Origin: Aliarcobacter butzleri
Lineage (GTDB): Bacteria; Campylobacterota; Campylobacteria; Campylobacterales; Arcobacteraceae
Assembly (NCBI RefSeq): GCF_900187115.1
Contig: NZ_LT906455.1
Location: 434,001 to 498,000 of the forward strand
DNA: 64,000 bases
Reading direction: 5' to 3'
The notes under the pieces: generated by a model
The model's input: the letters and a program-made list of their open reading frames with translations, nothing else
Told to the model about the DNA's origin: nothing
Database searches by the model: none
Made by a program: the position numbers and the translations under genes
Shown here: positions 1 through 64,000 of the stretch, one piece after another
Layout: every line of letters starts with the position of its first letter
Numbering within the stretch: position 1 is the first letter of the stretch

Positions 1-1031
1 TCTAAGCTATCTTCTATTATCAAAGATATTTTTATTTTATGAAGTTTTGCAAAATTTTTAAGTTCATTTATTGCTTCATCTGCAAGTTCATCTAAATAAA
101 ACTCTTCTTGTTTATCTACAATTAACTCTTGTTCATTTTTAGCTAAAAATAGTAAATCATTTATTGTTTGTTCAATCCCTGATATCTCTTCTAAAGATGT
201 TTTTAAAGCTTCTTTATATTCGTTTATCGTTCTATCTTTTCTTAAGGTTACTTCCATTTCACCTTTTATAATTGTAAGAGGAGTTTTTAGTTCGTGAGAA
301 GCATCTGAACTAAATTGTGACATTCTTTCAAAAGAGTTTTCAAGTCTTGATAATAAAGAATTAATTTCATTTATTAGTTGGTTTATTTCATCTTTTGATT
401 TTGTTGTTTTTAATCTTGCTGATAAATCATTTGCATTTATCTGTTTTAATTCAACTAAGATATTTTCAATTGGTAAAAACGATTTATAAATTACAAAATT
501 TCCACCAATAACAGCAAAGATAAGAATTATTGGGAGAATAAATCCTAAAATATAAAGAAGATTTTCCAAAGTTGAAGTTAAAATATCTTTTGTTGTAACT
601 GCTTCAATAATGATACTTTGTTCACCATGAAAATCTATTTTTATTCTACTTACAAAATAGCTGTATTGTTCTTCAAAAGTTATTACATTCTCTTTTAATT
701 TATCTAAATAATCATCGTTATGATCAATGTTATTTGGGAAATTATCTGTTTTGATTATTTCTTTGTGAGTTTTAGTATCTAAAATTCTAATATAAAGAGG
801 TTCAAAATTGTACTCTTTTTCTTCATCTAAAATATTATCTGTGATTTTATTTTTTTCTAAAATATCATCAGTAATATCAAGAACTATTACTTTTAGCGTT
901 GCTTCAAGTTTGTCAATAGTTGAAATTTCCAATGCTTTATATAAAGAAAAAGAAAAAATTACTAAAATAATAGTTTGAATAAAAAAACTATAAAATAGAA
1001 GTTTCTTTTTGATTGATAGATTAATCTTCAC
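1..1031 (-). CDS. Sensor histidine kinase, C-terminus outside window (partial)
   Basis: Inner-membrane sensor kinase, presumed partner of the OmpR-type regulator just upstream. Reading back from the window edge gives 343 residues: a membrane segment near residues 10-28, a periplasmic stretch, a second membrane segment near 150-170, a HAMP-like linker and a HisKA box with SHELKTPL, whose histidine is residue 246. The ATPase domain lies beyond position 1. No ATG fits the N-terminus. A GTG at 1031 overlaps the end of the regulator gene and gives a short basic start before the first membrane segment. This is the last visible gene of a nine-gene overlapping operon. Kinase identity is secure; the signal sensed is unknown, and the start is inferred. 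Confidence 0.88.
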   Translation of the reverse strand, partial: MKINLSIKKKLLFYSFFIQTIILVIFSFSLYKALEISTIDKLEATLKVIVLDITDDILEKNKITDNILDEEKEYNFEPLYIRILDTKTHKEIIKTDNFPNNIDHNDDYLDKLKENVITFEEQYSYFVSRIKIDFHGEQSIIIEAVTTKDILTSTLENLLYILGFILPIILIFAVIGGNFVIYKSFLPIENILVELKQINANDLSARLKTTKSKDEINQLINEINSLLSRLENSFERMSQFSSDASHELKTPLTIIKGEMEVTLRKDRTINEYKEALKTSLEEISGIEQTINDLLFLAKNEQELIVDKQEEFYLDELADEAINELKNFAKLHKIKISLIIEDSL

Positions 1032-1698
1032 TGATTTTAAATCCTATTCCTCTTACTGTTTTTATTAGTTTATTTTCAAAATTTTTATCGATTTTATTTC
1101 TTAATCTATAAATATAAACATTTACAATATTACTGATATTTGAATCTTCAAATGATGAAAGTGCTTCATTTATTGTTGTTTCACTTAAAACTCTATTTTT
1201 ATTTTTTATTAGATACTCTAAAAGTGAAAACTCTTTGGCTGTTAAAACTATATTTTGATTTGATCTTGAAGCTGTTTTATTGAGTAAATCAAGCTCTAAA
1301 TCTGCAATAGATAGTTTTGTTTGAGTAGTAGTTGTGATTCTTAATTGAACTCTAATTCTGGCAAGTAATTCTGCAAAAGAAAAAGGTTTTGCTAAATAAT
1401 CATTTGCTCCAATATCTAAACCTTTGATTTTATCTTCAATAGAATCTTTAGCTGTTAGCATAATAATAGGAGTTTGAATATTTGAGCTTCTTAAACTTTT
1501 ACATACTTCAATTCCATTTTTAACTGGAAGCATGATATCAAGTAAGATTAGATCATAAGTGTTAATACTAGCTAAGTATAATCCTTCATCACCATTTGTT
1601 GAGAAGTCAACTATATAACACTCTTCTTCTAAACCTTTTTTTAAAAAGTTTATGATTTTTAAATCATCTTCAATTATTAGTATCTTCATAGAAATCAT
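1021..1698 (-). CDS. OmpR/PhoB-family response regulator
   Basis: Cytoplasmic DNA-binding response regulator of 225 residues. The receiver domain (about 4-118) has the acidic pair EDD, the phospho-acceptor Asp54 in LLDIMLP, the conserved threonine in MLTAKD and the lysine in LAKPF. A winged-helix output domain follows (about 130-222), ending in RLRNKIDK and TVRGIGFKI. The first ATG overlaps the stop of the metallophosphoesterase gene by four bases, suggesting translational coupling. A second ATG three codons in (MKILIIEDD) is an equally family-like start. It probably controls its own operon; direct repeats near 7649-7677 are candidate sites. Confidence 0.93.
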   Translation of the reverse strand: MISMKILIIEDDLKIINFLKKGLEEECYIVDFSTNGDEGLYLASINTYDLILLDIMLPVKNGIEVCKSLRSSNIQTPIIMLTAKDSIEDKIKGLDIGANDYLAKPFSFAELLARIRVQLRITTTTQTKLSIADLELDLLNKTASRSNQNIVLTAKEFSLLEYLIKNKNRVLSETTINEALSSFEDSNISNIVNVYIYRLRNKIDKNFENKLIKTVRGIGFKISED

Positions 1699-2426
1699 TT
1701 TACACTTTTTGTTATTAATTTTAATATTGTAACTTCTGCATCTGCTTTAAATCTAAAATCAACTCCCCAAGTTCCCAAGCCTTTATTTACATAAATTGCT
1801 GTTTTATTTTTATAAAAAAGTCCAGCCAAAAAGGGTTGAACTAATTTTACTAAATAGTGAAAAGGATAGATTTGACCACCATGTGTATGACCACACAAAA
1901 ATAGATTTGAGTTTGAATTTAACGCAATTTTATAATCTTTTGGTTGATGAGAAATAAATATTGATGGAGAGTTTTGTAAAAAATCTTCTACTACTTTTTC
2001 TTCTCTTTTTATTTTAAAGAATTTTGAAAATCTATCTGGAAGTCCTGCTAGATGAATAATTTCATTTTTATAATTAATTTTTAAAGTTTCATTATCCATA
2101 AAAATAAAATTTGTTAACTCTTTTTTTAAATCTTCTAAGCCATAAAATAAATCGTGATTTCCACTTATATAAAAAACCTCTTTTTTCAATAAGTTTAAAA
2201 TTTCAAGTTGTTTTTTTATAAATTTTACTTTTGTATCGATTATATCTCCAGTGATAATGCAAAAGTCAAACTCTAAATTATTACAAAAATTTACGAGTTC
2301 TAAAATCTTTTCTATTGAAGTTTTTTTATTTATGTGTAAATCACTTAAATGAAGAATCTTTAAATCATCTAATTTTTTATCTTCTACTTCTATATTTATG
2401 ATTTGAAAATGTTTAGTTAAATTCAT
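1695..2426 (-). CDS. Calcineurin-like metallophosphoesterase
   Basis: Binuclear-metal phosphoesterase of 243 residues. The full motif set is visible: SDLH (DxH), TGDIID (GD), GNHD, HQP, and GHTHGGQ near the C-terminus. The family resembles the YkuE/YaeI group of membrane-lipid-related phosphoesterases, but there is no signal peptide and the substrate cannot be read from sequence. It overlaps both neighbours by four bases (2423-2426 and 1695-1698), so it sits inside the operon with YceI and the two-component genes. Confidence 0.88.
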   Translation of the reverse strand: MNLTKHFQIINIEVEDKKLDDLKILHLSDLHINKKTSIEKILELVNFCNNLEFDFCIITGDIIDTKVKFIKKQLEILNLLKKEVFYISGNHDLFYGLEDLKKELTNFIFMDNETLKINYKNEIIHLAGLPDRFSKFFKIKREEKVVEDFLQNSPSIFISHQPKDYKIALNSNSNLFLCGHTHGGQIYPFHYLVKLVQPFLAGLFYKNKTAIYVNKGLGTWGVDFRFKADAEVTILKLITKSVK

Positions 2427-2878
2427 TTTAAAAACTCCTCAAGTTCATATGTAGAAGATAAAAATCTAATATCTTTTATTACACCATTTTCCAAAGAATA
2501 AGTAGTTATTTTTCCAGTTTGTTTTGTAAATTTTGTATTGTTTTCATCATAAATTAGCAAGATGCTATATTTATAATCCCTTAGTTTTGGCAAAGTAAAC
2601 ATCTTTGTAATTATACTTGGAGTTGAAGAGATATTATTTATAACTATTGCTTGATGATTTTCCAAAAATAGCGGACTTTTCGATGATAGAAAATTATTTA
2701 CCATCGAAAGAGTCTCTTTTTCAAAAGTTACAATTATGATTTTTATATCATTTGTAATTGTATGAATTTTATCAAATTGGTCTATTAAAGAAAAATTACT
2801 TATTTTATCTTCAATTTTGAGATTTACTGCAAATAAAGAATTTACAAAAATTATCGATAATATAAGTTGTTTTATCAT
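2423..2878 (-). CDS. Periplasmic thioredoxin-fold-like protein without CxxC
   Basis: Small protein of 151 residues with a Sec-type signal (MIKQLILSIIFVNSLFA). The mature part begins like redoxins (ISNFSLIDQFDKIHTI) and has alternating hydrophobic strands ending in an IKDIRF segment, which suggests a peroxiredoxin/thioredoxin-like fold. There is no cysteine at all in the mature protein, so it cannot be a thiol oxidoreductase. Not recognised as a named family. It lies three bases after yceI and overlaps the phosphoesterase start. A scaffold, chaperone or binding role is possible but unproven. Confidence 0.6.
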   Translation of the reverse strand: MIKQLILSIIFVNSLFAVNLKIEDKISNFSLIDQFDKIHTITNDIKIIIVTFEKETLSMVNNFLSSKSPLFLENHQAIVINNISSTPSIITKMFTLPKLRDYKYSILLIYDENNTKFTKQTGKITTYSLENGVIKDIRFLSSTYELEEFLK

Positions 2879-2881
2879 CTT

Positions 2882-3406
2882 TTATCTTTTAAATTGAATT
2901 TTATAAGTAACATCAATTTGATTTCTAACTGTTAAAAAGAACATTGTTGGTGGTTCTAAATTAAAATCAGTTAGGTTAAATGAAAATCCTCCATCAAATA
3001 AAATTTGATTATTCTGCTCAGTTATATTGCTTTTTACTGTAATATCTTTTGAAACACCATTTAAAACAAGAACTCCATTAATATCGTAATTTATACCATT
3101 TTTTACAATATTTTTTATATCAATAGAGATAGTTTTAAATTTTGGTTCATTTAGTAATTCGTACATATGAGCATCTCTATCTTTTTTTTCGCTAACTAAA
3201 CTTAATGTATCGAAAAATATTTGACCTTTTATTGATTCTAAACTATTTTCAACTATTAAATTAGCTTTTACCTCTTTTGTTGTTGGGTTGATTTCGCTAT
3301 CGCCAAAAACTTCTGTATGACCCTTTATTTCACCTGTTACTACTGATAAGTTGTTTGCATACAAACTAAAACTTAAAACTATTAAAAGAACTATTTTTTT
3401 AAACAT
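2882..3406 (-). CDS. YceI-family periplasmic protein
   Basis: YceI-type beta-barrel protein of 174 residues that probably binds an isoprenoid or other lipid in the periplasm. It has a signal peptide (MFKKIVLLIVLSFSLYA), then the family pattern: a VVTGEIKGHTEVFG strand pair, DAHMYELLNEPKFKTISIDI in the middle, and the DINGVLVLNGVSKDITV hairpin, ending with FNLTDFNLEPP. It overlaps the upstream membrane-protein gene by eight bases. YceI proteins often accompany membrane redox proteins, which fits the oxidase-like gene two positions upstream. Confidence 0.88.
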   Translation of the reverse strand: MFKKIVLLIVLSFSLYANNLSVVTGEIKGHTEVFGDSEINPTTKEVKANLIVENSLESIKGQIFFDTLSLVSEKKDRDAHMYELLNEPKFKTISIDIKNIVKNGINYDINGVLVLNGVSKDITVKSNITEQNNQILFDGGFSFNLTDFNLEPPTMFFLTVRNQIDVTYKIQFKR

Positions 3407-4364
3407 ATTTAATCTCCTTGCTATTTGGTAAATACTCTTTACTCATTACTCTAAAAATTGCAAATAAAAGAGTAATTGGAACAAAGAATATCAAGTTAGC
3501 TAAAGCTATAGAAAGTCCAGCACCTGAAGCCATCCAACCTATAAATATCATATAAAATGAGATTGTTCTAAAATCTAATTTTTTTATAGATTGAAGAATT
3601 ACTACATTGTAATATGAAATTACAAATGGGTAAATCAATGATAAAATAAAACCCTCCCTTAAAAAATAAAATAGATATGAAAGTGCAAAAAGAGTAAGTA
3701 TTAATAACTCTTTTTGATTTTTTTCAATTTTAAAGAATAATGCACTAAATACACCAATTACATGAAATAATGCAATTTCAAAAGTAAAACCACCTCTCCA
3801 AATAGAAACGGCTAAATCTCTTGAAAGCGATTCAAATAGTGCAGAATCTAAAAATACCCATAAAATCATCATCAATAAAGAGTGACTTGTTGTATTTAGT
3901 TTTTCTCCTTCTTTCATATAATTTAAAAATAAAGAACAAAATAGAGTTATCATCGTAAGAGTTACTGCAATAATCTCTCTTTGAGAAACTTCATAATTAA
4001 AAAGCATTGTTCCTGTAACATAAGATAGACTTAATGCAAGACCAAGTTCTAAAAATGTAGTTTTTTTAACTTCATTTATAATTAGTGGAGCCATACTTCC
4101 AACAACAAAACCTAAAATAAAAAGAGTTAATAGGTTGTAATGTGGATACATAAAACTTAAAATTAGTTGTGCAACTAAAAATAGTGAAATTTTATTTTTT
4201 ATTTTTATGTATGAAACTAATAATGAACCTATAACTCCACCAATTGGAAGAGGAGCTATTAAAAATAAGTTTGATGAAAAATATTCAACAATTCCAGTTT
4301 GTGCTATAAGTAAGTAATAACATAACTCACTTGCAATAAAAAATATCAAAATTAATCTTTGCAT
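3399..4364 (-). CDS. Polytopic membrane protein, possibly transporter-like
   Basis: Hydrophobic protein of 321 residues with roughly ten predicted membrane segments and very short loops. The stretch LIAPLPIGGVIGSLLVSY and the alternating loop charge are reminiscent of a major-facilitator-like transporter, but no diagnostic motif is present and I do not recognise the family. It overlaps the oxidase-like gene by 13 bases and yceI by eight, so the three are very likely made together. It could be an assembly or partner subunit of the oxidase-like protein rather than a transporter. Confidence 0.6.
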   Translation of the reverse strand: MQRLILIFFIASELCYYLLIAQTGIVEYFSSNLFLIAPLPIGGVIGSLLVSYIKIKNKISLFLVAQLILSFMYPHYNLLTLFILGFVVGSMAPLIINEVKKTTFLELGLALSLSYVTGTMLFNYEVSQREIIAVTLTMITLFCSLFLNYMKEGEKLNTTSHSLLMMILWVFLDSALFESLSRDLAVSIWRGGFTFEIALFHVIGVFSALFFKIEKNQKELLILTLFALSYLFYFLREGFILSLIYPFVISYYNVVILQSIKKLDFRTISFYMIFIGWMASGAGLSIALANLIFFVPITLLFAIFRVMSKEYLPNSKEIKYV

Positions 4365-5923
4365 AAAAACTCCTTTTTTTGAATAAAAATTAAATAGATG
4401 AAAACAAAAGTTAAATCAAAAAGGCAAATTGCAAGTCCTTCAATCCCAAGTTTACCACTTGAATATAAAGCAAAAAACATAGAACTTGCAAATACTCTAA
4501 TAATCACAGATAAATTTGTTAATAACTGTTCATAACTCTCATTTTTTAAAGCTAAGTAGTGAATAATTCCTGTCGTACTTACAAAAGTAAAAACAACATA
4601 TTCATAAACTCCACTAAAGCTAAAACCTAAAATCGGATATAAAAAACTTGCTAGTAGAATTAAAATTACTCCTCCAATTCCATCACTTAAAATTCCTATT
4701 AGATTGTATAATCGAAGCTTTGAGTAAGAAGTATTTATTTTTATAAAAGCAAATATAAAACTAAATGCAACAACTCCAAATAAAGATCTAAAAATCCATA
4801 ATGTATGAGTTTCAAGTAAATTAAATCCAGCTTGTGTAAATCCTGAAATACTTAAAGCTGTAAAAATTCCTAAAATACCAATTAAATAAATTTCTAAAAA
4901 TATATTTTTATGTAGTTCTTTTATATGATTTATAAACATTGAAATAACCATAAAAAATACTCCAATTCCCATAGCAACATGTGCATGAGCAACTATTAAA
5001 TCATTTCTATGAAATACCCATCTAATTTCTGGAATGAACAGAATATTTCCTTCAACATCAACAAATAAAAAAGCTAAAATAGAAACTAATAGAGCTTTTT
5101 TAGCAACATCACTGATATTACTATCTTTGTACCATCTATATAAAAGTGGAACATATAAAAGAGTTAGATATTGCAAAAACCACTCTTGGTTATATGATAG
5201 ATGACCAATAAAAATTCTGTATAAAACTGAACTAAAATAAAAAATTGTTGGAATAATCCATAAAATATTCCATCTAGCTTTGAATTCACCCTCATTTAAT
5301 AGTTTGATGATTAAATAATAAATAGGAATTAAAGCTAAACTCATTCCAAGTGTATTATCTCCATGAGGTCCAGATATTGTACTTTCAACTTGTCCAATTG
5401 TTGGATTCATCAAAATCAAAAGTGTAAATGGAGCAATTGTTACAACTCTTAAACACACTTTTATCCATAAAGGAAGAACTTTATAAAGTTTGATAAATTT
5501 GTATAAAGCCAAGATATAAAATAGTCCAGCAAATGCCAATAAAAAGTTTAGTTCATAAGCAAAATCATAAAAAGCTAAACCTCTATTTTTACCTAAAAGT
5601 AAAGACATAACCATAAAAACTAAAAATATATACCAAATAAGAGTATAAAGATTTAAAAACTTAAGTCCTTCATTTGAAATTCCAGCTTCTTTATTTATAA
5701 GTAAGAAAGGTAAATATGAAAGCATTAAAGGAACAAAACCATAAAGCATTAAACTTATATGAATTGCTCTCATATTCACAGGATTTAAAGTTTCAGAATC
5801 TATAATAAATCCTAATAAGTTTAATGAATAAACAATTCCAAAAAATAATCCTATTGCAAAAAAAGCAATAGATATTTTAAAATGTCTATTGATAAATTGT
5901 TCAAAATTAACTGATTTTTCCAT
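4352..5923 (-). CDS. Divergent heme-copper-oxidase-like membrane protein
   Basis: Membrane protein of 523 residues with about 12-14 membrane segments. Its layout follows subunit I of the cbb3/NorB branch of heme-copper oxidases: His55 in MRAIHISLMLYGF matches the helix-2 heme ligand, His187 in GPHGDNTLG matches the first CuB ligand, and HAHVAMGIG (His313, His315) matches the paired helix-10 heme ligands. The usual HH pair of helix 7 is not evident; only His241 in IGHLSYNQEW is near it. So heme binding looks likely, but a complete copper site does not. The gene overlaps the ABC ATPase and the downstream membrane protein. The family assignment is by eye and moderate; catalysis is uncertain. Confidence 0.6.
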   Translation of the reverse strand: MEKSVNFEQFINRHFKISIAFFAIGLFFGIVYSLNLLGFIIDSETLNPVNMRAIHISLMLYGFVPLMLSYLPFLLINKEAGISNEGLKFLNLYTLIWYIFLVFMVMSLLLGKNRGLAFYDFAYELNFLLAFAGLFYILALYKFIKLYKVLPLWIKVCLRVVTIAPFTLLILMNPTIGQVESTISGPHGDNTLGMSLALIPIYYLIIKLLNEGEFKARWNILWIIPTIFYFSSVLYRIFIGHLSYNQEWFLQYLTLLYVPLLYRWYKDSNISDVAKKALLVSILAFLFVDVEGNILFIPEIRWVFHRNDLIVAHAHVAMGIGVFFMVISMFINHIKELHKNIFLEIYLIGILGIFTALSISGFTQAGFNLLETHTLWIFRSLFGVVAFSFIFAFIKINTSYSKLRLYNLIGILSDGIGGVILILLASFLYPILGFSFSGVYEYVVFTFVSTTGIIHYLALKNESYEQLLTNLSVIIRVFASSMFFALYSSGKLGIEGLAICLFDLTFVFIYLIFIQKKEFLCKD

Positions 5924-6530
5924 CTTTTACCTCATAAATTTTATTTGCAAACTTTGCTAAATCTTTATCGTGTGTAGCAACTATTATTGTTGTTCCACTT
6001 TCACTTAATTTTTTAAAAATTTCAAAAACGTTTAAAGAGTTTTTTGAATCTAAATTTCCTGTTGGCTCATCTGCGATTATTACTTTTGGTCTGTTTATCA
6101 AAGCTCTTGCTATTGCAACTCTTTGTTTTTGACCTCCTGAAATTTCGTTTGGATATTTATCTATTAGATTTTCTATTTTCAAAATTTTTAATAGATTATA
6201 AATTTCCTCATGTGTTGCTTTTTCTTTTGCGAGTTTTATATTTTCTTTAACTGTTAAATAGTTTATTAAATAATGAAATTGAAAGATAAAACCGATATTT
6301 GTTCTTCTAAAACTATCGATATCTTCTATATCTTTATAATTCTTTCCTTCAAAAAAAAGTTGACCACTTGTTTGTTTTAAAAGAGTAGATAAAAGTGATA
6401 AAAGTGTAGATTTTCCACTTCCACTTTCACCTACTAAACATATAAATTCTCCTTTGTTTATTTGTAAATTTATATTTTCTAAAGCTAAATCTTTATTGTA
6501 ATAGTGTGTTAAATGAACTGCTTTTATCAT
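5907..6530 (-). CDS. ABC transporter ATP-binding protein, LolD/MacB type
   Basis: Cytoplasmic ATPase of 207 residues. Walker A is GESGSGKS, the Q-loop is IFQFHYL, the signature is SGGQKQRVAIARAL, Walker B is VIIADEPTGNLDS and the switch histidine is in VATHDKD. TGNLDS is typical of the LolD/MacB/FtsE group, which pairs with permeases carrying large periplasmic domains, exactly what the next gene upstream encodes. It overlaps the permease gene by four bases and the oxidase-like gene by 17. Its likely role is to drive export or envelope work for this operon; the substrate is unknown. Confidence 0.9.
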   Translation of the reverse strand: MIKAVHLTHYYNKDLALENINLQINKGEFICLVGESGSGKSTLLSLLSTLLKQTSGQLFFEGKNYKDIEDIDSFRRTNIGFIFQFHYLINYLTVKENIKLAKEKATHEEIYNLLKILKIENLIDKYPNEISGGQKQRVAIARALINRPKVIIADEPTGNLDSKNSLNVFEIFKKLSESGTTIIVATHDKDLAKFANKIYEVKDGKIS

Positions 6531-7609
6531 ATTTTATTTCCTTGAATAAGTTCAACTGGATCAGTTTTTGCAGCATTTAAAGCTGGAATTATTGAACCAA
6601 TAATTGCCATTAAAATAGAAGTAACAAAGATATAAAAACCTAATTCAATAGATATCTCTCCATTTACATAACCTTGTAGAGTTTTTGCATTTTTTACAAA
6701 ATACAAAGTTACATTTGAAATAATAAAGGCACAAACAAAACTAAAAACTCCGAGTAAAAAACTCTCAACCATTATTGAATAAACGATTTTTGATGTTTTT
6801 ATTCCTAAAGCTCTTTTTATTCCAAATTCAGCTTTTCTTTGATTTATTGTGATACTCATAAGGCTTACAATTCCAAGTAAACCCATGGAAAAAGCGATAA
6901 ATGAAATAACATTTGATGAAGTTTTTATGATTTTGAATTGATTGTAGTTATCTACAAAATTTTGTGTTGATTTAACATCAATATCTTCTGATAAATTTTT
7001 AATCTCTTTTATAATATTTTCAACATCTGCATTTAAAGTTGTGTTTACTAAAATCATTGAAGCTGATTTATTAAAAATATTTCCAGCATCATCTATATTT
7101 AAAACAACACCACCATTTTCAAAACCAATTTCACTTTTAAAAACTCCAGAGATTTTAAAACTTTTATTTGCAATTTGAATTTCATTTTTATTTACTAGTT
7201 GTTCAAATATTGATTTTCCAATAATTACTTCATTTTGTGATGGATATTTTCCTTGTGTTAAAGTGTAATTTTTAAATCTATTTTGCGTTACTCCATAAAC
7301 TGCAATGATTGGAAGTTTTTCAACAGGACTTGCTCCTACAATCATCGCTGATGTATCTTTTATATCTTTTAAGTTATTTATTTGTTCAATTAAGTTGATA
7401 TTTACATTTGAAAAAAATGTATCAGATATTTTTGCTTGAGTAACTATAATATCTCCATCACTTTTTAGAAGTGTTGAATACATAGAGATAACTCCATTTG
7501 AAATAGAACTAATCAAAAATATAGAAACTATCGAAAAAATGAGACTTAAAACGATTAAAAAGGTTTTTAGTTTATTTGCAAATAGTGCTTTAAAAGCATA
7601 TGAAACCAA
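6527..7609 (-). CDS. ABC transporter permease, MacB/FtsX-like
   Basis: Inner-membrane permease of 360 residues. An N-terminal membrane helix (about 10-35) is followed by a periplasmic MacB-type domain (about 40-225) and three C-terminal helices of the FtsX-like domain (about 235-350). The sequence GIKRALGIKTSKIV after the second helix is the usual coupling segment, and the protein ends PALNAAKTDPVELIQG as in this family. It is the first gene of the nine-gene minus-strand operon. No adaptor or outer-membrane channel lies next to it, so a full tripartite pump is not evident here. Confidence 0.9.
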   Translation of the reverse strand: MVSYAFKALFANKLKTFLIVLSLIFSIVSIFLISSISNGVISMYSTLLKSDGDIIVTQAKISDTFFSNVNINLIEQINNLKDIKDTSAMIVGASPVEKLPIIAVYGVTQNRFKNYTLTQGKYPSQNEVIIGKSIFEQLVNKNEIQIANKSFKISGVFKSEIGFENGGVVLNIDDAGNIFNKSASMILVNTTLNADVENIIKEIKNLSEDIDVKSTQNFVDNYNQFKIIKTSSNVISFIAFSMGLLGIVSLMSITINQRKAEFGIKRALGIKTSKIVYSIMVESFLLGVFSFVCAFIISNVTLYFVKNAKTLQGYVNGEISIELGFYIFVTSILMAIIGSIIPALNAAKTDPVELIQGNKI

Positions 7610-7648
7610 GATAACTCCTTTCTTATTTTTTGAAAGTTTAATCTTTGA

Positions 7649-7692
7649 ATATGAATATATGATGAATTAAATATGAATTTTTGTTCATATTT
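7649..7692. promoter_or_regulatory. Candidate operator upstream of the oxidase-like/two-component operon
   Basis: Two copies of ATATGAA start at 7649 and 7671, 22 bases (about two helical turns) apart. AAATATGAA (7669-7677) also forms a perfect nine-base inverted repeat with TTCATATTT (7684-7692) across six bases. OmpR-type regulators commonly bind direct repeats, and one is encoded in this operon. That this is its site is inference. Confidence 0.4.
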
Positions 7693-7700
7693 ATTTGATT

Positions 7701-8288
7701 TTAGTATTTATTTAGATTTGATAATGATAGTTTATGAAAAGTCAGGTATTTTGAGTTTGTGTTACCTATATATTTAAAAAAGTCTATATTTCTAATAGTA
7801 AATATTTTTATAAAATCTTCTTTTTTTAGATTTTCAAATTCAAAATGAGTCTCTATATATTTTTCTTGATAGTTTTTAAAATAACTTTCTTCAAACTTTA
7901 AAGGCTCTTTTCCTTTATTTATTTCAGGACAAGAACTATCTATATAAATTTGATTATCCAGATTTGGACTTAAAGGATAAGTTTTACATACGATTGGACG
8001 ATTTTCATAAATAGTACATTTAAAATTTTTTAAGTGCGGACAAAAATCAAAGCCATTAGACAACAAAATGACAGGTTTTATGAATTTTAAAGAACCAAAT
8101 ATAAATAAGATAGGAAAATTTTTATAAGTGGCTTCAAACTCTTCTTTTAAAATTTGGGAATAAATACTTCCATGTAATCCACTACAACAATGTGCTTGGC
8201 AATTTTTACAATTTCCAAAAGTAAAGTTTTGATTTAAAGTAGGAATAAAATCTTTCATAAAAGGGATTTTACATATATTTTGTTTCAA
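7701..8288 (-). CDS. YkgJ-family cysteine-cluster protein
   Basis: Protein of 195 residues with the N-terminal cluster CKNCQAHCC (Cys27, 30, 34, 35) and a second set in FCPHLKNFKCTIYENRP followed by CKTYPL. These spaced cysteines define the YkgJ/UPF0153 family, thought to bind zinc or an iron-sulfur cluster. Some relatives are annotated as flagellin lysine methylases, but nothing here tests that. The gene is monocistronic, separated from the operon behind it and divergent from suhB. Confidence 0.8.
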   Translation of the reverse strand: MKQNICKIPFMKDFIPTLNQNFTFGNCKNCQAHCCSGLHGSIYSQILKEEFEATYKNFPILFIFGSLKFIKPVILLSNGFDFCPHLKNFKCTIYENRPIVCKTYPLSPNLDNQIYIDSSCPEINKGKEPLKFEESYFKNYQEKYIETHFEFENLKKEDFIKIFTIRNIDFFKYIGNTNSKYLTFHKLSLSNLNKY

Positions 8289-8322
8289 TTAGATAAAATA
8301 ATAAAAAAATTTAGGAAATCCT

Positions 8323-9096
8323 ATGAAAAAGAAATTAATAAAAATTATAAAAAAAGCTGGAAAAATACTTAAAAATGGTTATTACTCAGATAAAGAAGTA
8401 TCTTTTAAAGCGAAAAAAGATTTAGTAACAAAATATGATGTTGCTGTTGAAAATTATCTAAAAAAACATTTTAGTAAACATTTTGAAGAGTTTAATATCA
8501 TAGCTGAAGAGTCAGATAACTCAAAAGTAGAGTTTAATAATTCAATTATAATTGATCCAATAGATGGAACTACAAATTTTGTAAATGGAGTTCCACATAC
8601 AGCTATATCTGTTGGAGTTTATAAAAATAAAAAACCTTTTTTAGCAGTTGTTTATAATCCAATTTTAGATGAGTTATATTTTGCTAGAGCGGGAAAAGGT
8701 GCTTTTTTAAATGGTAAAAAATTAAAAGTTAGTATCGAAGAAGATTTACAAAAATCGCTTATTGCTACAGGATTTCCATATACAAGTGGCTCAAATGAAA
8801 GTGATTTAAAAGATGTTTTGAAAAAAATAAAAGATGTTTTACCTTTTTGTCAAGACTTAAGAAGATTAGGAAGTGCTTCTATTGATTTATGTTTTGTAGC
8901 ACGTGGAACTTTTGAAGGATATTATGAGATGAATTTAAAACCTTGGGATGTAAGTGCTGGAGTTTTAATATTAAGTGAAGCTGGTGGAAAAATCACTAAT
9001 ATAAATGGTGAAGAGTATAATCTATTTGAAGATAAATATATAGTTGCAACAAATGGAAAAATACATGATAAATTAATCGAAAAACTAAATATTTAG
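8323..9096 (+). CDS. suhB: Inositol monophosphatase family protein (SuhB-like)
   Basis: Mg-dependent phosphatase of 257 residues, the usual length. The metal and catalytic motifs are present: EES near residue 66, IDPIDGTTNFVNGVPH near 86, and WDVSAGVLILSEAGG near 210. Family members hydrolyse inositol-1-phosphate or related sugar phosphates; bacterial SuhB also has RNA-related roles. It begins 34 bases from the divergent YkgJ-family gene and lies 49 bases before glmS. The substrate in this organism is not determinable. Confidence 0.9.
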   Translation: MKKKLIKIIKKAGKILKNGYYSDKEVSFKAKKDLVTKYDVAVENYLKKHFSKHFEEFNIIAEESDNSKVEFNNSIIIDPIDGTTNFVNGVPHTAISVGVYKNKKPFLAVVYNPILDELYFARAGKGAFLNGKKLKVSIEEDLQKSLIATGFPYTSGSNESDLKDVLKKIKDVLPFCQDLRRLGSASIDLCFVARGTFEGYYEMNLKPWDVSAGVLILSEAGGKITNINGEEYNLFEDKYIVATNGKIHDKLIEKLNI

Positions 9097-9145
9097 TGAT
9101 TATTAAATATAATTAATTTTGAAAAATATATAAAGGTTTTATAAA

Positions 9146-10948
9146 ATGTGCGGAATAGTTGGATATATTGGTAAAAAAGATACTACAAAATTATTATTAG
9201 ATGGTTTAAAAGAGTTAGAGTATAGAGGTTATGATAGTGCTGGAATTGCTGTACTTAAAGATGATAATATTGATGTTTTTAAAGCATTAGGAAAACTTGT
9301 AAATTTAGAAGAAAAAGTAAATAGTGTACCTTCTAAAGATTATGATTTAGGAATTGGTCATACAAGATGGGCAACTCATGGAAAACCAACAGAACTAAAT
9401 GCTCATCCACATTTAGGAGAGTATTCTTATGTAGTTCATAATGGAATAATTGAAAACTATAAAGAGTTAAAAGATGAATTAACACAAAAAGGACATAAAT
9501 TTGTATCTCAAACAGATACAGAAGTTATAGTTCATCTTTTTGAAAATTACAATAACCAATTAAATGATGCTACAAAAGCTTTTCAAAATACAGTTTCAAG
9601 ACTTGAAGGTGCTTTTTCAATTCTTTTAATCTCAAAAGCTGAACCTAAAAAAATATTTTTCTATAAATTAGGAAGTCCTTTAATCGTTGCACGAGGAATT
9701 GAAGAAGATGAAGTTTTATTTGCTTCATCTGATGCTCCACTTATTGGATTAGCAAATGATGTTGTTTATTTAGAAGACAAAGTTGGTGGAGTTGCAACTG
9801 CTTTTGGTATAGAATTTTTCAGTGATAATCATAAATGGAGTACATTACCAACATCAAAACAGTTTGCTCAAAAAGATGGATATAGATTTTTTATGGAAAA
9901 AGAAATTTATGAGCAAAGTAGTGTAGTTAGCGATTGTATGTTAGGAAGAATAAAAGATAATGAAATTTTATTTGATGAAATTGATAAATCAATAATTGAT
10001 GGAATAAATGAAATAAAAATTTGTGCTTGTGGGACTTCATATCATGCAGGACTTACTTCTTCATATTTATTTGAGAGAATTTCTAAAATAAAATGTAGTG
10101 TTGAAGTAGCAAGTGAATTTAGATATAAAGAACCACTTTTAACTAAAGATACTTTATTTATTGTTATCTCACAAAGTGGTGAAACTGCTGATACTTTAGA
10201 AGCTTTAAAAATGGCAAAAAATGCAGGATTAAAAACTTTAGTGATTTGTAATGTTGATAACTCTTCTATGACAAGAACAGCTGATTTTACTATCCTTACA
10301 AGAGCTGGAATTGAAAAAGGTGTTGCTTCAACAAAAGCATTTTCTACTCAAACAGTTGTTCTTTGGATGTTGTCTTTATATTTTGCAAAAGCAAAAAATG
10401 TAATTTCAAATGAAAAATTAGAAGTTGAACTTCACACTTTAAGAGAAGTTCCAAAATCACTTTGTATTAGTGACAAAATACATGAAAAAACAAGAAGATT
10501 ATCAAAAAGATATTTACATGGACATGGATTTTTCTTCATTGGAAGAGATGTATTTTATCCATTAGCTTTAGAAGGTGCTTTAAAACTAAAAGAGATTTCT
10601 TATTTACATGCTGAAGGTTATCCAGCAGGTGAAATGAAACATGGTCCTATTGCTCTTGCAGACCCAGAACTTTTTACAATCGCACTTATGCCACAAAATT
10701 TACTTTATGATAAAATTAAATCAAACGTAGAAGAACTTAGTGCTAGAGATAGTACTATTTGTGCTATTTCTGCACTTGATTTTGATTTGGCTGATGATTT
10801 TATAAAAATAAATAAATCAGAACACTATATGTTAGAGTTTTTTGAAATGTTGGTTGTTTTACAACTTTTATCTATGGAAATTTCAATAAGACTTGGAAAT
10901 GACGTAGATATGCCAAGAAACTTGGCTAAATCTGTGACTGTCGAATAA
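9146..10948 (+). CDS. glmS: Glutamine--fructose-6-phosphate aminotransferase (isomerizing)
   Basis: Makes glucosamine-6-phosphate from fructose-6-phosphate and glutamine, the first step to UDP-GlcNAc for peptidoglycan and lipopolysaccharide. It has 600 residues, normal for GlmS. The N-terminal glutaminase domain starts with the nucleophile Cys2 (MCGIVGYIG) and has RGYDSAG and HTRWATHG. Two SIS sugar-isomerase domains follow (about 280-430 and 450-590), with CGTSYHAG and SQSGETADT, and it ends MPRNLAKSVTVE as in the family. I see no glmS ribozyme in the 49-base upstream gap. Confidence 0.97.
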   Translation: MCGIVGYIGKKDTTKLLLDGLKELEYRGYDSAGIAVLKDDNIDVFKALGKLVNLEEKVNSVPSKDYDLGIGHTRWATHGKPTELNAHPHLGEYSYVVHNGIIENYKELKDELTQKGHKFVSQTDTEVIVHLFENYNNQLNDATKAFQNTVSRLEGAFSILLISKAEPKKIFFYKLGSPLIVARGIEEDEVLFASSDAPLIGLANDVVYLEDKVGGVATAFGIEFFSDNHKWSTLPTSKQFAQKDGYRFFMEKEIYEQSSVVSDCMLGRIKDNEILFDEIDKSIIDGINEIKICACGTSYHAGLTSSYLFERISKIKCSVEVASEFRYKEPLLTKDTLFIVISQSGETADTLEALKMAKNAGLKTLVICNVDNSSMTRTADFTILTRAGIEKGVASTKAFSTQTVVLWMLSLYFAKAKNVISNEKLEVELHTLREVPKSLCISDKIHEKTRRLSKRYLHGHGFFFIGRDVFYPLALEGALKLKEISYLHAEGYPAGEMKHGPIALADPELFTIALMPQNLLYDKIKSNVEELSARDSTICAISALDFDLADDFIKINKSEHYMLEFFEMLVVLQLLSMEISIRLGNDVDMPRNLAKSVTVE

Positions 10949-10990
10949 ATATAAAACATATAAGTTAAATTTTGTTAAAATAAGAAACTT

Positions 10991-11007
10991 TTTCCCTTTT
11001 AGGGAAA
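10991..11007 (+). terminator. Hairpin after glmS
   Basis: TTTCCCT (10991-10997) pairs with AGGGAAA (11001-11007) over a three-base loop. The downstream T-rich tract begins only some eight bases later, so it is a weak terminator or part of the metK leader. Confidence 0.4.
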
Positions 11008-11062
11008 TTGAATTCTTTAAATTTTTATTTTAATTTTCTTAACAATTATAAGAGATAGAAAA

Positions 11063-11130
11063 ATGGAAAACAAAAGATGGAAAACAACTCAAGCAAAGCT
11101 TGTGGAAAACAAAGGATGGAAAACAAAATG
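11063..11130 (+). repeat. Duplicated leader segment with several start codons before metK
   Basis: TGGAAAACAAAAGATGGAAA (from 11064) recurs as TGGAAAACAAAGGATGGAAA (from 11102), and each unit holds two GGAAAACAA copies. CAAGC AAA GCTTG, a five-base hairpin, lies between them (11089-11101). The segment offers ATGs at 11063, 11077, 11116 and 11128, of which the first is out of frame with metK. Confidence 0.7.
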
Positions 11131-12336
11131 GAAAAAAAATCTCAATACTTATTTACAAGTGAAGTAGTAAGCCCTGGACACCCTGATAAATGTGCTGATA
11201 TTATTGCAGATTCAATAGTTGATAGATTAATAATTGAAGATAGTAATAGTAGAGTTGCAAGTGAAGTTTTTGTAGCTGGAAAACACATAGTTATTGGTGG
11301 TGAAGTAAAATCTAATGCAAAATTATCACAAAATGATTATGAAAAAATAGTAAAAGATGCATTAGCAAAAATTGGATATGACGGAAAAAGTGCATTTACA
11401 AAAGAACAAGCACTTCATCCTGATGATGTAAAAGTACAAGTTTTATTAAATCAGCAAAGTCCTGATATTTCTCAAGGAGTTGACCAAACAACTGGAGAAA
11501 TTGGAGCAGGTGATCAAGGAATTATGTTTGGATTTGCTTCAAATGAAGCGGCTGAATTTATGCCTGCAGCAATAGTATATGCACGAAGACTTTGTGATAC
11601 AGTTTATAACTATGCTTTAAAAAATAATCAAAAACTAGGGGTTGATATAAAAACTCAAGTTACTGTTGATTATGGTACAAAAGAGAATTTTGAAAATTGT
11701 AAACCACAAAAAATTCATACAATAGTTGTAAGTGCTCCTTCTGTTGAAGGAATGCCAATTGAAGAAGTAAGAACATTGATTCAAGGGTTAATTGACAACT
11801 CTGGGTTACCTGATAAATTATATGATAAAAATAGTACAATTATTCATATAAATCCAACAGGAAGATATGTAAATCACTCATCATTACATGATAGTGGCTT
11901 AACAGGAAGAAAGCTGATTGTTGATTCTTTTGGTGGATATGCGCCTATTGGTGGTGGAGCACAAAGTAGTAAAGATTATACTAAAGTTGATAGAAGTGGA
12001 CTTTATGCTGCAAGATGGATAGCAAAACATATAGTTGCTTCTGGACTTGCTAAAAAAGCAATAGTTCAAATATCTTATGCTATTGGAGTTGCACGTCCAA
12101 CATCAGTTGCTGTTGATACAATGGGAACTTATACAAAACATAATGATGATGTATTATCAGCTTTTGTTATGGAAAATTTCCCATTAACACCAAGATGGAT
12201 TACACAAAAATTTGCTTTGGATAAACCAAGTGCTGATACTTTCCTTTATGCAGATGTTGCTGCACGTGGACAAGTTGGACAAAGTGATTATCCTTGGGAA
12301 AAATTAGACGAATTAGAAAAATTTAAAAATCTTTAA
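11128..12336 (+). CDS. metK: S-adenosylmethionine synthetase
   Basis: Makes S-adenosylmethionine from methionine and ATP in the cytoplasm. From the ATG at 11128 it is 402 residues long. Motifs include SEVVSPGHPDKCADIIAD (ATP/Mg), GAGDQGIMFG, the NPTGRYV segment and GGGAQSSKDYTKVDRS, the family's flexible-loop and P-loop-like regions. I chose 11128 because MEKKSQYLFTSE is the family-like start and AAAGGA (11111-11116) sits upstream; in-frame ATGs at 11077 and 11116 would only add a low-complexity extension made of the repeated leader. The following gene, accD, is about 100 bases downstream on the same strand. Confidence 0.96.
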   Translation: MEKKSQYLFTSEVVSPGHPDKCADIIADSIVDRLIIEDSNSRVASEVFVAGKHIVIGGEVKSNAKLSQNDYEKIVKDALAKIGYDGKSAFTKEQALHPDDVKVQVLLNQQSPDISQGVDQTTGEIGAGDQGIMFGFASNEAAEFMPAAIVYARRLCDTVYNYALKNNQKLGVDIKTQVTVDYGTKENFENCKPQKIHTIVVSAPSVEGMPIEEVRTLIQGLIDNSGLPDKLYDKNSTIIHINPTGRYVNHSSLHDSGLTGRKLIVDSFGGYAPIGGGAQSSKDYTKVDRSGLYAARWIAKHIVASGLAKKAIVQISYAIGVARPTSVAVDTMGTYTKHNDDVLSAFVMENFPLTPRWITQKFALDKPSADTFLYADVAARGQVGQSDYPWEKLDELEKFKNL

Positions 12337-12362
12337 ATAAAATAGTAAAAATTAGAGATTTA

Positions 12363-12385
12363 CTACTTTTAAGACCTGAAAGTAG
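12363..12385 (+). other. First metK-accD intergenic hairpin
   Basis: CTACTTT (12363-12369) pairs perfectly with AAAGTAG (12379-12385) over nine bases. No T-run follows, so it does not look like an intrinsic terminator. It may be part of a structured accD leader. Confidence 0.5.
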
Positions 12386-12401
12386 ATAAAAAAGAAGGGT
12401 T

Positions 12402-12430
12402 CCTTTTAAATTGGGAACCAATTTAAAAGG
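12402..12430 (+). promoter_or_regulatory. Perfect hairpin sequestering the accD ribosome-binding site
   Basis: CCTTTTAAATTGG (12402-12414) is exactly complementary to CCAATTTAAAAGG (12418-12430), with only GAA as loop. The right arm contains most of the Shine-Dalgarno AAGGAG (12427-12432) that serves the ATG at 12438. A competing shorter helix, GGTTCC (12398-12403) with GGAACC (12414-12419), would free it. The pairing is directly visible; a regulatory role is inference. Confidence 0.65.
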
Positions 12431-12437
12431 AGTATAT

Positions 12438-13301
12438 ATGGATTTAAAAAACTTATTTAGCAAAATATCTTTCGATAGTAAAAAAGAACAACCAACAAAA
12501 AAAGATGCACCAACTCACTGGATAAAGTGTCCAAATTGTAGTGCATTAATGTTCTTTAAAGAGGTAGAAAATCAAGATAATGTTTGCCCTAAATGTAGTT
12601 TTCATATGAGAATTGGTGCAAAAAGAAGAATAGAAATTCTATCTGATGAAAATAGTTTTGTTGAATTTGATGCAGATTTAAAACCAAATGACCCTTTAAA
12701 ATTTGTAGATAAAACTTCTTATAAAAAAAGAGTTGAAGAAGCTTTTGATAAAACAGGAAGAACATCTTCTGTTGTGAGTGGAGAGTGTACTATAAATTCA
12801 ATTCCTGTTCAAATGGTAGTTTTTGATTTTTCTTTTATGGGTGGAAGTTTAGGAAGCGTTGAAGGTGAGAAAATAGTAAGAGCTGTAAATAGAGCTATTG
12901 AAAAAGAGCAAGGTTTGATTATTGTATCAGCTTCTGGAGGAGCTAGAATGCAAGAATCAACTTTTGCTTTAATGCAAATGGCTAAAACTTCTGCGGCACT
13001 TAAAAAACTTGATCATGCAAAACTTCCATATATCTCTATTTTAACAGATCCTACAATGGGAGGAGTTTCTGCTTCATTTGCTTTTTTAGGTGATATTATT
13101 ATGGCTGAGCCAGGAGCATTGATTGGATTTGCAGGACAAAGAGTTATAAAACAAACAATTGGTGCAGATTTACCAGAAGGTTTCCAAAGAGCAGAATTTT
13201 TACTTGAAAAAGGTTCTATTGATATGGTTGTTAATAGATCTAAGATGAAGCAAACTTTGACAGATTTATTAACAATGTTTCAAAGAGAAAAAATTAGTTA
13301 A
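12438..13301 (+). CDS. accD: Acetyl-CoA carboxylase carboxyltransferase subunit beta
   Basis: Beta half of the carboxyltransferase that makes malonyl-CoA for fatty-acid synthesis. It has 287 residues from the ATG at 12438, which has AAGGAG five bases upstream; an earlier TTG at 12411 lies inside the leader hairpin and is not credible. The N-terminal zinc ribbon is Cys31, 34, 50, 53 (CPNC, CPKC). The crotonase-like core shows [11 protein letters not shown] and [13 protein letters not shown], the oxyanion-hole glycines. The thiE-like gene starts three bases after its stop. Confidence 0.96.
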
Positions 13302-13304
13302 TAA

Positions 13305-13916
13305 ATGATTTCAAATTTAGAAAAAGCTTTGGGTTTTAAACTTGAAGCTTTCAACTACTTATATGTTTTATGTGATTATGAAACGCTACTTAAAAAAAAT
13401 ATTTCTTTAGAAACTTTTGTTGATTTATGTAGAAAAAAAGATGTAAAAATTATCCAATATAGAGATAAAATTTCATCATTTGAAGAACAAAAAATAAATC
13501 TTTTATATTTAAAATCACAATTGAATATCCCAATAATTGTAAATGATAAAATAGAACTTATAGATTTTGCAGATGGTTTGCACTTAGGTCAAGAAGACTT
13601 AGAAAAAATTCATAAAGATAAAAAACTTGCTATAAAACTTGTAAGAACTAAAATCAAAGATAAACTACTTGGACTTTCAACTCACAATGAAATAGAGATT
13701 TTAGAAGCAAATGAATTGAACTTAGATATGATTGGTCTTGGAGCTTATAAACAAACTAATACAAAAGATGTAAGTACTATTTTAGGTGAAAAAATTAGTT
13801 ATTTAGCAAAAATTTCTAAACATCCAGTTTGTGCTATTGGTGGTGTAAAAATAGAAGATAAGATTTTAAATGTAAAATTTAATGTTGTTGGAAGTGGATT
13901 TTTTGATGAAAATTAA
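13305..13916 (+). CDS. thiE: Thiamine-phosphate synthase-like protein
   Basis: TIM-barrel protein of 203 residues resembling ThiE, which joins the pyrimidine and thiazole parts of thiamine. Family landmarks are IQYRDK (residues near 48), VNDKIELIDFADGLHLGQEDL, LGLSTHN, IGLGAYKQTNTK and CAIGGV, ending at VVGSGFF. It carries a roughly 25-residue N-terminal extension and a shortened C-terminus, and some phosphate-binding glycines are replaced, so it could be a ThiE paralogue such as TenI. It is tightly packed between accD and rlmH. Confidence 0.72.
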   Translation: MISNLEKALGFKLEAFNYLYVLCDYETLLKKNISLETFVDLCRKKDVKIIQYRDKISSFEEQKINLLYLKSQLNIPIIVNDKIELIDFADGLHLGQEDLEKIHKDKKLAIKLVRTKIKDKLLGLSTHNEIEILEANELNLDMIGLGAYKQTNTKDVSTILGEKISYLAKISKHPVCAIGGVKIEDKILNVKFNVVGSGFFDEN

Positions 13917-14361
13917 TATTTATGCAATATTAAAACCAACAGCTGATAATTTTGACCAAATTATAAAAGAGTTTATAAAAATGTCATCAAAATATGCAAA
14001 AGTTGAAGTTCATTATATATTTAATAAAAATATAGCAAAAGCGCAAACTATTGGAGAAAAAGAGTCTCAACTTGCATATTCTCAAACATATGAACCTTTG
14101 TTAAAAGGTTATAACATTGCACTTGATGTTTTAGGCAAAAGAGTTGATACTTATGCCTTTTCATCATTAATTGATAATAAAAATGAAGTTAATTTTTTTA
14201 TTGGTGGTGCATATGGATTTCAAAGAGAGTTTTTAAATAAGTGTGATAGTGTAATTTCATTAAGTGATTTAACAATGGCGCATAAAGTGGCAAATGTTGT
14301 TTTAACTGAGCAGATATTTAGAAGCTTATGTATTCAAAATAATCATCCATATCATAAGTAA
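13906..14361 (+). CDS. rlmH: 23S rRNA pseudouridine-1915 N3-methyltransferase
   Basis: SPOUT methyltransferase that modifies the pseudouridine in helix 69 of 23S rRNA. From the ATG at 13906 it has 151 residues, the family size. Visible signs are the FFIGGAYGF loop (SAM-binding knot), SLSDLTMAHKVANVVLTEQIFR and the conserved C-terminal NNHPYHK. An upstream in-frame ATG at 13882 exists but lies deep in the previous gene; MKINIYAI is the expected start, leaving an 11-base overlap with the thiE-like gene. Confidence 0.95.
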   Translation: MKINIYAILKPTADNFDQIIKEFIKMSSKYAKVEVHYIFNKNIAKAQTIGEKESQLAYSQTYEPLLKGYNIALDVLGKRVDTYAFSSLIDNKNEVNFFIGGAYGFQREFLNKCDSVISLSDLTMAHKVANVVLTEQIFRSLCIQNNHPYHK

Positions 14362-14377
14362 TTTATAAACATTTTTG

Positions 14378-14383
14378 TATAAT
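14378..14383 (+). promoter_or_regulatory. -10 element upstream of the 14421 gene
   Basis: TATAAT preceded by TG (an extended -10), 37 bases before the start codon, with AAAAGGAG just upstream of the ATG. Confidence 0.55.
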
Positions 14384-14420
14384 CAAAACTTAAAAAAAAG
14401 AAGTTCTAAAAGGAGATAAG

Positions 14421-15428
14421 ATGGGGCTTAAAAGATATATTGTTTCTACTGTAATTTTAGCTATTTTGTTATTTGGATTTTTATATAGTTTAGAGTTAGG
14501 TGATTACGAAATTTCACTATTTGGATATAGTCAAATTTTACCAGTTTCAGTTTGGATTATTTTACCATTCTTGTTTTTAGCAATAGCTACATATTTACAT
14601 TTATTTTTTTATGCTGCATGTGATTTCTTTAAAAAATGGGCAGTATCAAAAGACCATGAAACAATGATAGAGTTTATAAATGCACAATTACTTGGAAAAG
14701 ATAGTGCTACAAAATTTAGAACAAAAAAATTTAGAGAGTTATATGCTATTTTATCTCAACTTAACATATCTGTTAAATCAGAAACTTTTACTTCTTTAAA
14801 TGAGGATTTAAATAAAACTGTTGCAGCTGTACAAGATATAAATAAAGGAAAATTTGTTAAATCTGTAAAATTAAATGAAAATTCTGATTTAGCAAAACAA
14901 AATCTTTTAAATAAAATAGAAGAACAAGTTGATTTTGCAGTTGATGTTATAAAAAAACCAGAAAATTACTCTTTAGATGTAGTTAAAAAAGCTTTCTTAA
15001 AAGTTTTAAGTGAAAAAACTATGACTACAATTAAAAAACTTTATAAAAATATTAAATTAGATAAAGAGTTAGCACAAAAACTTTTTGAAAAAGATGCTTT
15101 AAATAATGAATTTGGATTTACTCAAGAAGAAATTTTAGCATTAGTAAAAGAGCTTAATTTTGATAAAAAAGATTATTTAAATTTAGCAAAAACTTATGAA
15201 AAAATATTAAATCCAGATGAAATCATCTCAATTTTTGAAAAACTATCATCTGAAAATGATGAAGCAACTACAGCATATTTACATGTTTTATGTGAGTTTG
15301 AAATGATTGATAAATTAAGAGAAGTATTAGCAAATACGCAAGAAAATGAGTTCCTTCCTTTCAAAGCACTTTTAGATTTAAAAGATGCTGGAAAAAAATA
15401 TAATGTAGAAACTCTATCATATAAATAA
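14421..15428 (+). CDS. Conserved membrane-anchored hypothetical protein
   Basis: Protein of 335 residues not recognised as a named family. It has two N-terminal membrane helices (about 6-26 and 42-65) separated by a short loop, then about 270 mostly helical, lysine- and leucine-rich residues probably in the cytoplasm. It has a good ribosome-binding site (AAAGGAG) and its stop is followed directly by the dus start codon, so the two are co-expressed. No enzymatic motif is visible. Confidence 0.7.
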   Translation: MGLKRYIVSTVILAILLFGFLYSLELGDYEISLFGYSQILPVSVWIILPFLFLAIATYLHLFFYAACDFFKKWAVSKDHETMIEFINAQLLGKDSATKFRTKKFRELYAILSQLNISVKSETFTSLNEDLNKTVAAVQDINKGKFVKSVKLNENSDLAKQNLLNKIEEQVDFAVDVIKKPENYSLDVVKKAFLKVLSEKTMTTIKKLYKNIKLDKELAQKLFEKDALNNEFGFTQEEILALVKELNFDKKDYLNLAKTYEKILNPDEIISIFEKLSSENDEATTAYLHVLCEFEMIDKLREVLANTQENEFLPFKALLDLKDAGKKYNVETLSYK

Positions 15429-16358
15429 ATGAATAAACTCGACTTTACAAGACCTTTAGTGGTGTTAGCACCACTTGCAGGTTATACAGATTTACCTTTT
15501 AGAAGTGTTGTTAAAAAATTTGGTGCTGATTTAACTATTTCAGAAATGATTAGTTCAAATGCTTTAGTATATAAAAGTGCAAGAACACTTAAAATGGTAG
15601 AAAAATCTCCTACTGAAGATCCATATTTTGTACAAATTGCAGGAAATAGTGTTGATTTAGTCAAAGCTGCAGTTGAAATTTTAAATGATGTTGAGGGCAT
15701 TGATGGAATTGATTTAAATTGTGGATGTCCTGCTCCAAAAGTTTTTAATCATGGCTCTGGTTCAAATCTTTTAGGAGATTTAAAAAAACTTGAAGAGATT
15801 TTAAGTACAGTAAAAAAATACTCTAAAAAACAATATACAAGTGCAAAAGTAAGACTTGGAGTAAATGAAAAAATTCCAGTTGAAATTGGAAAAGCAGTTG
15901 AAGCTTGTGGTGTTGATTTTGTATCTGTTCATGGAAGAACACGAGCTGGGAAATATAAAGCTCCAGTTGATTATGATGCAATAAAACAGATGAAAGAAGC
16001 TATTTCAATCCCTGTTATTGCAAACGGTGATATTAAAGATTATGCAAAAGCTAAAGAAGTTTTAGAATATACAAAAGCAAATGGAGTGATGATAGGACGA
16101 GGTGCTATTGGAAAACCTTGGGTGTTTTATCAACTAAAACATGGAATTGAAGATATTTCAAATGAAATGAAAAAAGAGATTATTTTAGAACATTTTGATT
16201 CTATGATAAATTTTCATGGAAATCATGGTGCTATAATGTTTAGAAAACTTTTGCATTCATATTCAAAAGGTTACACGGGAGCTAACGAGTTTCGAGATAT
16301 TGTAAATAAAGTTAGTGAAGTTGATGTTATGCGAGATATGATAGAAAACTTTTTTTAA
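15429..16358 (+). CDS. dus: tRNA-dihydrouridine synthase
   Basis: FMN enzyme reducing uridines in the tRNA D-loop. It has 309 residues, close to DusB. The N-terminus is APLAGYTDLPFRSVVKKFGA; the catalytic cysteine lies in LNCGCPAPKV; the FMN/phosphate motifs are VHGRTR, IPVIANGDI and GVMIGRGAIGKPW. The start codon immediately follows the previous stop, and an AT-rich inverted repeat after the gene could end the transcript. Which position of tRNA is modified cannot be read here, though it looks most like DusB. Confidence 0.93.
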   Translation: MNKLDFTRPLVVLAPLAGYTDLPFRSVVKKFGADLTISEMISSNALVYKSARTLKMVEKSPTEDPYFVQIAGNSVDLVKAAVEILNDVEGIDGIDLNCGCPAPKVFNHGSGSNLLGDLKKLEEILSTVKKYSKKQYTSAKVRLGVNEKIPVEIGKAVEACGVDFVSVHGRTRAGKYKAPVDYDAIKQMKEAISIPVIANGDIKDYAKAKEVLEYTKANGVMIGRGAIGKPWVFYQLKHGIEDISNEMKKEIILEHFDSMINFHGNHGAIMFRKLLHSYSKGYTGANEFRDIVNKVSEVDVMRDMIENFF

Positions 16359-16385
16359 TAACTTTAATTGAATTAAAAAGTTATT
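16357..16385 (+). terminator. AT-rich inverted repeat after dus
   Basis: AATAACTTT (16357-16365) and AAAGTTATT (16377-16385) can pair around AATTGAATTAA. It is AT-only and lacks a strong T-run, so it is only a weak terminator candidate. Confidence 0.35.
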
Positions 16386-16439
16386 TCGATAGAATATTGC
16401 ACTTTTTAAAAGTAAAAATGTATTTTGTAAAGGAAATAT

Positions 16440-17258
16440 TTGTCTAAATACTATTTTGAATTGGTGCTTAAACCAAAAAAAAATTACGAACTTTTTTTAG
16501 AACTACTTGAGTCATTAACTGAAGATGCTTTTGAAGAAAATGATGGTTGTATAATTATTAGAAGTGAAGATGAACTAGATGATTTAAAGTTTGGAATAGA
16601 GAGATTTTCTGAAGCTTTAGATGTAAAATGTGAAATAATTTATGAAAAAAAAGAGAATATTGATTGGATAAAAGAGTACCAAAAATCTGTTAAATCAGTT
16701 GAAGTTGGGAATTTCTTTATTCGTCCGTCTTGGGAAGAAAAAAAAGATAATAAAATTGATATTATAATTGACCCTGCATTATCTTTTGGTTCAGGACATC
16801 ATGAAACAACTTCTTCTTGTATAGAAGCAATAGATGAGTTTGTGAAAGAAAAACAAACAGTTTTAGATGTAGGAACTGGAAGTGGTATTTTAGCAATTGC
16901 AGCAGCTAAAAAAGGTTGTGTAGTTGATATTTGTGATACAGATGAAGTTTGTATAGTTGATACAAAATCAAATTTTGAATTAAACAATGCTAAATTTAAT
17001 GATAGTTGGGTTGGTTCTATAAATAAATCAACAAAAACTTATGATGTTGTAATAGCAAACATAGTAGCAGATGTTTTAGTTATGATAGCAAATGATTTAA
17101 AAAAATCTTTAAATCCTGATGGTTTACTGATTATTTCAGGTATTTTAGATAAACATGAGAATAGAGTATTAAATAAATTTAAAGATTTAGAAGTTATAAA
17201 AGTTATTCATAAAAATGAATGGGTAACTGCAATATTTAAAAAGAATAAGGAGTCTTAG
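16440..17258 (+). CDS. prmA: Ribosomal protein L11 methyltransferase
   Basis: SAM-dependent methyltransferase that trimethylates ribosomal protein L11. It has 272 residues. The Rossmann core shows DPALSFGSGHHETT, VLDVGTGSGILAIAAAKKG (motif I) and VVIANIVADVL (motif IV). It starts with TTG at 16440, preceded by AAAGGA with six-base spacing; no better in-frame ATG fits the N-terminus. It runs straight into ftsH four bases later. Confidence 0.94.
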   Translation: MSKYYFELVLKPKKNYELFLELLESLTEDAFEENDGCIIIRSEDELDDLKFGIERFSEALDVKCEIIYEKKENIDWIKEYQKSVKSVEVGNFFIRPSWEEKKDNKIDIIIDPALSFGSGHHETTSSCIEAIDEFVKEKQTVLDVGTGSGILAIAAAKKGCVVDICDTDEVCIVDTKSNFELNNAKFNDSWVGSINKSTKTYDVVIANIVADVLVMIANDLKKSLNPDGLLIISGILDKHENRVLNKFKDLEVIKVIHKNEWVTAIFKKNKES

Positions 17259-17262
17259 TTAA

Positions 17263-19248
17263 ATGTCAAAAAAACAACAACAAAATGATAATAACAATAT
17301 CAATAACAACGATAATAACAATAATTTTTTTAACAATAATCCAATTTTAATATTTGTAATTTTTGCAATAGTTACAATATTTGCATTTAAAACTATTTTT
17401 TCTGACGAAACTATGGGAGTGTCAAACTCTAATGTTCAAGCATTTGGGCAAAGTTCAAATAAAACAATTGCTTATTCAGATTTGAAAAAATTAATTAGTG
17501 CAGGAAAAATTGAATATGTAGGTATTGGAAATACTCAAATTAGAGCTATTTCTAAAAGTGAAGGTGGACAAGTTATAACTTATACTGCAAGACGAGTAAT
17601 ACCTGATGAAACTTTGATTACTGAATTAGAAAAAAACAATATTGGTTATGGTGGAATAAATGAAGAAAATATTCTAGCTGATATTTTATTTGGTTGGGTT
17701 TTACCAATCTTTATTTTCTTTGCTATTTGGATGTTTATTGCAAAAAGAATGCAAAAATCTATGGGTGGTGGTTCAGGAGGAATCCTTGGAATTGGTTCAT
17801 CAAAAAAGATGATAAATTCTGAAAAACCAAATGTAAAATTTGATGATATGGCTGGAAACAAAGAAGCAAAAGAAGAAGTTCAAGAAGTTGTTGATTTCTT
17901 AAAATCTCCAGATAGATATGTAAGACTTGGAGCTCAAATTCCAAAAGGTGTTTTATTAGTAGGACCTCCAGGTACAGGAAAAACACTTTTAGCAAAAGCA
18001 GTTGCTGGTGAAGCAAATGTTGAGTTTTTATCAGTTTCTGGTTCAGCATTTATTGAGATGTTTGTTGGAGTTGGAGCTTCAAGAGTTAGAGATTTATTTG
18101 AACAAGCAAAAAAAGTTGCTCCTGCAATTATATTTATTGATGAGATTGATGCTATTGGTAAAAGTAGAGCAAGTGGTGGACCAATGGGTGGAAATGATGA
18201 AAGAGAACAAACATTAAATCAGCTTTTAGCTGAAATGGATGGATTCTCAACAGAACATGCACCTGTTATTGTATTAGCTGCAACAAATAGACCAGAAGTT
18301 CTTGACCCAGCACTTTTAAGACCAGGAAGATTTGATAGACAAGTTTTAGTTGATAAACCTGATTATGAAGGAAGAATTGAAATTTTAAATGTACATATCA
18401 AAGATGTAAAATTAGGTAAGAATGTAGATTTAAAAGAAGTTGCAAAAATGACAGCTGGACTTGCAGGAGCTGATTTAGCAAATATTGTAAATGAGGCTGC
18501 ACTTTTAGCTGGACGTGCTTCAAAAAATGAAGTAGGACCAGAAGATTTTAAAGAAGCAGTTGAAAGACAAATTGCTGGATTAGAGAAAAAATCAAGAAGA
18601 ATTTCTCCAAAAGAGAGAAAAATCGTAGCATATCACGAAAGTGGTCATGCTTTAATTGCTGAGATTACAAAAGGTGCAAATAAAGTAAATAAAGTATCTA
18701 TTGTTCCAAGAGGACTTGCTGCACTTGGATATACTTTAAATACTCCTGAAGAGAATAAATATTTGATGCAAAAACATGAGTTACTTGCTGAAGTTGATGT
18801 TTTATTAGGTGGACGAGCAGCAGAACAAGTGTTTATTGGTGAAATTAGTACTGGTGCTGGAAATGACTTAGAAAGAGCAACTGGAATTATAAAATCAATG
18901 GCAACTATTTATGGTATGAGTGATATTGCTGGATTGATGGTTTTAGAAAAAAGAACAAATCAATTTTTAGGTGGACAAACTCAAAAAGATTATTCAGATG
19001 CTATGGCAAAAGAACTTGATAATCACGTAAAAACAATATTAAATGAAAGATATGAAATTGTTTTACAAGCATTAAAAGATAATAGCGCCGCAATTGAGCA
19101 AATGACAGCAGAACTATTAGATATTGAAGTAATTACAGGTGAAAGAGTAAGAGAAATTATCAAAGAAAATGGTGGAACTGTTTTTGAAGATGAAGATTTA
19201 CACTCTGATGCAATTACAGAAGAAAAAACTACTTCAACTGATGAATAA
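17263..19248 (+). CDS. ftsH: ATP-dependent zinc metalloprotease FtsH
   Basis: Membrane-anchored AAA+ protease that degrades misassembled membrane and regulatory proteins. It has 661 residues: a first membrane helix near 25-45, a periplasmic domain, a second helix near 145-165, the AAA domain with Walker A GPPGTGKT and Walker B IIFIDEIDAIG, the second region of homology (ATNRPEVLDPALLRPGRFDR), and zinc motif HESGH (His458, Glu459, His462). An asparagine-rich stretch fills residues 7-25 before the first helix, unusual for this family. It follows prmA closely and is followed by a hairpin. Confidence 0.97.
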   Translation: MSKKQQQNDNNNINNNDNNNNFFNNNPILIFVIFAIVTIFAFKTIFSDETMGVSNSNVQAFGQSSNKTIAYSDLKKLISAGKIEYVGIGNTQIRAISKSEGGQVITYTARRVIPDETLITELEKNNIGYGGINEENILADILFGWVLPIFIFFAIWMFIAKRMQKSMGGGSGGILGIGSSKKMINSEKPNVKFDDMAGNKEAKEEVQEVVDFLKSPDRYVRLGAQIPKGVLLVGPPGTGKTLLAKAVAGEANVEFLSVSGSAFIEMFVGVGASRVRDLFEQAKKVAPAIIFIDEIDAIGKSRASGGPMGGNDEREQTLNQLLAEMDGFSTEHAPVIVLAATNRPEVLDPALLRPGRFDRQVLVDKPDYEGRIEILNVHIKDVKLGKNVDLKEVAKMTAGLAGADLANIVNEAALLAGRASKNEVGPEDFKEAVERQIAGLEKKSRRISPKERKIVAYHESGHALIAEITKGANKVNKVSIVPRGLAALGYTLNTPEENKYLMQKHELLAEVDVLLGGRAAEQVFIGEISTGAGNDLERATGIIKSMATIYGMSDIAGLMVLEKRTNQFLGGQTQKDYSDAMAKELDNHVKTILNERYEIVLQALKDNSAAIEQMTAELLDIEVITGERVREIIKENGGTVFEDEDLHSDAITEEKTTSTDE

Positions 19249-19253
19249 AAATT

Positions 19254-19286
19254 AGGTAGAAATTAGATTAAGTCTAATTTTCACCT
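19254..19286 (+). terminator. Terminator hairpin after ftsH
   Basis: AGGTAGAAATTAGA (19254-19267) pairs with TCTAATTTTCACCT (19273-19286) over a five-base loop, with two central mismatches. It probably ends the prmA-ftsH transcript. Confidence 0.6.
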
Positions 19287-19331
19287 TTAAACTTACAAAA
19301 TATTTAAAAACACTTTTCTTTTTATTTGTAG

Positions 19332-19337
19332 TATAAT
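19332..19337 (+). promoter_or_regulatory. -10 element for the HD-GYP gene
   Basis: TATAAT lies 30 bases before the start at 19367 and downstream of the ftsH hairpin, so the signalling module probably has its own promoter. Confidence 0.5.
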
Positions 19338-19366
19338 TTATCAAATCTTACTTCTAAAGAGAAAAA

Positions 19367-21193
19367 ATGGAAAATAAACAAGACTATTTTTTTTATCTAA
19401 AAAAAATGACATTATTATATGTCGAAGATGATGATAATACAAGAGAAGAGTTAGAGTACTTTTTAGAAAAAAAAGCTTTAAAACTAATTGTTGCTAAAAA
19501 TGGACAAGAAGGTTTAGAACTATTCAAAAAACATAATCCAGATTTAGTCATAACTGATATCCAAATGCCAGTAATGGATGGAATACAAATGATTAAAGCA
19601 ATAAAAGAGATGAATCCTCAAGTTCAAACAGTCATTGTAACCACATTTAGTGATATAGAATATTTATTTGAAGCTATAAAATTAAATATATCCAACTATC
19701 TAACAAAACCATTAAATTTATATGCATTAAGTGAAACACTATTTTCTGTTTCAAAAAATATTTTTTTAGAAAAAGAAAATAAAGAGATTTTTAATACTTT
19801 AAAGCAATATAAAGATGTAGTTGATGAACGTTCAATAGTTTCAAAAGCCACAAAAGAAGGAATAATTACTTATATAAATGAACCATTTGAAAAAATATCA
19901 GGTTATAAAAAAGATGAATTATTAGGAAAATCTCATAATATAATTAGTCATCCAAATATTGACAAAAATATATTTAAAGATATGTGGAAAAAAATTAAAG
20001 TTGAAAAAAAATCTTGGCATGGAAGAATTAAAAATATTTCTAAAGAAGGAAAAGAATATTTTGTAGATTTAATAGTAAAACCTATTTTAGATACAAATGG
20101 AGATATTTTAGAATTTATATCTTTGGCTAATGATATTACAGATTTAGAACTTTCAAGAGAATATTTTGAAAATTTAACACAAAAAAATAGTTTAGATTTA
20201 AATGAAACAATAAAATTAGTAAACACATACAAAGAAGCAATTGATGAAAGTAATATCATATTAAGAGTTGATACAAATAAAAATATTACTTATGCAAACG
20301 ATGCATTTTATAATATTAGTGGATATTCAAAAGATGAATTATTGGGTAAACCTTATTCAATACTAAAACATTATAATCTAAGTGAAGAAGAGTCAAATCA
20401 GAAAATAGAAGAGATATTTTCTGAAAAGATTTGGAAAGGTAAAGTCTCTAATTATAAGAAAAATGGCGAAGTTTTTCACTGTCATGTAACACTCTTTCCT
20501 TTAAGAAATGAAAAAGATGAGATTATAGAATTTATGAGTGTTAGACACGATATAACACAAATTGAAAATCTTCATGATGAGTTAGAAGATACTCAAAGAG
20601 AAATTATTTATAAACTTGGTGAAATAGGGGAAACAAGAAGTAGTGAAACAGGAAATCATGTAAAAAGAGTTGCTGAATATTCAAGACTTTTAGCTCAAAA
20701 AGTAAATCTTTCACAACAAGATGTAAATAGACTTTTTATTGCTTCTCCAATGCACGATATTGGAAAAATTGGTATTCCAGATGCTATTTTAAATAAACCT
20801 GGTAAGTTAAATGAAGATGAGTGGAAAATTATGAAAACTCATACTCAAATTGGTTACGATATTTTAAAAGATTCAAAAAGAGAAACACTTAGAGCTGCTG
20901 GGATTGTATCTTATACTCACCATGAAAAATGGGATGGAACAGGTTATCCTTTGGGATTAAAAGGTGAGGATATTCATATATTTGGAAGAATAACTGCCGT
21001 AGCAGATGTTTTTGATGCTTTAGGAAGTGATAGATGTTATAAAAAAGCTTGGCCGTTAGAGAATATTTTGGACTTATTTAAAAATGAAAAAGGAAAACAT
21101 TTTGATCCAAAACTAATAGATATATTTATTGAAAATTTAGATGAGTTTTTAGCAATAAGAGATAGTTATAAGGACAATAATGAAAAAGATTAA
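19367..21193 (+). CDS. Response regulator with two PAS domains and an HD-GYP phosphodiesterase
   Basis: Cytoplasmic signalling protein of 608 residues. Domains in order: receiver (about 10-130, phospho-acceptor Asp64 in ITDIQMP), PAS (about 140-255), PAS (about 285-395) and HD-GYP (about 405-590). The HD-GYP part has GNHVKRVAEYS, the HD dyad at 463-464 in MHDIGKIGIPD, and HHEKWDGTGYP, so cyclic-di-GMP hydrolysis is expected to be intact. It overlaps the next gene by 14 bases; the downstream histidine kinase is the likely phosphate donor. Confidence 0.93.
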   Translation: MENKQDYFFYLKKMTLLYVEDDDNTREELEYFLEKKALKLIVAKNGQEGLELFKKHNPDLVITDIQMPVMDGIQMIKAIKEMNPQVQTVIVTTFSDIEYLFEAIKLNISNYLTKPLNLYALSETLFSVSKNIFLEKENKEIFNTLKQYKDVVDERSIVSKATKEGIITYINEPFEKISGYKKDELLGKSHNIISHPNIDKNIFKDMWKKIKVEKKSWHGRIKNISKEGKEYFVDLIVKPILDTNGDILEFISLANDITDLELSREYFENLTQKNSLDLNETIKLVNTYKEAIDESNIILRVDTNKNITYANDAFYNISGYSKDELLGKPYSILKHYNLSEEESNQKIEEIFSEKIWKGKVSNYKKNGEVFHCHVTLFPLRNEKDEIIEFMSVRHDITQIENLHDELEDTQREIIYKLGEIGETRSSETGNHVKRVAEYSRLLAQKVNLSQQDVNRLFIASPMHDIGKIGIPDAILNKPGKLNEDEWKIMKTHTQIGYDILKDSKRETLRAAGIVSYTHHEKWDGTGYPLGLKGEDIHIFGRITAVADVFDALGSDRCYKKAWPLENILDLFKNEKGKHFDPKLIDIFIENLDEFLAIRDSYKDNNEKD

Positions 21194-21587
21194 TCTTCAT
21201 TTATTTAAACATATAAAATTGCTTTATGTTGAAGATGATTTGATGACTCAAGAAGAGGTTTCATTTTTTTTGCAAAAATATCTAGGAGAACTATATTTAG
21301 CAAAAAATGGTGAAGAAGCTATAAATATTTTTTTAAAAAATAAAATTGATATGATTATTACAGATATTCAAATGCCAAAAATGAACGGCTTAGAAATGTC
21401 AAAAAGAATACTAGAAATAAATCCTAAAATTCCAATCATAATAACTACAGCGTATAATGATTGTGAATATTTAAACCAAGCTATGGAATTAGGAATTGAT
21501 AAATATATATCAAAACCTTTTAATTTAGAAGCACTTTTAACTATGATTGAAAAAAGTTTATCTTTAGAACATGAATTAAAGAAATAA
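21180..21587 (+). CDS. Single-domain response regulator
   Basis: Stand-alone receiver of 135 residues. It has the acidic triad (VEDD near 17-20), the phospho-acceptor Asp62 in IITDIQMPKMNG, the threonine in IIITTAY and the lysine in YISKPF. It resembles the receiver of the preceding protein, suggesting duplication within the locus. With no output domain it may act as a phosphate relay or sink between the kinase and the HD-GYP protein. Confidence 0.92.
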   Translation: MKKINLHLFKHIKLLYVEDDLMTQEEVSFFLQKYLGELYLAKNGEEAINIFLKNKIDMIITDIQMPKMNGLEMSKRILEINPKIPIIITTAYNDCEYLNQAMELGIDKYISKPFNLEALLTMIEKSLSLEHELKK

Positions 21588-21588
21588 T

Positions 21589-24162
21589 ATGAAAAATCTT
21601 AGTATAAAAATTAAATTAATTATAATCTTTATTTTAATTAAGATTATTCCTTTATTATTTGTCTCTTATATTGCTTATGAAGGAATTTTAAAACTTGAAC
21701 AATATTTAAATAAAAGTACGAATTTTTTATACAATCAAAGTAAAGAAGTTATTTCAAATACTGCAAATGCTTCAATAGAAGATAGTATAAAAAATTTGGA
21801 TAAAAAATCACAAGAGTCTTTAGAAAGATTATCAAATGAAATTGCTTTGAATATCGCAAATTTCTTATATGAACGAGATAGAGATTTGATTCTTTTATCT
21901 AAATTAGAGTTAAATCAAAAAGTTTTAGATAGCTTTTTTGAAGCAAAAACAAAAGAGATAACTATTCATGATGAATATTATTATGACAATGAAACAAATA
22001 GTTATAAAACAAAAGAAGAGATAAAAAAAGTTGAACGAGATAAAAAAACTGCAAATTTGAAAGATAATGAAAAAGAGTTTAATTACATCGATCCAATTGA
22101 TTTTAAAACAAAAAATATACCAATTTACAAAGAGATAAGTTTTTTTGATTTACAAGGAAATGAGAAATATAAGGTATCAACAATAAACAATCAAAAAGTA
22201 AATGTTTCAGATAGTAAAAATACTTTTATAAAGGCTGAAAAATATTTTGATGAGATTCAAAAGCTCAATAAAAATGAGATATATGTTTCAGATGTAATTG
22301 GTGAATATATTGGAACAAAAGTTATTGGTTTATTCACAAAAGAGAAAGCACAAAAATCAGGTATTGAGTTTGAACCTGAAAAATATGGTTATGCAGGTAT
22401 TGAAAATCCTTTAGGAAAAAGATTTGAAGGAATAATTAGATTTATAACTCCTGTATATAAAAATGATGAAAAAATTGGTTATATTTCATTGGCATTAGAC
22501 CATAGACATCTTCAAGAGTTTACAGATACAGTTAATCCAACAAATAGCAATTTAAAACAAAATATTACAGATGCTAGTTTAGGTAATTATGCTTTTATTT
22601 GGGATTATGAAGGAAAAAGTATAGTTCACCCAAGGCATTATTCTATTTTGGGTTATGATAAAGATACAGGCGAAAAAGTTATGCCTTGGTTAAGTTTGGA
22701 TGTTGCAGAAAAATTTTATAGTTCAAATCAAAATATTAATGATTTTTTGAAAAACTATCCAAAATTTGAAGAACAAAGTTTGCAAAAAAAACCAAATTTA
22801 AAACAGTTAAAAGAGGATGGAAATGTTGGACTTGATTGCAGATATCTAAATTTTGCTCCACAATGCGAAGGTTGGATGCAACTAACTCAAAACGGAGGTT
22901 ATGGCTCATTTATAATTAATTGGAGCAATGTTTGGAAGCTAACAACAGCCGCAACAATTCCTTATTATACAGGTAAATATGGAAACTCAAAAAGAGGTTT
23001 TGGATTTGTTTCAATAGGTGCAAGTGTTGATGATTTTCATGCAGCTGCTAATGAAACAAAAGAAGAAGTTACAAAAATCTTAGATAGTCAAACACAAATT
23101 ATTTCTAAAATTATGGATGAAAATAAATTTGAGATAAAAGATTCTATACGAGCATTAATTAATGAATTATCAACTGTAACTTTTGCAATGATTGTTTTAG
23201 TTATTATAATTGCACTATTTATGTCATCGTATTTAAGTAAAAAAATAGATGATATTTTAATTGGAACAAAAAAATTTGCTAATAATGAATTGGATTATAG
23301 AATAAAAGTAACTTCAACAGATGAAATTGGACAACTTGAAAATTCATTTAATGAAATGGCTGGAAAAATTGAAAAGTTAATTAGTCAAGAAAAGAAACTA
23401 AATACTGAATTAGAAGAAAAAGTGATTGTCGAAACATCAAAACAAAAAGAGCAAGAACAATTATTAATTCAACAAACAAGACTTGCAGCAATGGGAGAGA
23501 TGATAGGTAATATTGCACATCAATGGAGACAACCTTTAAATGCTTTAGGTTTGATTTTACAAAATCTTAAGTTCTCTTATGAAATTGGTGAATTAGATGA
23601 AAAAATGATTGATAAATCTGTTAAAAAAGCAACTATGTTAACAGAAAATATGTCTAAAACAATAGATGATTTTAGAAACTTTTTTAGACCTAATAAAGCA
23701 AAAGAAAATTTTAAAATAAATGAAGGTATCACAAAAGCAGTAGAACTTATTGAATCAACTTTTGAACATAATAATATAAAACTTGAAAAAGATTTTGTTT
23801 CATCAGAAATAGAATTTTTTGGTTTTGCAAATGAATTTTCCCAAGTGATATTAAATCTTTTAACAAATGCAAAAGATGCAGTCTTAGAAAATAAAATAGA
23901 AAATCCATTGATTATTATTCAAACAAAAATAGATGATGAATATATTTATATATCGATTAAAGATAATGGCTTAGGTATAAAAGATGAAATCATAAATAAA
24001 ATATTTGAACCATATTTTACTACAAAAGACGAAGGCAAAGGTACAGGTATTGGACTTTATATGTCAAAAATTATTATAGAAAATAATATGAATGGAAAAA
24101 TTGAAGTTAAAAATGAGCAAAATGGAGCAAATGTAATAATAAAATTACCAATTAAAAACTAA
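21589..24162 (+). CDS. Sensor histidine kinase with a large periplasmic domain
   Basis: Membrane kinase of 857 residues. A first membrane helix (about 8-28), an unusually long periplasmic region (about 30-515), a second helix (about 517-540), HAMP (about 545-600), HisKA with phospho-acceptor His644 in HQWRQPLN, and an HATPase domain with NLLTNAKDAV, DNGLGIKDE and GTGIGLYMSK. The periplasmic part looks Cache-like around YISLALDHRHLQEF, then has an insertion with Cys417 and Cys426 and many aromatic residues. It follows the lone receiver by one base. Confidence 0.92.
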   Translation: MKNLSIKIKLIIIFILIKIIPLLFVSYIAYEGILKLEQYLNKSTNFLYNQSKEVISNTANASIEDSIKNLDKKSQESLERLSNEIALNIANFLYERDRDLILLSKLELNQKVLDSFFEAKTKEITIHDEYYYDNETNSYKTKEEIKKVERDKKTANLKDNEKEFNYIDPIDFKTKNIPIYKEISFFDLQGNEKYKVSTINNQKVNVSDSKNTFIKAEKYFDEIQKLNKNEIYVSDVIGEYIGTKVIGLFTKEKAQKSGIEFEPEKYGYAGIENPLGKRFEGIIRFITPVYKNDEKIGYISLALDHRHLQEFTDTVNPTNSNLKQNITDASLGNYAFIWDYEGKSIVHPRHYSILGYDKDTGEKVMPWLSLDVAEKFYSSNQNINDFLKNYPKFEEQSLQKKPNLKQLKEDGNVGLDCRYLNFAPQCEGWMQLTQNGGYGSFIINWSNVWKLTTAATIPYYTGKYGNSKRGFGFVSIGASVDDFHAAANETKEEVTKILDSQTQIISKIMDENKFEIKDSIRALINELSTVTFAMIVLVIIIALFMSSYLSKKIDDILIGTKKFANNELDYRIKVTSTDEIGQLENSFNEMAGKIEKLISQEKKLNTELEEKVIVETSKQKEQEQLLIQQTRLAAMGEMIGNIAHQWRQPLNALGLILQNLKFSYEIGELDEKMIDKSVKKATMLTENMSKTIDDFRNFFRPNKAKENFKINEGITKAVELIESTFEHNNIKLEKDFVSSEIEFFGFANEFSQVILNLLTNAKDAVLENKIENPLIIIQTKIDDEYIYISIKDNGLGIKDEIINKIFEPYFTTKDEGKGTGIGLYMSKIIIENNMNGKIEVKNEQNGANVIIKLPIKN

Positions 24163-24194
24163 TAAATATTTATATAAAATTTTAAAATTTTTTA

Positions 24195-24223
24195 TTGACA
24201 ATAAATTTTTTATTAACTATACT
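24195..24223 (+). promoter_or_regulatory. Consensus sigma-70 promoter for the leu leader and leuA
   Basis: TTGACA (24195-24200) and TATACT (24218-24223) with exactly 17 bases between them. Transcription would start near 24230, about 25 bases before the leader-peptide ATG. Confidence 0.75.
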
Positions 24224-24255
24224 TAATCATTCAAAAAATAAAAAAGGAGAGTAAT

Positions 24256-24333
24256 ATGAAAATATTTGATTTTTATAAAAGCCATTTCATTAAAAGTGTA
24301 AACTCTCTGCTCCTGCTTTCTTTTTCTCTCTAA
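24256..24333 (+). CDS. leuL: Candidate leucine leader peptide upstream of leuA
   Basis: ORF of 25 codons with a strong ribosome-binding site (AAAAAGGAGAG). It ends in SVNSLLLLSFSL: four consecutive leucines and a terminal fifth. The run is coded CTG CTC CTG CTT, and the final leucine CTC, although leuA and its neighbours use almost only TTA and CTT. Tandem rare codons for the pathway's end product are the hallmark of ribosome-mediated attenuation, and enterobacterial LeuL also has four leucines in a row. The promoter is correctly placed upstream and leuA begins about 105 bases downstream. I do not see a classic GC-rich terminator between them, so the exact mechanism is open. Confidence 0.72.
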   Translation: MKIFDFYKSHFIKSVNSLLLLSFSL

Positions 24334-24405
24334 TTATAATTTTTATAATTACAATTTAATACATACAATCACGCGACAGTTTTTCTTTTTTTAATTAAAA
24401 AAAGA
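24331..24405 (+). promoter_or_regulatory. Candidate attenuator region between leader peptide and leuA
   Basis: TAATTATAA (24331-24339, starting with the leader stop codon) pairs with TTATAATTA (24343-24351). A T-rich tract follows at 24380-24392, part of a perfect palindrome CTTTTTTTAATTAAAAAAAG (24385-24404). Both are AT-only and weak as drawn; which, if either, halts transcription is unknown. Confidence 0.4.
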
Positions 24406-24438
24406 TATAATAAATAAGATATTTAAAGGTAAATTACA

Positions 24439-25992
24439 ATGGATAAAAATAAAATTATAGTATTTGATACAACATTAAGAGATGGTGAACAAAGCCCTGG
24501 CTGTTCGATGAATACTGAAGAAAAAATTAAAGTTGCTTTACAATTAGAAAAATTAGGAGTTGATGTAATTGAAGCTGGATTTGCAGCAGCTAGTCCAGGT
24601 GATTTTGATGCAGTTAGTAGAATTGCTCAAATTATAAAAAACTCAAGTATCTGTTCTTTAGCAAGAGCAGTTGATAATGATATAAAACAAGCAGGATTAG
24701 CTGTTCAAAGTGCTGCTAAAAGTAGAATTCATACATTTATAGCAACAAGTCCTATTCATATGCAATATAAGTTAAAAATGAGTGGTGATGAAGTTATCAA
24801 AAGAGCAATAAGAGCAGTAGAATACGCAAAAACTTTTGTAGATGATGTTGAATTTTCTTTAGAAGATGCAGGAAGAAGTGAAATTCCTTTTATGAAAGAA
24901 GTTATGGATGCTGTTATAGGTGCAGGTGCAAAAACTATAAACTTACCTGATACTGTTGGATATAGATTACCAACAGAGTTGGGTGCAATGGTTAAAGAAT
25001 TAAGTGCTTATGCAGGAGATAGAGCAATAATTTCAGTACATAATCATAATGATTTAGGATTAGCAACTGCAAATACTTTAGCTGCTGTTTTAAATGGTGC
25101 TAGACAAATAGAAGTAACAATCAATGGTTTAGGTGAAAGAGCTGGAAATTCAGCTTTAGAAGAGGCTGTAATGGCTATAAAAACTAGAAAAGATGCATTT
25201 GGAGATTTGTATACAACTATTAATACTCCAGAAATTTATGCAACTTCAAGATTGGTTGCTACAATCACAGGAGTTGAGCCACAACAAAATAAGGCAATTG
25301 TTGGTAAAAATGCTTTTGCACATGAAAGTGGAATTCACCAAGATGGTGTTTTAAAACATCAAGAAACTTATGAAATCATGAAACCTGAAGATGTTGGTGT
25401 TATCAAAGATAGTACTTTAATCTTAGGAAAACACTCTGGTCGAGCAGCATTTAGAGATAAAATTGTTCAATTAGGGTTTGATAAAGTAAGTGATGATGAG
25501 TTAAATGCAGCATTTGAAAGATTTAAAGTTTTAGCAGATAATAAAAAAGAGATAAGTGATGAAGATGTAAGAATGTTAATCACAGATGAAGCTTTAAATC
25601 ATGATAAAACTTATGATTTAATTGGATTACAAATTAGTGATTGTACAAATGGTGTTCCAACAGCTGCTGTTGCTATCAAATATAAAGATGAAATCATAAA
25701 AGATGCTGCAATTGGTGATGGAACAATGGATGCTATTTTTAAAACGATTGATAGGATTACAGGATTTAGTGGTGAATTAAAAGACTATAAAGTAATCTCT
25801 GTAACAGAAGGTAAAGATGCTTTAGCAAAAGTAACAACAAGAGTTTCTTTTGATGAAACAAGTCCAGCTTTTGTAGGACATGGATTGAGTATTGATACTA
25901 TGCTTGCAACAGCAAAAGCATATATTGGTGCTTTAAACTCTTATCTTTCTCAGAAAAAAAGACTTTCAAAAAGTAGCGAACACCAAGTATAA
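24439..25992 (+). CDS. leuA: 2-isopropylmalate synthase
   Basis: First committed enzyme of leucine synthesis: condenses acetyl-CoA with 2-ketoisovalerate. It has 517 residues. The catalytic TIM barrel has [12 protein letters not shown] (metal aspartate), [13 protein letters not shown] (metal histidines) and [13 protein letters not shown]. The C-terminal part (about 390-505) is the regulatory domain through which leucine inhibits the enzyme. It is preceded by the leader peptide and followed by a T-run terminator, so its expression looks separately controlled. Confidence 0.96.
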
Positions 25993-25993
25993 A

Positions 25994-26021
25994 AGGTAGC
26001 TTTTGGGCTATCTTTTTTTTT
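25994..26021 (+). terminator. Intrinsic terminator after leuA
   Basis: GGTAGC and GCTATC flank TTTTGG and are followed by nine T residues (26013-26021). It is the clearest intrinsic terminator in the window. Confidence 0.85.
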
Positions 26022-26031
26022 GAGGTATAAA

Positions 26032-26364
26032 ATGATACAAATAGAAAATGAAAAAGAACTAAAAAAAGCTATAAGTGAAAATCAAGCTATAATACTTTAT
26101 TTTAGTGGAGATAATTGTTCTGTTTGTAAAGTTTTAAAACCAAAAATTGAAACTGAAGTATCAAAGAACTTTCCTAAAATGAAACTTTTTGAAATAAAAA
26201 CAGATATTTCAAAAGAGCTTTCTAGTCATTTTAGCGTATTTTCAATTCCTACAATCGTTGTACTTTTTGACAAAAAAGAGTTTAAACGATATGGAAGAAA
26301 TATAAGCTTATCTCTATTTATAGAGGAAATAAGAAGAATTTATAATTTAATGGATGGCATATGA
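26032..26364 (+). CDS. Thioredoxin-like protein
   Basis: Cytoplasmic thioredoxin-fold protein of 110 residues from the ATG at 26032, which has GAGG seven bases upstream; a TTG at 26020 would add four residues but lies in the terminator T-run. The redox motif is CSVC (in NCSVCKVLKP), and the cis-proline follows in SIPTIVVLF. The usual WCGPC tryptophan is absent, so it is not the main thioredoxin. It overlaps the heme-binding gene by four bases. Confidence 0.8.
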   Translation: MIQIENEKELKKAISENQAIILYFSGDNCSVCKVLKPKIETEVSKNFPKMKLFEIKTDISKELSSHFSVFSIPTIVVLFDKKEFKRYGRNISLSLFIEEIRRIYNLMDGI

Positions 26365-26780
26365 AAAGATTTTTATTAATTTTATTGGGACTTTTTTTAG
26401 TTATACAACTTATTCCAACAAGTAAAAAAAATGAAGTTGTAGATAAATCTTTAGAAATAACAGCTGAAGAAGGAATCATGGATATTTTAAGAACAGCTTG
26501 TTATGACTGCCATTCAAATGAAACAGTATATCCTTGGTATTCATATATTGCTCCTTTTTCTTGGACAATTTCAAAACATGTAAATGAAGGGAAAAAAGCT
26601 TTAAACTTCTCAATTTGGGAAACTTATAGTGAAAAAGAGAAAGAAGGACATTTAAAAGATATTTATAGAACAATATATGCTGCTATGCCTCTTCAACCTT
26701 ATCTTTTAATACATACAAAAGCTAATATTAGCTCTGAAGATAGAAAAGTAATAAGAGATTGGACAGGAGTGCGAAGATAG
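26361..26780 (+). CDS. Heme-binding domain protein (single CxxCH)
   Basis: Protein of 139 residues with an N-terminal membrane anchor or signal (about 4-20) and one heme-c motif, CYDCH near residue 48. It contains NETVYPWYSYIAPFSW and HVNEGKKALNFSIW, the signature of the Haem_bd family of small periplasmic cytochromes. The final segment, SSEDRKVIRDWTG, is also typical. The upstream thioredoxin-like gene could help reduce its heme cysteines, but that is inference. Its stop codon overlaps the mutS start. Confidence 0.85.
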   Translation: MKRFLLILLGLFLVIQLIPTSKKNEVVDKSLEITAEEGIMDILRTACYDCHSNETVYPWYSYIAPFSWTISKHVNEGKKALNFSIWETYSEKEKEGHLKDIYRTIYAAMPLQPYLLIHTKANISSEDRKVIRDWTGVRR

Positions 26781-29737
26781 TGAGAGAAGAAGTTGCTGAA
26801 CTTTTAGAAAATAGGGGTGAACTTCTTACTATTACCTATTTTAAACTTCAAAAGTTATTTGAAAAAAAATATGGTTCAAATGCTTTAGTTCTTATGGAAA
26901 TAGGAACTTTTTTTGAGGTTTATGAAGTAAATAATGATGAAGAAAAAATAGGAAAAGCAAAAGAGATCGCAGAACTTCTTAACATTCAACTTACACGAAA
27001 AAATAAATCTATTTTAGAAAACTCAAAAGAAAATCCTATAATGGCTGGAGTTCCAGCAATTGCTTTTGAAAAGCATTTAGCAAGAATAATATCTGAACAA
27101 AAATATACTATTGCAATTATCAGACAAAAAGGACTTCCTCCAAATGTAAGTAGATATTTGGATACAGTTGTAAGTCCTGGAACAAACTTTGATTTTGTAA
27201 TAGACCAAGATGAAAATAATATAACTTCACTTTTAATTGATCAAATAAGAGGTATTTATTTGGTTGGTTATAGTGCTATTGATGTAACTACTGGAAAGTG
27301 TTATTACAATGAAGTTCATGGAACAAGTGAAGATAAATTTTTTGCACTTGATGAAGTGTTTAATTATATGAATATGCATAAAACAAACGAAGTAGTTATA
27401 ACATTTGCAGATAAAAATATAAATCAAAAAGAGGTTATTGATTATTTAGAGTTAAATCTTAAGACTTTTCATATTGGAAATTTTAGACCAAAAATCTCTT
27501 ATCAAAATGAACTTTTTAAAAATGTATTTAATATTGAGTCTTTGCTAACTTCTATTGAACATCTTGATATGGAAAGAGTTCCTTTAAGCACTGAATCTCT
27601 TGCTGTTTTGATTGATTTTGTAATAGGACATGACTCTAATATTATCCAAAAACTCTCAACTCCTCAAAAACTTGATATTAGCAGATATATATATCTTGGA
27701 AATAATGCACTTGAGCAACTAAATATAATTGAAACAACTCATAATCCAAGTTTGATAAAACTGATAAATAACACTTCAACAGCAATGGGGAAAAGACTTT
27801 TAAAAGAGAGACTTACTCATCCAGTTAAAGATAGTAAAGAGTTACTTAGACGATATGCTTTATCAAAAGAGTTATATGATTATCACTCTCCAATAGAAAA
27901 TGAATTAGCAAATATCTATGATATTGAAAGATTAACAAGAAGAATAAAACTTAATCGTCTTCATCCTTTTGAGTTAAATTATCTTTATGATTCACTTTTA
28001 AGTATCAAAGAAGTTGTAGCTTTTATGGAGAATTATAAATTTATAACTCCGCCTTGTAGTAGCGCTGATTTAACTTTATTTATACAATCTATTGATTCAA
28101 CTTTTGATTTAAATGTTAGTGGTAAATTTATGCTAAAAGATGTTGATAGCAACATGATAAGTTTTGGAATAAATACTCAGATTGATGAATTAAATGCTCA
28201 AAATGAGATTTTATATTCTAAATTAGAATTGTTAAGAACACATATTTTTTCATTTATGAAAAGTGATGATTCAAATTTTGTAAGTATAAATAGACTTGAT
28301 AAAGAGGGATTTTTTATCACTTTGACAAAAAATAGATTTAACTTAGTTAAAAAAGAGCTATTAAATTCTCATTTAATAGTTGATGATGAATTGTACTTAT
28401 TTAAAGATTTTAATATAAAAGTTCAAACAAATTCAGTAAAGATTTTTTGTAAATTAACTGAAGATATTTCAGATAAATATGTTCATAATTTACGAAAAAT
28501 TGTAGAGTTAAATAAGCTTGTATTTAAAGAAAAAATTCACGAATTTGAAAAGAAATTTGCTACTTTACTTCAAGAATTAGTACAGTTTATAGCTGAGGTT
28601 GATTTAACAGTTTCAAATATAAAAACAGCAAAAAAATATAACTATACTTGTCCAAAGATTGTAAAAACAAAAGAGAATGAAAACTTTTTAGAACTTATTG
28701 ATTTAAGACATCCAATAATTGAAGCAAATGAAGAACAAGGAATTTATGTACCAAATGATATTATTTTGGGAGAACTAAGTCTTGCTTCTCAAGAATACAA
28801 AGATAATATAATTATAAAAAATTCAAATCCAGTAAATATGTACAATAATAAAATGCATGGAGTTTTACTTTATGGAATAAACTCTTCTGGAAAATCATCT
28901 TTGATGAAATCGATTGGAATTGCAGTTGTTTTAGCACAAGCTGGATTCTATGTACCTTGTAAATCTATGAGATTTTCTATTTTTGATGCTGTTTATACAA
29001 GAATCAGTGGAGCTGATAATATTGCAAAAGGTTTATCATCTTTTGCAGTTGAGATGTTGGAGTTAAAAAATATCTTTAATAGAGCTAGTAAAAATTCACT
29101 TATTTTGGGTGATGAAATCTCTCATAGCACAGAAACTATGAGTGGATTAAGTATCGTTGCAAGTGCTATTTTAAAATTAGCAAAACTTGAAGCTTTATTT
29201 GTTTTTGCTACACATTTACATCAACTTCCTGAAATTGAAGAGATACAAAAACTAAAAAATATCATCTCTTTACATTTATCTGTTTTTTATAAAGATGATG
29301 AAGATAAACTTATTTTTGATAGGAAATTAGCTTATGGAAGTGGTTCTTCTATGTATGGATTAGAGTATGCAAAATCACTTCATATGGATAAAGAGTTTTT
29401 AAATATTGCAAATGAAATACGAAAAAAATTAACTGACGATTATAATCCTTTAGAAAGACTATCTCAAAAGAAAACTTCAAAATATAACAATAGTGTTTTT
29501 GCTTCAAACTGTGTAATTTGTGGACGAGCTTGTGATGATGTACATCATATAAAAGAACAAGCACGAGCAAATAAAGATGGTTTTATAGGTCATATAAATG
29601 CAAACCATAAATACAACCTAATTCCACTTTGTAAAGAACATCATAAAATGGTACATGATGGAACTATTAATATAAATGGTTTTGTTGCAACTTCTAAAGG
29701 TTTAGAATTACATTATACAATGGTTGAGCAAAAGTAA
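26780..29737 (+). CDS. MutS-family protein with C-terminal HNH nuclease (MutS7 type)
   Basis: DNA mismatch-binding ATPase of 985 residues from the GTG at 26780, which has AGGAG ten bases upstream; the reading frame remains open back to a TTG at 26759. The N-terminal mismatch domain has the FEV motif (GTFFEVYEV). Clamp and core domains follow, then the ATPase with Walker A GINSSGKSS near 700 and ILGDEISHSTET. At the end (about 908-975) is a zinc HNH nuclease: CVICGR, DDVHHIKEQA, NLIPLCKEHHKMVHDG. This domain order defines MutS7, known from epsilonproteobacteria, giant viruses and octocoral mitochondria. The nuclease suggests MutL-independent nicking. Confidence 0.9.
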   Translation: MREEVAELLENRGELLTITYFKLQKLFEKKYGSNALVLMEIGTFFEVYEVNNDEEKIGKAKEIAELLNIQLTRKNKSILENSKENPIMAGVPAIAFEKHLARIISEQKYTIAIIRQKGLPPNVSRYLDTVVSPGTNFDFVIDQDENNITSLLIDQIRGIYLVGYSAIDVTTGKCYYNEVHGTSEDKFFALDEVFNYMNMHKTNEVVITFADKNINQKEVIDYLELNLKTFHIGNFRPKISYQNELFKNVFNIESLLTSIEHLDMERVPLSTESLAVLIDFVIGHDSNIIQKLSTPQKLDISRYIYLGNNALEQLNIIETTHNPSLIKLINNTSTAMGKRLLKERLTHPVKDSKELLRRYALSKELYDYHSPIENELANIYDIERLTRRIKLNRLHPFELNYLYDSLLSIKEVVAFMENYKFITPPCSSADLTLFIQSIDSTFDLNVSGKFMLKDVDSNMISFGINTQIDELNAQNEILYSKLELLRTHIFSFMKSDDSNFVSINRLDKEGFFITLTKNRFNLVKKELLNSHLIVDDELYLFKDFNIKVQTNSVKIFCKLTEDISDKYVHNLRKIVELNKLVFKEKIHEFEKKFATLLQELVQFIAEVDLTVSNIKTAKKYNYTCPKIVKTKENENFLELIDLRHPIIEANEEQGIYVPNDIILGELSLASQEYKDNIIIKNSNPVNMYNNKMHGVLLYGINSSGKSSLMKSIGIAVVLAQAGFYVPCKSMRFSIFDAVYTRISGADNIAKGLSSFAVEMLELKNIFNRASKNSLILGDEISHSTETMSGLSIVASAILKLAKLEALFVFATHLHQLPEIEEIQKLKNIISLHLSVFYKDDEDKLIFDRKLAYGSGSSMYGLEYAKSLHMDKEFLNIANEIRKKLTDDYNPLERLSQKKTSKYNNSVFASNCVICGRACDDVHHIKEQARANKDGFIGHINANHKYNLIPLCKEHHKMVHDGTININGFVATSKGLELHYTMVEQK

Positions 29738-29750
29738 ATCTTTTTAAATA

Positions 29751-29772
29751 TTTCCAAGCAAATGCTTGGAAA
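29751..29772. terminator. Bidirectional terminator between mutS and the efflux operon
   Basis: TTTCCAAGC (29751-29759) and GCTTGGAAA (29764-29772) form a perfect nine-base stem with an AAAT loop between convergent genes. Confidence 0.75.
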
Positions 29773-29776
29773 ATAT

Positions 29777-32700
29777 CTATTTATGAGTATAAAGTTTTCT
29801 GATTTTATCATCAAGTGGAGCTATTAATTTATATAAAGCTGGAACTACAAATAGACTTAACATTGTAGATATTATTAAACCACTTATAACACTAATAGCC
29901 ATAGGAGCTTTGATACTTGAACCTTCACCAACAGAAAGTGCAAGAGGAAGCATACCTAAACACATAGAAATAGTTGTCATCAAGATTGGTCGTAGTCTTG
30001 ATATTCCTGCTTGAATAATTGCTTCATCTAAGTTTATACTATTTTCTCTATTTCTATTTGCAGCATCAACTATTAAAGTTGAGTTTTTACCAACTAAACC
30101 TAGAAGTAAAAATAATCCCATCATACTAAATAAACTCATATTCATATTTGCTAAATAAAGTCCTAGAAAAGCTCCTGTAAAACTAAGTGGCATTGCACTC
30201 ATGATGATAACTGGTTGAAGAGGTGATTCATATAATGAAGCAAGAATTAAATATATCATTATAAGAGCAGCTACTATTGCAACGCCAAAAGCATTTGCTG
30301 TATCTTGCATATCTTTTGCATCTCCTTCAAAAGTATAAGTTACTCCATCTAAAAGCCATTTCTCTTGATTTTCAACTACAAGGTTTACTAAAACATCAAG
30401 CGCTAAACCATTTGTTATATCACTTCCAATTGTAACTTGTTTTTGTCTATCATATCTTTTTATCACAGAAGCTAATTCTTTGCTATTTATATTAATCAAA
30501 CTTGATAATGCAATAAGTTCTTCTTTATCATTTTTTACATTTAATTGATTTATAACATCTTTGTTCATTCTTAAATCATCTGATATTCTCATTACAATAT
30601 CATACTCTTTACCATTTTTATTAAAATTACTTATTGCAATTTCCCCTGAATATGCCATTGCAATTACTTTTGCAATATCACTACTTTTTACTCCAAATTT
30701 TGAAGAGTTTTGTTTTAATATTTCAATTGAGATTTCTGTTTTTTTAGGCTGAATATTATTCTGAATATTTGTTGTTCCTTCTATGGATTTCAAATAATCA
30801 ATCAATTTATTAGCAGATTCTTCAGCAAGTTTTGAATCATTTGCTTTTAAGATAAGTTGAAAAGGAGTCATGATTTCAGCACCTGAGTTCATATCATCAG
30901 TTTGGTTTACATTTATTTCAAGATTTCTAAATTTTTTTGATTTTTCTCTAATTTCTTCCATAATTTCATCTTGATTTTTAGTTCTTTTATCTATGGGAAC
31001 TAATCTTACATAGATTGAACTTTCATAAATATTTCCATCTAATCCAATAGTCAAAGAAGAGTAATCAACTTCATTTATTGAAAGTAAATCTTCTTGAATA
31101 TTCATTGTGGTTTTTTTCATCTCATCCATAGAAATATCAGCATTTGCTTTAATAGAAATTGTAAATTGACTTCTATCTTCTTTGGGCATAAAAACCATTC
31201 CTAGATTTGAAGAGAGTATTATTGAAATAACAAATATTGTAAATGCAACAATTAAAGTTGTAAGTTTAAAGTTTATGGCTTTTATTAAAAGATTTTTATA
31301 TATTTTATCCATTGATAAAAATATCGATTCGGTCATTAAATAAAATTTTGAATGTTTAGAATTTACTAAAAGTGAACTAATCATAGGAATAACTGTAATT
31401 GCAATAATATAAGAGATTATTACCGAAGCAACAATAGTTATACCAAAACTTTTAAAGAATTTTCCTACAATTCCACTCATATTTGCAATAGGAATAAAAA
31501 TAGCTAAAAGCATAGCTGAAATAGCTAAAACAGAAAAAGATATCTCTTTTACTCCCTCTAAAGCTGCTTCATATCTACTTTTCCCTAGTTCAAGTTTTTT
31601 ATAAATATTTTCTATTACAACAATTGCATCATCAATGATAATTCCTATTGATAAAGTTAAAGCTGTAAGTGTCAAAATATTTAAAGTTTGATTACTCCAA
31701 CCCATTATTGCTAGAACACCTAAGATTGAAATAGGAAGAGAAATCGCTGCAATGATTGTAAAAGTGAAATTTCTTAAAAATACAAATACGATTAAAGAAG
31801 CTAAAAAACAACCTAAAATTAAGTCAAATTGAACACTTTTATAAGTTGATTCTATAAATGTTGTTGTATCAAATAGTAAATTTATATCAAAATCATTTGA
31901 TAAACTTTTTATATAAGGAATTTTTTCTTTTACTACATTTGCTATATTTACTTCATTTGCCCCTGAAATTTTTTTAACTTGTAATAAAACACCTTTTTGT
32001 TGATTATAGTTTGCAAAAGTTCTTTCATCTTTTATTGTTTCTTGAACTGTTGCTACATCTTTTAATCTTACTCCATCTTTTATTTTTATATTTTCTAGTT
32101 GTTCAACATTTATTGCATCTGAGTCAATTGAAATATTTAATTCTTCTTTTTCTTGAACTACTCTTCCTCCATCTTTTTTGATATTTTCTTCATCAATTTT
32201 TAAAGCTAGTTCATTTAAATCAAGATTATATTTACTCAAAAGAGTTGTATTTGGATATATTTTTATTATTTTGTCTCTAAAACCTGCAATTTCAACTTTC
32301 CCAACACCTTCAATACTTTGTAAAATAGGTTTTACTACTTCATTTGCATGAAGCATTAATTTATCAAGATTATCAAGTTTTGTTGATAAAAAAAGAGTTA
32401 TTATAGGTGCAGAGCTACTTGAGAATTTCTCGATTATAGGTTTATCAGCTTCTTTTGGTAAATCTACTGTTGAAACCTTGTCTCTTACATCATTTGCAGC
32501 TTCTTCAACAGGTTTACTTAACTCAAATTGAGCAATTACAATTGATTGATTTTTTGAAGTATCTGATCTTATTATATCAATTCCAGAAATACCGCTTATT
32601 GCTTCTTCTATTTTATCAGTTATTTTACTTTCAATAATTTCAGTTGAACCTTGGTCATATGTAGTTATTACACTAACAACAGGATAATCAACATTTGGCA

Positions 32701-32803
32701 AAAATGCAATTGGCATTTTTTGAATTTGTGTATATCCAAAGAAAACTAAAGCAAATACAAACATCAAAGTTGTAATTGGTCTTGAAATAGCAATTTTGTA
32801 CAT
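29777..32803 (-). CDS. RND multidrug efflux pump, inner-membrane transporter (AcrB/HAE1 type)
   Basis: Proton-driven drug exporter of 1008 residues with the AcrB plan: a first membrane helix, a large periplasmic domain (about 35-330), six helices, a second periplasmic domain (about 545-830) and the last helices. Family signs are MPIAFLPNVDYPVV near the N-terminus, LSIGIIIDDAIVVIENIYK in helix 4 with the paired aspartates of the proton relay, and GLVGKNSTLIVDAANR near the C-terminus. It is the last gene of the tetR-tolC-mfp-rnd operon, one base after the adaptor gene. Confidence 0.95.
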   Translation of the reverse strand: MYKIAISRPITTLMFVFALVFFGYTQIQKMPIAFLPNVDYPVVSVITTYDQGSTEIIESKITDKIEEAISGISGIDIIRSDTSKNQSIVIAQFELSKPVEEAANDVRDKVSTVDLPKEADKPIIEKFSSSSAPIITLFLSTKLDNLDKLMLHANEVVKPILQSIEGVGKVEIAGFRDKIIKIYPNTTLLSKYNLDLNELALKIDEENIKKDGGRVVQEKEELNISIDSDAINVEQLENIKIKDGVRLKDVATVQETIKDERTFANYNQQKGVLLQVKKISGANEVNIANVVKEKIPYIKSLSNDFDINLLFDTTTFIESTYKSVQFDLILGCFLASLIVFVFLRNFTFTIIAAISLPISILGVLAIMGWSNQTLNILTLTALTLSIGIIIDDAIVVIENIYKKLELGKSRYEAALEGVKEISFSVLAISAMLLAIFIPIANMSGIVGKFFKSFGITIVASVIISYIIAITVIPMISSLLVNSKHSKFYLMTESIFLSMDKIYKNLLIKAINFKLTTLIVAFTIFVISIILSSNLGMVFMPKEDRSQFTISIKANADISMDEMKKTTMNIQEDLLSINEVDYSSLTIGLDGNIYESSIYVRLVPIDKRTKNQDEIMEEIREKSKKFRNLEINVNQTDDMNSGAEIMTPFQLILKANDSKLAEESANKLIDYLKSIEGTTNIQNNIQPKKTEISIEILKQNSSKFGVKSSDIAKVIAMAYSGEIAISNFNKNGKEYDIVMRISDDLRMNKDVINQLNVKNDKEELIALSSLININSKELASVIKRYDRQKQVTIGSDITNGLALDVLVNLVVENQEKWLLDGVTYTFEGDAKDMQDTANAFGVAIVAALIMIYLILASLYESPLQPVIIMSAMPLSFTGAFLGLYLANMNMSLFSMMGLFLLLGLVGKNSTLIVDAANRNRENSINLDEAIIQAGISRLRPILMTTISMCLGMLPLALSVGEGSSIKAPMAISVISGLIISTMLSLFVVPALYKLIAPLDDKIRKLYTHK

Positions 32804-32804
32804 A

Positions 32805-33497
32805 TTAGTTTCCTTTTATTATTAATCCATCACCAAAATTGCCAATTTTTAAATCAACTCCATAAGCTTCTGCATTTAATTTTTTTTCATTATTTAATGC
32901 TGGATAAACTTTATAGATTTCAACACAAGTTTTATTTTCTTCTTTATTTGAATTTAAACAAAATATATCACCAGCTTTTACATCTTGAGCGAATTTTGAA
33001 TCAAATGCTAATAAAAGTTTTTTTTCATTTGAAACAAGTTTTAATAAAGCTTTTTCATTGTTATTTGACATATCACCAACTTCTATATTTTTTTCAGAAA
33101 TTACACCAGAAAATGGAGCGATTATTTTCATTTTTGATAGTTTTGCTTCATTTAAAGTTATTAAATCTTTTGCACTTTTTAACTCTGATTCCAATTTATC
33201 TAAGCTATTTTTATCAAAAACTTCTGCACTTTTTTTATATCTTTCATATTGAGTTAATAAAAATTTATATTCATTTTTTGAGATTTCAAGATTTGCTTTT
33301 TCTTCTGAATCATTTAGTGAAAGTAAAACTTCACCTTTTTTTACTTGATTTCCTATATCTGTATTTATTTTAGAAACAATTCCAGATGTTGAAACATTTA
33401 AAGAGGCTTCATTTAATGCTTTTACTTCATAAGTTGCATAAACATCAGCAAATAAAATATTTGTTAGAAGTATTATCATAAGTTGTATTTTTTTCAT
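32805..33497 (-). CDS. RND efflux periplasmic adaptor (membrane fusion protein), short form
   Basis: Adaptor joining the RND pump to its outer-membrane channel. It has a signal peptide (to about residue 18), a split lipoyl domain (GNQVKKGEVLLSLND and IIAPFSGVISEKNIEVGD) around a coiled-coil hairpin (about 65-125), and a truncated beta-barrel. At 230 residues it is well below the usual 350-400; the membrane-proximal domain seems to be missing. It sits between tolC-like and RND genes with one-base gaps. Confidence 0.9.
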   Translation of the reverse strand: MKKIQLMIILLTNILFADVYATYEVKALNEASLNVSTSGIVSKINTDIGNQVKKGEVLLSLNDSEEKANLEISKNEYKFLLTQYERYKKSAEVFDKNSLDKLESELKSAKDLITLNEAKLSKMKIIAPFSGVISEKNIEVGDMSNNNEKALLKLVSNEKKLLLAFDSKFAQDVKAGDIFCLNSNKEENKTCVEIYKVYPALNNEKKLNAEAYGVDLKIGNFGDGLIIKGN

Positions 33498-33498
33498 T

Positions 33499-34719
33499 TT
33501 ATTCCTTTATAAGTGTTAATAAATCAATTCCAAGTGCGAAAGCAAGATTGGCTTTTTTTAGTTCAATATCATTTTTGGCTAAGATTACTCGATAGTTTGC
33601 ATCTTGTTTTTTTGTAAGTTCAGTTAAATATTCAGTGTAACTTATCAAATTTGCATCAAATCTTTTTTTACTAAATTCATAAGTTGTATTTGTAGCTTCA
33701 AGCCCTGATATTGCACTATCTAATTTAACTTTTGAAGATTCTAGTGATTTTAAAGCTAGTTTTCTTTCAATTTGAATAGATTTTTCTTTATAAGCAATCT
33801 CTTTATTTAAAGCTAAAGCTTCTAATTGACTAGCTTCTTTATCTTTTGAAATTTTTCCAAAATCAAAGATTGGAAAGTTGATTTGTAGCATTATTTGATT
33901 ATTGAATTTATTATTATATGTTTCATCATAATGATAATATTCTTGTTTTTTTAAAGAGTTATTTATTGAGATTGTTGGTAAATAGTTAAAACCTTCAGAA
34001 GTATATTTTACACTTTTTGCCTCAAGTTTTTTTGCTTCAATATCAAACCTATCTTTTTCATCATAAGTTGGTTCTATCAACTTATCATTATCTTGTGGCA
34101 AAATGTCAAAACCTGTTAAAAGAGATAGTTGTAAAATAGAGTTTTCTAAATCAATTTTTAAAGTTTCAATATCATATAAAGCTTCTTTTTTTGAAGCAAT
34201 TAAAGCTTGAAGTTTATCTTTTGTTTCAAGGTCATTTTTTACTAAAATTTCAAATTTTTTTATTTGACCATTTAATTCATTTATTTTGTAATTTATAACA
34301 TCAATAGCAGATTTTGTATTTTGATATGAAAAATATTGTTTTATTACTTCTAACATAATCTCTTGCTTTAAATATTGAGTTTTTAGCTGTTGAGATTCGT
34401 GTAAACTTTTTTTAGATAACTCATTATTTCTTATTCTTTCACCATCATATAAAATGTATGATGCTTTTAATTCTGCATAAGCTATATCTTCTGGTTCTGT
34501 TTTCAAAACTTTTGAATTATTTTCATAAGCACCAATTAGATTAAATGTTGGATAATTATCTTTTGTTGCAGATTCATACTGTTTTTTTGACATTTCTTGC
34601 AAAGCTTGTTGGGCTTGATAATTTTCATTTGTTACTTCTACACTATTTAAAAGTTCTTTTAATGATATAGCATATAATGAAGTAGATATTAAAAAAAATA
34701 TAAATATATTTTTAAACAT
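33499..34719 (-). CDS. TolC-family outer-membrane efflux protein
   Basis: Outer-membrane channel of 406 residues for the efflux operon. It has a signal peptide (to about residue 17) and two long repeated halves of coiled-coil helices typical of the OEP family; phrases such as ASYILYDGERIRN and INFPIFDFGKISKDKEA mark the matching beta-strand segments of the two repeats. It is located directly after the tetR gene and one base before the adaptor gene, so the pump's three parts are translated together. Confidence 0.93.
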   Translation of the reverse strand: MFKNIFIFFLISTSLYAISLKELLNSVEVTNENYQAQQALQEMSKKQYESATKDNYPTFNLIGAYENNSKVLKTEPEDIAYAELKASYILYDGERIRNNELSKKSLHESQQLKTQYLKQEIMLEVIKQYFSYQNTKSAIDVINYKINELNGQIKKFEILVKNDLETKDKLQALIASKKEALYDIETLKIDLENSILQLSLLTGFDILPQDNDKLIEPTYDEKDRFDIEAKKLEAKSVKYTSEGFNYLPTISINNSLKKQEYYHYDETYNNKFNNQIMLQINFPIFDFGKISKDKEASQLEALALNKEIAYKEKSIQIERKLALKSLESSKVKLDSAISGLEATNTTYEFSKKRFDANLISYTEYLTELTKKQDANYRVILAKNDIELKKANLAFALGIDLLTLIKE

Positions 34720-34729
34720 AAAAATCCTT

Positions 34730-35326
34730 TTATCTTTTTAGCTGATTTGTTGTTTCAATAAGATAGTCCATAATTGTCTCTTTTAAGTTATAGTCATCTA
34801 TTATTAAAGAGTGGTAGTACATTCCATCAATTGTTGCAAGAATTACTTTTATAGTTTTTTTTGAGTCTTTTTTTAAAAATCCTTTTTCTATCTCTTCATC
34901 AAAAATATTTTCAATAATTTCATACATATTTATATAGGTATTTTCACAACTTTTCATCTCTTCTTTATATTTAGGATGAAGATATAAATGTATTGATTCA
35001 AACATAATCTTTCTAGCGTCAATAAATATTTTTTCTTCTTCATTTAAAATCAAAGCAAAATATTCAACCAATTTTTCTAAGAAATTACTTTTTTTTGCAA
35101 TATTTTCTTTTATTATTTCTACAAATTCAATATCTTTTATTTTTAGAGTTTCAAATATTAGTTTCTCTTTGGATTTAAAATAGTAGTAGAATTGTCCCTT
35201 TGACATATTCAATTCTTCTATAAATTTATTTAAAGAAAATTCGACAATACCTTCTTCTACAAGCCTTTCATAAGCTAAGGCACATATTTCTAATCTTTTT
35301 TCTTCTGCATTAATAATTTTTGGCAT
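34730..35326 (-). CDS. TetR-family transcriptional regulator
   Basis: Repressor of 198 residues, first gene of the efflux operon. The N-terminal helix-turn-helix (about 8-55) shows FSLNKFIEELNMSKGQFYYYFKSKEKLI, the standard TetR DNA-binding motif. The rest is a ligand-binding helical domain without recognisable ligand residues. A perfect inverted repeat sits immediately upstream of its start, so autorepression and induction by pump substrates are the simplest model. Confidence 0.93.
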   Translation of the reverse strand: MPKIINAEEKRLEICALAYERLVEEGIVEFSLNKFIEELNMSKGQFYYYFKSKEKLIFETLKIKDIEFVEIIKENIAKKSNFLEKLVEYFALILNEEEKIFIDARKIMFESIHLYLHPKYKEEMKSCENTYINMYEIIENIFDEEIEKGFLKKDSKKTIKVILATIDGMYYHSLIIDDYNLKETIMDYLIETTNQLKR

Positions 35327-35345
35327 TTTTTAATCTTTTTATATG

Positions 35346-35372
35346 GACTGATAGTTTTTTAAACTATCAGTC
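35346..35372. promoter_or_regulatory. Candidate TetR operator (perfect 12-base inverted repeat)
   Basis: GACTGATAGTTT (35346-35357) and AAACTATCAGTC (35361-35372) with a TTT spacer, 20 bases upstream of the tetR start. Size and symmetry fit a TetR-family dimer site. Confidence 0.75.
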
Positions 35373-35416
35373 TATTTTAACTATAAAAAATTTAAATTAA
35401 AATAAATTTTTTGCAT

Positions 35417-36229
35417 TTAACAAAAAATAGTACATTTATATTGCAGAAAATTTTCACAATTTAAGATAAATAAACTAGGAGTTGTTCCTGAAAAGAATTT
35501 AAACTCTTTGATGAAAGATGATTGGTCATAGAAGTTGTTTTCAAAAATAATATTTTTAAAGTTGATGTTGTTTTCATTAGATTTTATTAGTTTTAATGTA
35601 TTGTAGAATCTATTTACTCTTTCTATTGATTTCGGAGCAAGTCCTGTAAAATCTTTTACTTTTCTTTGAATTTGTCTAATAGATAATCTATTTTGATTAT
35701 AAAAGTTTTCCAAATTTGGATTTTTTGTAAGTTCATAAAGATTTGATAACAAACTATCTTCTTGCATATTTTCAAATATTTTAAATAAATATTCATCAAG
35801 AGTGTTTAAAGAAGATAAAGTACTACCTTTTAATTCAAATAATAAATCAATAATTGAAACATCAAAATTTAAAGACAACTCTTTTATTTCATAAATTCTA
35901 TCTTCAAGTTCACAAACAGGTATTCCAAAAAGTTTATAAAAAACTCCAGGATACAAAGAAATATCAACATAATAAATATTTGATTCTAAGTTTAGATTGT
36001 GTCTATTTAATGTTGGAGGACATACATAAATACCTTTTTTTAAAGTTACATCTGAATAAGAGATATTTTTTTGTATATCTATAATCATTAGTAAACATAC
36101 ATTGTCATAAGGTAGAATAATTTTTTCTTTCTCTATTACATCTAACGTTTCGTTGTAATCAACAAACCAATAAGATTTTATCCATTTTTGTAGTTTTATA
36201 TTTGGTTTAAAAGTTTTAAATTGAAACAA
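35417..36229 (-). CDS. qhpR: AraC-family regulator, probable QhpR
   Basis: Transcription factor of 270 residues. The N-terminal domain begins FKTFKPNIKLQKWIKSYWFVDY, like a DUF6597-type sensor domain. The C-terminal AraC HTH (about 165-262) has RQIQRKVKDFTGLAPKSIERVNRF and YDQSSFIKEFKFFSGTTPSLF. It is divergent from the amine-dehydrogenase operon, and that system is known to have an AraC-type activator (QhpR) that responds to amines; the pairing here is inferred from position. The gene symbol follows that inference. Confidence 0.8.
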   Translation of the reverse strand: MFQFKTFKPNIKLQKWIKSYWFVDYNETLDVIEKEKIILPYDNVCLLMIIDIQKNISYSDVTLKKGIYVCPPTLNRHNLNLESNIYYVDISLYPGVFYKLFGIPVCELEDRIYEIKELSLNFDVSIIDLLFELKGSTLSSLNTLDEYLFKIFENMQEDSLLSNLYELTKNPNLENFYNQNRLSIRQIQRKVKDFTGLAPKSIERVNRFYNTLKLIKSNENNINFKNIIFENNFYDQSSFIKEFKFFSGTTPSLFILNCENFLQYKCTIFC

Positions 36230-36286
36230 ATTTCATCCTTTATAAAAAAGAATTTTAATACTTTTCATTTCTCTTTAGCTTTTTAA

Positions 36287-36353
36287 TTTGTATATTTTAT
36301 ATACACAAATGTCGTTTTAATACTATACAAGTAACTGGGTGATTATTTATAAT
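36287..36353 (+). promoter_or_regulatory. qhp operon control region
   Basis: TTTGTATAT and ATATACACAAA (36287-36309) form an inverted repeat with one extra base. A TATAAT -10 element lies at 36348-36353, about 58 bases before the qhpA start. The repeat is a candidate AraC-type site. Confidence 0.45.
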
Positions 36354-36410
36354 TTCACTGAAACTAAATAATAGGTTTTTAGTTAAATAATTTTATTTGA
36401 GGAGCAAAAG

Positions 36411-38018
36411 TTGAATTACAAAAGATTATCAAAATTTGGGATGAAATCTTTAGTTTTATTAGCAGCTTTACCTTTATTTGCAGTTGATGCACAAAAAGGT
36501 AAAGAAGTTATTGAAAGTAAATGTATTGCCTGTCATACAGGTGATTTAAAAGATGGCTTAAGTCGTATTTCTGATCAAAGAAAAACACCAGAAGGTTGGT
36601 ATATGACAGTAAAAAGAATGCAAAGGGAACATGGCTTATCTATCACAAAAGCTGAAGAAACAGATGTTATTAAATACCTTGCAGATTATCAAGGTTTGAC
36701 TCCTGATGAAATAAAACCTTACTCTTATGTTTTAGATAAAAAACCAAATGTTCAAGAAGAGGGTAAAGATGAATTATTAACTCAAATGTGTGTTAGATGT
36801 CACTCAGAAGCAAGAATTGGTCTTCAAAGAAGAACTGCAAATGAATGGAATAGTTTAGTAAATTATCACGTTGCACAATTTCCTTCTTTTGAAGTTCAAG
36901 CACAAGCAAGAGATAGAGATTGGTTTGGTGTAGCTCAAAATGAAGTAGTACCTTATTTAGAAGAAAATTTTGGAAAAGATAAAGAAAAATTTGAGAAATA
37001 TAAAAAATCATTAAAAAATTATGAATTACCTAAAAAATGGATAATGTCTGGACATACTCCAATAATTGGTGATTTTACAGCTAATTTAACACTAATGAAA
37101 AGTGCAGATGAATCTTATGGAATGCTTATTGATTATAAATATGCAAATGGAAAAGAGTATAAAACAACTGGTGTTGCAATAGTTTATGGAAAAACAGAAC
37201 TTAGAGCTTCTTTTGAAGTAGATGGAGTTAAATATAGACAAATTTTACATATTGACCCAAAAACAAATACTCTTGAAGGAAGAATGTTTGAAGTACTTCA
37301 TTCTGAAAATGGTTCTACTTTAGTAGGAAAAGAAAAAGATTCAAAAGAGACAACATTAGTAGCGGTTTATCCAAAAGCTGTAAAAGCTGGAGAAAAATCT
37401 ACTATTTCAATTGTTGGTACAAATTTAGTTGGGGATGTTAAATTACCAAGTAGTTTAAAAGTTTTAAAAACCATTAAACACACAAATAATGAAATTGTAT
37501 TAGATGTTATTGCGCATAAAAATGTAAAAACTTTTGATAGAAATATTTCAATTGGTGCAAAAACATTTAAAAATAGTTTAGTTGTATATGACAAAGTTGA
37601 TTATATAAAAGTTACTCCTGATTATGCAATTTCAAGAATTGGTGGAGAAGAAGGTAAAGATAAAATCTTAAAAGAGTATGCAACTTTTGAAGCAATTGGG
37701 TATTTAAATGGGAAAGATGGCAAAAAAGAGACAGCAGATGATATTGAATTAGGTGTATTACCTGCAACATGGAGTTTAGAAGCTTACGATGAACAAGCGC
37801 AAGAGGATAAAGATTTAGAATATGTTGGTCAAATAGATGCTAATACAGGAAAATTTACTCCAAGTGTAGCTGGACCAAATGAACAAAGAAAATTGATGAC
37901 AAATAATGCTGGAAATATAAGTGTTGTTGCAACATATAAAGATGGAAAAAAAGAGTTGAGTGAAAAATCTCATATGATTGTAACAGTTCCTAAATTTGTG
38001 AACCCACCAATTAATTAA
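36411..38018 (+). CDS. qhpA: Quinohemoprotein amine dehydrogenase alpha subunit (diheme)
   Basis: Large subunit of the periplasmic quinohemoprotein amine dehydrogenase, which passes electrons from the quinone cofactor of the small subunit through two c-hemes. It has 535 residues: a signal peptide (cleavage near 25), heme motifs CIACH (38-42) and CVRCH (127-131), then beta-rich domains with KAGEKSTISIVGTN. It starts with TTG at 36411, supported by GAGGAG with six-base spacing; an ATG at residue 11 is an alternative. It is the first gene of a seven-gene operon with its own maturation enzymes. Confidence 0.93.
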   Translation: MNYKRLSKFGMKSLVLLAALPLFAVDAQKGKEVIESKCIACHTGDLKDGLSRISDQRKTPEGWYMTVKRMQREHGLSITKAEETDVIKYLADYQGLTPDEIKPYSYVLDKKPNVQEEGKDELLTQMCVRCHSEARIGLQRRTANEWNSLVNYHVAQFPSFEVQAQARDRDWFGVAQNEVVPYLEENFGKDKEKFEKYKKSLKNYELPKKWIMSGHTPIIGDFTANLTLMKSADESYGMLIDYKYANGKEYKTTGVAIVYGKTELRASFEVDGVKYRQILHIDPKTNTLEGRMFEVLHSENGSTLVGKEKDSKETTLVAVYPKAVKAGEKSTISIVGTNLVGDVKLPSSLKVLKTIKHTNNEIVLDVIAHKNVKTFDRNISIGAKTFKNSLVVYDKVDYIKVTPDYAISRIGGEEGKDKILKEYATFEAIGYLNGKDGKKETADDIELGVLPATWSLEAYDEQAQEDKDLEYVGQIDANTGKFTPSVAGPNEQRKLMTNNAGNISVVATYKDGKKELSEKSHMIVTVPKFVNPPIN

Positions 38019-38027
38019 GAATTTATC

Positions 38028-39401
38028 ATGAGTATCAATAACTATAATTTAATAAAAACAAATTATCATATTTTAGAAATAGATTCAAAAGAGTTCTTAT
38101 TTCATATACCAACTTCTTCAGTTTTTGAGTTATCAACTGAAAGTGCAAATCTTTTAAGAAAGATGGAAAATAAAGAAGAGATAACAAAAGATGAAGAAGA
38201 GATAGTTGAAGAGTTTAAAGAGCTAAATATTGTAGGAAGCAGATTTTTTGTAAAAGAAGAAGAGACAAAAATAGAACATTTTCCTGCAAAAGCTCTAGTT
38301 TTAAATGTAACTTCAGGATGTAATCTTAGTTGTACATATTGCTATAAAGCAGATTTAACATCTTTAAAAAATAGTGGTCAAATGACTTTTGAAATTGCAA
38401 AAGATGCTATTGATATGTTTTATAAAGAATCTCCATATTTAAAAGAGTATTCAATTACTTTTTTTGGAGGTGAACCTTTGAGTAACTTACCTTTAATCAA
38501 ACAAATTATTGCTTATGCAAATGATTTTTTTGAAAGTAAAGGTTTAAAAATTGGTTATTCAATGACATCAAATGCAACACTTTTAACTGATGAGGTTATT
38601 AGATATTTACATGAAAGCAAAGTTGATTTAACTATTAGTATTGATGGTCCAGAATCTCTTCATAACAAAACAAGAGTATATGAAAATGGAAAAGGAAGTT
38701 ATGAAAAAGTAGCTAAAAATGTGGCAAAACTATTGGATATTTATAAAAATAGAACAGTAGGTGCAAGAGTTACTTTAACAAGAGGAGTAACAGATGTAAA
38801 AACAATTTGGAATCACTTAAGATATGACTTAAAATTCAAAGAGGTTGGTTTTGCTCCTGCAACTTCAGGCGATAATGACTTTTTTAATTTAAGTGATAGT
38901 GATTTGAAAAAAGTTTTTGCAGGATTTAAAGAGTTAGGTGAAGATTATATTAATGAGGCAATTAAGGGTAATTTTAATGGTTTTTCAAATCTTCATCGAA
39001 CAGTAATTGATATTCATGAAGGAAGAAAGAAAAAATTACCTTGTGGAGCTGGAGTTGGATTACTTTCTGTTTCATATAAAGGTGATATAGATTTGTGTCA
39101 TAGATTTACAGGTTCTGATTATCCATCTTTTGGAAATATAGAAAAAGGTCTTGATAAAAAAGCTTTAGGGAGTTTTTTAGAAAAAAGAGCAAATGAAAAA
39201 GATACAAGTTGCCAAACATGTAGAATTAGAAATCTATGTGCAGGTGGTTGTTATCATGAAAGTTATATCAAATATGGAACACCTGAAAAATCAGTGTTAC
39301 ATTATTGTGATGATATGAGAAATTGGATTGATTTTGCAGTAGAAGCATATATAAGAATAAAAGCAAAAAATCCAGAATTTTTTACAAAATATTTTAAATA
39401 A
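38028..39401 (+). CDS. qhpD: Radical SAM/SPASM maturase of amine dehydrogenase small subunit
   Basis: Enzyme forming the intra-peptide thioether crosslinks in QhpC. It has 457 residues. The N-terminal peptide-recognition region (about 1-85) is followed by the radical SAM CxxxCxxC motif, Cys98, 102, 105 (CNLSCTYC), the [10 protein letters not shown]-binding motif, and C-terminal SPASM cysteines in [26 protein letters not shown] and YCDDM that would hold extra iron-sulfur clusters. It is placed directly before its substrate gene. Confidence 0.95.
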
Positions 39402-39411
39402 GGAAAAGAAA

Positions 39412-39732
39412 ATGAAACATTTAAAACCAATTACACCAAAAGCTAAACTTTTAGAAGAGGCTTTAAAAGAGGGAAATGCAAATGAAGTAGTTGCAATGTC
39501 AAGTGTTGTGGGATGTGTTACAACATTTGATCCAGGTTGGGAAGTAGATAGTGATGGTGGAGTTGCTAGTCTTTGTCAACCAATGGAAGCAGATTTATAT
39601 GGATGTTCAGATCCTTGTTGGTGGCCAACTCAAGTTCCTGATACTTCTTCTAGTTATAAAAAATGGAGTGAAAAAGCTCCTGCAACAAAAGATGACTGGC
39701 GAGAATTAGAAAATGTATATCCAAAAATGTAA
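39412..39732 (+). CDS. qhpC: Quinohemoprotein amine dehydrogenase small (gamma) subunit precursor
   Basis: Catalytic subunit carrying the cysteine tryptophylquinone cofactor. The precursor has 106 residues; aligning with the known enzyme puts the mature start at residue 29. All crosslinking residues match the published pattern: Cys35-Glu44, Cys55-Asp61 and Cys69-Asp77 for thioethers, and Cys65 with Trp71 for the cofactor (mature numbering C7-E16, C27-D33, C41-D49, C37-W43). The core reads [19 protein letters not shown], nearly invariant in the family. The 28-residue leader is presumably removed by QhpE. Confidence 0.96.
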
Positions 39733-39749
39733 ATAGAAAGGTTGTTAGT

Positions 39750-40883
39750 ATGTTAAATAAAAAATTTATAAAAAGTGGTTTAGGATTATTAAGCTTTTCA
39801 TTAATTTTATCATCAAGCTTAAGTACAAACTTAAATGCAGCAAATGTTAAATTAAAATCAAATCACGATTATTTGGTTACAGTTACAAGACCAAATAATA
39901 TTGCTTTAGTTGATTTAGAAAAAAATGAGATGATAAATGAGTGTAAAATAGATGAAGCTTTCTCTCCAGGAGCAATAGTATTATCTCCAAATAATAAAGT
40001 TGCATTTATTTTAGGTGAATATGGAGAAGAAGTTGCTGGTTATGAAATAGAAACTTGTAAAAAAGTATTTCATACTTCTTTAACTCAAGGAAATATTAGA
40101 GCAAAATCTCTGTTTGGTTTATCAGTTAATGAAGATGGAACAAAAGTTTATGCAATTTATAATAGAACAGAGATGTTAAATGATAGATATAAAGTTTTAC
40201 CTCCATATTTTTCAGTTTATAATGTAGCTGATGGATTGAATGCAAAACCAGTTAAAAGTTTTGAGATGCCAAGACAAACAACAGTTGTTTCAACTGGAAA
40301 AGATGGAACAGTTTATGTAGTTGGTTCTGATTTATATAAAGTAAATCCAAAAAGTGCTGAAATAAATGTTGCAAAAAAAATAGTTAAATGGGGGAAAGAA
40401 GGGTTTAGTGACCTTGATTCTGCTGCAAACTATATAATAGGACAACAAACAGGAGATTTAACAGCTTTATATGCGACAGTAAAATATGATGACCCAAAAA
40501 ATCCATCAGAGGAAGAAGGAACTACATATTGGGGAATTACAAGTGTTGATTTAAATACAGGGGAGATAATTCAACAAGAAATTTCAGAATATGAAACTTT
40601 GATGTTTACAGCAATTAGAAGTCCAAAAGATCAAAATATCTTATACGGAGTTTTAAATGATTTAACAAAGTTTGATATAAAAGAACAAAAAGTGTTAAAA
40701 AGAGTTATAACAGATCATACATATTATAGTGTTGTTCCATCAGTAGATGGTGAAAAATTATATCTTGGTGGTTGTTTAAATGATATTGCAATTTATGATG
40801 CAAATAGTTTAGAAAAACTTGGAAATATTAAATTATCTGGAGATATGGGTTCAGCTGCTCTTCAAGTATTTAAAACAAAATAG
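39750..40883 (+). CDS. qhpB: Quinohemoprotein amine dehydrogenase beta subunit
   Basis: Seven-bladed beta-propeller subunit of the amine dehydrogenase. It has 377 residues with a signal peptide (cleavage near 30, SSLSTNLNA) and repeated blade motifs such as DYLVTVTRPNNIALVDLEKNE and GTVYVVGSDLYKVNP, like YVTN-type propellers. In the known structure this subunit packs against the small subunit and forms the amine pocket with it. It follows qhpC by 17 bases. Confidence 0.92.
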   Translation: MLNKKFIKSGLGLLSFSLILSSSLSTNLNAANVKLKSNHDYLVTVTRPNNIALVDLEKNEMINECKIDEAFSPGAIVLSPNNKVAFILGEYGEEVAGYEIETCKKVFHTSLTQGNIRAKSLFGLSVNEDGTKVYAIYNRTEMLNDRYKVLPPYFSVYNVADGLNAKPVKSFEMPRQTTVVSTGKDGTVYVVGSDLYKVNPKSAEINVAKKIVKWGKEGFSDLDSAANYIIGQQTGDLTALYATVKYDDPKNPSEEEGTTYWGITSVDLNTGEIIQQEISEYETLMFTAIRSPKDQNILYGVLNDLTKFDIKEQKVLKRVITDHTYYSVVPSVDGEKLYLGGCLNDIAIYDANSLEKLGNIKLSGDMGSAALQVFKTK

Positions 40884-40897
40884 GCAAACTTTTTAGT

Positions 40898-42535
40898 ATG
40901 TTTAAAAATATTATATATCCTCTCTTAAAGAAAAATAAGAGAGGGTTTTTTGTCATCTTCTTTTTTTCCATTCTTGTCTCTCTTGGTGGAGCAGTTCAAC
41001 CATATATTATGCAACACATAATTGATAATGCTATTTTAGCTTCAAATATAAATCAGCTTATTTTTTTAGTTTCTATCTCATTCTTTCTTACTATTTTTGT
41101 TATGATAATAAGTTATATAAATGAGATTTATTACACAAAAAATTCAATGAATATTTTATTTGAATTTAGAAAAATAGTTTTTAATAAACTATTTTTACAT
41201 GATAAAACTTTTTTAAACAAATATCATTCAGCAGATTTGATGTCACGAGTTCAAGGTGATATTAGTGAACTTCAAAGGTTTTATACTGATAGTGTTTTCT
41301 CACTATTTTCAACTATCATTAGTCTTGTATTTATCTGTTTTATTGTCTATTCATATAATATAAAACTAATGATACTTATACTTATATTTTTGCCAATAGA
41401 GTTTTTTTGTCTAAAACCTCTATATCCACATATTCAAAATAGTACAAAAACTATGAGAGAATCAACTTCAAATATTGGCAAATTTTTTATAGAAAATTTT
41501 AGATATATGTTAACTATAAAAAATCTTGGAGCAAAAGAACAAACTTTAGAAAAACTTGATTTTATTCAAGATGATTATAAAAATGTTGTAATAAAAAATA
41601 AAAAAATTAATCTACTTTTTTCTCAAATCCCAGCATTTATTTCACTTCTTGGAAAAACTATCATTGTATCTTATGGTGGATATTTGACGATTAAAGGTGA
41701 ACTAAAAATTGGGGAACTTTTTGCATTTTTGACATATTTTACTATGATTTTAGCTCCTGTTCATACGATATTAGGAGTTATAAATAATTTTCCAAAAGTA
41801 AAAGTAAGTCTTAATAGAGTGCTTGAAATATTACCAAAAGAGAAAGATAATATAGAATTAAAAACAACAAATTTTGATTTAGTTATAAAAAATTTAGAGT
41901 TTTCTTATTCAAACAATAAAATATTTGAAAATTTAAATCTTTTTATAAAAGAGAAAAGCAAAATCGCAATTATTGGAAAAAATGGTACAGGTAAAACTAC
42001 CTTTGCTGATTTACTTTGTGGATTTTTAAAAGCTAATAATGGAGATATTTTTATAGAAAATGAAAAAATAGGAGAGAATGATTATATAAATTTCTCTTCA
42101 TATTTAGTAAAGTTAGAACAAACTCCAATTATTTTTGATGATACTTTAAAAAACAATCTTCTTTTAGCTAAAAACAGTGCAAAGGAAGAGGAGTTAATAG
42201 ATTGTTTGAAAAAAACAGGTATGTGTAAGTGGTTTAGAAATTTGCAAAAAGGTTTAAATACAAATCTTTTAGAATCAGGAGGAAATCTTTCAGGTGGTCA
42301 AAAACAAAGATTAGCTCTTTCAAGATTGATTTTACTAAATCCTAAAATCATAATTTTAGATGAATTTACTTCCTCAATTGATGAAAAAGATACTATTTGG
42401 TTTTATGAAAACATTTCAACAATTTTTCCAAACTCAACTATTATTGCAATAACACACAACTTAAATATGTTGAGCCATTTTGATAAGGTTTATTTACTTG
42501 AAAATAAAACTTTAAAGGAGTACAAAAATGTCTAA
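40898..42535 (+). CDS. qhpF: ABC exporter of the amine dehydrogenase operon
   Basis: Fused membrane/ATPase half-transporter of 545 residues. Six membrane helices lie in residues about 15-290; the ATPase domain has Walker A GKNGTGKTT, the signature LSGGQKQRLALSRL and Walker B KIIILDEFTSSID. In the characterised qhp operon an ABC protein of this kind is needed for enzyme formation and is thought to move the processed small subunit to the periplasm, since QhpC has no ordinary signal peptide. It overlaps qhpE by eight bases. Confidence 0.9.
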   Translation: MFKNIIYPLLKKNKRGFFVIFFFSILVSLGGAVQPYIMQHIIDNAILASNINQLIFLVSISFFLTIFVMIISYINEIYYTKNSMNILFEFRKIVFNKLFLHDKTFLNKYHSADLMSRVQGDISELQRFYTDSVFSLFSTIISLVFICFIVYSYNIKLMILILIFLPIEFFCLKPLYPHIQNSTKTMRESTSNIGKFFIENFRYMLTIKNLGAKEQTLEKLDFIQDDYKNVVIKNKKINLLFSQIPAFISLLGKTIIVSYGGYLTIKGELKIGELFAFLTYFTMILAPVHTILGVINNFPKVKVSLNRVLEILPKEKDNIELKTTNFDLVIKNLEFSYSNNKIFENLNLFIKEKSKIAIIGKNGTGKTTFADLLCGFLKANNGDIFIENEKIGENDYINFSSYLVKLEQTPIIFDDTLKNNLLLAKNSAKEEELIDCLKKTGMCKWFRNLQKGLNTNLLESGGNLSGGQKQRLALSRLILLNPKIIILDEFTSSIDEKDTIWFYENISTIFPNSTIIAITHNLNMLSHFDKVYLLENKTLKEYKNV

Positions 42536-43157
42536 AGAAGTTTTTGTTGCACTAATAGATAGTGGTTGCAATTTTGAAACTTATGAAAAAATTGCCATAC
42601 ATATAGAAAACAATAGAATAAAAATTAAAAACCAAAATAATATAAATTTTGAACATGGAAATGTTATTGGAAACATCATAAAAGATGAAAACATAAATAT
42701 TTATGACATTCAAGTTTTTAATGAAAATTTATCAACAACTCCTCATCATATTTTTGGTGCATTAAATTATCTAAAAGATAAAAAAGTTGATGTAATAAGT
42801 ATGAGTTTAGGTCTAAAAACAAACTATAAAGAGATTGAAGAGTTATGTCGTGAATTTATAAAAAAAGGTGTTGTAATCATCTCTTCTTATCCAAAATCTG
42901 GGCAAGAATTTGTTTATCCAGCTTCTTATGAAAATGTTATAAAAGTAACTTCAGAAGGAAAATGTATGGATGATAAAGTAGTTGTTTTAGATAAAGAAAA
43001 ACTATTTTTTGGTGCAAATCCTTTTTCAACTGTAAAAAATGTTGCAGGTTCAAGTGTTGCAGTTGCAAAATTTACAAAAGAGTTTTGCTCTTATATAAAA
43101 AAGGGTTTTAGCAAAATTGAAATAATCGAAGAGTTTTCAAAAAGGATTATTAAGTGA
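42528..43157 (+). CDS. qhpE: Subtilisin-like protease processing QhpC
   Basis: Small S8-family serine protease of 209 residues without signal peptide. The catalytic triad is readable as Asp11 (ALIDSG), His43 (FEHGNVIGNI) and Ser176 (GSSVA). It matches QhpE, which removes the leader of the crosslinked small subunit in the cytoplasm; it is far shorter than secreted subtilisins and lacks a propeptide. It overlaps qhpF and qhpG at its two ends, so all three are translationally coupled. Confidence 0.92.
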   Translation: MSKEVFVALIDSGCNFETYEKIAIHIENNRIKIKNQNNINFEHGNVIGNIIKDENINIYDIQVFNENLSTTPHHIFGALNYLKDKKVDVISMSLGLKTNYKEIEELCREFIKKGVVIISSYPKSGQEFVYPASYENVIKVTSEGKCMDDKVVVLDKEKLFFGANPFSTVKNVAGSSVAVAKFTKEFCSYIKKGFSKIEIIEEFSKRIIK

Positions 43158-44479
43158 ATAGTAATAAAAAAATAGTTGTACTTGGTGCTGGAATTGCAGG
43201 TAGTTCTACTGCTATTGGACTTAAAAAATTAGGTTTTGATGTAACTGTTATTTATAAAAAAAGACCATTTACCGCTTACGAAGGATTTAGCCAAAAAACA
43301 AAAGAGGGACTTATCTCATTAGGTTGTATAAAAGCTTCAAAACTTTTAGTTGAACAATCTTTACGAAACTCAAATTGGGCAAGTAAAACACATAAAGTAA
43401 ATTATGAATTTGTTGTAAATAGAAGTATATTTGATAAAAGTTTATTGGAAGATTTAAAAGAGTATCAAATAAAAATCATTGAAGCAAAAGTTATTGGTTC
43501 AGTTGATTATTTAGATGAAAAGCCAAAAATCGTTTATAAAATAGATGAAAAGAAATACGACTTAATTGCAGATTTTGTTGTTGATGCAAGAGGAAGATTT
43601 ACACCTTTTAAAGATGAATATATTTGTGGTCCAAAAAGTTTTTCTCTTTTACAAGAGTTAGAACTTGAAGATATAAATGAAAATCAAACTTCTATTGATT
43701 CAGTAAAAGATGGTTGGATTTGGCAAGCTTATGTTGGAAATAAAAGAGGATATATTCAGTTTTCTTGTGATGAAGAACTAGCAAATAAAGTTAATTGTTT
43801 TGAGGATATGCTAAAAATTTTGCAAGAACAAAATATAGAACTTTGGAGTTTAAATAACTATAAAGTTGTTGGAAAATTAGTAAAAAGAGACTCATTTTGT
43901 AAAATTCATAAAAAGATAATAAATAATAAGATGATGTTAGTTGGAGATAGTGCATCAAGTATTGACCCACTTTCTGGAAATGGTGCTTTTCAAGCTATGA
44001 GTATGTCAAGTATTGCTCCATTTGTAATAAACACAATTTTAAATAAAAGTGAAATAGAACAAAAAGTTGCAATTGATTTTTATAAAAGTAGAGTAGAGTT
44101 TATCTTTGATAAGTTTACAAAAGTTGGAAAAGAGTTTTATATATTAGAAAAAAGATTTAATACTCTTTTTTGGCAAAATAGACAAACTTGGCCTCAAGAT
44201 AAAAATGAATTAGAAAAAAAAGTTCCAAGAATAGAAAAAAAAGCAGTTGTAAAAGATGGTTTTGTAAATGAAAGTGAGGTAGTAATCACAAAAGATAACC
44301 CTTTTGGTGCTTGCTATTTTGGAAATATTGAAATTATAGATTTAGCTAAATATTGTTTAGAAAACAGCTTTGAAAAATCTTTGGATTATTTTGATATTTT
44401 TTGTAAAGAAAGAAACGTCCCACTTCAAGTAGGCAATTCTTTAAAAAATTGGTGTATAAAAGAAGAAATCTTAGGATAA
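43154..44479 (+). CDS. qhpG: FAD-dependent monooxygenase for quinone cofactor formation
   Basis: Flavoprotein of 441 residues that, in the known system, hydroxylates the small-subunit tryptophan on the way to cysteine tryptophylquinone. The N-terminal Rossmann motif is VVLGAGIAGSSTAIGLKKLG, and the second FAD motif is MMLVGDSASSIDPLSGNGAFQAM. It belongs to the tryptophan-halogenase/monooxygenase type. It overlaps qhpE by four bases and is the last gene of the operon; its stop codon lies inside the terminator stem. Confidence 0.92.
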   Translation: MNSNKKIVVLGAGIAGSSTAIGLKKLGFDVTVIYKKRPFTAYEGFSQKTKEGLISLGCIKASKLLVEQSLRNSNWASKTHKVNYEFVVNRSIFDKSLLEDLKEYQIKIIEAKVIGSVDYLDEKPKIVYKIDEKKYDLIADFVVDARGRFTPFKDEYICGPKSFSLLQELELEDINENQTSIDSVKDGWIWQAYVGNKRGYIQFSCDEELANKVNCFEDMLKILQEQNIELWSLNNYKVVGKLVKRDSFCKIHKKIINNKMMLVGDSASSIDPLSGNGAFQAMSMSSIAPFVINTILNKSEIEQKVAIDFYKSRVEFIFDKFTKVGKEFYILEKRFNTLFWQNRQTWPQDKNELEKKVPRIEKKAVVKDGFVNESEVVITKDNPFGACYFGNIEIIDLAKYCLENSFEKSLDYFDIFCKERNVPLQVGNSLKNWCIKEEILG

Positions 44480-44506
44480 AAAGAGTATTAATAACTCTTT
44501 TTATCC
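44474..44506. terminator. Bidirectional terminator overlapping both flanking stop codons
   Basis: GGATAAAAAGAGT (44474-44486) and ACTCTTTTTATCC (44494-44506) pair perfectly around a seven-base loop. The stop of qhpG (44477-44479) and of the opposite-strand diguanylate cyclase (44488-44490) both lie within it. Confidence 0.85.
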
Positions 44507-46347
44507 GCACTTTTTAAGAACTCTTTTTGGAATCTTACTATTTTGTTTCTTCCTGTTTCTTTTGCTTCATATAAAGATATATCTGCATATTTGATACATT
44601 TCCAAATTTGGTCAGCATCATCAGGGAAGAAAGAGTATCCAATACTTACAGTTTTACTAAATGCTTGCCCATTATAATTAAATACAAGTTTTGCAAACTC
44701 TTGATTTATTTTTGTTGCAAGTTCTCTTGCACTACTTTCAGTTGGGTTTTTCATAATAATTAAAAATTCTTCTCCCCCAAATCTAACAATAAACTCATTT
44801 TCAGAAATAGAAGCTTTCATCGTATCTGATAATTTTTGTAATATTGCATCACCTGCATCATGTCCATAAGTATCGTTTATCATTTTGAAGTAGTCAATAT
44901 CTAAAAACATAATTGCAAATTTTGAACCATCTTGAGATTCGTGAGGCAATTTCTTCTCAATAAATTCGTCTAAATATCTACGATTATAAAGTCCTGTTAA
45001 TCCATCAACTAAATTTTTTTCTCTTAATGCATCCATTAAAAGTTTACTTTCTAAAATAGGTTTTGTCTCTTCTAAATATTTTTTGATTATTCCTATTTGA
45101 TATTTAGTATTTTGTAAACTATCTTTATCTTTACAAACTATATGAATAACAATATTTTTTTGCTCATTTATTAAAAATGGAATACAAATATGATTTGTTT
45201 CACCTGAACATTTTGCAATTCTACAAATCTCAGGGAAGTTTTCTGAAGAGACAATCGTATTTGTTCTTTCAGCTCTACAACCAGATTTTATACCTTTTGA
45301 AATAACGCAACAAGGTTTTTCTACTTCTATTAGTGGATATATTGTTTTTCTTTCATCTTTTATTAAATCTGTTTCAAAAATATAAAAAGATTCAATATTT
45401 AGTTTATTTTTCAAAACTTGAATTAATCTATAAAAAATATCTTCTTTTGTTAAATCTGTTTCGATAGTTTTTTTATAGTTGTAAATTTCAGTTATATCTT
45501 CAATAATCTCTTTTGCTGTTAAAAGTTTATCATTACTAAAAATTGTAGCTCTATTATGAACAAATGATGTAAGATTTTTTTCAATACCTGTTAAGACTGT
45601 TTCAAGTTTTTCGATTAATTCATTTAACCAGATTGAAGCTTCTTTATCCTCTTTTAATACACCTTCTTTAACTCTAACTGAATAATCACCTTCATGAACT
45701 TGTTTTAAAGTTTCAGTTATAGAATCAAATGAGTTTGTAAAAGGAGTTATCTTTTTTCTTAAATATATTAAAATAAGGATTAAGAAAACTGAGATTGTCG
45801 CAACAACATTTATCAATATAACAATATTTGAAATTCTATCTTCTTGAATATCAAAAGTTAAAGAAATAGCACCTAAAACTTGCCCTTCTTGTGCATTATG
45901 ACATGACATACAATTAGGTTTATCAAGAGATGAAGCTGTATATGGAATAGTGATTCTTAAAGTAGCATCTTTAAAAGTCTCATTTACAATAACCTTTTCT
46001 TTACCATTTTTTAGTACATCTAAATCGATATTATCTCTTGCTTTTTCTGTTGCTAATAAAGAATTTCCAAATTGTTCACTAACACTTTTTGACCTCACAA
46101 CCCAAAGTTCTTTAATTCCTTGTAAGTTATTTAAGCTACTTAAAAAAGTATCTCTTTGATGCATAGTACCATTTATCATATGGCTAGTTAAAGAATTTTT
46201 TACTAACTGGGCAGTTAAATAGGCTCTTTTTTTTGCTCCGTCATATCCACTATGTCTCGAGCCAAGTGCAACTAATATTATTATAATTACAGCAAGTATC
46301 GAAATCATAGTAAAAATTATAAGAGTAATTTTTTTATTCGAGCTCAT
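44488..46347 (-). CDS. Diguanylate cyclase with periplasmic heme-c sensor domain
   Basis: Membrane protein of 619 residues. A membrane helix (about 8-28), a periplasmic Tll0287-like domain (about 33-170) with heme motif CMSCH (146-150), a second helix (about 174-196), HAMP (about 200-255), a cysteine-rich cytoplasmic domain (Cys346, 347, 357, 375, 380, 388, 405) and a GGDEF domain with active-site GGEEF (524-528). It should make cyclic-di-GMP in response to a heme-sensed cue such as redox state, NO or CO; the ligand is inferred. It is convergent with the qhp operon. Confidence 0.9.
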   Translation of the reverse strand: MSSNKKITLIIFTMISILAVIIIILVALGSRHSGYDGAKKRAYLTAQLVKNSLTSHMINGTMHQRDTFLSSLNNLQGIKELWVVRSKSVSEQFGNSLLATEKARDNIDLDVLKNGKEKVIVNETFKDATLRITIPYTASSLDKPNCMSCHNAQEGQVLGAISLTFDIQEDRISNIVILINVVATISVFLILILIYLRKKITPFTNSFDSITETLKQVHEGDYSVRVKEGVLKEDKEASIWLNELIEKLETVLTGIEKNLTSFVHNRATIFSNDKLLTAKEIIEDITEIYNYKKTIETDLTKEDIFYRLIQVLKNKLNIESFYIFETDLIKDERKTIYPLIEVEKPCCVISKGIKSGCRAERTNTIVSSENFPEICRIAKCSGETNHICIPFLINEQKNIVIHIVCKDKDSLQNTKYQIGIIKKYLEETKPILESKLLMDALREKNLVDGLTGLYNRRYLDEFIEKKLPHESQDGSKFAIMFLDIDYFKMINDTYGHDAGDAILQKLSDTMKASISENEFIVRFGGEEFLIIMKNPTESSARELATKINQEFAKLVFNYNGQAFSKTVSIGYSFFPDDADQIWKCIKYADISLYEAKETGRNKIVRFQKEFLKSADKKSY

Positions 46348-46417
46348 ATTTTCCCCTTCTTATTTCTAAAATATAATAGCATAAAATTATTTTTGTTTTA
46401 ATAATTTTTATATATAT

Positions 46418-47131
46418 TTATAAAATTTTGAAAGCTTCTTCTAAATCTAAAGTTCCTTCATAAAATGCTTTACCTACAATAACACCAGAAATATTTCCAT
46501 TTGCTTTACAATTTATGATGTCTTGAATATCTTTTACTCCACCACTAGCAATTGTGTCAACACTACTTGCAAGAGCAATAGACTCCGTAAATTCAACATT
46601 TACTCCACAAAGCATTCCATCTTTACTAATATCTGTACAAATAATCGCTTGAACACCTGCATTTGCAAACTCACGTGCAAGATCAGTTGCTTTCATAGTT
46701 GAAACTTCTGCCCAACCTTCAACTGCAACCATTCCATTCATCGCATCAATTCCAACAGCAATTGGATATTTTGAAGCCATTTTTTTTACAAAAATTGGAT
46801 CTTTTACTGCAATTGAACCAAGAATCAGTCTATCAACACCAAGTTCAAGGTACATTTTGATAGTTTCTTCATCTCTTATTCCACCACCAAGTTCAATTTT
46901 TAAATTGCAATTTTCTCTAATTTTTTTGATTTGCTCTAAGTTTGCAGGTTTTCCAGCAAATGCTCCATTTAAATCAACAATATGAACCCATTTTGAACCT
47001 AATTCTTCAAATCTAAGTGCCACTTGCCAAGGCTCATCAGAATAGATTTTTGCGCTATCCATTAAACCTTTACTTAGTCTTACTGCTTTTCCATCTTTTA
47101 AATCAATCGCTGGTAATATATCCATTAACAA
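46418..47131 (-). CDS. hisA: Phosphoribosylformimino-AICAR phosphate isomerase
   Basis: Fourth-step enzyme of histidine synthesis, a half-barrel-repeat TIM barrel of 237 residues. Marks are [18 protein letters not shown] at the start with the catalytic aspartate, [22 protein letters not shown] with the second catalytic aspartate, and IASGGVKD near the end. It is the last gene of a group with a TIGR01777 epimerase and hisH; hisF is not in this window. Confidence 0.95.
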
Positions 47132-47136
47132 AATCC

Positions 47137-47988
47137 TTAACTACATAAATTTTCTATTGTTTCTTCTATTGTTTTAAATTTGAATTCAAATCCTAAATCC
47201 AATAATTTTTTTGGAATTGCACTTTGTCCATCTGTTAAAACACGTGCTCCTTCACTAAAAATAAGTTTTAAAACAAACTCTGGTACTGGAAGTATAGTAG
47301 GTCTTTTTAGTGTTTTTCCTAAAGCAAGAGTTAGACCTTTATTTGTTGTTGGTGTTGGTGCTGTTAGGTTAAATACTCCATGATAATCGTTTTCTATAAC
47401 GAATTTGTAAGCATTTAATAAATCATTTATATGAATAAAAGAAAAAGCTTGTTTTCCACTTCCTATTGTTCCACCAAGACCAAATTTAAATGGAGTAATC
47501 ATTTTTTGTAATGCTCCACCATCTTTTCCCATAACAATCCCAAATCTAAAAATAGCAACTTTTGTTGCCTCACTTTTTGCTTTTAAAGCTCCTTTTTCCC
47601 AATCTTGACAAAGATTTGATAAAAAATCATTTGAAAAAGAGCCATTTTCATCATAAATTGATTTATTATCATAGATTCCAACAGCAGAAGTTGAAATAAG
47701 TAATTTTGGTTTGTTTGAAATACTACTTATTGCATTTACTATTTTTGAAGTTGTATCAATTCGGCTAGAATAAAGAAGTTTTTTATAAGTTTCACTCCAT
47801 CTATTTATGATATTTGCACCTGCAAGATTTATCACAATATCAGTAGAATTTAGTACTTCTTCTAATTTACTTTTATTGTTTAAAATATCTCTTGATAAAG
47901 GTACGATTTTATACCCAAAGCTTGAGAAAAAGTTTGTTAAACTTGTTCCTACAAATCCATTAGCACCACTAATTGCAATAGTTTTCAT
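47137..47988 (-). CDS. TIGR01777-family NAD(P)-binding epimerase-like protein
   Basis: Short-chain-dehydrogenase-type protein of 283 residues, YfcH/SulA-like. It begins [14 protein letters not shown] (nucleotide-binding glycines), contains [15 protein letters not shown] and [11 protein letters not shown] with the catalytic tyrosine, and ends with the DUF1731-like segment [20 protein letters not shown]. The substrate is unknown. It is placed between hisA and hisH with short gaps but has no known part in histidine synthesis. Confidence 0.9.
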
Positions 47989-48008
47989 ACAAAATCCTTT
48001 TTTTTAAA

Positions 48009-48617
48009 TTAATTAAGGCTCATAAAATTCTTCAAAATTTTCAATCCATTATCGTGAGATTTTTCAGGATGTGGTTGAAAACCATAAATGTTATCTTTGT
48101 TTACTGCACTTGCAAATTCATATCCATAAGTTGTTTTACCAATTATATTTTTTTCGTTCGTTACGGCGTGATAAGAGTGAACAAAATATAAATATGGATT
48201 ATGAAGTCCTTCAAATAAAAGGTGTTCTTTATTTACAATTGTATTCCAACCCATGTGTGGGATTTTGAAGTCTTCATTCATTTTTGATTTATCAAATTTT
48301 ACTACAACTCCATCAATTAAACCCAAACCATCTGTATGACCAAATTCTTGTGAACTTTCAAATAAAAGTTGCATTCCAAGACAAATTCCAATCATTGGTT
48401 TTCCACTTTTTGCAAATTCTAAAATAGCTTCGTTCATACCTGTTTTGATTAGATGTTCCATTGCATCTTTATATGCTCCAACACCAGGTAAAATAACTCG
48501 ATTAAAATTTTTTAAATCTTCAGGTTTTTTAACAATAGTTGCCTTTGCATCAAGTAAATGACAGGCATTGTAAACACTTGCCAAATTTCCCATATTATAA
48601 TCTATTATTCCAATCAC
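48009..48617 (-). CDS. hisH: Imidazole glycerol phosphate synthase glutaminase subunit
   Basis: Class I glutaminase of 202 residues that feeds ammonia to HisF in histidine synthesis. The nucleophile cysteine is in GICLGMQLLFESS, and the His-Glu pair is in GFQPHPEKSHD. GVGAYKDAM and the YNMGN start are family features. It is the first of the his-related minus-strand genes here; comF lies 42 bases further upstream on the same strand. Confidence 0.95.
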   Translation of the reverse strand: MIGIIDYNMGNLASVYNACHLLDAKATIVKKPEDLKNFNRVILPGVGAYKDAMEHLIKTGMNEAILEFAKSGKPMIGICLGMQLLFESSQEFGHTDGLGLIDGVVVKFDKSKMNEDFKIPHMGWNTIVNKEHLLFEGLHNPYLYFVHSYHAVTNEKNIIGKTTYGYEFASAVNKDNIYGFQPHPEKSHDNGLKILKNFMSLN

Positions 48618-48659
48618 TATTTTAGTCCTTTAACTTAGTTCCAATTTCAATAAATTATA

Positions 48660-49232
48660 CTAAAGTTTTGCATCAGCTAGGGTTAAAGAAAATAATATTT
48701 GATTATTTTTTTTCTCCAAAGCTTTTTTTGCTTGAATTATTGTAGTTCCCGTTGTGATTAAGTCATCACATAAAATTACAAATTTATCTGAGAGGTTATT
48801 TATTTGAAATTTTCTTGAGTTTTTTTGTCTAAATTCCAAATTTTTTCCTGCATATTTAACTATATTTGTAGCTTTTAATGAGTTGTATTTTGGTTTGATT
48901 ATTTTTGATTTTAGATGTTTTGCCAAGATTGCGCAGTGCGAAAAATCATGTCTTGTATGGTCATCAATAGGAATGGCTAAAACTTCAGAAGGAAAATCAA
49001 AATTTAATGCAAATTTAGCAAAAGAGAGTTTTGCCAAAATATTAAAAACTCTATCTCCATAAAAATAGTATTTTGAGTTTATCAAATCTTCAAGTTCGGA
49101 TAAAGAGTAAAAAGAGTAGTTGAAAAATCCATCTTCTATTTCTCTTTTATGAAAAGATGGTACTAAAAGATTTTTTTGACAATCTTTGCAAATAATTTCA
49201 AATGATAGGTTTTTACAAGTTAGGCAAATCAT
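48660..49232 (-). CDS. ComF-family phosphoribosyltransferase-like protein
   Basis: Protein of 190 residues from the ATG at 49232. It starts with a zinc-ribbon pair (MICLTCKNLSFEIICKDC) and ends with a phosphoribosyltransferase-like fold with the PRPP loop FVILCDDLITTGTT, as in ComF/GntX proteins linked to DNA uptake. An upstream ATG at 49322 would add 30 hydrophobic residues unlike the family, so the inner start is preferred although no clear ribosome-binding site precedes it. Confidence 0.85.
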   Translation of the reverse strand: MICLTCKNLSFEIICKDCQKNLLVPSFHKREIEDGFFNYSFYSLSELEDLINSKYYFYGDRVFNILAKLSFAKFALNFDFPSEVLAIPIDDHTRHDFSHCAILAKHLKSKIIKPKYNSLKATNIVKYAGKNLEFRQKNSRKFQINNLSDKFVILCDDLITTGTTIIQAKKALEKKNNQILFSLTLADAKL

Positions 49233-49260
49233 GAGATAAATAGTATCATATATTATGTAT

Positions 49261-49329
49261 CTTTTCTTTTTAGTAAAGAAAAGAAACAAAAGAAAAGCGT
49301 TCGCTATTTTTAAAATGCTCACATTTTAA
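49261..49329. repeat. Left inverted-repeat-rich segment beside the zinc-ribbon orphan
   Basis: CTTTTCTTT and AAAGAAAAG (49261-49282) form one inverted repeat; TTAAAATG (49310-49317) and CATTTTAA (49322-49329) form another around CTCA. On the minus strand it reads GTGAGCATTTTAA, close to GTGAGCATTTAAA at 49881-49893 on the plus strand. Confidence 0.5.
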
Positions 49330-49381
49330 GAGCGTAGTTCAGATTTTGATATAATGATTGAAATTATTTAGAAGGAAACTT

Positions 49382-49789
49382 ATGGATTTAACAATAATTG
49401 GAACAGCATTTTCTCATTTAAAAACATCAATGGATATTGCAAAACTTATTAGCGATAGTGCTAGTTCTTTAGGTGAAGCAGAAACGAAATTGAAATTGGC
49501 AGAATTAATTAGTTCTTTGGCAGATTTAAAAATGGAACTTGCAGATATTAAAGTGGATTTAATTGATAAAGATGAAGCAATTAGAGAATTAAATGAAAGA
49601 TTAAAAGAAAAAGAATCTTTATCTTTTGATGGTAAGTTTTATTTAAAAGAAGGTGATAATATTCCATTTTGTCCAATTTGTTGGGAATCAAGTAAAAAAT
49701 CAATTCATTTAATATTAAGAAATCATTATGGATATGGAAAATATCAAGAATGTGAAGTGTGTAAGACAAAATATTATATAGAAGAATAG
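49382..49789 (+). CDS. Orphan coiled-coil/zinc-ribbon protein
   Basis: Protein of 135 residues, not recognised. Residues about 15-80 are an uninterrupted alanine/leucine/glutamate-rich helix likely to form a coiled coil, followed by a zinc ribbon with Cys97, Cys100 (CPIC) and Cys124, Cys127 (CEVC). The ATG at 49382 has AAGGA upstream and is preferred to an earlier in-frame ATG at 49358. It is the only plus-strand gene in a long minus-strand stretch, and related inverted sequences flank it. Such layouts occur in phage and accessory proteins, but no function can be assigned. Confidence 0.65.
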   Translation: MDLTIIGTAFSHLKTSMDIAKLISDSASSLGEAETKLKLAELISSLADLKMELADIKVDLIDKDEAIRELNERLKEKESLSFDGKFYLKEGDNIPFCPICWESSKKSIHLILRNHYGYGKYQECEVCKTKYYIEE

Positions 49790-49852
49790 ATATAATAGAT
49801 AAATTTTTAAAATAGAGTTTTAGATTTTGAGTGAAGTTCAAGAAAAAGAGAG

Positions 49853-49895
49853 AATTTAAAGCGCAACGTACTAAAAGTACGTGAGCATTTAAATT
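49853..49895. repeat. Right inverted-repeat element beside the zinc-ribbon orphan
   Basis: ACGTACT (49866-49872) and AGTACGT (49876-49882) form a hairpin with AAA loop, nested in AATTTAAA (49853-49860) and TTTAAATT (49888-49895). It contains GTGAGCATTT, shared in inverse orientation with the segment left of the orphan gene. Confidence 0.6.
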
Positions 49896-49930
49896 ATTAA
49901 TTTGACAAAGAAATTTGCCAAAAGATGAAA

Positions 49931-51718
49931 TTATATTTTTAAAACTGCCATAAATGCTTCTTGAGGTACATTAACTTTTCCAATGGCTTTCATTCTTTTT
50001 TTACCAGCTTTTTGTTTTTCAAGAAGTTTTCTTTTTCTTGTAATATCTCCACCATAACATTTTGCAGTTACGTTTTTCCCCATAGATTTTACAGTTTCTC
50101 TTGCAATAATCGTACTTCCAATACTTGCTTGTATTGCAACTTCAAAAAGTTGTCTAGGAATAAGTTCTTTTAGTGCTTTTACAAACTCTCTTCCTTTTGA
50201 AACAGCTTTATCTTCAGGAACTATTATTGATAAAGCATCAACAACATCTCCTGCAACTCTAACATCAAGTTTTTTTAAGTTTCCTGGTCTAAATCCAACT
50301 GGCTCATAATCAAATGAAGCATAACCTTTTGTAGTTGATTTTAGTTTATCATAAAAATCCATTACGATTTCATTCATTGGTAAATCATATTCTAGTAATA
50401 CTCTTTTTCCAATATAATCCATTTTTATTTGGATTCCTCTTTTATCATTTAGAAGTTTGATAACATTTCCTAAAAACTCATCAGGAACTAAAATAGTAGC
50501 TTTTACATAAGGCTCAAATATTGTTTTTATATAATTTGGCTCAGGTAATTCACTAGGATTTTGAATCTCTATTGTTTCACCATTGCTTTTTTCAACTTGG
50601 TAAATAACAGTTGGTGCAGTTGCTATCAAGTCTAAATCAAACTCTCTTTCTAATCTTTCTTTGATAACTTCCATATGAAGCATACCTAAGAATCCTGTTC
50701 TAAAACCACTTCCAAGTGCCGCTGAACTTTCAGGTTCAAAAGAGATAGAAGAGTCATTTAATTTTAATTTATTTAAAGCTTCTCTTAAATCTTCAAATTT
50801 ATCAGTTTCTATTGGATAAATTCCTGCAAATACAAAAGGTTTAGCTGGTTCAAATCCATCAATTGGCTCTTGTGTTGGTGTTTTTGCATCAGTCATCGTA
50901 TCACCAACTGCTATTCCATCAAGAGTTTTAAGACCAAGTACAACAATACCTATTTCACCAGTTTTTATCTCATTTGCATCTTGTCTTCTTATTGGGTGTG
51001 GATACATCAAACTTAATACTTGATGTTCAACTTTTGTATTCATAAGTTTTATTTTTTGACCTTTTTTGATACTTCCATCGTAAACTCTTACAAGTGCTAA
51101 AGCTCCAAGATAGTTATCAAACCAAGAGTCATAAATAAGTGCTTTTGTTGGAGCATCTTCATCTCCTGTTGGTGCTGGAACTCTATCAACTATTGAATCA
51201 ATCAAGTCTTTTACTCCAAGACCAGTTTTTGCAGAAATTAAATTGTGTAAAGTACAATCAAGTCCAATAGCTTCTTCAACTTCTTCTAAAACTCTTATAG
51301 GATCAGCACTTGGTAAATCTATTTTATTAACTACTGGAAGTAACTCTAAATCATTATCCATAGCAATATAAACATTTGCAATAGTTTGTGCTTCAACACC
51401 TTGCGTTGAATCAACTATAAGTAAAGCACCTTCTGATGAAGCTAAAGAACGACTAACTTCATATGAAAAATCAACGTGACCTGGAGTGTCAATTAAGTTT
51501 AAAACATATTTTTGACCATCTTTTATATAATCAAGTCTAACACTTTGAGCTTTTATTGTGATACCTCTTTCTTTTTCGATATCCATTGTATCCATAACTT
51601 GTGAAGTCATTTCTCTATCAGCAATCGCTCCACACTCTTGAATGATTCTATCAGCTAGTGTTGATTTACCATGGTCAATATGTGCAATAATACTAAAATT
51701 TCTAATATTTTTTTGCAA
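49931..51718 (-). CDS. lepA: Elongation factor 4 (LepA)
   Basis: Ribosome-associated GTPase of 595 residues, standard LepA length. G1 is [10 protein letters not shown]2 has RGITIKAQ, G3 is DTPGHVDF, G4 is [13 protein letters not shown]-like domains follow, and the LepA-specific C-terminal domain ends with [16 protein letters not shown], lysine-rich before it ([18 protein letters not shown]). It is transcribed away from the copper operon. Confidence 0.97.
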
Positions 51719-51811
51719 GTTTTTTCCTATTAATTGTTTCTTGTTTTCTTAAAATTTAGCGATTATATCTAATTTATAGTAAGTTTTTTGTTAAAAAAAT
51801 TTATTGTTATA

Positions 51812-51840
51812 TTGACATTTTAACTAAAGTGATTTACAAT
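51812..51840 (+). promoter_or_regulatory. Sigma-70 promoter of csoR-copA
   Basis: TTGACA (51812-51817) and TACAAT (51835-51840), exactly 17 bases apart. Transcription would begin near 51847, inside the operator that follows. Confidence 0.8.
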
Positions 51841-51843
51841 TCC

Positions 51844-51874
51844 ATATACCCTGCCCACTAGGGGTAGGGTATAT
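51844..51874. promoter_or_regulatory. CsoR-type metal operator
   Basis: ATATACCCT, then CCC after one mismatch, mirrored by GGG and AGGGTATAT. GC-rich arms in AT-rich flanks are typical of CsoR/RcnR sites. It covers the predicted transcription start, so bound repressor would block initiation. Confidence 0.8.
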
Positions 51875-51892
51875 GTAACTTAGGAGTTAAAA

Positions 51893-52159
51893 GTGAATGA
51901 AGAAAAACAAAAAGCTGTTCAGGCTCTTAAAACAGCAAAAGGACAAATAGAAGGTATTATAAAGATGCTTGAAGATGGAAGATATTGTATTGATGTATCA
52001 AATCAAATTTTTGCAGTTTCTTCTTTGGTAAAAAAAGCAAATTTATTAATATTGAAACAACATATGAATCATTGTGTTTTAGAAGCAGTAAATAGTGGTG
52101 ATGCTAATAATAAAATTGATGAAATCACCCAAGTATTATCAAAAATTCTTGATAAATAA
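51893..52159 (+). CDS. csoR: CsoR-family copper-sensing repressor
   Basis: Metal-responsive repressor of 88 residues (DUF156 family). Cys32, His57 and Cys61 (YCIDV, KQHMNHC) match the Cu(I)-binding triad of CsoR. It begins with GTG at 51893 after TTAGGAG. With the operator overlapping the promoter and copA 11 bases downstream, it most likely releases DNA when Cu(I) binds and lets the efflux ATPase be made. RcnR-type nickel sensing is less likely because the extra N-terminal histidine is absent and the partner is a copper pump. Confidence 0.92.
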   Translation: MNEEKQKAVQALKTAKGQIEGIIKMLEDGRYCIDVSNQIFAVSSLVKKANLLILKQHMNHCVLEAVNSGDANNKIDEITQVLSKILDK

Positions 52160-52170
52160 TAAGGATATTT

Positions 52171-54690
52171 ATGAAATCACAAAAATTTGACATAAAGGGT
52201 ATGACTTGCTCTGCTTGTTCTACTGCTGTTGATAGAAATGTAAAAAAATTAGAAGGAATAAATGAAGTTAATGTCAACTTACTAAATAATAGTATGATTG
52301 TAAAATATGATGAAAATATACTTAATAATGAAACAATTATCAAAAAAGTTCAAGATGCAGGTTATGAAGCATTTTTAGTTGAAAATGGTAAAAAAACTCA
52401 AAAAAATTCAACAGAAGATAATCTTGGTAAAATAGAAACTAATGAATTGAAAAATAGATTAATTATATCTTTTATTTTTGCGATACCATTATTTTATATA
52501 TCAATGGGACATATGTTAAATTGGTATCTTCCTCATTTATTTCATGGATATTCAAATGCTATAATTTTTGCTTTTACTCAATTTTTATTAGCTTTACCAA
52601 TAGTTTTTATAAACATCAAATATTATAAAGTAGGATTTAAAACCTTATATAAAGGTTCTCCTAATATGGACTCTTTGATAGCTATTGGAACAAGTGCAGC
52701 TATGATTTATGGAGTATTTTCAATCTATAAAATAGGTTATGGTTTAGGAAATAATGATATAGATATGGTGATACAATATTCTCATGATTTATATTTTGAA
52801 TCAGCAGCTATTGTTTTAACTTTAATAACACTTGGAAAGTTTTTAGAAGCAAGAGCAAAAGAAAATACTAGCGAAGCTATAAACAAACTTATAAATTTAA
52901 CTCCAAAAACAGCTTTAGTTTTAAGAAATAATCAAGAGATTGAAATTCCTGTTGATGAACTTGTTTTAAAAGATATAGTTATTGTAAAACCTGGAAATAT
53001 CGTTCCAACAGATGGTGTTATTATCTTTGGAAATAGTTCTATTGATGAGTCAATGTTAACAGGTGAGAGTTTGCCAGTCTCTAAAAAAGTTGGAGATAAA
53101 GTAATAGGTGCAAGTATAAATAAATCTGGTTCTTTCAAATTTGAAGTTACAAAACTGGGAGAAGATACAGTTTTATCACAAATTATAAAATTGATTGAAG
53201 AAGCAAGTTCTTCAAAAGCTCCTATTTCAAAACTTGCAGATAGAATAAGTGCTATTTTTGTACCAACAGTTATAGTTATATCAATACTTGCAACTGTTAC
53301 ATGGTTGTTTTTAGGATATTCATTTGAATTTGCTTTATCTATTGGTATTGCTATTTTAGTTATTTCTTGTCCTTGTGCTTTAGGACTTGCTACACCAACA
53401 GCTATTATGGTTGGAACAGGAAAAGGTGCTCAAAATGGAATATTAATTAAAAGTGCAGAATCTTTAGAGATAGCTCACACTATAAATACAGTTGTTATTG
53501 ACAAAACAGGAACTATAACTGAAGGAAAAACTCAAATAACTGATATTTTTACAAGTGAAAAAATTACTCAAGATAAATTACTTCAATTATGTGCAACAAT
53601 TGAAAAAAACTCAGAACACCCTTTAGCTGATGCAATATTGAAAAAAGCACAAGAAAAAGCAATCGAACTTTTAAACGCAACTGATTTTGAAGCACTTAAT
53701 GGTTTAGGAATAAAAGCAAAAGTTGAAGATAGAGTTTTTTATATTGGAAATAAAAAATTATTAGATAGCAAAAATATCTCTTTAGATTTATTTTATGAAA
53801 AGAGTGAAAAGCTGGCAAATGAAGCTAAAACACCAATATTTATTGCAGATGAGAATGAAGTTTTAGGATTGATTGCTATTTCTGATGTTGTAAAACTAAC
53901 AAGCAAAGATGCTATTTTAGAGTTTGAAAAAATGGGCTTAGAAGTAATAATGCTAACAGGTGACAATTATAAAACAGCAAATGCAATAGCAAAACAAATA
54001 AATATAAATAATGTAATAGCAGAAGTTTTACCTCAAGATAAAGAAAAAGAGATACAAAAACTTCAAAGTTTAGGTAAAAAAGTTGCAATGATTGGTGATG
54101 GAATAAATGATGCACCAGCTTTAGTTCGAGCAGATGTAGGAATCGCAATAGGAGCTGGAACTGATATAGCAATAGAATCTGCAAATATTGTACTTGTAAA
54201 AAGTGATTTATTAGATGCCGTAAAAGCAATACAATTAAGTAATGCAGTTATAAAAAATATAAAACAAAATCTATTTTGGGCATTTTTTTATAATATAATA
54301 GGTATTCCTTTAGCTGCAGGAGTATTTTATACAATATTTGGTTGGAAATTAAGTCCAATGTTTGCAGGTGCAGCTATGAGTTTAAGTAGTGTGACGGTTG
54401 TTTTAAATGCTTTAAGATTAAAGTTATTTGAACCAAGAATTAGTAAAAATTTATTAGAAAAAAACAATATTTCAAAAGGAGATAAAATGGAAAAAATTTT
54501 AAAAGTTGATGGAATGACTTGCGGACATTGTAAAGCAAGAGTTGAAAAAGTGGTTAGTGCAATTGATGGTGTTGATAGTGTTGAAGTTGATTTAGCTTCT
54601 AAAAATGTTACAGTTAAAATGTCAAAAGATATATCAGAACAAACTTTATCTGATGTAATAGTAGATGCTGGATACGAAGTTATCAAATAA
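52171..54690 (+). CDS. copA: Cu(I)-exporting P1B-ATPase with an in-frame C-terminal CopZ domain
   Basis: Copper efflux ATPase of 839 residues in the inner membrane. An N-terminal metal-binding domain has Cys13 and Cys16 (GMTCSAC). The pump core shows the TGES actuator motif, membrane CPC (400-402), phosphorylation Asp444 in DKTGT, and GDGINDAP. After the last helix (near 750) and a linker, a second complete metal-binding domain occupies 773-839, with Cys784 and Cys787 (GMTCGHC). P1B-ATPases often have N-terminal copies, but a C-terminal one is unusual. This one starts with its own ATG behind a strong ribosome-binding site. Confidence 0.93.
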   Translation: MKSQKFDIKGMTCSACSTAVDRNVKKLEGINEVNVNLLNNSMIVKYDENILNNETIIKKVQDAGYEAFLVENGKKTQKNSTEDNLGKIETNELKNRLIISFIFAIPLFYISMGHMLNWYLPHLFHGYSNAIIFAFTQFLLALPIVFINIKYYKVGFKTLYKGSPNMDSLIAIGTSAAMIYGVFSIYKIGYGLGNNDIDMVIQYSHDLYFESAAIVLTLITLGKFLEARAKENTSEAINKLINLTPKTALVLRNNQEIEIPVDELVLKDIVIVKPGNIVPTDGVIIFGNSSIDESMLTGESLPVSKKVGDKVIGASINKSGSFKFEVTKLGEDTVLSQIIKLIEEASSSKAPISKLADRISAIFVPTVIVISILATVTWLFLGYSFEFALSIGIAILVISCPCALGLATPTAIMVGTGKGAQNGILIKSAESLEIAHTINTVVIDKTGTITEGKTQITDIFTSEKITQDKLLQLCATIEKNSEHPLADAILKKAQEKAIELLNATDFEALNGLGIKAKVEDRVFYIGNKKLLDSKNISLDLFYEKSEKLANEAKTPIFIADENEVLGLIAISDVVKLTSKDAILEFEKMGLEVIMLTGDNYKTANAIAKQININNVIAEVLPQDKEKEIQKLQSLGKKVAMIGDGINDAPALVRADVGIAIGAGTDIAIESANIVLVKSDLLDAVKAIQLSNAVIKNIKQNLFWAFFYNIIGIPLAAGVFYTIFGWKLSPMFAGAAMSLSSVTVVLNALRLKLFEPRISKNLLEKNNISKGDKMEKILKVDGMTCGHCKARVEKVVSAIDGVDSVEVDLASKNVTVKMSKDISEQTLSDVIVDAGYEVIK
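54487..54690 (+). CDS. copZ: Internal in-frame copper chaperone start (CopZ-like)
   Basis: AAAAGGAGATAAAATG at 54474-54489 is a near-ideal ribosome-binding site and start codon inside copA and in the same frame. Translation from it would give a free 67-residue CopZ-like protein with GMTCGHC, the normal chaperone size. Whether the stand-alone form, the fusion or both are made cannot be read from sequence. The site resembles a former separate copZ gene whose upstream stop codon in copA was lost. Confidence 0.6.
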   Translation: MEKILKVDGMTCGHCKARVEKVVSAIDGVDSVEVDLASKNVTVKMSKDISEQTLSDVIVDAGYEVIK

Positions 54691-54705
54691 AAATTAGGCA
54701 ATAAA

Positions 54706-54735
54706 AAAGGGTTAGAAAATATTTTCTAACCCTTT
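54706..54735. terminator. Bidirectional terminator between copA and the OmpA-like gene
   Basis: AAAGGGTTAGAAAAT (54706-54720) and ATTTTCTAACCCTTT (54721-54735) form a perfect palindrome between convergent genes, with A-runs before and after it. Confidence 0.85.
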
Positions 54736-54755
54736 AAAAAAGAAAAACAGTTAAA

Positions 54756-55772
54756 TTATTTAACCATTACAGCTTCAACTCTTCTGTTTTCAGCTCTACC
54801 TTCAACTGTATCATTAGAAGCGATTGGTCTAGACTCACCATATCCAACAGCTTTAATTCTATCTTTTTCAACACCAGCTGCAACTAAAGCATTAACAGCA
54901 GATGTAGCTCTTCTTTCTGATAATTTTTGATTATAAGCATCTGTTCCAACTGAATCTGTATGAGCTTCAATGTTTGCTTTTAATTTTGGATCAGCTTTCA
55001 TAACTTTTGCAAATTCATTAATTCTTGAATTGTAAGAGTCTTTAATTACTGATTTATCAGTATCGAAGTTGATATTTAAGTTAACTAAAGTCATACAACC
55101 AATATTGTCAACTTTTGCACCTTTCATTGTATTTGGGCATTCATCTAAATTATCAATAACACCATCACCATCAGAATCTTTTGGAGCAGCAACTGGAGTA
55201 GCAACTGGAGCTGGTTTTTCAGCAACTGGAGCTGGTTTTGAAACTTCTCCAAATGGAACTGATAATCCTACTGTGTATAATAATGTATTATCTCCATGAT
55301 CAACTTCAATTAAATGTCTAACATCGAATTTTAAAGCTAGTCTTTCAGCTAAATTATATTTTACTCCTACACCGTAGTTACCAAATAAACCATTTTTATT
55401 GTCTTCAAATTCATTATCAAAGAACTCAACTCCAGCTCCAACTAATGTATATAAAGATAAATCAGAAGTTAAATCATAGTCTTTTACTAAGTTAGCAAAT
55501 ACTCTTGTTACTCCTGTATCTCTATTACTAAAGTTTCCTTTTCCATCAACGTCTTCAAGAGTTCTTAAAAACCCTAATTCTACTTGATCGATAAATGAAT
55601 CAAATTGATTAAATCCAAAAGATAAACCAGCGTTAGCATAGTTTTTCTCTAAACCTGTATTTCCTTCAGTTAAAACTCCACCGATTAATGGAGTAATTTC
55701 ATATTTGTAATCACTATTTGCAGCTAATGCTAAAGAAGCACAAGCAATTGTTGATAATAATACTTTTTTCAT
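54756..55772 (-). CDS. OmpA-family outer-membrane protein
   Basis: Major surface protein of 338 residues. Signal peptide (cleavage near 18, SLALA), an N-terminal eight-strand barrel (about 20-175), an alanine/proline linker (about 180-195), a thrombospondin-3-like calcium motif (DSDGDGVIDNLDECPNT) and the OmpA peptidoglycan-binding domain (about 225-335) with NIEAHTDSVGTDAYNQKLSERRA. It is like OprF and Campylobacter CadF in layout; a role in adhesion is possible but not shown. Confidence 0.93.
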   Translation of the reverse strand: MKKVLLSTIACASLALAANSDYKYEITPLIGGVLTEGNTGLEKNYANAGLSFGFNQFDSFIDQVELGFLRTLEDVDGKGNFSNRDTGVTRVFANLVKDYDLTSDLSLYTLVGAGVEFFDNEFEDNKNGLFGNYGVGVKYNLAERLALKFDVRHLIEVDHGDNTLLYTVGLSVPFGEVSKPAPVAEKPAPVATPVAAPKDSDGDGVIDNLDECPNTMKGAKVDNIGCMTLVNLNINFDTDKSVIKDSYNSRINEFAKVMKADPKLKANIEAHTDSVGTDAYNQKLSERRATSAVNALVAAGVEKDRIKAVGYGESRPIASNDTVEGRAENRRVEAVMVK

Positions 55773-55851
55773 AAACTTTCCTTTCTTTAAAAAATTTTAT
55801 TTCTAATAATAATTTTATGATAATTTTTATTAGAAGAATATTAACGAATAG

Positions 55852-56784
55852 TTAATTGTTAAAAATAGAATTAACAGATTCATTATTATGAATTCGTCTA
55901 ATTGCTTCTCCTATTATTGCAGAAGCTGTTAATACTGTTATTTTTTTTATCTCTTTTTTTGCAGGGATAGTATCTGAAATTACAAGCTCATCAAGTTCAC
56001 CTTTTTCAATTCTATCATAAGCAGGACCACTTAAAACTCCATGCGTACAACAAGCCATAACAGAAGTTGCACCTCTTTTTTTCAATACTTCTGCAGCTTT
56101 TACTAAAGTTCCAGCAGTATCAACCATATCATCTACTAAAATAACATCTTTACCTTTTACTTCACCAATGATATTCATAACTTCAGCAACATTTGCTTTT
56201 TCTCTTTTTTTATCAACTATTACTAAATCATAACCTAATTTATCTGCATATAATCTAGCTCTAGCAACTCCTCCAATGTCAGGACTTGCAATGATTGGAT
56301 TTTTTAAATTTTTACTTCTTATATAGTTTACAAATAAAATTGAACCAAATAAGTTATCAGCTGGAATATTAAAAAATCCTTGTATTTGTGCTGCGTGTAA
56401 ATCGATAGTTACAACTCTTGTAATTCCTGCTGCCTCAAGTAAATCTGCAACTAGTTTTGCACTAATTGGAACTCTTGGAGCTGCTTTTCTATCTTGTCTT
56501 GCATAACCATAATATGGAACAACAGCAGAGATAGATTTCGCACTTGAACGTTTAAGTGCATCTACCATTATTAATAATTCCATTAAATTATCATTAGTTG
56601 GTGCACATGTTGGTTGGATTATAAATACATCTTGTCCTCTAACACTTTCCGTGATTTGAACAGATATCTCACCATCACTAAATTTATTTAAAGTGGCATC
56701 AGATACAGGCATACCTAAGTATTCACCCACTTTTTTTGCAAATTCAGGGTTAGCTGAACCACTAAAAAGTTTAAAATTTGACAT
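55852..56784 (-). CDS. prs: Ribose-phosphate pyrophosphokinase
   Basis: Makes PRPP from ribose-5-phosphate and ATP for nucleotides, histidine and tryptophan. It has 310 residues, normal. It has the N-terminal FSGSANPEFAKKVGEYL, SDGEISVQI, YYGYARQDRKAAPR (ATP site) and the PRPP-binding loop VILVDDMVDTAGT. It is a single gene divergent from the porin across a 263-base gap that contains a Fur-box-like site. Confidence 0.97.
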   Translation of the reverse strand: MSNFKLFSGSANPEFAKKVGEYLGMPVSDATLNKFSDGEISVQITESVRGQDVFIIQPTCAPTNDNLMELLIMVDALKRSSAKSISAVVPYYGYARQDRKAAPRVPISAKLVADLLEAAGITRVVTIDLHAAQIQGFFNIPADNLFGSILFVNYIRSKNLKNPIIASPDIGGVARARLYADKLGYDLVIVDKKREKANVAEVMNIIGEVKGKDVILVDDMVDTAGTLVKAAEVLKKRGATSVMACCTHGVLSGPAYDRIEKGELDELVISDTIPAKKEIKKITVLTASAIIGEAIRRIHNNESVNSIFNN

Positions 56785-56907
56785 AAAAATTTCCTTACAT
56801 TTGATTAAGAAGAAATATTATCGAAAATGTACTTAATAAATTTATTTTAAAGATTAATGAATAATTAACTAAAAATTAATTTAATCTTAAGCAAATAGCT
56901 TATACAA

Positions 56908-56927
56908 TGATAATGCTTATCAATTAT
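56908..56927. promoter_or_regulatory. Fur-box-like inverted repeat upstream of the porin
   Basis: TGATAA TGC TTATCA (56908-56922) followed by ATTAT resembles the GATAAT-type Fur site. It lies about 70 bases upstream of the porin's candidate TATAAT (56993-56998) and 124 bases from the prs start. The rest of the 56785-57047 gap shows nothing else clear. Confidence 0.45.
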
Positions 56928-57047
56928 TAGTATTTTTTTGATGAAGTATATTTTTTATACAGAAAAACTAAGAAAAATTGTTTAATTGATAATATAATTT
57001 GATTGTTCTTCTAAAACAAAAAAATTCTAATTAAAAGGAAACACAGA

Positions 57048-58229
57048 ATGAAAAGATTAAGTTTAATTACTTGTGGATTAGTTTTAAGTTCTTCATTTGT
57101 ATTTGCAAATGAAGTAAAAACTTTTGATGATGCTTTTAAAAGTGGGAAAGCTTCAGGAAGTTTAGGATTATATGGTAAACATATTGATTATAGTGGTACA
57201 CAACCTAGCTATGACCCAACTAAACAAGTAGGAAAAGCTGGATATTTAAATGGTAATGCTACTATTGGATATGAAACTGCATCTTTATATGGATTTAGTG
57301 CAAAAGCGGAATTCAAAGGTAATTTAGATTTAGGTGAAATCAATAACGATGATAGAAAATCTGGTATTGCACCTTTTGAAAATAATGCTTTAATGACAGA
57401 AGGGTATTTAAAATATGCAAATGATGCCTTTTTCGTAAGTGCTGGTAGACAAGCAATTGATCTTGAATGGTTAAGTGATTACCATGAAGCAGTTGTTGCA
57501 GGAATTACTGCAGTTCCTGATACAACAATAGTATTAGGATGGACAAAAAGAAAAGCTGAATCAACATCTGAATTAAGCGAAGATTTCTGGAAAATTAATG
57601 AAAATAAAGGTGCTTATGTAGCGGACATCAAATATACAGGATTTACAGGTGTTGAATTAAATCCATATTATTATTCTGCTCCAGATTTAGTTGATTGGTA
57701 TGGTTTAAAAACTACATTTAGTACAGATTATTTTGGTTTAATTGCTCATTATGCTCAAACAAATGCTGATAGCAAATTTTTAATAGATACAGATGATGAT
57801 AATATTACAGATACTCAAATGGAAGATGGTTCTATTGCTCATATTGAGTTAAATACTGAAATTGATGGATTTACTGCTGCTGTTGGATATATAAAAACTG
57901 ATAAAGATGCTGGTGCAGGAGGAATGGACTTAGCAGGAGATAATATCTCTCCATTTGAAGATGGAAATCACAATTATGATCCTGATGCTAAAACTGTATA
58001 TGGAAGTTTAGGATATACAATATCTGATGTTACTTTTGGAGCATTATACGGACAAACAAAATATGATACTAATAGAATCAAAGAAAATGAGTTAAACTTA
58101 TCTGCAAGTTATGCATTTAGTGAATCTTTAGCAACTTCACTTTTATATGTAAATGTTGATACAGAAACTAGCCTTAATGATGAACCTGATTACGATAAAT
58201 GGATTGCAACTATAGAATACACATTCTAA
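57048..58229 (+). CDS. Outer-membrane porin, OprD/Campylobacterota MOMP-like
   Basis: Outer-membrane protein of 393 residues. A clear signal peptide (MKRLSLITCGLVLSSSFVFA), alternating aromatic/hydrophobic strands throughout, and a C-terminal strand ending in phenylalanine (WIATIEYTF) as required by the BAM machinery. VSAGRQAIDLEWLSDYHEAV resembles the OprD-type porin strand. A loop with DTDDDNITDTQ might bind a divalent metal. It has its own promoter and is followed by a strong hairpin. Confidence 0.85.
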   Translation: MKRLSLITCGLVLSSSFVFANEVKTFDDAFKSGKASGSLGLYGKHIDYSGTQPSYDPTKQVGKAGYLNGNATIGYETASLYGFSAKAEFKGNLDLGEINNDDRKSGIAPFENNALMTEGYLKYANDAFFVSAGRQAIDLEWLSDYHEAVVAGITAVPDTTIVLGWTKRKAESTSELSEDFWKINENKGAYVADIKYTGFTGVELNPYYYSAPDLVDWYGLKTTFSTDYFGLIAHYAQTNADSKFLIDTDDDNITDTQMEDGSIAHIELNTEIDGFTAAVGYIKTDKDAGAGGMDLAGDNISPFEDGNHNYDPDAKTVYGSLGYTISDVTFGALYGQTKYDTNRIKENELNLSASYAFSESLATSLLYVNVDTETSLNDEPDYDKWIATIEYTF

Positions 58230-58234
58230 TATAA

Positions 58235-58263
58235 AATAATTTAGGAGATTCTCCTAAATTATT
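58235..58263. terminator. Bidirectional terminator between porin and mnmA
   Basis: AATAATTTAGGAG (58235-58247) and CTCCTAAATTATT (58251-58263) pair perfectly with an ATT loop between convergent genes. Confidence 0.85.
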
Positions 58264-58274
58264 AACTTAAAAAG

Positions 58275-59312
58275 CTACTTGGTACTCTCTATCCAAGCAC
58301 TTCCAATTACTTTCTCTTCATGATAAAAAACAGCAAGTTGCCCCTTTGCAACTCCATAAACTGGTTCTTTTAAAGTGATATAAGCTTTTTCATCTTTTAT
58401 TTGCACTTCACAAGGTGTTGAAACTGAACGATATCTTAGTTTTACATTACATGAAAATTTAGTATCATCAATAAACATATTTAGATTATTTCCAACAACT
58501 TCATTTACTTCTAAAGCTTCTTTTTTACCAACAACAATAGTATTATCTTTTGGATTTAGTTTTGTAACAAAGTGTGGCTCTTGAGCACCTTTAACTGTAA
58601 ATCCTCTTCTTTTTCCAATTGTATAGTGTGCAAAACCTTTATGTTTTCCAACAACTTTTCCATTTTCATCTAAAACATCACCTTCTTGGTCAATGTTTGC
58701 ATGTTTTTTTACAACATCAGTGTAAACTGTCTCAACAAAACAGATTTCTTGAGATTCACTTTTTTCAGTAATTTTTTTGTAAGCAACATCAAGCTTTGCA
58801 CCAAATTTTACAATATCTTCTTTTTTATAAGTACTTAAAGGAAACATCATATATTTTAGGGCATCTTTATCTACTTGTGATAAAAAATAGCTTTGGTCTT
58901 TTGTTTTATCATCAGCTTCATAAAAAAACTTACCATCAGTTTTTGCGTAATGTCCAGTTGCTAAATATGAAGCTCCATGTTGTTTTGCAAAATCAAGCAT
59001 AGCTCCAAATTTTATTTGACGATTGCATTTTACACATGGATTTGGAGTTGTTCCAGTTAGATAAGAATCAACAAAATAGTCATAAACTTCTTTTGAAAAC
59101 TTATCAGCTAAGTCTAATATATAGTATTTGATATTTAAAAATTTAGCTACATCTTCAATATAACCTAAATTTTTTTCATGGTAACCGTCAGTTCGATTAT
59201 GAAGTTTTAGATAAATTCCTTCAACTTCATATCCTTCATTTTGTAACATATAAGCAGTAACTGAAGAATCAATTCCCCCACTCATTCCAACCATTACTTT
59301 TTTTTTGCTCAT
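58275..59312 (-). CDS. mnmA: tRNA 2-thiouridine synthase MnmA, Campylobacter-like type
   Basis: ATP-dependent thiolase forming 2-thiouridine at tRNA position 34. It has 345 residues with the PP-loop VMVGMSGGIDSS, LATGHYAKT, DQSYFL, and catalytic cysteines Cys96 (NPCVKCNRQIKFG, also Cys93) and Cys191 (SQEICFVE). Phrases such as IYLKLHNRTDGYHEKN resemble the Campylobacter enzyme rather than E. coli MnmA. A second, differently typed MnmA lies 11 bases upstream on the same strand, so the two are probably co-transcribed. Confidence 0.9.
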   Translation of the reverse strand: MSKKKVMVGMSGGIDSSVTAYMLQNEGYEVEGIYLKLHNRTDGYHEKNLGYIEDVAKFLNIKYYILDLADKFSKEVYDYFVDSYLTGTTPNPCVKCNRQIKFGAMLDFAKQHGASYLATGHYAKTDGKFFYEADDKTKDQSYFLSQVDKDALKYMMFPLSTYKKEDIVKFGAKLDVAYKKITEKSESQEICFVETVYTDVVKKHANIDQEGDVLDENGKVVGKHKGFAHYTIGKRRGFTVKGAQEPHFVTKLNPKDNTIVVGKKEALEVNEVVGNNLNMFIDDTKFSCNVKLRYRSVSTPCEVQIKDEKAYITLKEPVYGVAKGQLAVFYHEEKVIGSAWIESTK

Positions 59313-59323
59313 TCTTTGCCTTT

Positions 59324-60427
59324 TTATTTGTAGAAACTTATAAAGCCACCACCAAGACAGTAATCACCTGAATATAAAACAAGACTTTGTCCTAATGTTA
59401 CAGCTCTTTGAGGATTATCAAACTCAACTACTACTTTTTCCTCATTTGCTTCAACCACTGTACAAGCTTGTTTTTGTTGTCTATATCTAACTTGTGCCAT
59501 TAATTTATCACCAACTTTAGGTGCTTCTTCAAGTACCCAATGCATATGGCTTGCTTCTACAGTTTTACTCATAAGTAGTGGATGATTTGTATCTTGAACA
59601 ATAGTTAATGTATTATTTACTACATCTTTAGAAGCTACAAACCAAGGTTTGTGCGTATTGTTTTCACTTTCATTGCCTTTGATACCACCAAGACCAATAC
59701 CTTTTCTTTGACCTAATGTATAACAAACAAGACCTTTGTGTTTTCCTATAACTTTTCCATTTTCATCTAAAATATCACCTGGAATTGCTTGTAAGTGTTG
59801 AGTAATAAATTCATCAAATTTTTGATTTCCAATAAAACAAATTCCTGTACTATCTTTTTTATCACTAACTGGAAGATTATGAGCTCTTGCTATTTCTCTA
59901 ACTTCTTTTTTTGTTAAATCTCCAAGTGGAAACATAGCGTGTGATAATTGTTCACTTGATAATGCGTGTAAAAAATAACTTTGGTCTTTTGTATTATCTT
60001 TTGGAGTGTCTAGCACAAAATGATCTTTATATTTTGCAATTTTTGCATAATGCCCAGTTGCAATCATATCTGCACCCATACTTTTTGCTTCATTTAAAAA
60101 TACATTAAATTTTATTTCTTTGTTACATAAAATATCAGGATTTGGTGTTAGACCTTGTTTTAAACCTTCTAAAAATACATCAAAAACTCTATCTCTGTAC
60201 TCTTTTACGAAGTCTTTTCCTCTTACTTCAATCCCTATTAATGCACCAACTTTTTTTGCATCTTCAAATTCTATACGATTAGGACATTGGCTACCTTTAA
60301 TTCCATACTCCCAGTTACGCATAAATAGTCCAACAACATCGTATCCTTGTTGTTTTAATAATAACGCAGTAACAGATGAATCAACTCCACCTGACATTCC
60401 TACAACGATTTTTTTATTTTTGTTCAT
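59324..60427 (-). CDS. mnmA: tRNA 2-thiouridine synthase MnmA, gammaproteobacterial-like type
   Basis: Second MnmA of 367 residues. PP-loop VVGMSGGVDSS, LFMRNWE, NPDILCNKEIKFN with Cys101, and DSTGICFIGNQKF with Cys197 follow the E. coli enzyme closely, as do TLGQRKGIGLGG and VRYRQQ. Both catalytic cysteines are present, so it looks active. It is clearly a different branch from its neighbour, which suggests acquisition by transfer and retention of both. The upstream neighbour is folK. Confidence 0.92.
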   Translation of the reverse strand: MNKNKKIVVGMSGGVDSSVTALLLKQQGYDVVGLFMRNWEYGIKGSQCPNRIEFEDAKKVGALIGIEVRGKDFVKEYRDRVFDVFLEGLKQGLTPNPDILCNKEIKFNVFLNEAKSMGADMIATGHYAKIAKYKDHFVLDTPKDNTKDQSYFLHALSSEQLSHAMFPLGDLTKKEVREIARAHNLPVSDKKDSTGICFIGNQKFDEFITQHLQAIPGDILDENGKVIGKHKGLVCYTLGQRKGIGLGGIKGNESENNTHKPWFVASKDVVNNTLTIVQDTNHPLLMSKTVEASHMHWVLEEAPKVGDKLMAQVRYRQQKQACTVVEANEEKVVVEFDNPQRAVTLGQSLVLYSGDYCLGGGFISFYK

Positions 60428-60474
60428 CTTTTTACCTTTAAAAAGTTCTTTTTTAGAACTGTATTTACAACAAT

Positions 60475-60960
60475 TTAGTTGTTTTGCATATGTTTTAAAG
60501 GAATAATCACTGACTCTCTATTTGCCCAATTTTTGTGAGGGATAATAAGATTTTTTGTATCTATTTTCTTATTATCAAAAAATATAATATCTATATCTAA
60601 GGTTCTAGGCGCATCTTGAAAGGATCGCTTTCTTCCGAATTTCTTTTCATATCTTTGCATTGCTTTTAAAAAAGCATTAGGACAAAGATTTGTTTTGAGG
60701 CGAATTATACCATTTAAAAAATCACTTTGTTCCAAAAATCCAAAAGGAGGATTTTTAAGAAGTGGTGAAGTCATAAGTAAAGTAAATCTTACATCTTTTT
60801 TTAAACATAAGATTAATTTATCAAATATTTTTTTTGTGTTTCCAATATTTCCACCAATACCGATTGTTACGCAATATTTCTTTTTTGAAGAATTATTGAA
60901 TTTTTTAGGAAAATTAGAATAATAAAAAAGTGTTAAAGTAGGGCTCAATTTCTTTTTCAA
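60475..60960 (-). CDS. folK: 2-amino-4-hydroxy-6-hydroxymethyldihydropteridine pyrophosphokinase
   Basis: Folate-pathway pyrophosphokinase of 161 residues. Typical segments are TIGIGGNIGNTKK near 33, FLNGIIRLKTN, YEKKFGRKRSFQDAPRTLDIDIIFF with the catalytic aspartates, and the IPHKNWANRESVIIPL end. It has a slightly longer, lysine-rich N-terminus than most, so the true start may be inside. It is next to the peptidase gene, as folK is near aroQ in Campylobacter. Confidence 0.92.
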   Translation of the reverse strand: MKKKLSPTLTLFYYSNFPKKFNNSSKKKYCVTIGIGGNIGNTKKIFDKLILCLKKDVRFTLLMTSPLLKNPPFGFLEQSDFLNGIIRLKTNLCPNAFLKAMQRYEKKFGRKRSFQDAPRTLDIDIIFFDNKKIDTKNLIIPHKNWANRESVIIPLKHMQNN

Positions 60961-60990
60961 ATTTCTCTCATTTTATACTATTTTTTGATT

Positions 60991-62016
60991 TTAAAGTATT
61001 ACAGCTTTACCATTTTGCATTACAACTGTATCTTCTATTCTAACTCCAAATTCATTTGGAAGATAAATCCCAGGTTCTATTGTAAATACCATATTATCTT
61101 CAATTATTACATCAGATTTTGAATTTATATTTGGAAACTCGTGAATATCAAGACCAACACCATGACCAGTGCTGTGAATAAAATATTTTCCAAAACCAGC
61201 TTTTTCTATAACATCTCTAGTTAATTTATCAATTTCACTTGCTTTCATACCACTTCTAGCATTTGTAATAGCATTTAGTTGAGCTTTTAAAACAATATCA
61301 TAGACTTTTTGATGTTTAGCATTTTTAAACTTTTGCTCTCTTTTAAAATTGAAATTTTCAAAATCAACATGACTTGTACAAGTTCTATCTGAACAATATC
61401 TTTTATATTTTATTCCTGCATCAACCAATAATAAATCATGAAGTTTTAATTTTTTTGAAGTTGGAAGTGCGTGAGGTTTTGCTGCATTTTCATTTATTGC
61501 AACTATTGGCTCAAAAGAGATATCTAGTTTTCCTGTTTGACTCATCTTTTCAAATGCTTTAAAATATAAAAATTGTTCAGTTTGATTAAAACCATTTTTT
61601 CTTATATATTTTGCAAGTTCTTTGAAACCTTCACGTCCAGCAACAGCTGCCTTTTTAAGTAAAGTTATCTCTTTATCACTTTTTATGATTCTTTTTAATT
61701 TTGAAAAGTTCTCTTTTTGTATAAACTGTGTTTTTAAATTTTCAGTTAATTTTGTATAAGAAGCAAAACTAAAATCATTTGGATCAAATACGATTTTTTT
61801 AACTTTATTTTTTTTTAAAATCTCTTTTGCTGTTTCTATTGGATTTGAAGATTCAATAACTTCACATTTTTTTGCATACTCTTTTGCTTCTGTTGTATAT
61901 CTTGCATCTGTAATAAAATATTTATCTTTTTCTAGGTTTATAAAAATTACATTGTCACAAGAAAATTTACACTCAAAATATATAGCATTCTCATTTTTTA
62001 AAATAAAATTTTTCAC
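60991..62016 (-). CDS. M24-family Xaa-Pro aminopeptidase-like protein
   Basis: Metallopeptidase of 341 residues with the creatinase-like N-terminal domain (about 1-110) and the pita-bread catalytic domain. Metal ligands are readable as the aspartates in [18 protein letters not shown], the histidine in [12 protein letters not shown], and the glutamates in [10 protein letters not shown] and GVRIEDTVV. It cleaves N-terminal residues ahead of proline in peptides. It is divergent from aroQ. Confidence 0.9.
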
Positions 62017-62093
62017 TAAAATTCCCTTTTTATGGATTGTTTAACAATAATTTAATTATAATCTTACCAAAAATTTATAAAAGGAATATAATT

Positions 62094-62588
62094 ATGAAAA
62101 TTGCGGTAATTCAAGGACCAAACTTAAATATGTTAGGAATTAGAGAACAACATATTTATGGAAATATGAGTTTAGAACAAATTCATCAACAACTTCAAAC
62201 AGCAGCAGAACAAAATGGAGTTGAATTAGAATTTTTCCAATCAAATTTTGAAGGTGAAATTGTAGATAGAGTTCAAGAATGTTTAGGAACAGTTGATGGA
62301 ATTATGATAAATCCAGCGGCTTATTCTCATACTTCAATTGCTATAAAAGATGCTTTAAGTGCAGTTAATATGCCAGTTGTTGAAGTACATATTTCAAATA
62401 TTTATAAAAGAGAAGAGTTTAGACAAAAATCAATTACTGCAGCTGCAAGTACAGGAGTTATTTCTGGATTTGGTGCATTTGGTTATCATATGGGATTAAT
62501 CGCTTTAATGCAAATGATAAATGAATTAAAAGCTATTGCACAAGCTAGAAATGCACAAATTCAAGCTCAAACAGAAGAAAACAAATAA
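62094..62588 (+). CDS. aroQ: 3-dehydroquinate dehydratase, type II
   Basis: Shikimate-pathway enzyme of 164 residues. From the ATG at 62094 (AAGGA upstream) it reads [18 protein letters not shown], then the catalytic [10 protein letters not shown] and [17 protein letters not shown], all type II signatures. An in-frame upstream ATG at 62037 is rejected because it lies in the divergent promoter gap and adds unrelated residues. The next gene starts five bases after its stop. Confidence 0.95.
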
Positions 62589-62592
62589 TTTT

Positions 62593-63816
62593 ATGAAAGC
62601 AATAAGTGCTTCTTATGTAGTAACTTGCGATGAAAATAACAGAATCATAAAAGATGGTGCTGTTGTTTTTGATGATAAACTTATAGAAATTGATACTCTT
62701 TTTGAAATAAAAAATAAATATCCCAATTTAGAGATAAAAGAACTAGAAGAAAACTCTATATTGATGCCAGGACTTGTAAACTCTCATATTCACTTGGAAT
62801 TTAGTGCAAATACAACAACACTTAAATATGGTAATTTTTATTCATGGTTAAATTCAGTTATAAAACATAGAGAAGATTTGATAAATAAAGCTACAAATGA
62901 ACTAATTTCAACAAAATTAAATAAAATAAAAAAAACTGGAACTACAACAATTGGAGCAATTTCATCATATTCATTTGATATGGAAGCTTGTATAAAATCT
63001 CCAATTAATACAGTTTTCTTTTGTGAGGTCATTGGTTCAAAAGCTGATATGGTTGATACACTTTTTGCTGATTTTAGAAGTAGATTAAATAATGCAAAAA
63101 AATTTGCATCAAAAAACTTTATTCCTGCAATTGCAATACACTCACCATATTCTGTTCATCCTTTTTTAGTAAGAGAAGCTTTAAATGTAGCAAGAGATGA
63201 AAATTTAGCTGTTAGTTCTCACTTTTTAGAATCACAAGAAGAGTTTGAGTGGTTGCATAAAGATGAAGGTTCTTTTTTGGAATTTTTTAAAAACTTTTTA
63301 AATCAAGAAAAAGCTACTTCAAAACCTATGGAATTTTTAGGTTTGTTTTCAAAAGTTAAAAACCTATCTTTTACTCATTGTGTTGAAGCAAGTGATGACG
63401 ACTTAGAAAAAATAAAAGATTTGGGTGCAAGTATAAATCATTGTGTTACTTCAAATAGGCTTTTAAATAATACAAAACTGGATTTAGATAGATTAAAAGA
63501 TATTCCTTTTACTATTGGAACTGATGGTCTTAGTTCAAATAACTCTTTGTCTATGTTTGATGAGTTAAGAAATGCTTTGATGGCTCATTATGATAAAAAT
63601 GTTGTAGAGTTTTCAAAAATACTTTTAAAAGCTGCAACTTTTAATGGAAGTAGGGCATTGGGACTAAATAAAGGTGTATTAAAAGAGAGTTTTGATGCTG
63701 ATATGATAAGTTTCAAATTACCAAATAAAATAGAAGATATAAATGATATTTGTATGCAAATAATACTACATACAAAATTTGTTGATGATGTAATTATAGG
63801 AGGAGAGTATGTTTGA
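62593..63816 (+). CDS. Amidohydrolase, probable aminodeoxyfutalosine deaminase
   Basis: TIM-barrel metal deaminase of 407 residues from the ATG at 62593. Metal ligands are His65 and His67 (LVNSHIHLEF), a histidine in SSHFLES, another in FTHCVEAS, and the aspartate in GTDGLSSNNSLSMF. Proteins of this type in Campylobacterota deaminate 6-amino-6-deoxyfutalosine in the futalosine route to menaquinone, and the neighbourhood (aroQ, sppA) matches that gene in Campylobacter. Related adenosine or methylthioadenosine deaminases cannot be excluded. It overlaps the sppA start by eight bases. Confidence 0.82.
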   Translation: MKAISASYVVTCDENNRIIKDGAVVFDDKLIEIDTLFEIKNKYPNLEIKELEENSILMPGLVNSHIHLEFSANTTTLKYGNFYSWLNSVIKHREDLINKATNELISTKLNKIKKTGTTTIGAISSYSFDMEACIKSPINTVFFCEVIGSKADMVDTLFADFRSRLNNAKKFASKNFIPAIAIHSPYSVHPFLVREALNVARDENLAVSSHFLESQEEFEWLHKDEGSFLEFFKNFLNQEKATSKPMEFLGLFSKVKNLSFTHCVEASDDDLEKIKDLGASINHCVTSNRLLNNTKLDLDRLKDIPFTIGTDGLSSNNSLSMFDELRNALMAHYDKNVVEFSKILLKAATFNGSRALGLNKGVLKESFDADMISFKLPNKIEDINDICMQIILHTKFVDDVIIGGEYV

Positions 63817-64000
63817 GTTTTTTAGAAAACTGTTTTCACCAGTTATAGCAATATTGGATTTTATAACTAAATATTTTAAGACAATAGTTTTTCTAACTAT
63901 TATTTATGTAGTGTTTTTTAATTCTGATGAAGAAAGAATTAGTACTAAAAGTACTGCAAATTTGCAAAAAATAGAGTTAGTTGGTCCAATAATAGATGTA
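63809..64000 (+). CDS. sppA: Signal peptide peptidase SppA, N-terminus (partial)
   Basis: First 64 residues of a gene cut by the window end. ATG at 63809 follows GGAGGAG. One membrane helix (about 23-38) is followed by KIELVGPIIDV, the conserved beginning of the SppA/protease IV catalytic domain. It probably cleaves remnant signal peptides in the membrane. Family assignment rests on this short stretch and on gene order. Confidence 0.75.
   Translation, partial: MFEFFRKLFSPVIAILDFITKYFKTIVFLTIIYVVFFNSDEERISTKSTANLQKIELVGPIIDV

Follow-up and report, generated by a model that had tools for sequence, protein, structure and literature searches.

A heme-copper-oxidase-fold protein without the helix VII histidine pair, encoded in an apparent operon with ABC transporter genes in Aliarcobacter butzleri

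Introduction

Members of the heme-copper oxidase (HCO) superfamily carry a six-histidine signature, in which, as a rule, three histidines are on CuB or FeB (PMC3413370); the same three ligands are given as the rule in a second account (PMC3578206). If a protein has the fold and the heme ligands of this superfamily and yet lacks most of these metal ligands, then what does it do? The question is raised by a gene within the window considered here, i.e. the whole stretch of 64,000 nucleotides analysed from A. butzleri (contig NZ_LT906455.1, positions 434,001 to 498,000). In a first-pass annotation, its product was described as an HCO-like protein with apparently incomplete copper ligands, and as a possible heme sensor, NO-binding protein, or member of a new reductase family.

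Operon structure and gene content

The HCO-like gene is the third of nine genes in an apparent operon, which begins with an ABC permease gene and ends with a sensor histidine kinase gene (Table 1). Each gene overlaps the next by 4 to 17 bp, with the exception of a 3-bp gap after the YceI gene, and the HCO-like gene overlaps the ABC ATPase gene by 17 bp and the gene of the membrane protein c0 by 13 bp. The first-pass annotation had described fusion by overlap to an ABC transporter, YceI, and a two-component system. The chain of overlaps is real, and runs through YceI, the small exported protein, the phosphoesterase, and the two-component system, although the HCO-like gene directly overlaps the ATPase and c0 genes alone. 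The absence of oxidase partner subunits was also borne out, as no CcoO/P, NorC, or CoxB is present among the identified neighbours.

Table 1. Features of the apparent operon and its upstream region, in coordinates of the window.
Feature	Position	Strand	Remarks
Operator-like triple direct repeat TTCAT, 11-bp spacing	7651..7677	(-)	about 42-68 bp upstream of permease start
Inverted repeat TATGAA-N6-TTCATA	7662..7689	(-)	overlaps the direct repeats; single exact site in the genome
ABC permease	6527..7609	(-)	MacB_PCD and FtsX domains; first gene
ABC transporter ATPase	5907..6530	(-)	LolD/FtsE/MacB type
HCO-fold protein, 523 aa	4352..5923	(-)	12-helix core and 4 C-terminal helices
Membrane protein c0, 321 aa	3399..4364	(-)	unnamed
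YceI-like periplasmic protein	2882..3406	(-)	lipid/isoprenoid-binding type
Small exported protein	2423..2878	(-)	without Pfam family
Calcineurin-like phosphoesterase	1695..2426	(-)	nearest NCBIfam YaeI/LpxG, below cut-off
OmpR-family response regulator	1021..1698	(-)	nearest heavy-metal (CopR/CzcR) subfamily, below cut-off
Sensor histidine kinase	3..1031	(-)	cut by window edge

The small exported protein looks thioredoxin-like by eye, but it has no cysteines, and searches of Pfam and the PDB returned no match. A full-length orthologue of the histidine kinase (locus L024) is nearest to cztS/silS/copS, with a score below the cut-off. Just upstream of the operon, at 7701-8288 (-), lies a gene for a putative metal-chelating protein with a CxxCxxCC motif; the gene in this position differs among relatives, which places it outside the conserved cluster.

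Predicted fold of the HCO-like protein

The open reading frame was confirmed as a real gene, with orthologues of 41-99% identity in many genomes. With the single protein as query, Pfam COX1 (PF00115) scored 24.7 bits, under its gathering score of 34.8, and searches of NCBIfam and of solved structures in the PDB returned no match; the orthologues score 18-20 bits against the CcoN model TIGR00780, the cut-off of which is 583. At the family level, 41 of 46 relatives matched PF00115 at E ≤ 0.01, a family profile matched cbb3 subunit I alone in the PDB (E 0.0013), and hhalign of the family against a combined CcoN/NOR profile gave a probability of 97-99% (E ≤ 1e-11).

A structural comparison with CcoN and NorB had been suggested in the first-pass annotation, and was carried out with an AlphaFold model (pLDDT 87.7, pTM 0.87). 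By VIA, the model aligned with the cNOR structure 4xyd over 369 residues (Z 27.2, rmsd 3.9) and with the cbb3 structure 3mk7 over 367 residues (Z 26.6), while Foldseek ranked 3mk7 first (E 2.5e-7). The span aligned to cbb3/cNOR subunit I comprises residues 1-398, and the helices beyond the 12-helix core are predicted at 402-432, 440-460, 462-488, and 494-514. Matches of a fragment model to LTC4 synthase (Z ~10) were judged to reflect a common four-helix arrangement. On the basis of these models, the protein is a member of the heme-copper-oxidase superfamily by fold, and an unrelated fold, which was looked for as a refuting outcome, was not seen.

Conserved and missing ligands

Residue conservation was assessed in an alignment of 61 HCO-like sequences with identity down to 41%. 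Histidines 55, 187, 305, 313, and 315 are invariant, and H455, at a position outside the core, is a histidine in 60 of the 61. Helix registers were then scored by ungapped profile against CcoN, cNOR, and qNOR. The register of helices IX-X is unambiguous (z 6.8, 4.2, and 6.0, respectively), and therefore H313 and H315 correspond to the helix X ligands; together with H305, they fall on known HCO positions in this helix. In helix II, placing H55 on the low-spin heme ligand gave the top-ranked register against cNOR and the third-ranked against CcoN. All 61 sequences have the bis-histidine ligand set for the low-spin heme (H55 and H315), as well as H313, the high-spin heme's proximal histidine.

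In contrast, no plausible register of helices VI, VII, and VIII scored above noise against the CcoN, cNOR, or qNOR profiles. Profile-profile alignments of helices VI-VII differ by several residues between programs, and where H187 and R236 fall with respect to the CuB ligands varies from one alignment to another. The ligand positions proposed earlier for H55, H313, and H315 are secure, but H187 would be equivalent to the first CuB histidine only approximately, to within about two residues.

Every HCO checked has the CuB/FeB histidine pair in the helix VII region. In the 61 HCO-like sequences, helix VII and the following loop, up to the start of helix VIII, lack any conserved histidine, and the absence of the pair is therefore independent of the register. 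The missing HH pair of the first-pass annotation accordingly extends to all 61 sequences, but H241, which had been named as the nearest candidate, is a histidine in only ten of them and is not a family ligand. Of the three CuB/FeB histidines, H187 is at most the one that is left. By predicted fold and conserved heme ligands, then, the protein is an HCO, but when judged by its CuB ligands it is not a usual HCO enzyme.

Since helices VI-VIII have no recognisable similarity to HCO sequences while helices IX-X do, the metal side of the active site has been rebuilt, around H187, D189, N190, Y229, and R236. Each of the last four, as well as E247 and the motif GPHGDN, is invariant in the 61 sequences. 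The spacing of seven between Y229 and R236 equals that from the cross-linked tyrosine to the second CuB histidine in CcoN. It is an attractive but unproven reading of the sequences that R236 takes the place of this histidine and Y229 that of the tyrosine. When a model of residues 1-238 was superposed on known structures, the pairings disagreed: 8smr paired residue 236 with 258, which would be the second CuB histidine provided that the entry uses P. stutzeri numbering, but 3mk7 and 9g6b paired residue 238 with 270/271.

Phylogenetic position

Phylogeny within the superfamily, also suggested in the first-pass annotation, sets the family apart. In a tree of 39 sequences, the HCO-like proteins form one clade (support 100/100) on a branch of ~4 changes per site, outside the CcoN, cNOR, qNOR, and gNOR-like sequences; with such long branches, the exact point of attachment is unsure. 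A normal CcoN and a quinol-type NO reductase of 744 aa are also encoded in the genome of the window. A second NOR-like type of 743-765 aa, with GTFHH replacing GxGHH (gNOR-like; L113-L116), was seen in one genus of the phylum. A 2024 survey reportedly describes new NOR families (eNOR, sNOR, nNOR, and others) with specific active-site residues. No paper on the present operon, or on an HCO without the pair, was found in the literature covered, of which this survey was not a part.

Distribution and conservation of the gene cluster

Of the 298 Campylobacterota genomes sampled, 33 (about one in nine) encode the HCO-like protein, and the same 33 encode c0. Relatives with named records belong to Aliarcobacter, Arcobacter, Halarcobacter, Poseidonibacter, Sulfurospirillum, Sulfurimonas, and Sulfurovum. 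The family was seen in Campylobacterota only, the wider scan having used short peptides of the window's protein, and a plasmid search returned no match. Searches of Pfam, NCBIfam, and PDB sequences with c0 itself also returned none. Overall, c0 is an obligate, dedicated membrane partner of the HCO-like protein.

In a census of 33 loci, some of which represent one genome present in two collections, c0 accompanies the HCO-like gene at all 33, and the counts are 32 for the permease, 31 for the ATPase, and 29 for YceI. The usual setting is thus beside YceI and an ABC transporter of the MacB/Lol, or lipid, type. Sulfurovum-type genomes have a rearranged gene order, and the two-component system adjoins the cluster mainly in Arcobacteraceae. 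The c0 gene is intact in nearly all other carriers sampled, but at locus L086 (G055; ~6200-8030) it is split into two frames ~900 bp apart, with two antisense open reading frames (154 and 157 aa) between the halves; this interruption is probably an insertion element. Several Sulfurovum-type loci also encode, close to the cluster, a metallo-beta-lactamase-fold hydrolase (Lactamase_B_2; L041:5417-6328 and nine related open reading frames).

A link with N2O reduction was considered and rejected, as NosZ is present in about half of the carriers and missing from the genome of the window. The distribution of NosZ therefore lends no support to a denitrification role. In the same search, frames of 400-570 aa that are not NosZ (in G206, G217, G231, G324, G286, and others) weakly matched the C-terminal end of NosZ, and probably encode other cupredoxin-domain copper proteins.

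An operator-like repeat upstream of the operon

The exact operator-like site upstream of the permease gene occurs once in the genome of the window. Among 35 loci, 20 have a TTCAT repeat upstream at a similar distance, with ≤ 0.01 expected for each in a mononucleotide shuffle, although the loci are partly non-independent. Direct repeats spaced by 11 bp are typical of OmpR-family regulators, and for this reason the operon's own response regulator is probably in control. Taken with its two-component system and operator, the operon is seen to be an inducible module of the envelope, with which a sensor, an NO binder, and a reductase are all compatible.

Proposed function and alternatives

The reading preferred here, to which a probability of roughly 0.4 is given, is that the HCO-like protein is a membrane redox enzyme with two b hemes and no canonical CuB that serves an inducible envelope-stress function. 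Two b-type hemes would be bound near the periplasmic face. Electrons would pass from a donor, conjectured to be quinol, to the low-spin heme and on to the open heme, where a small oxidant, by conjecture NO, peroxide, or some other toxic or signalling molecule, would be bound and probably reduced. The pocket at the open heme would be lined by invariant polar residues such as H187, Y229, and R236, in place of the CuB metal. The ABC transporter, YceI, and c0 may work with the HCO-like protein in envelope stress or repair, and the operon's sensor kinase would switch this function on.

Quinol is the probable donor because most clusters encode no cytochrome subunit. A different donor is, however, conceivable in four Sulfurovum-type loci, where a multiheme c-type cytochrome is encoded near the cluster on the same strand (L078:2881-4653, L079:1-1557, L091, and L042:3-344), with 7-9 CxxCH motifs in the longer copies; at these loci it is a possible electron partner.

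A tentative variant would assign redox catalysis to the HCO-like protein and c0 together, as a B-metal-free HCO fold in which the copper site beside heme b3 has given way to an invariant arginine, tyrosine, and histidine. The reaction would then be new to the superfamily, and coupled to the ABC transporter.

If, in contrast, the protein were a non-catalytic sensor of gas or redox state, then a ligand on heme b3 would shift the conformation of the HCO-like/c0 pair, and so gate the ABC transporter or inform the histidine kinase. Loss of the metal site and of the oxidase subunits would fit such a role, as would an operon with an ABC transporter, a two-component system, and a dedicated operator. 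However, the HCO-like/c0 pair is kept in many clusters without an adjacent two-component system, both sets of heme ligands are invariant where one heme would suffice for gas sensing, and the four extra helices and the partner hint at more than sensing. A sensor of this kind is rather doubtful.

An oxidase- or NOR-like enzyme with a non-canonical B metal (e.g. Fe), held by H187 and the acidic or amide residues D189, N190, and E247, would explain why GPHGDN and E247 do not vary; NORs already use a glutamate near FeB, and putative NO dismutases tolerate a change of one histidine to asparagine (PMC3413370). Against this, no more than one conserved histidine is left on the metal side, the invariant arginine of helix VII, near the expected pair, would be unfavourable beside a metal, and the genome already has CcoN and qNOR. 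Such an enzyme is unlikely.

It is less probable still that the protein is a catalytically dead HCO relative that serves an ABC/c0 complex as scaffold, as heme carrier, or in its assembly. The degenerate active site, the obligate pairing with c0, and the conserved ABC genes would agree with this, but the invariance of the heme-ligand histidines and of several polar residues in the rebuilt helices across the 61 sequences goes beyond the needs of a scaffold. Finally, that misalignment has hidden the CuB histidines of an ordinary HCO can be dismissed almost entirely. Uncertain as the registers of helices VI-VIII are, the only conserved histidines are the six listed above; three of them fall on known HCO positions in helix X and H455 is outside the core, so that no register could yield three at CuB, an outcome that was looked for and not seen.

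In the preferred reading of a diheme-b redox enzyme, what looks like a respiratory-type enzyme would have been turned to an envelope job. With heme ligands retained, the metal pair gone, and c0 as its fixed partner, this clade, which is conserved in much of one phylum, shows that the HCO fold is reusable. In addition, the HCO-like protein, c0, the ABC transporter, and YceI, with an operator of a single target, offer a clean genetic unit for finding a new function.

Comparison with known systems

Among ABC systems of the LolCDE/MacB type, the combination of an ABC ATPase with an FtsX/MacB_PCD permease is the same as in the HCO-like operon. The ABC genes here, in contrast, are linked to an HCO-fold protein and to c0, and their scores fall under the LolD, LolCE, and MacB cut-offs.

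CcoN, subunit I of the C-type cbb3 oxidases (3mk7, 8smr), resembles the HCO-like protein in the 12-helix fold, in the heme b/b3 histidines, and in the EG...H...H.H signature of helices IX-X. Unlike CcoN, the HCO-like protein has no CuB histidine pair and no CcoO/CcoP, has four additional C-terminal helices, and shows no recognisable sequence similarity in helices VI-VIII. In the Nitrospina cbb3-like oxidase, unusual residues occur near the CuB site and the histidine at 207 is retained (PMC3578206); the changes there are in nearby residues, whereas in the HCO-like protein the helix VII pair itself is lost.

The fold is equally like that of NorB/qNOR (4xyd, 3o0r, 6qq5), with the VIA score against 4xyd tied with that of cbb3, and the AHAH.A motif of helix X is common to NorB/NorZ and the HCO-like protein. 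However, the FeB histidine pair, NorC or a fused cytochrome c domain, and the helix VI motif HLWVE (H...E) are all missing from the HCO-like protein.

The putative NO dismutases of Methylomirabilis and HdN1 likewise combine the HCO fold with an altered B-metal site; in these, one of the six signature histidines is an asparagine and the other five are kept (PMC3413370). A dismutase of this kind is plainly a qNOR, whereas the HCO-like family lies outside qNOR in the tree rather than nesting with it, and keeps four signature histidines at most. Therefore, while this best-known exception changes one of the three CuB histidines, at most one of the three can remain in the family described here.
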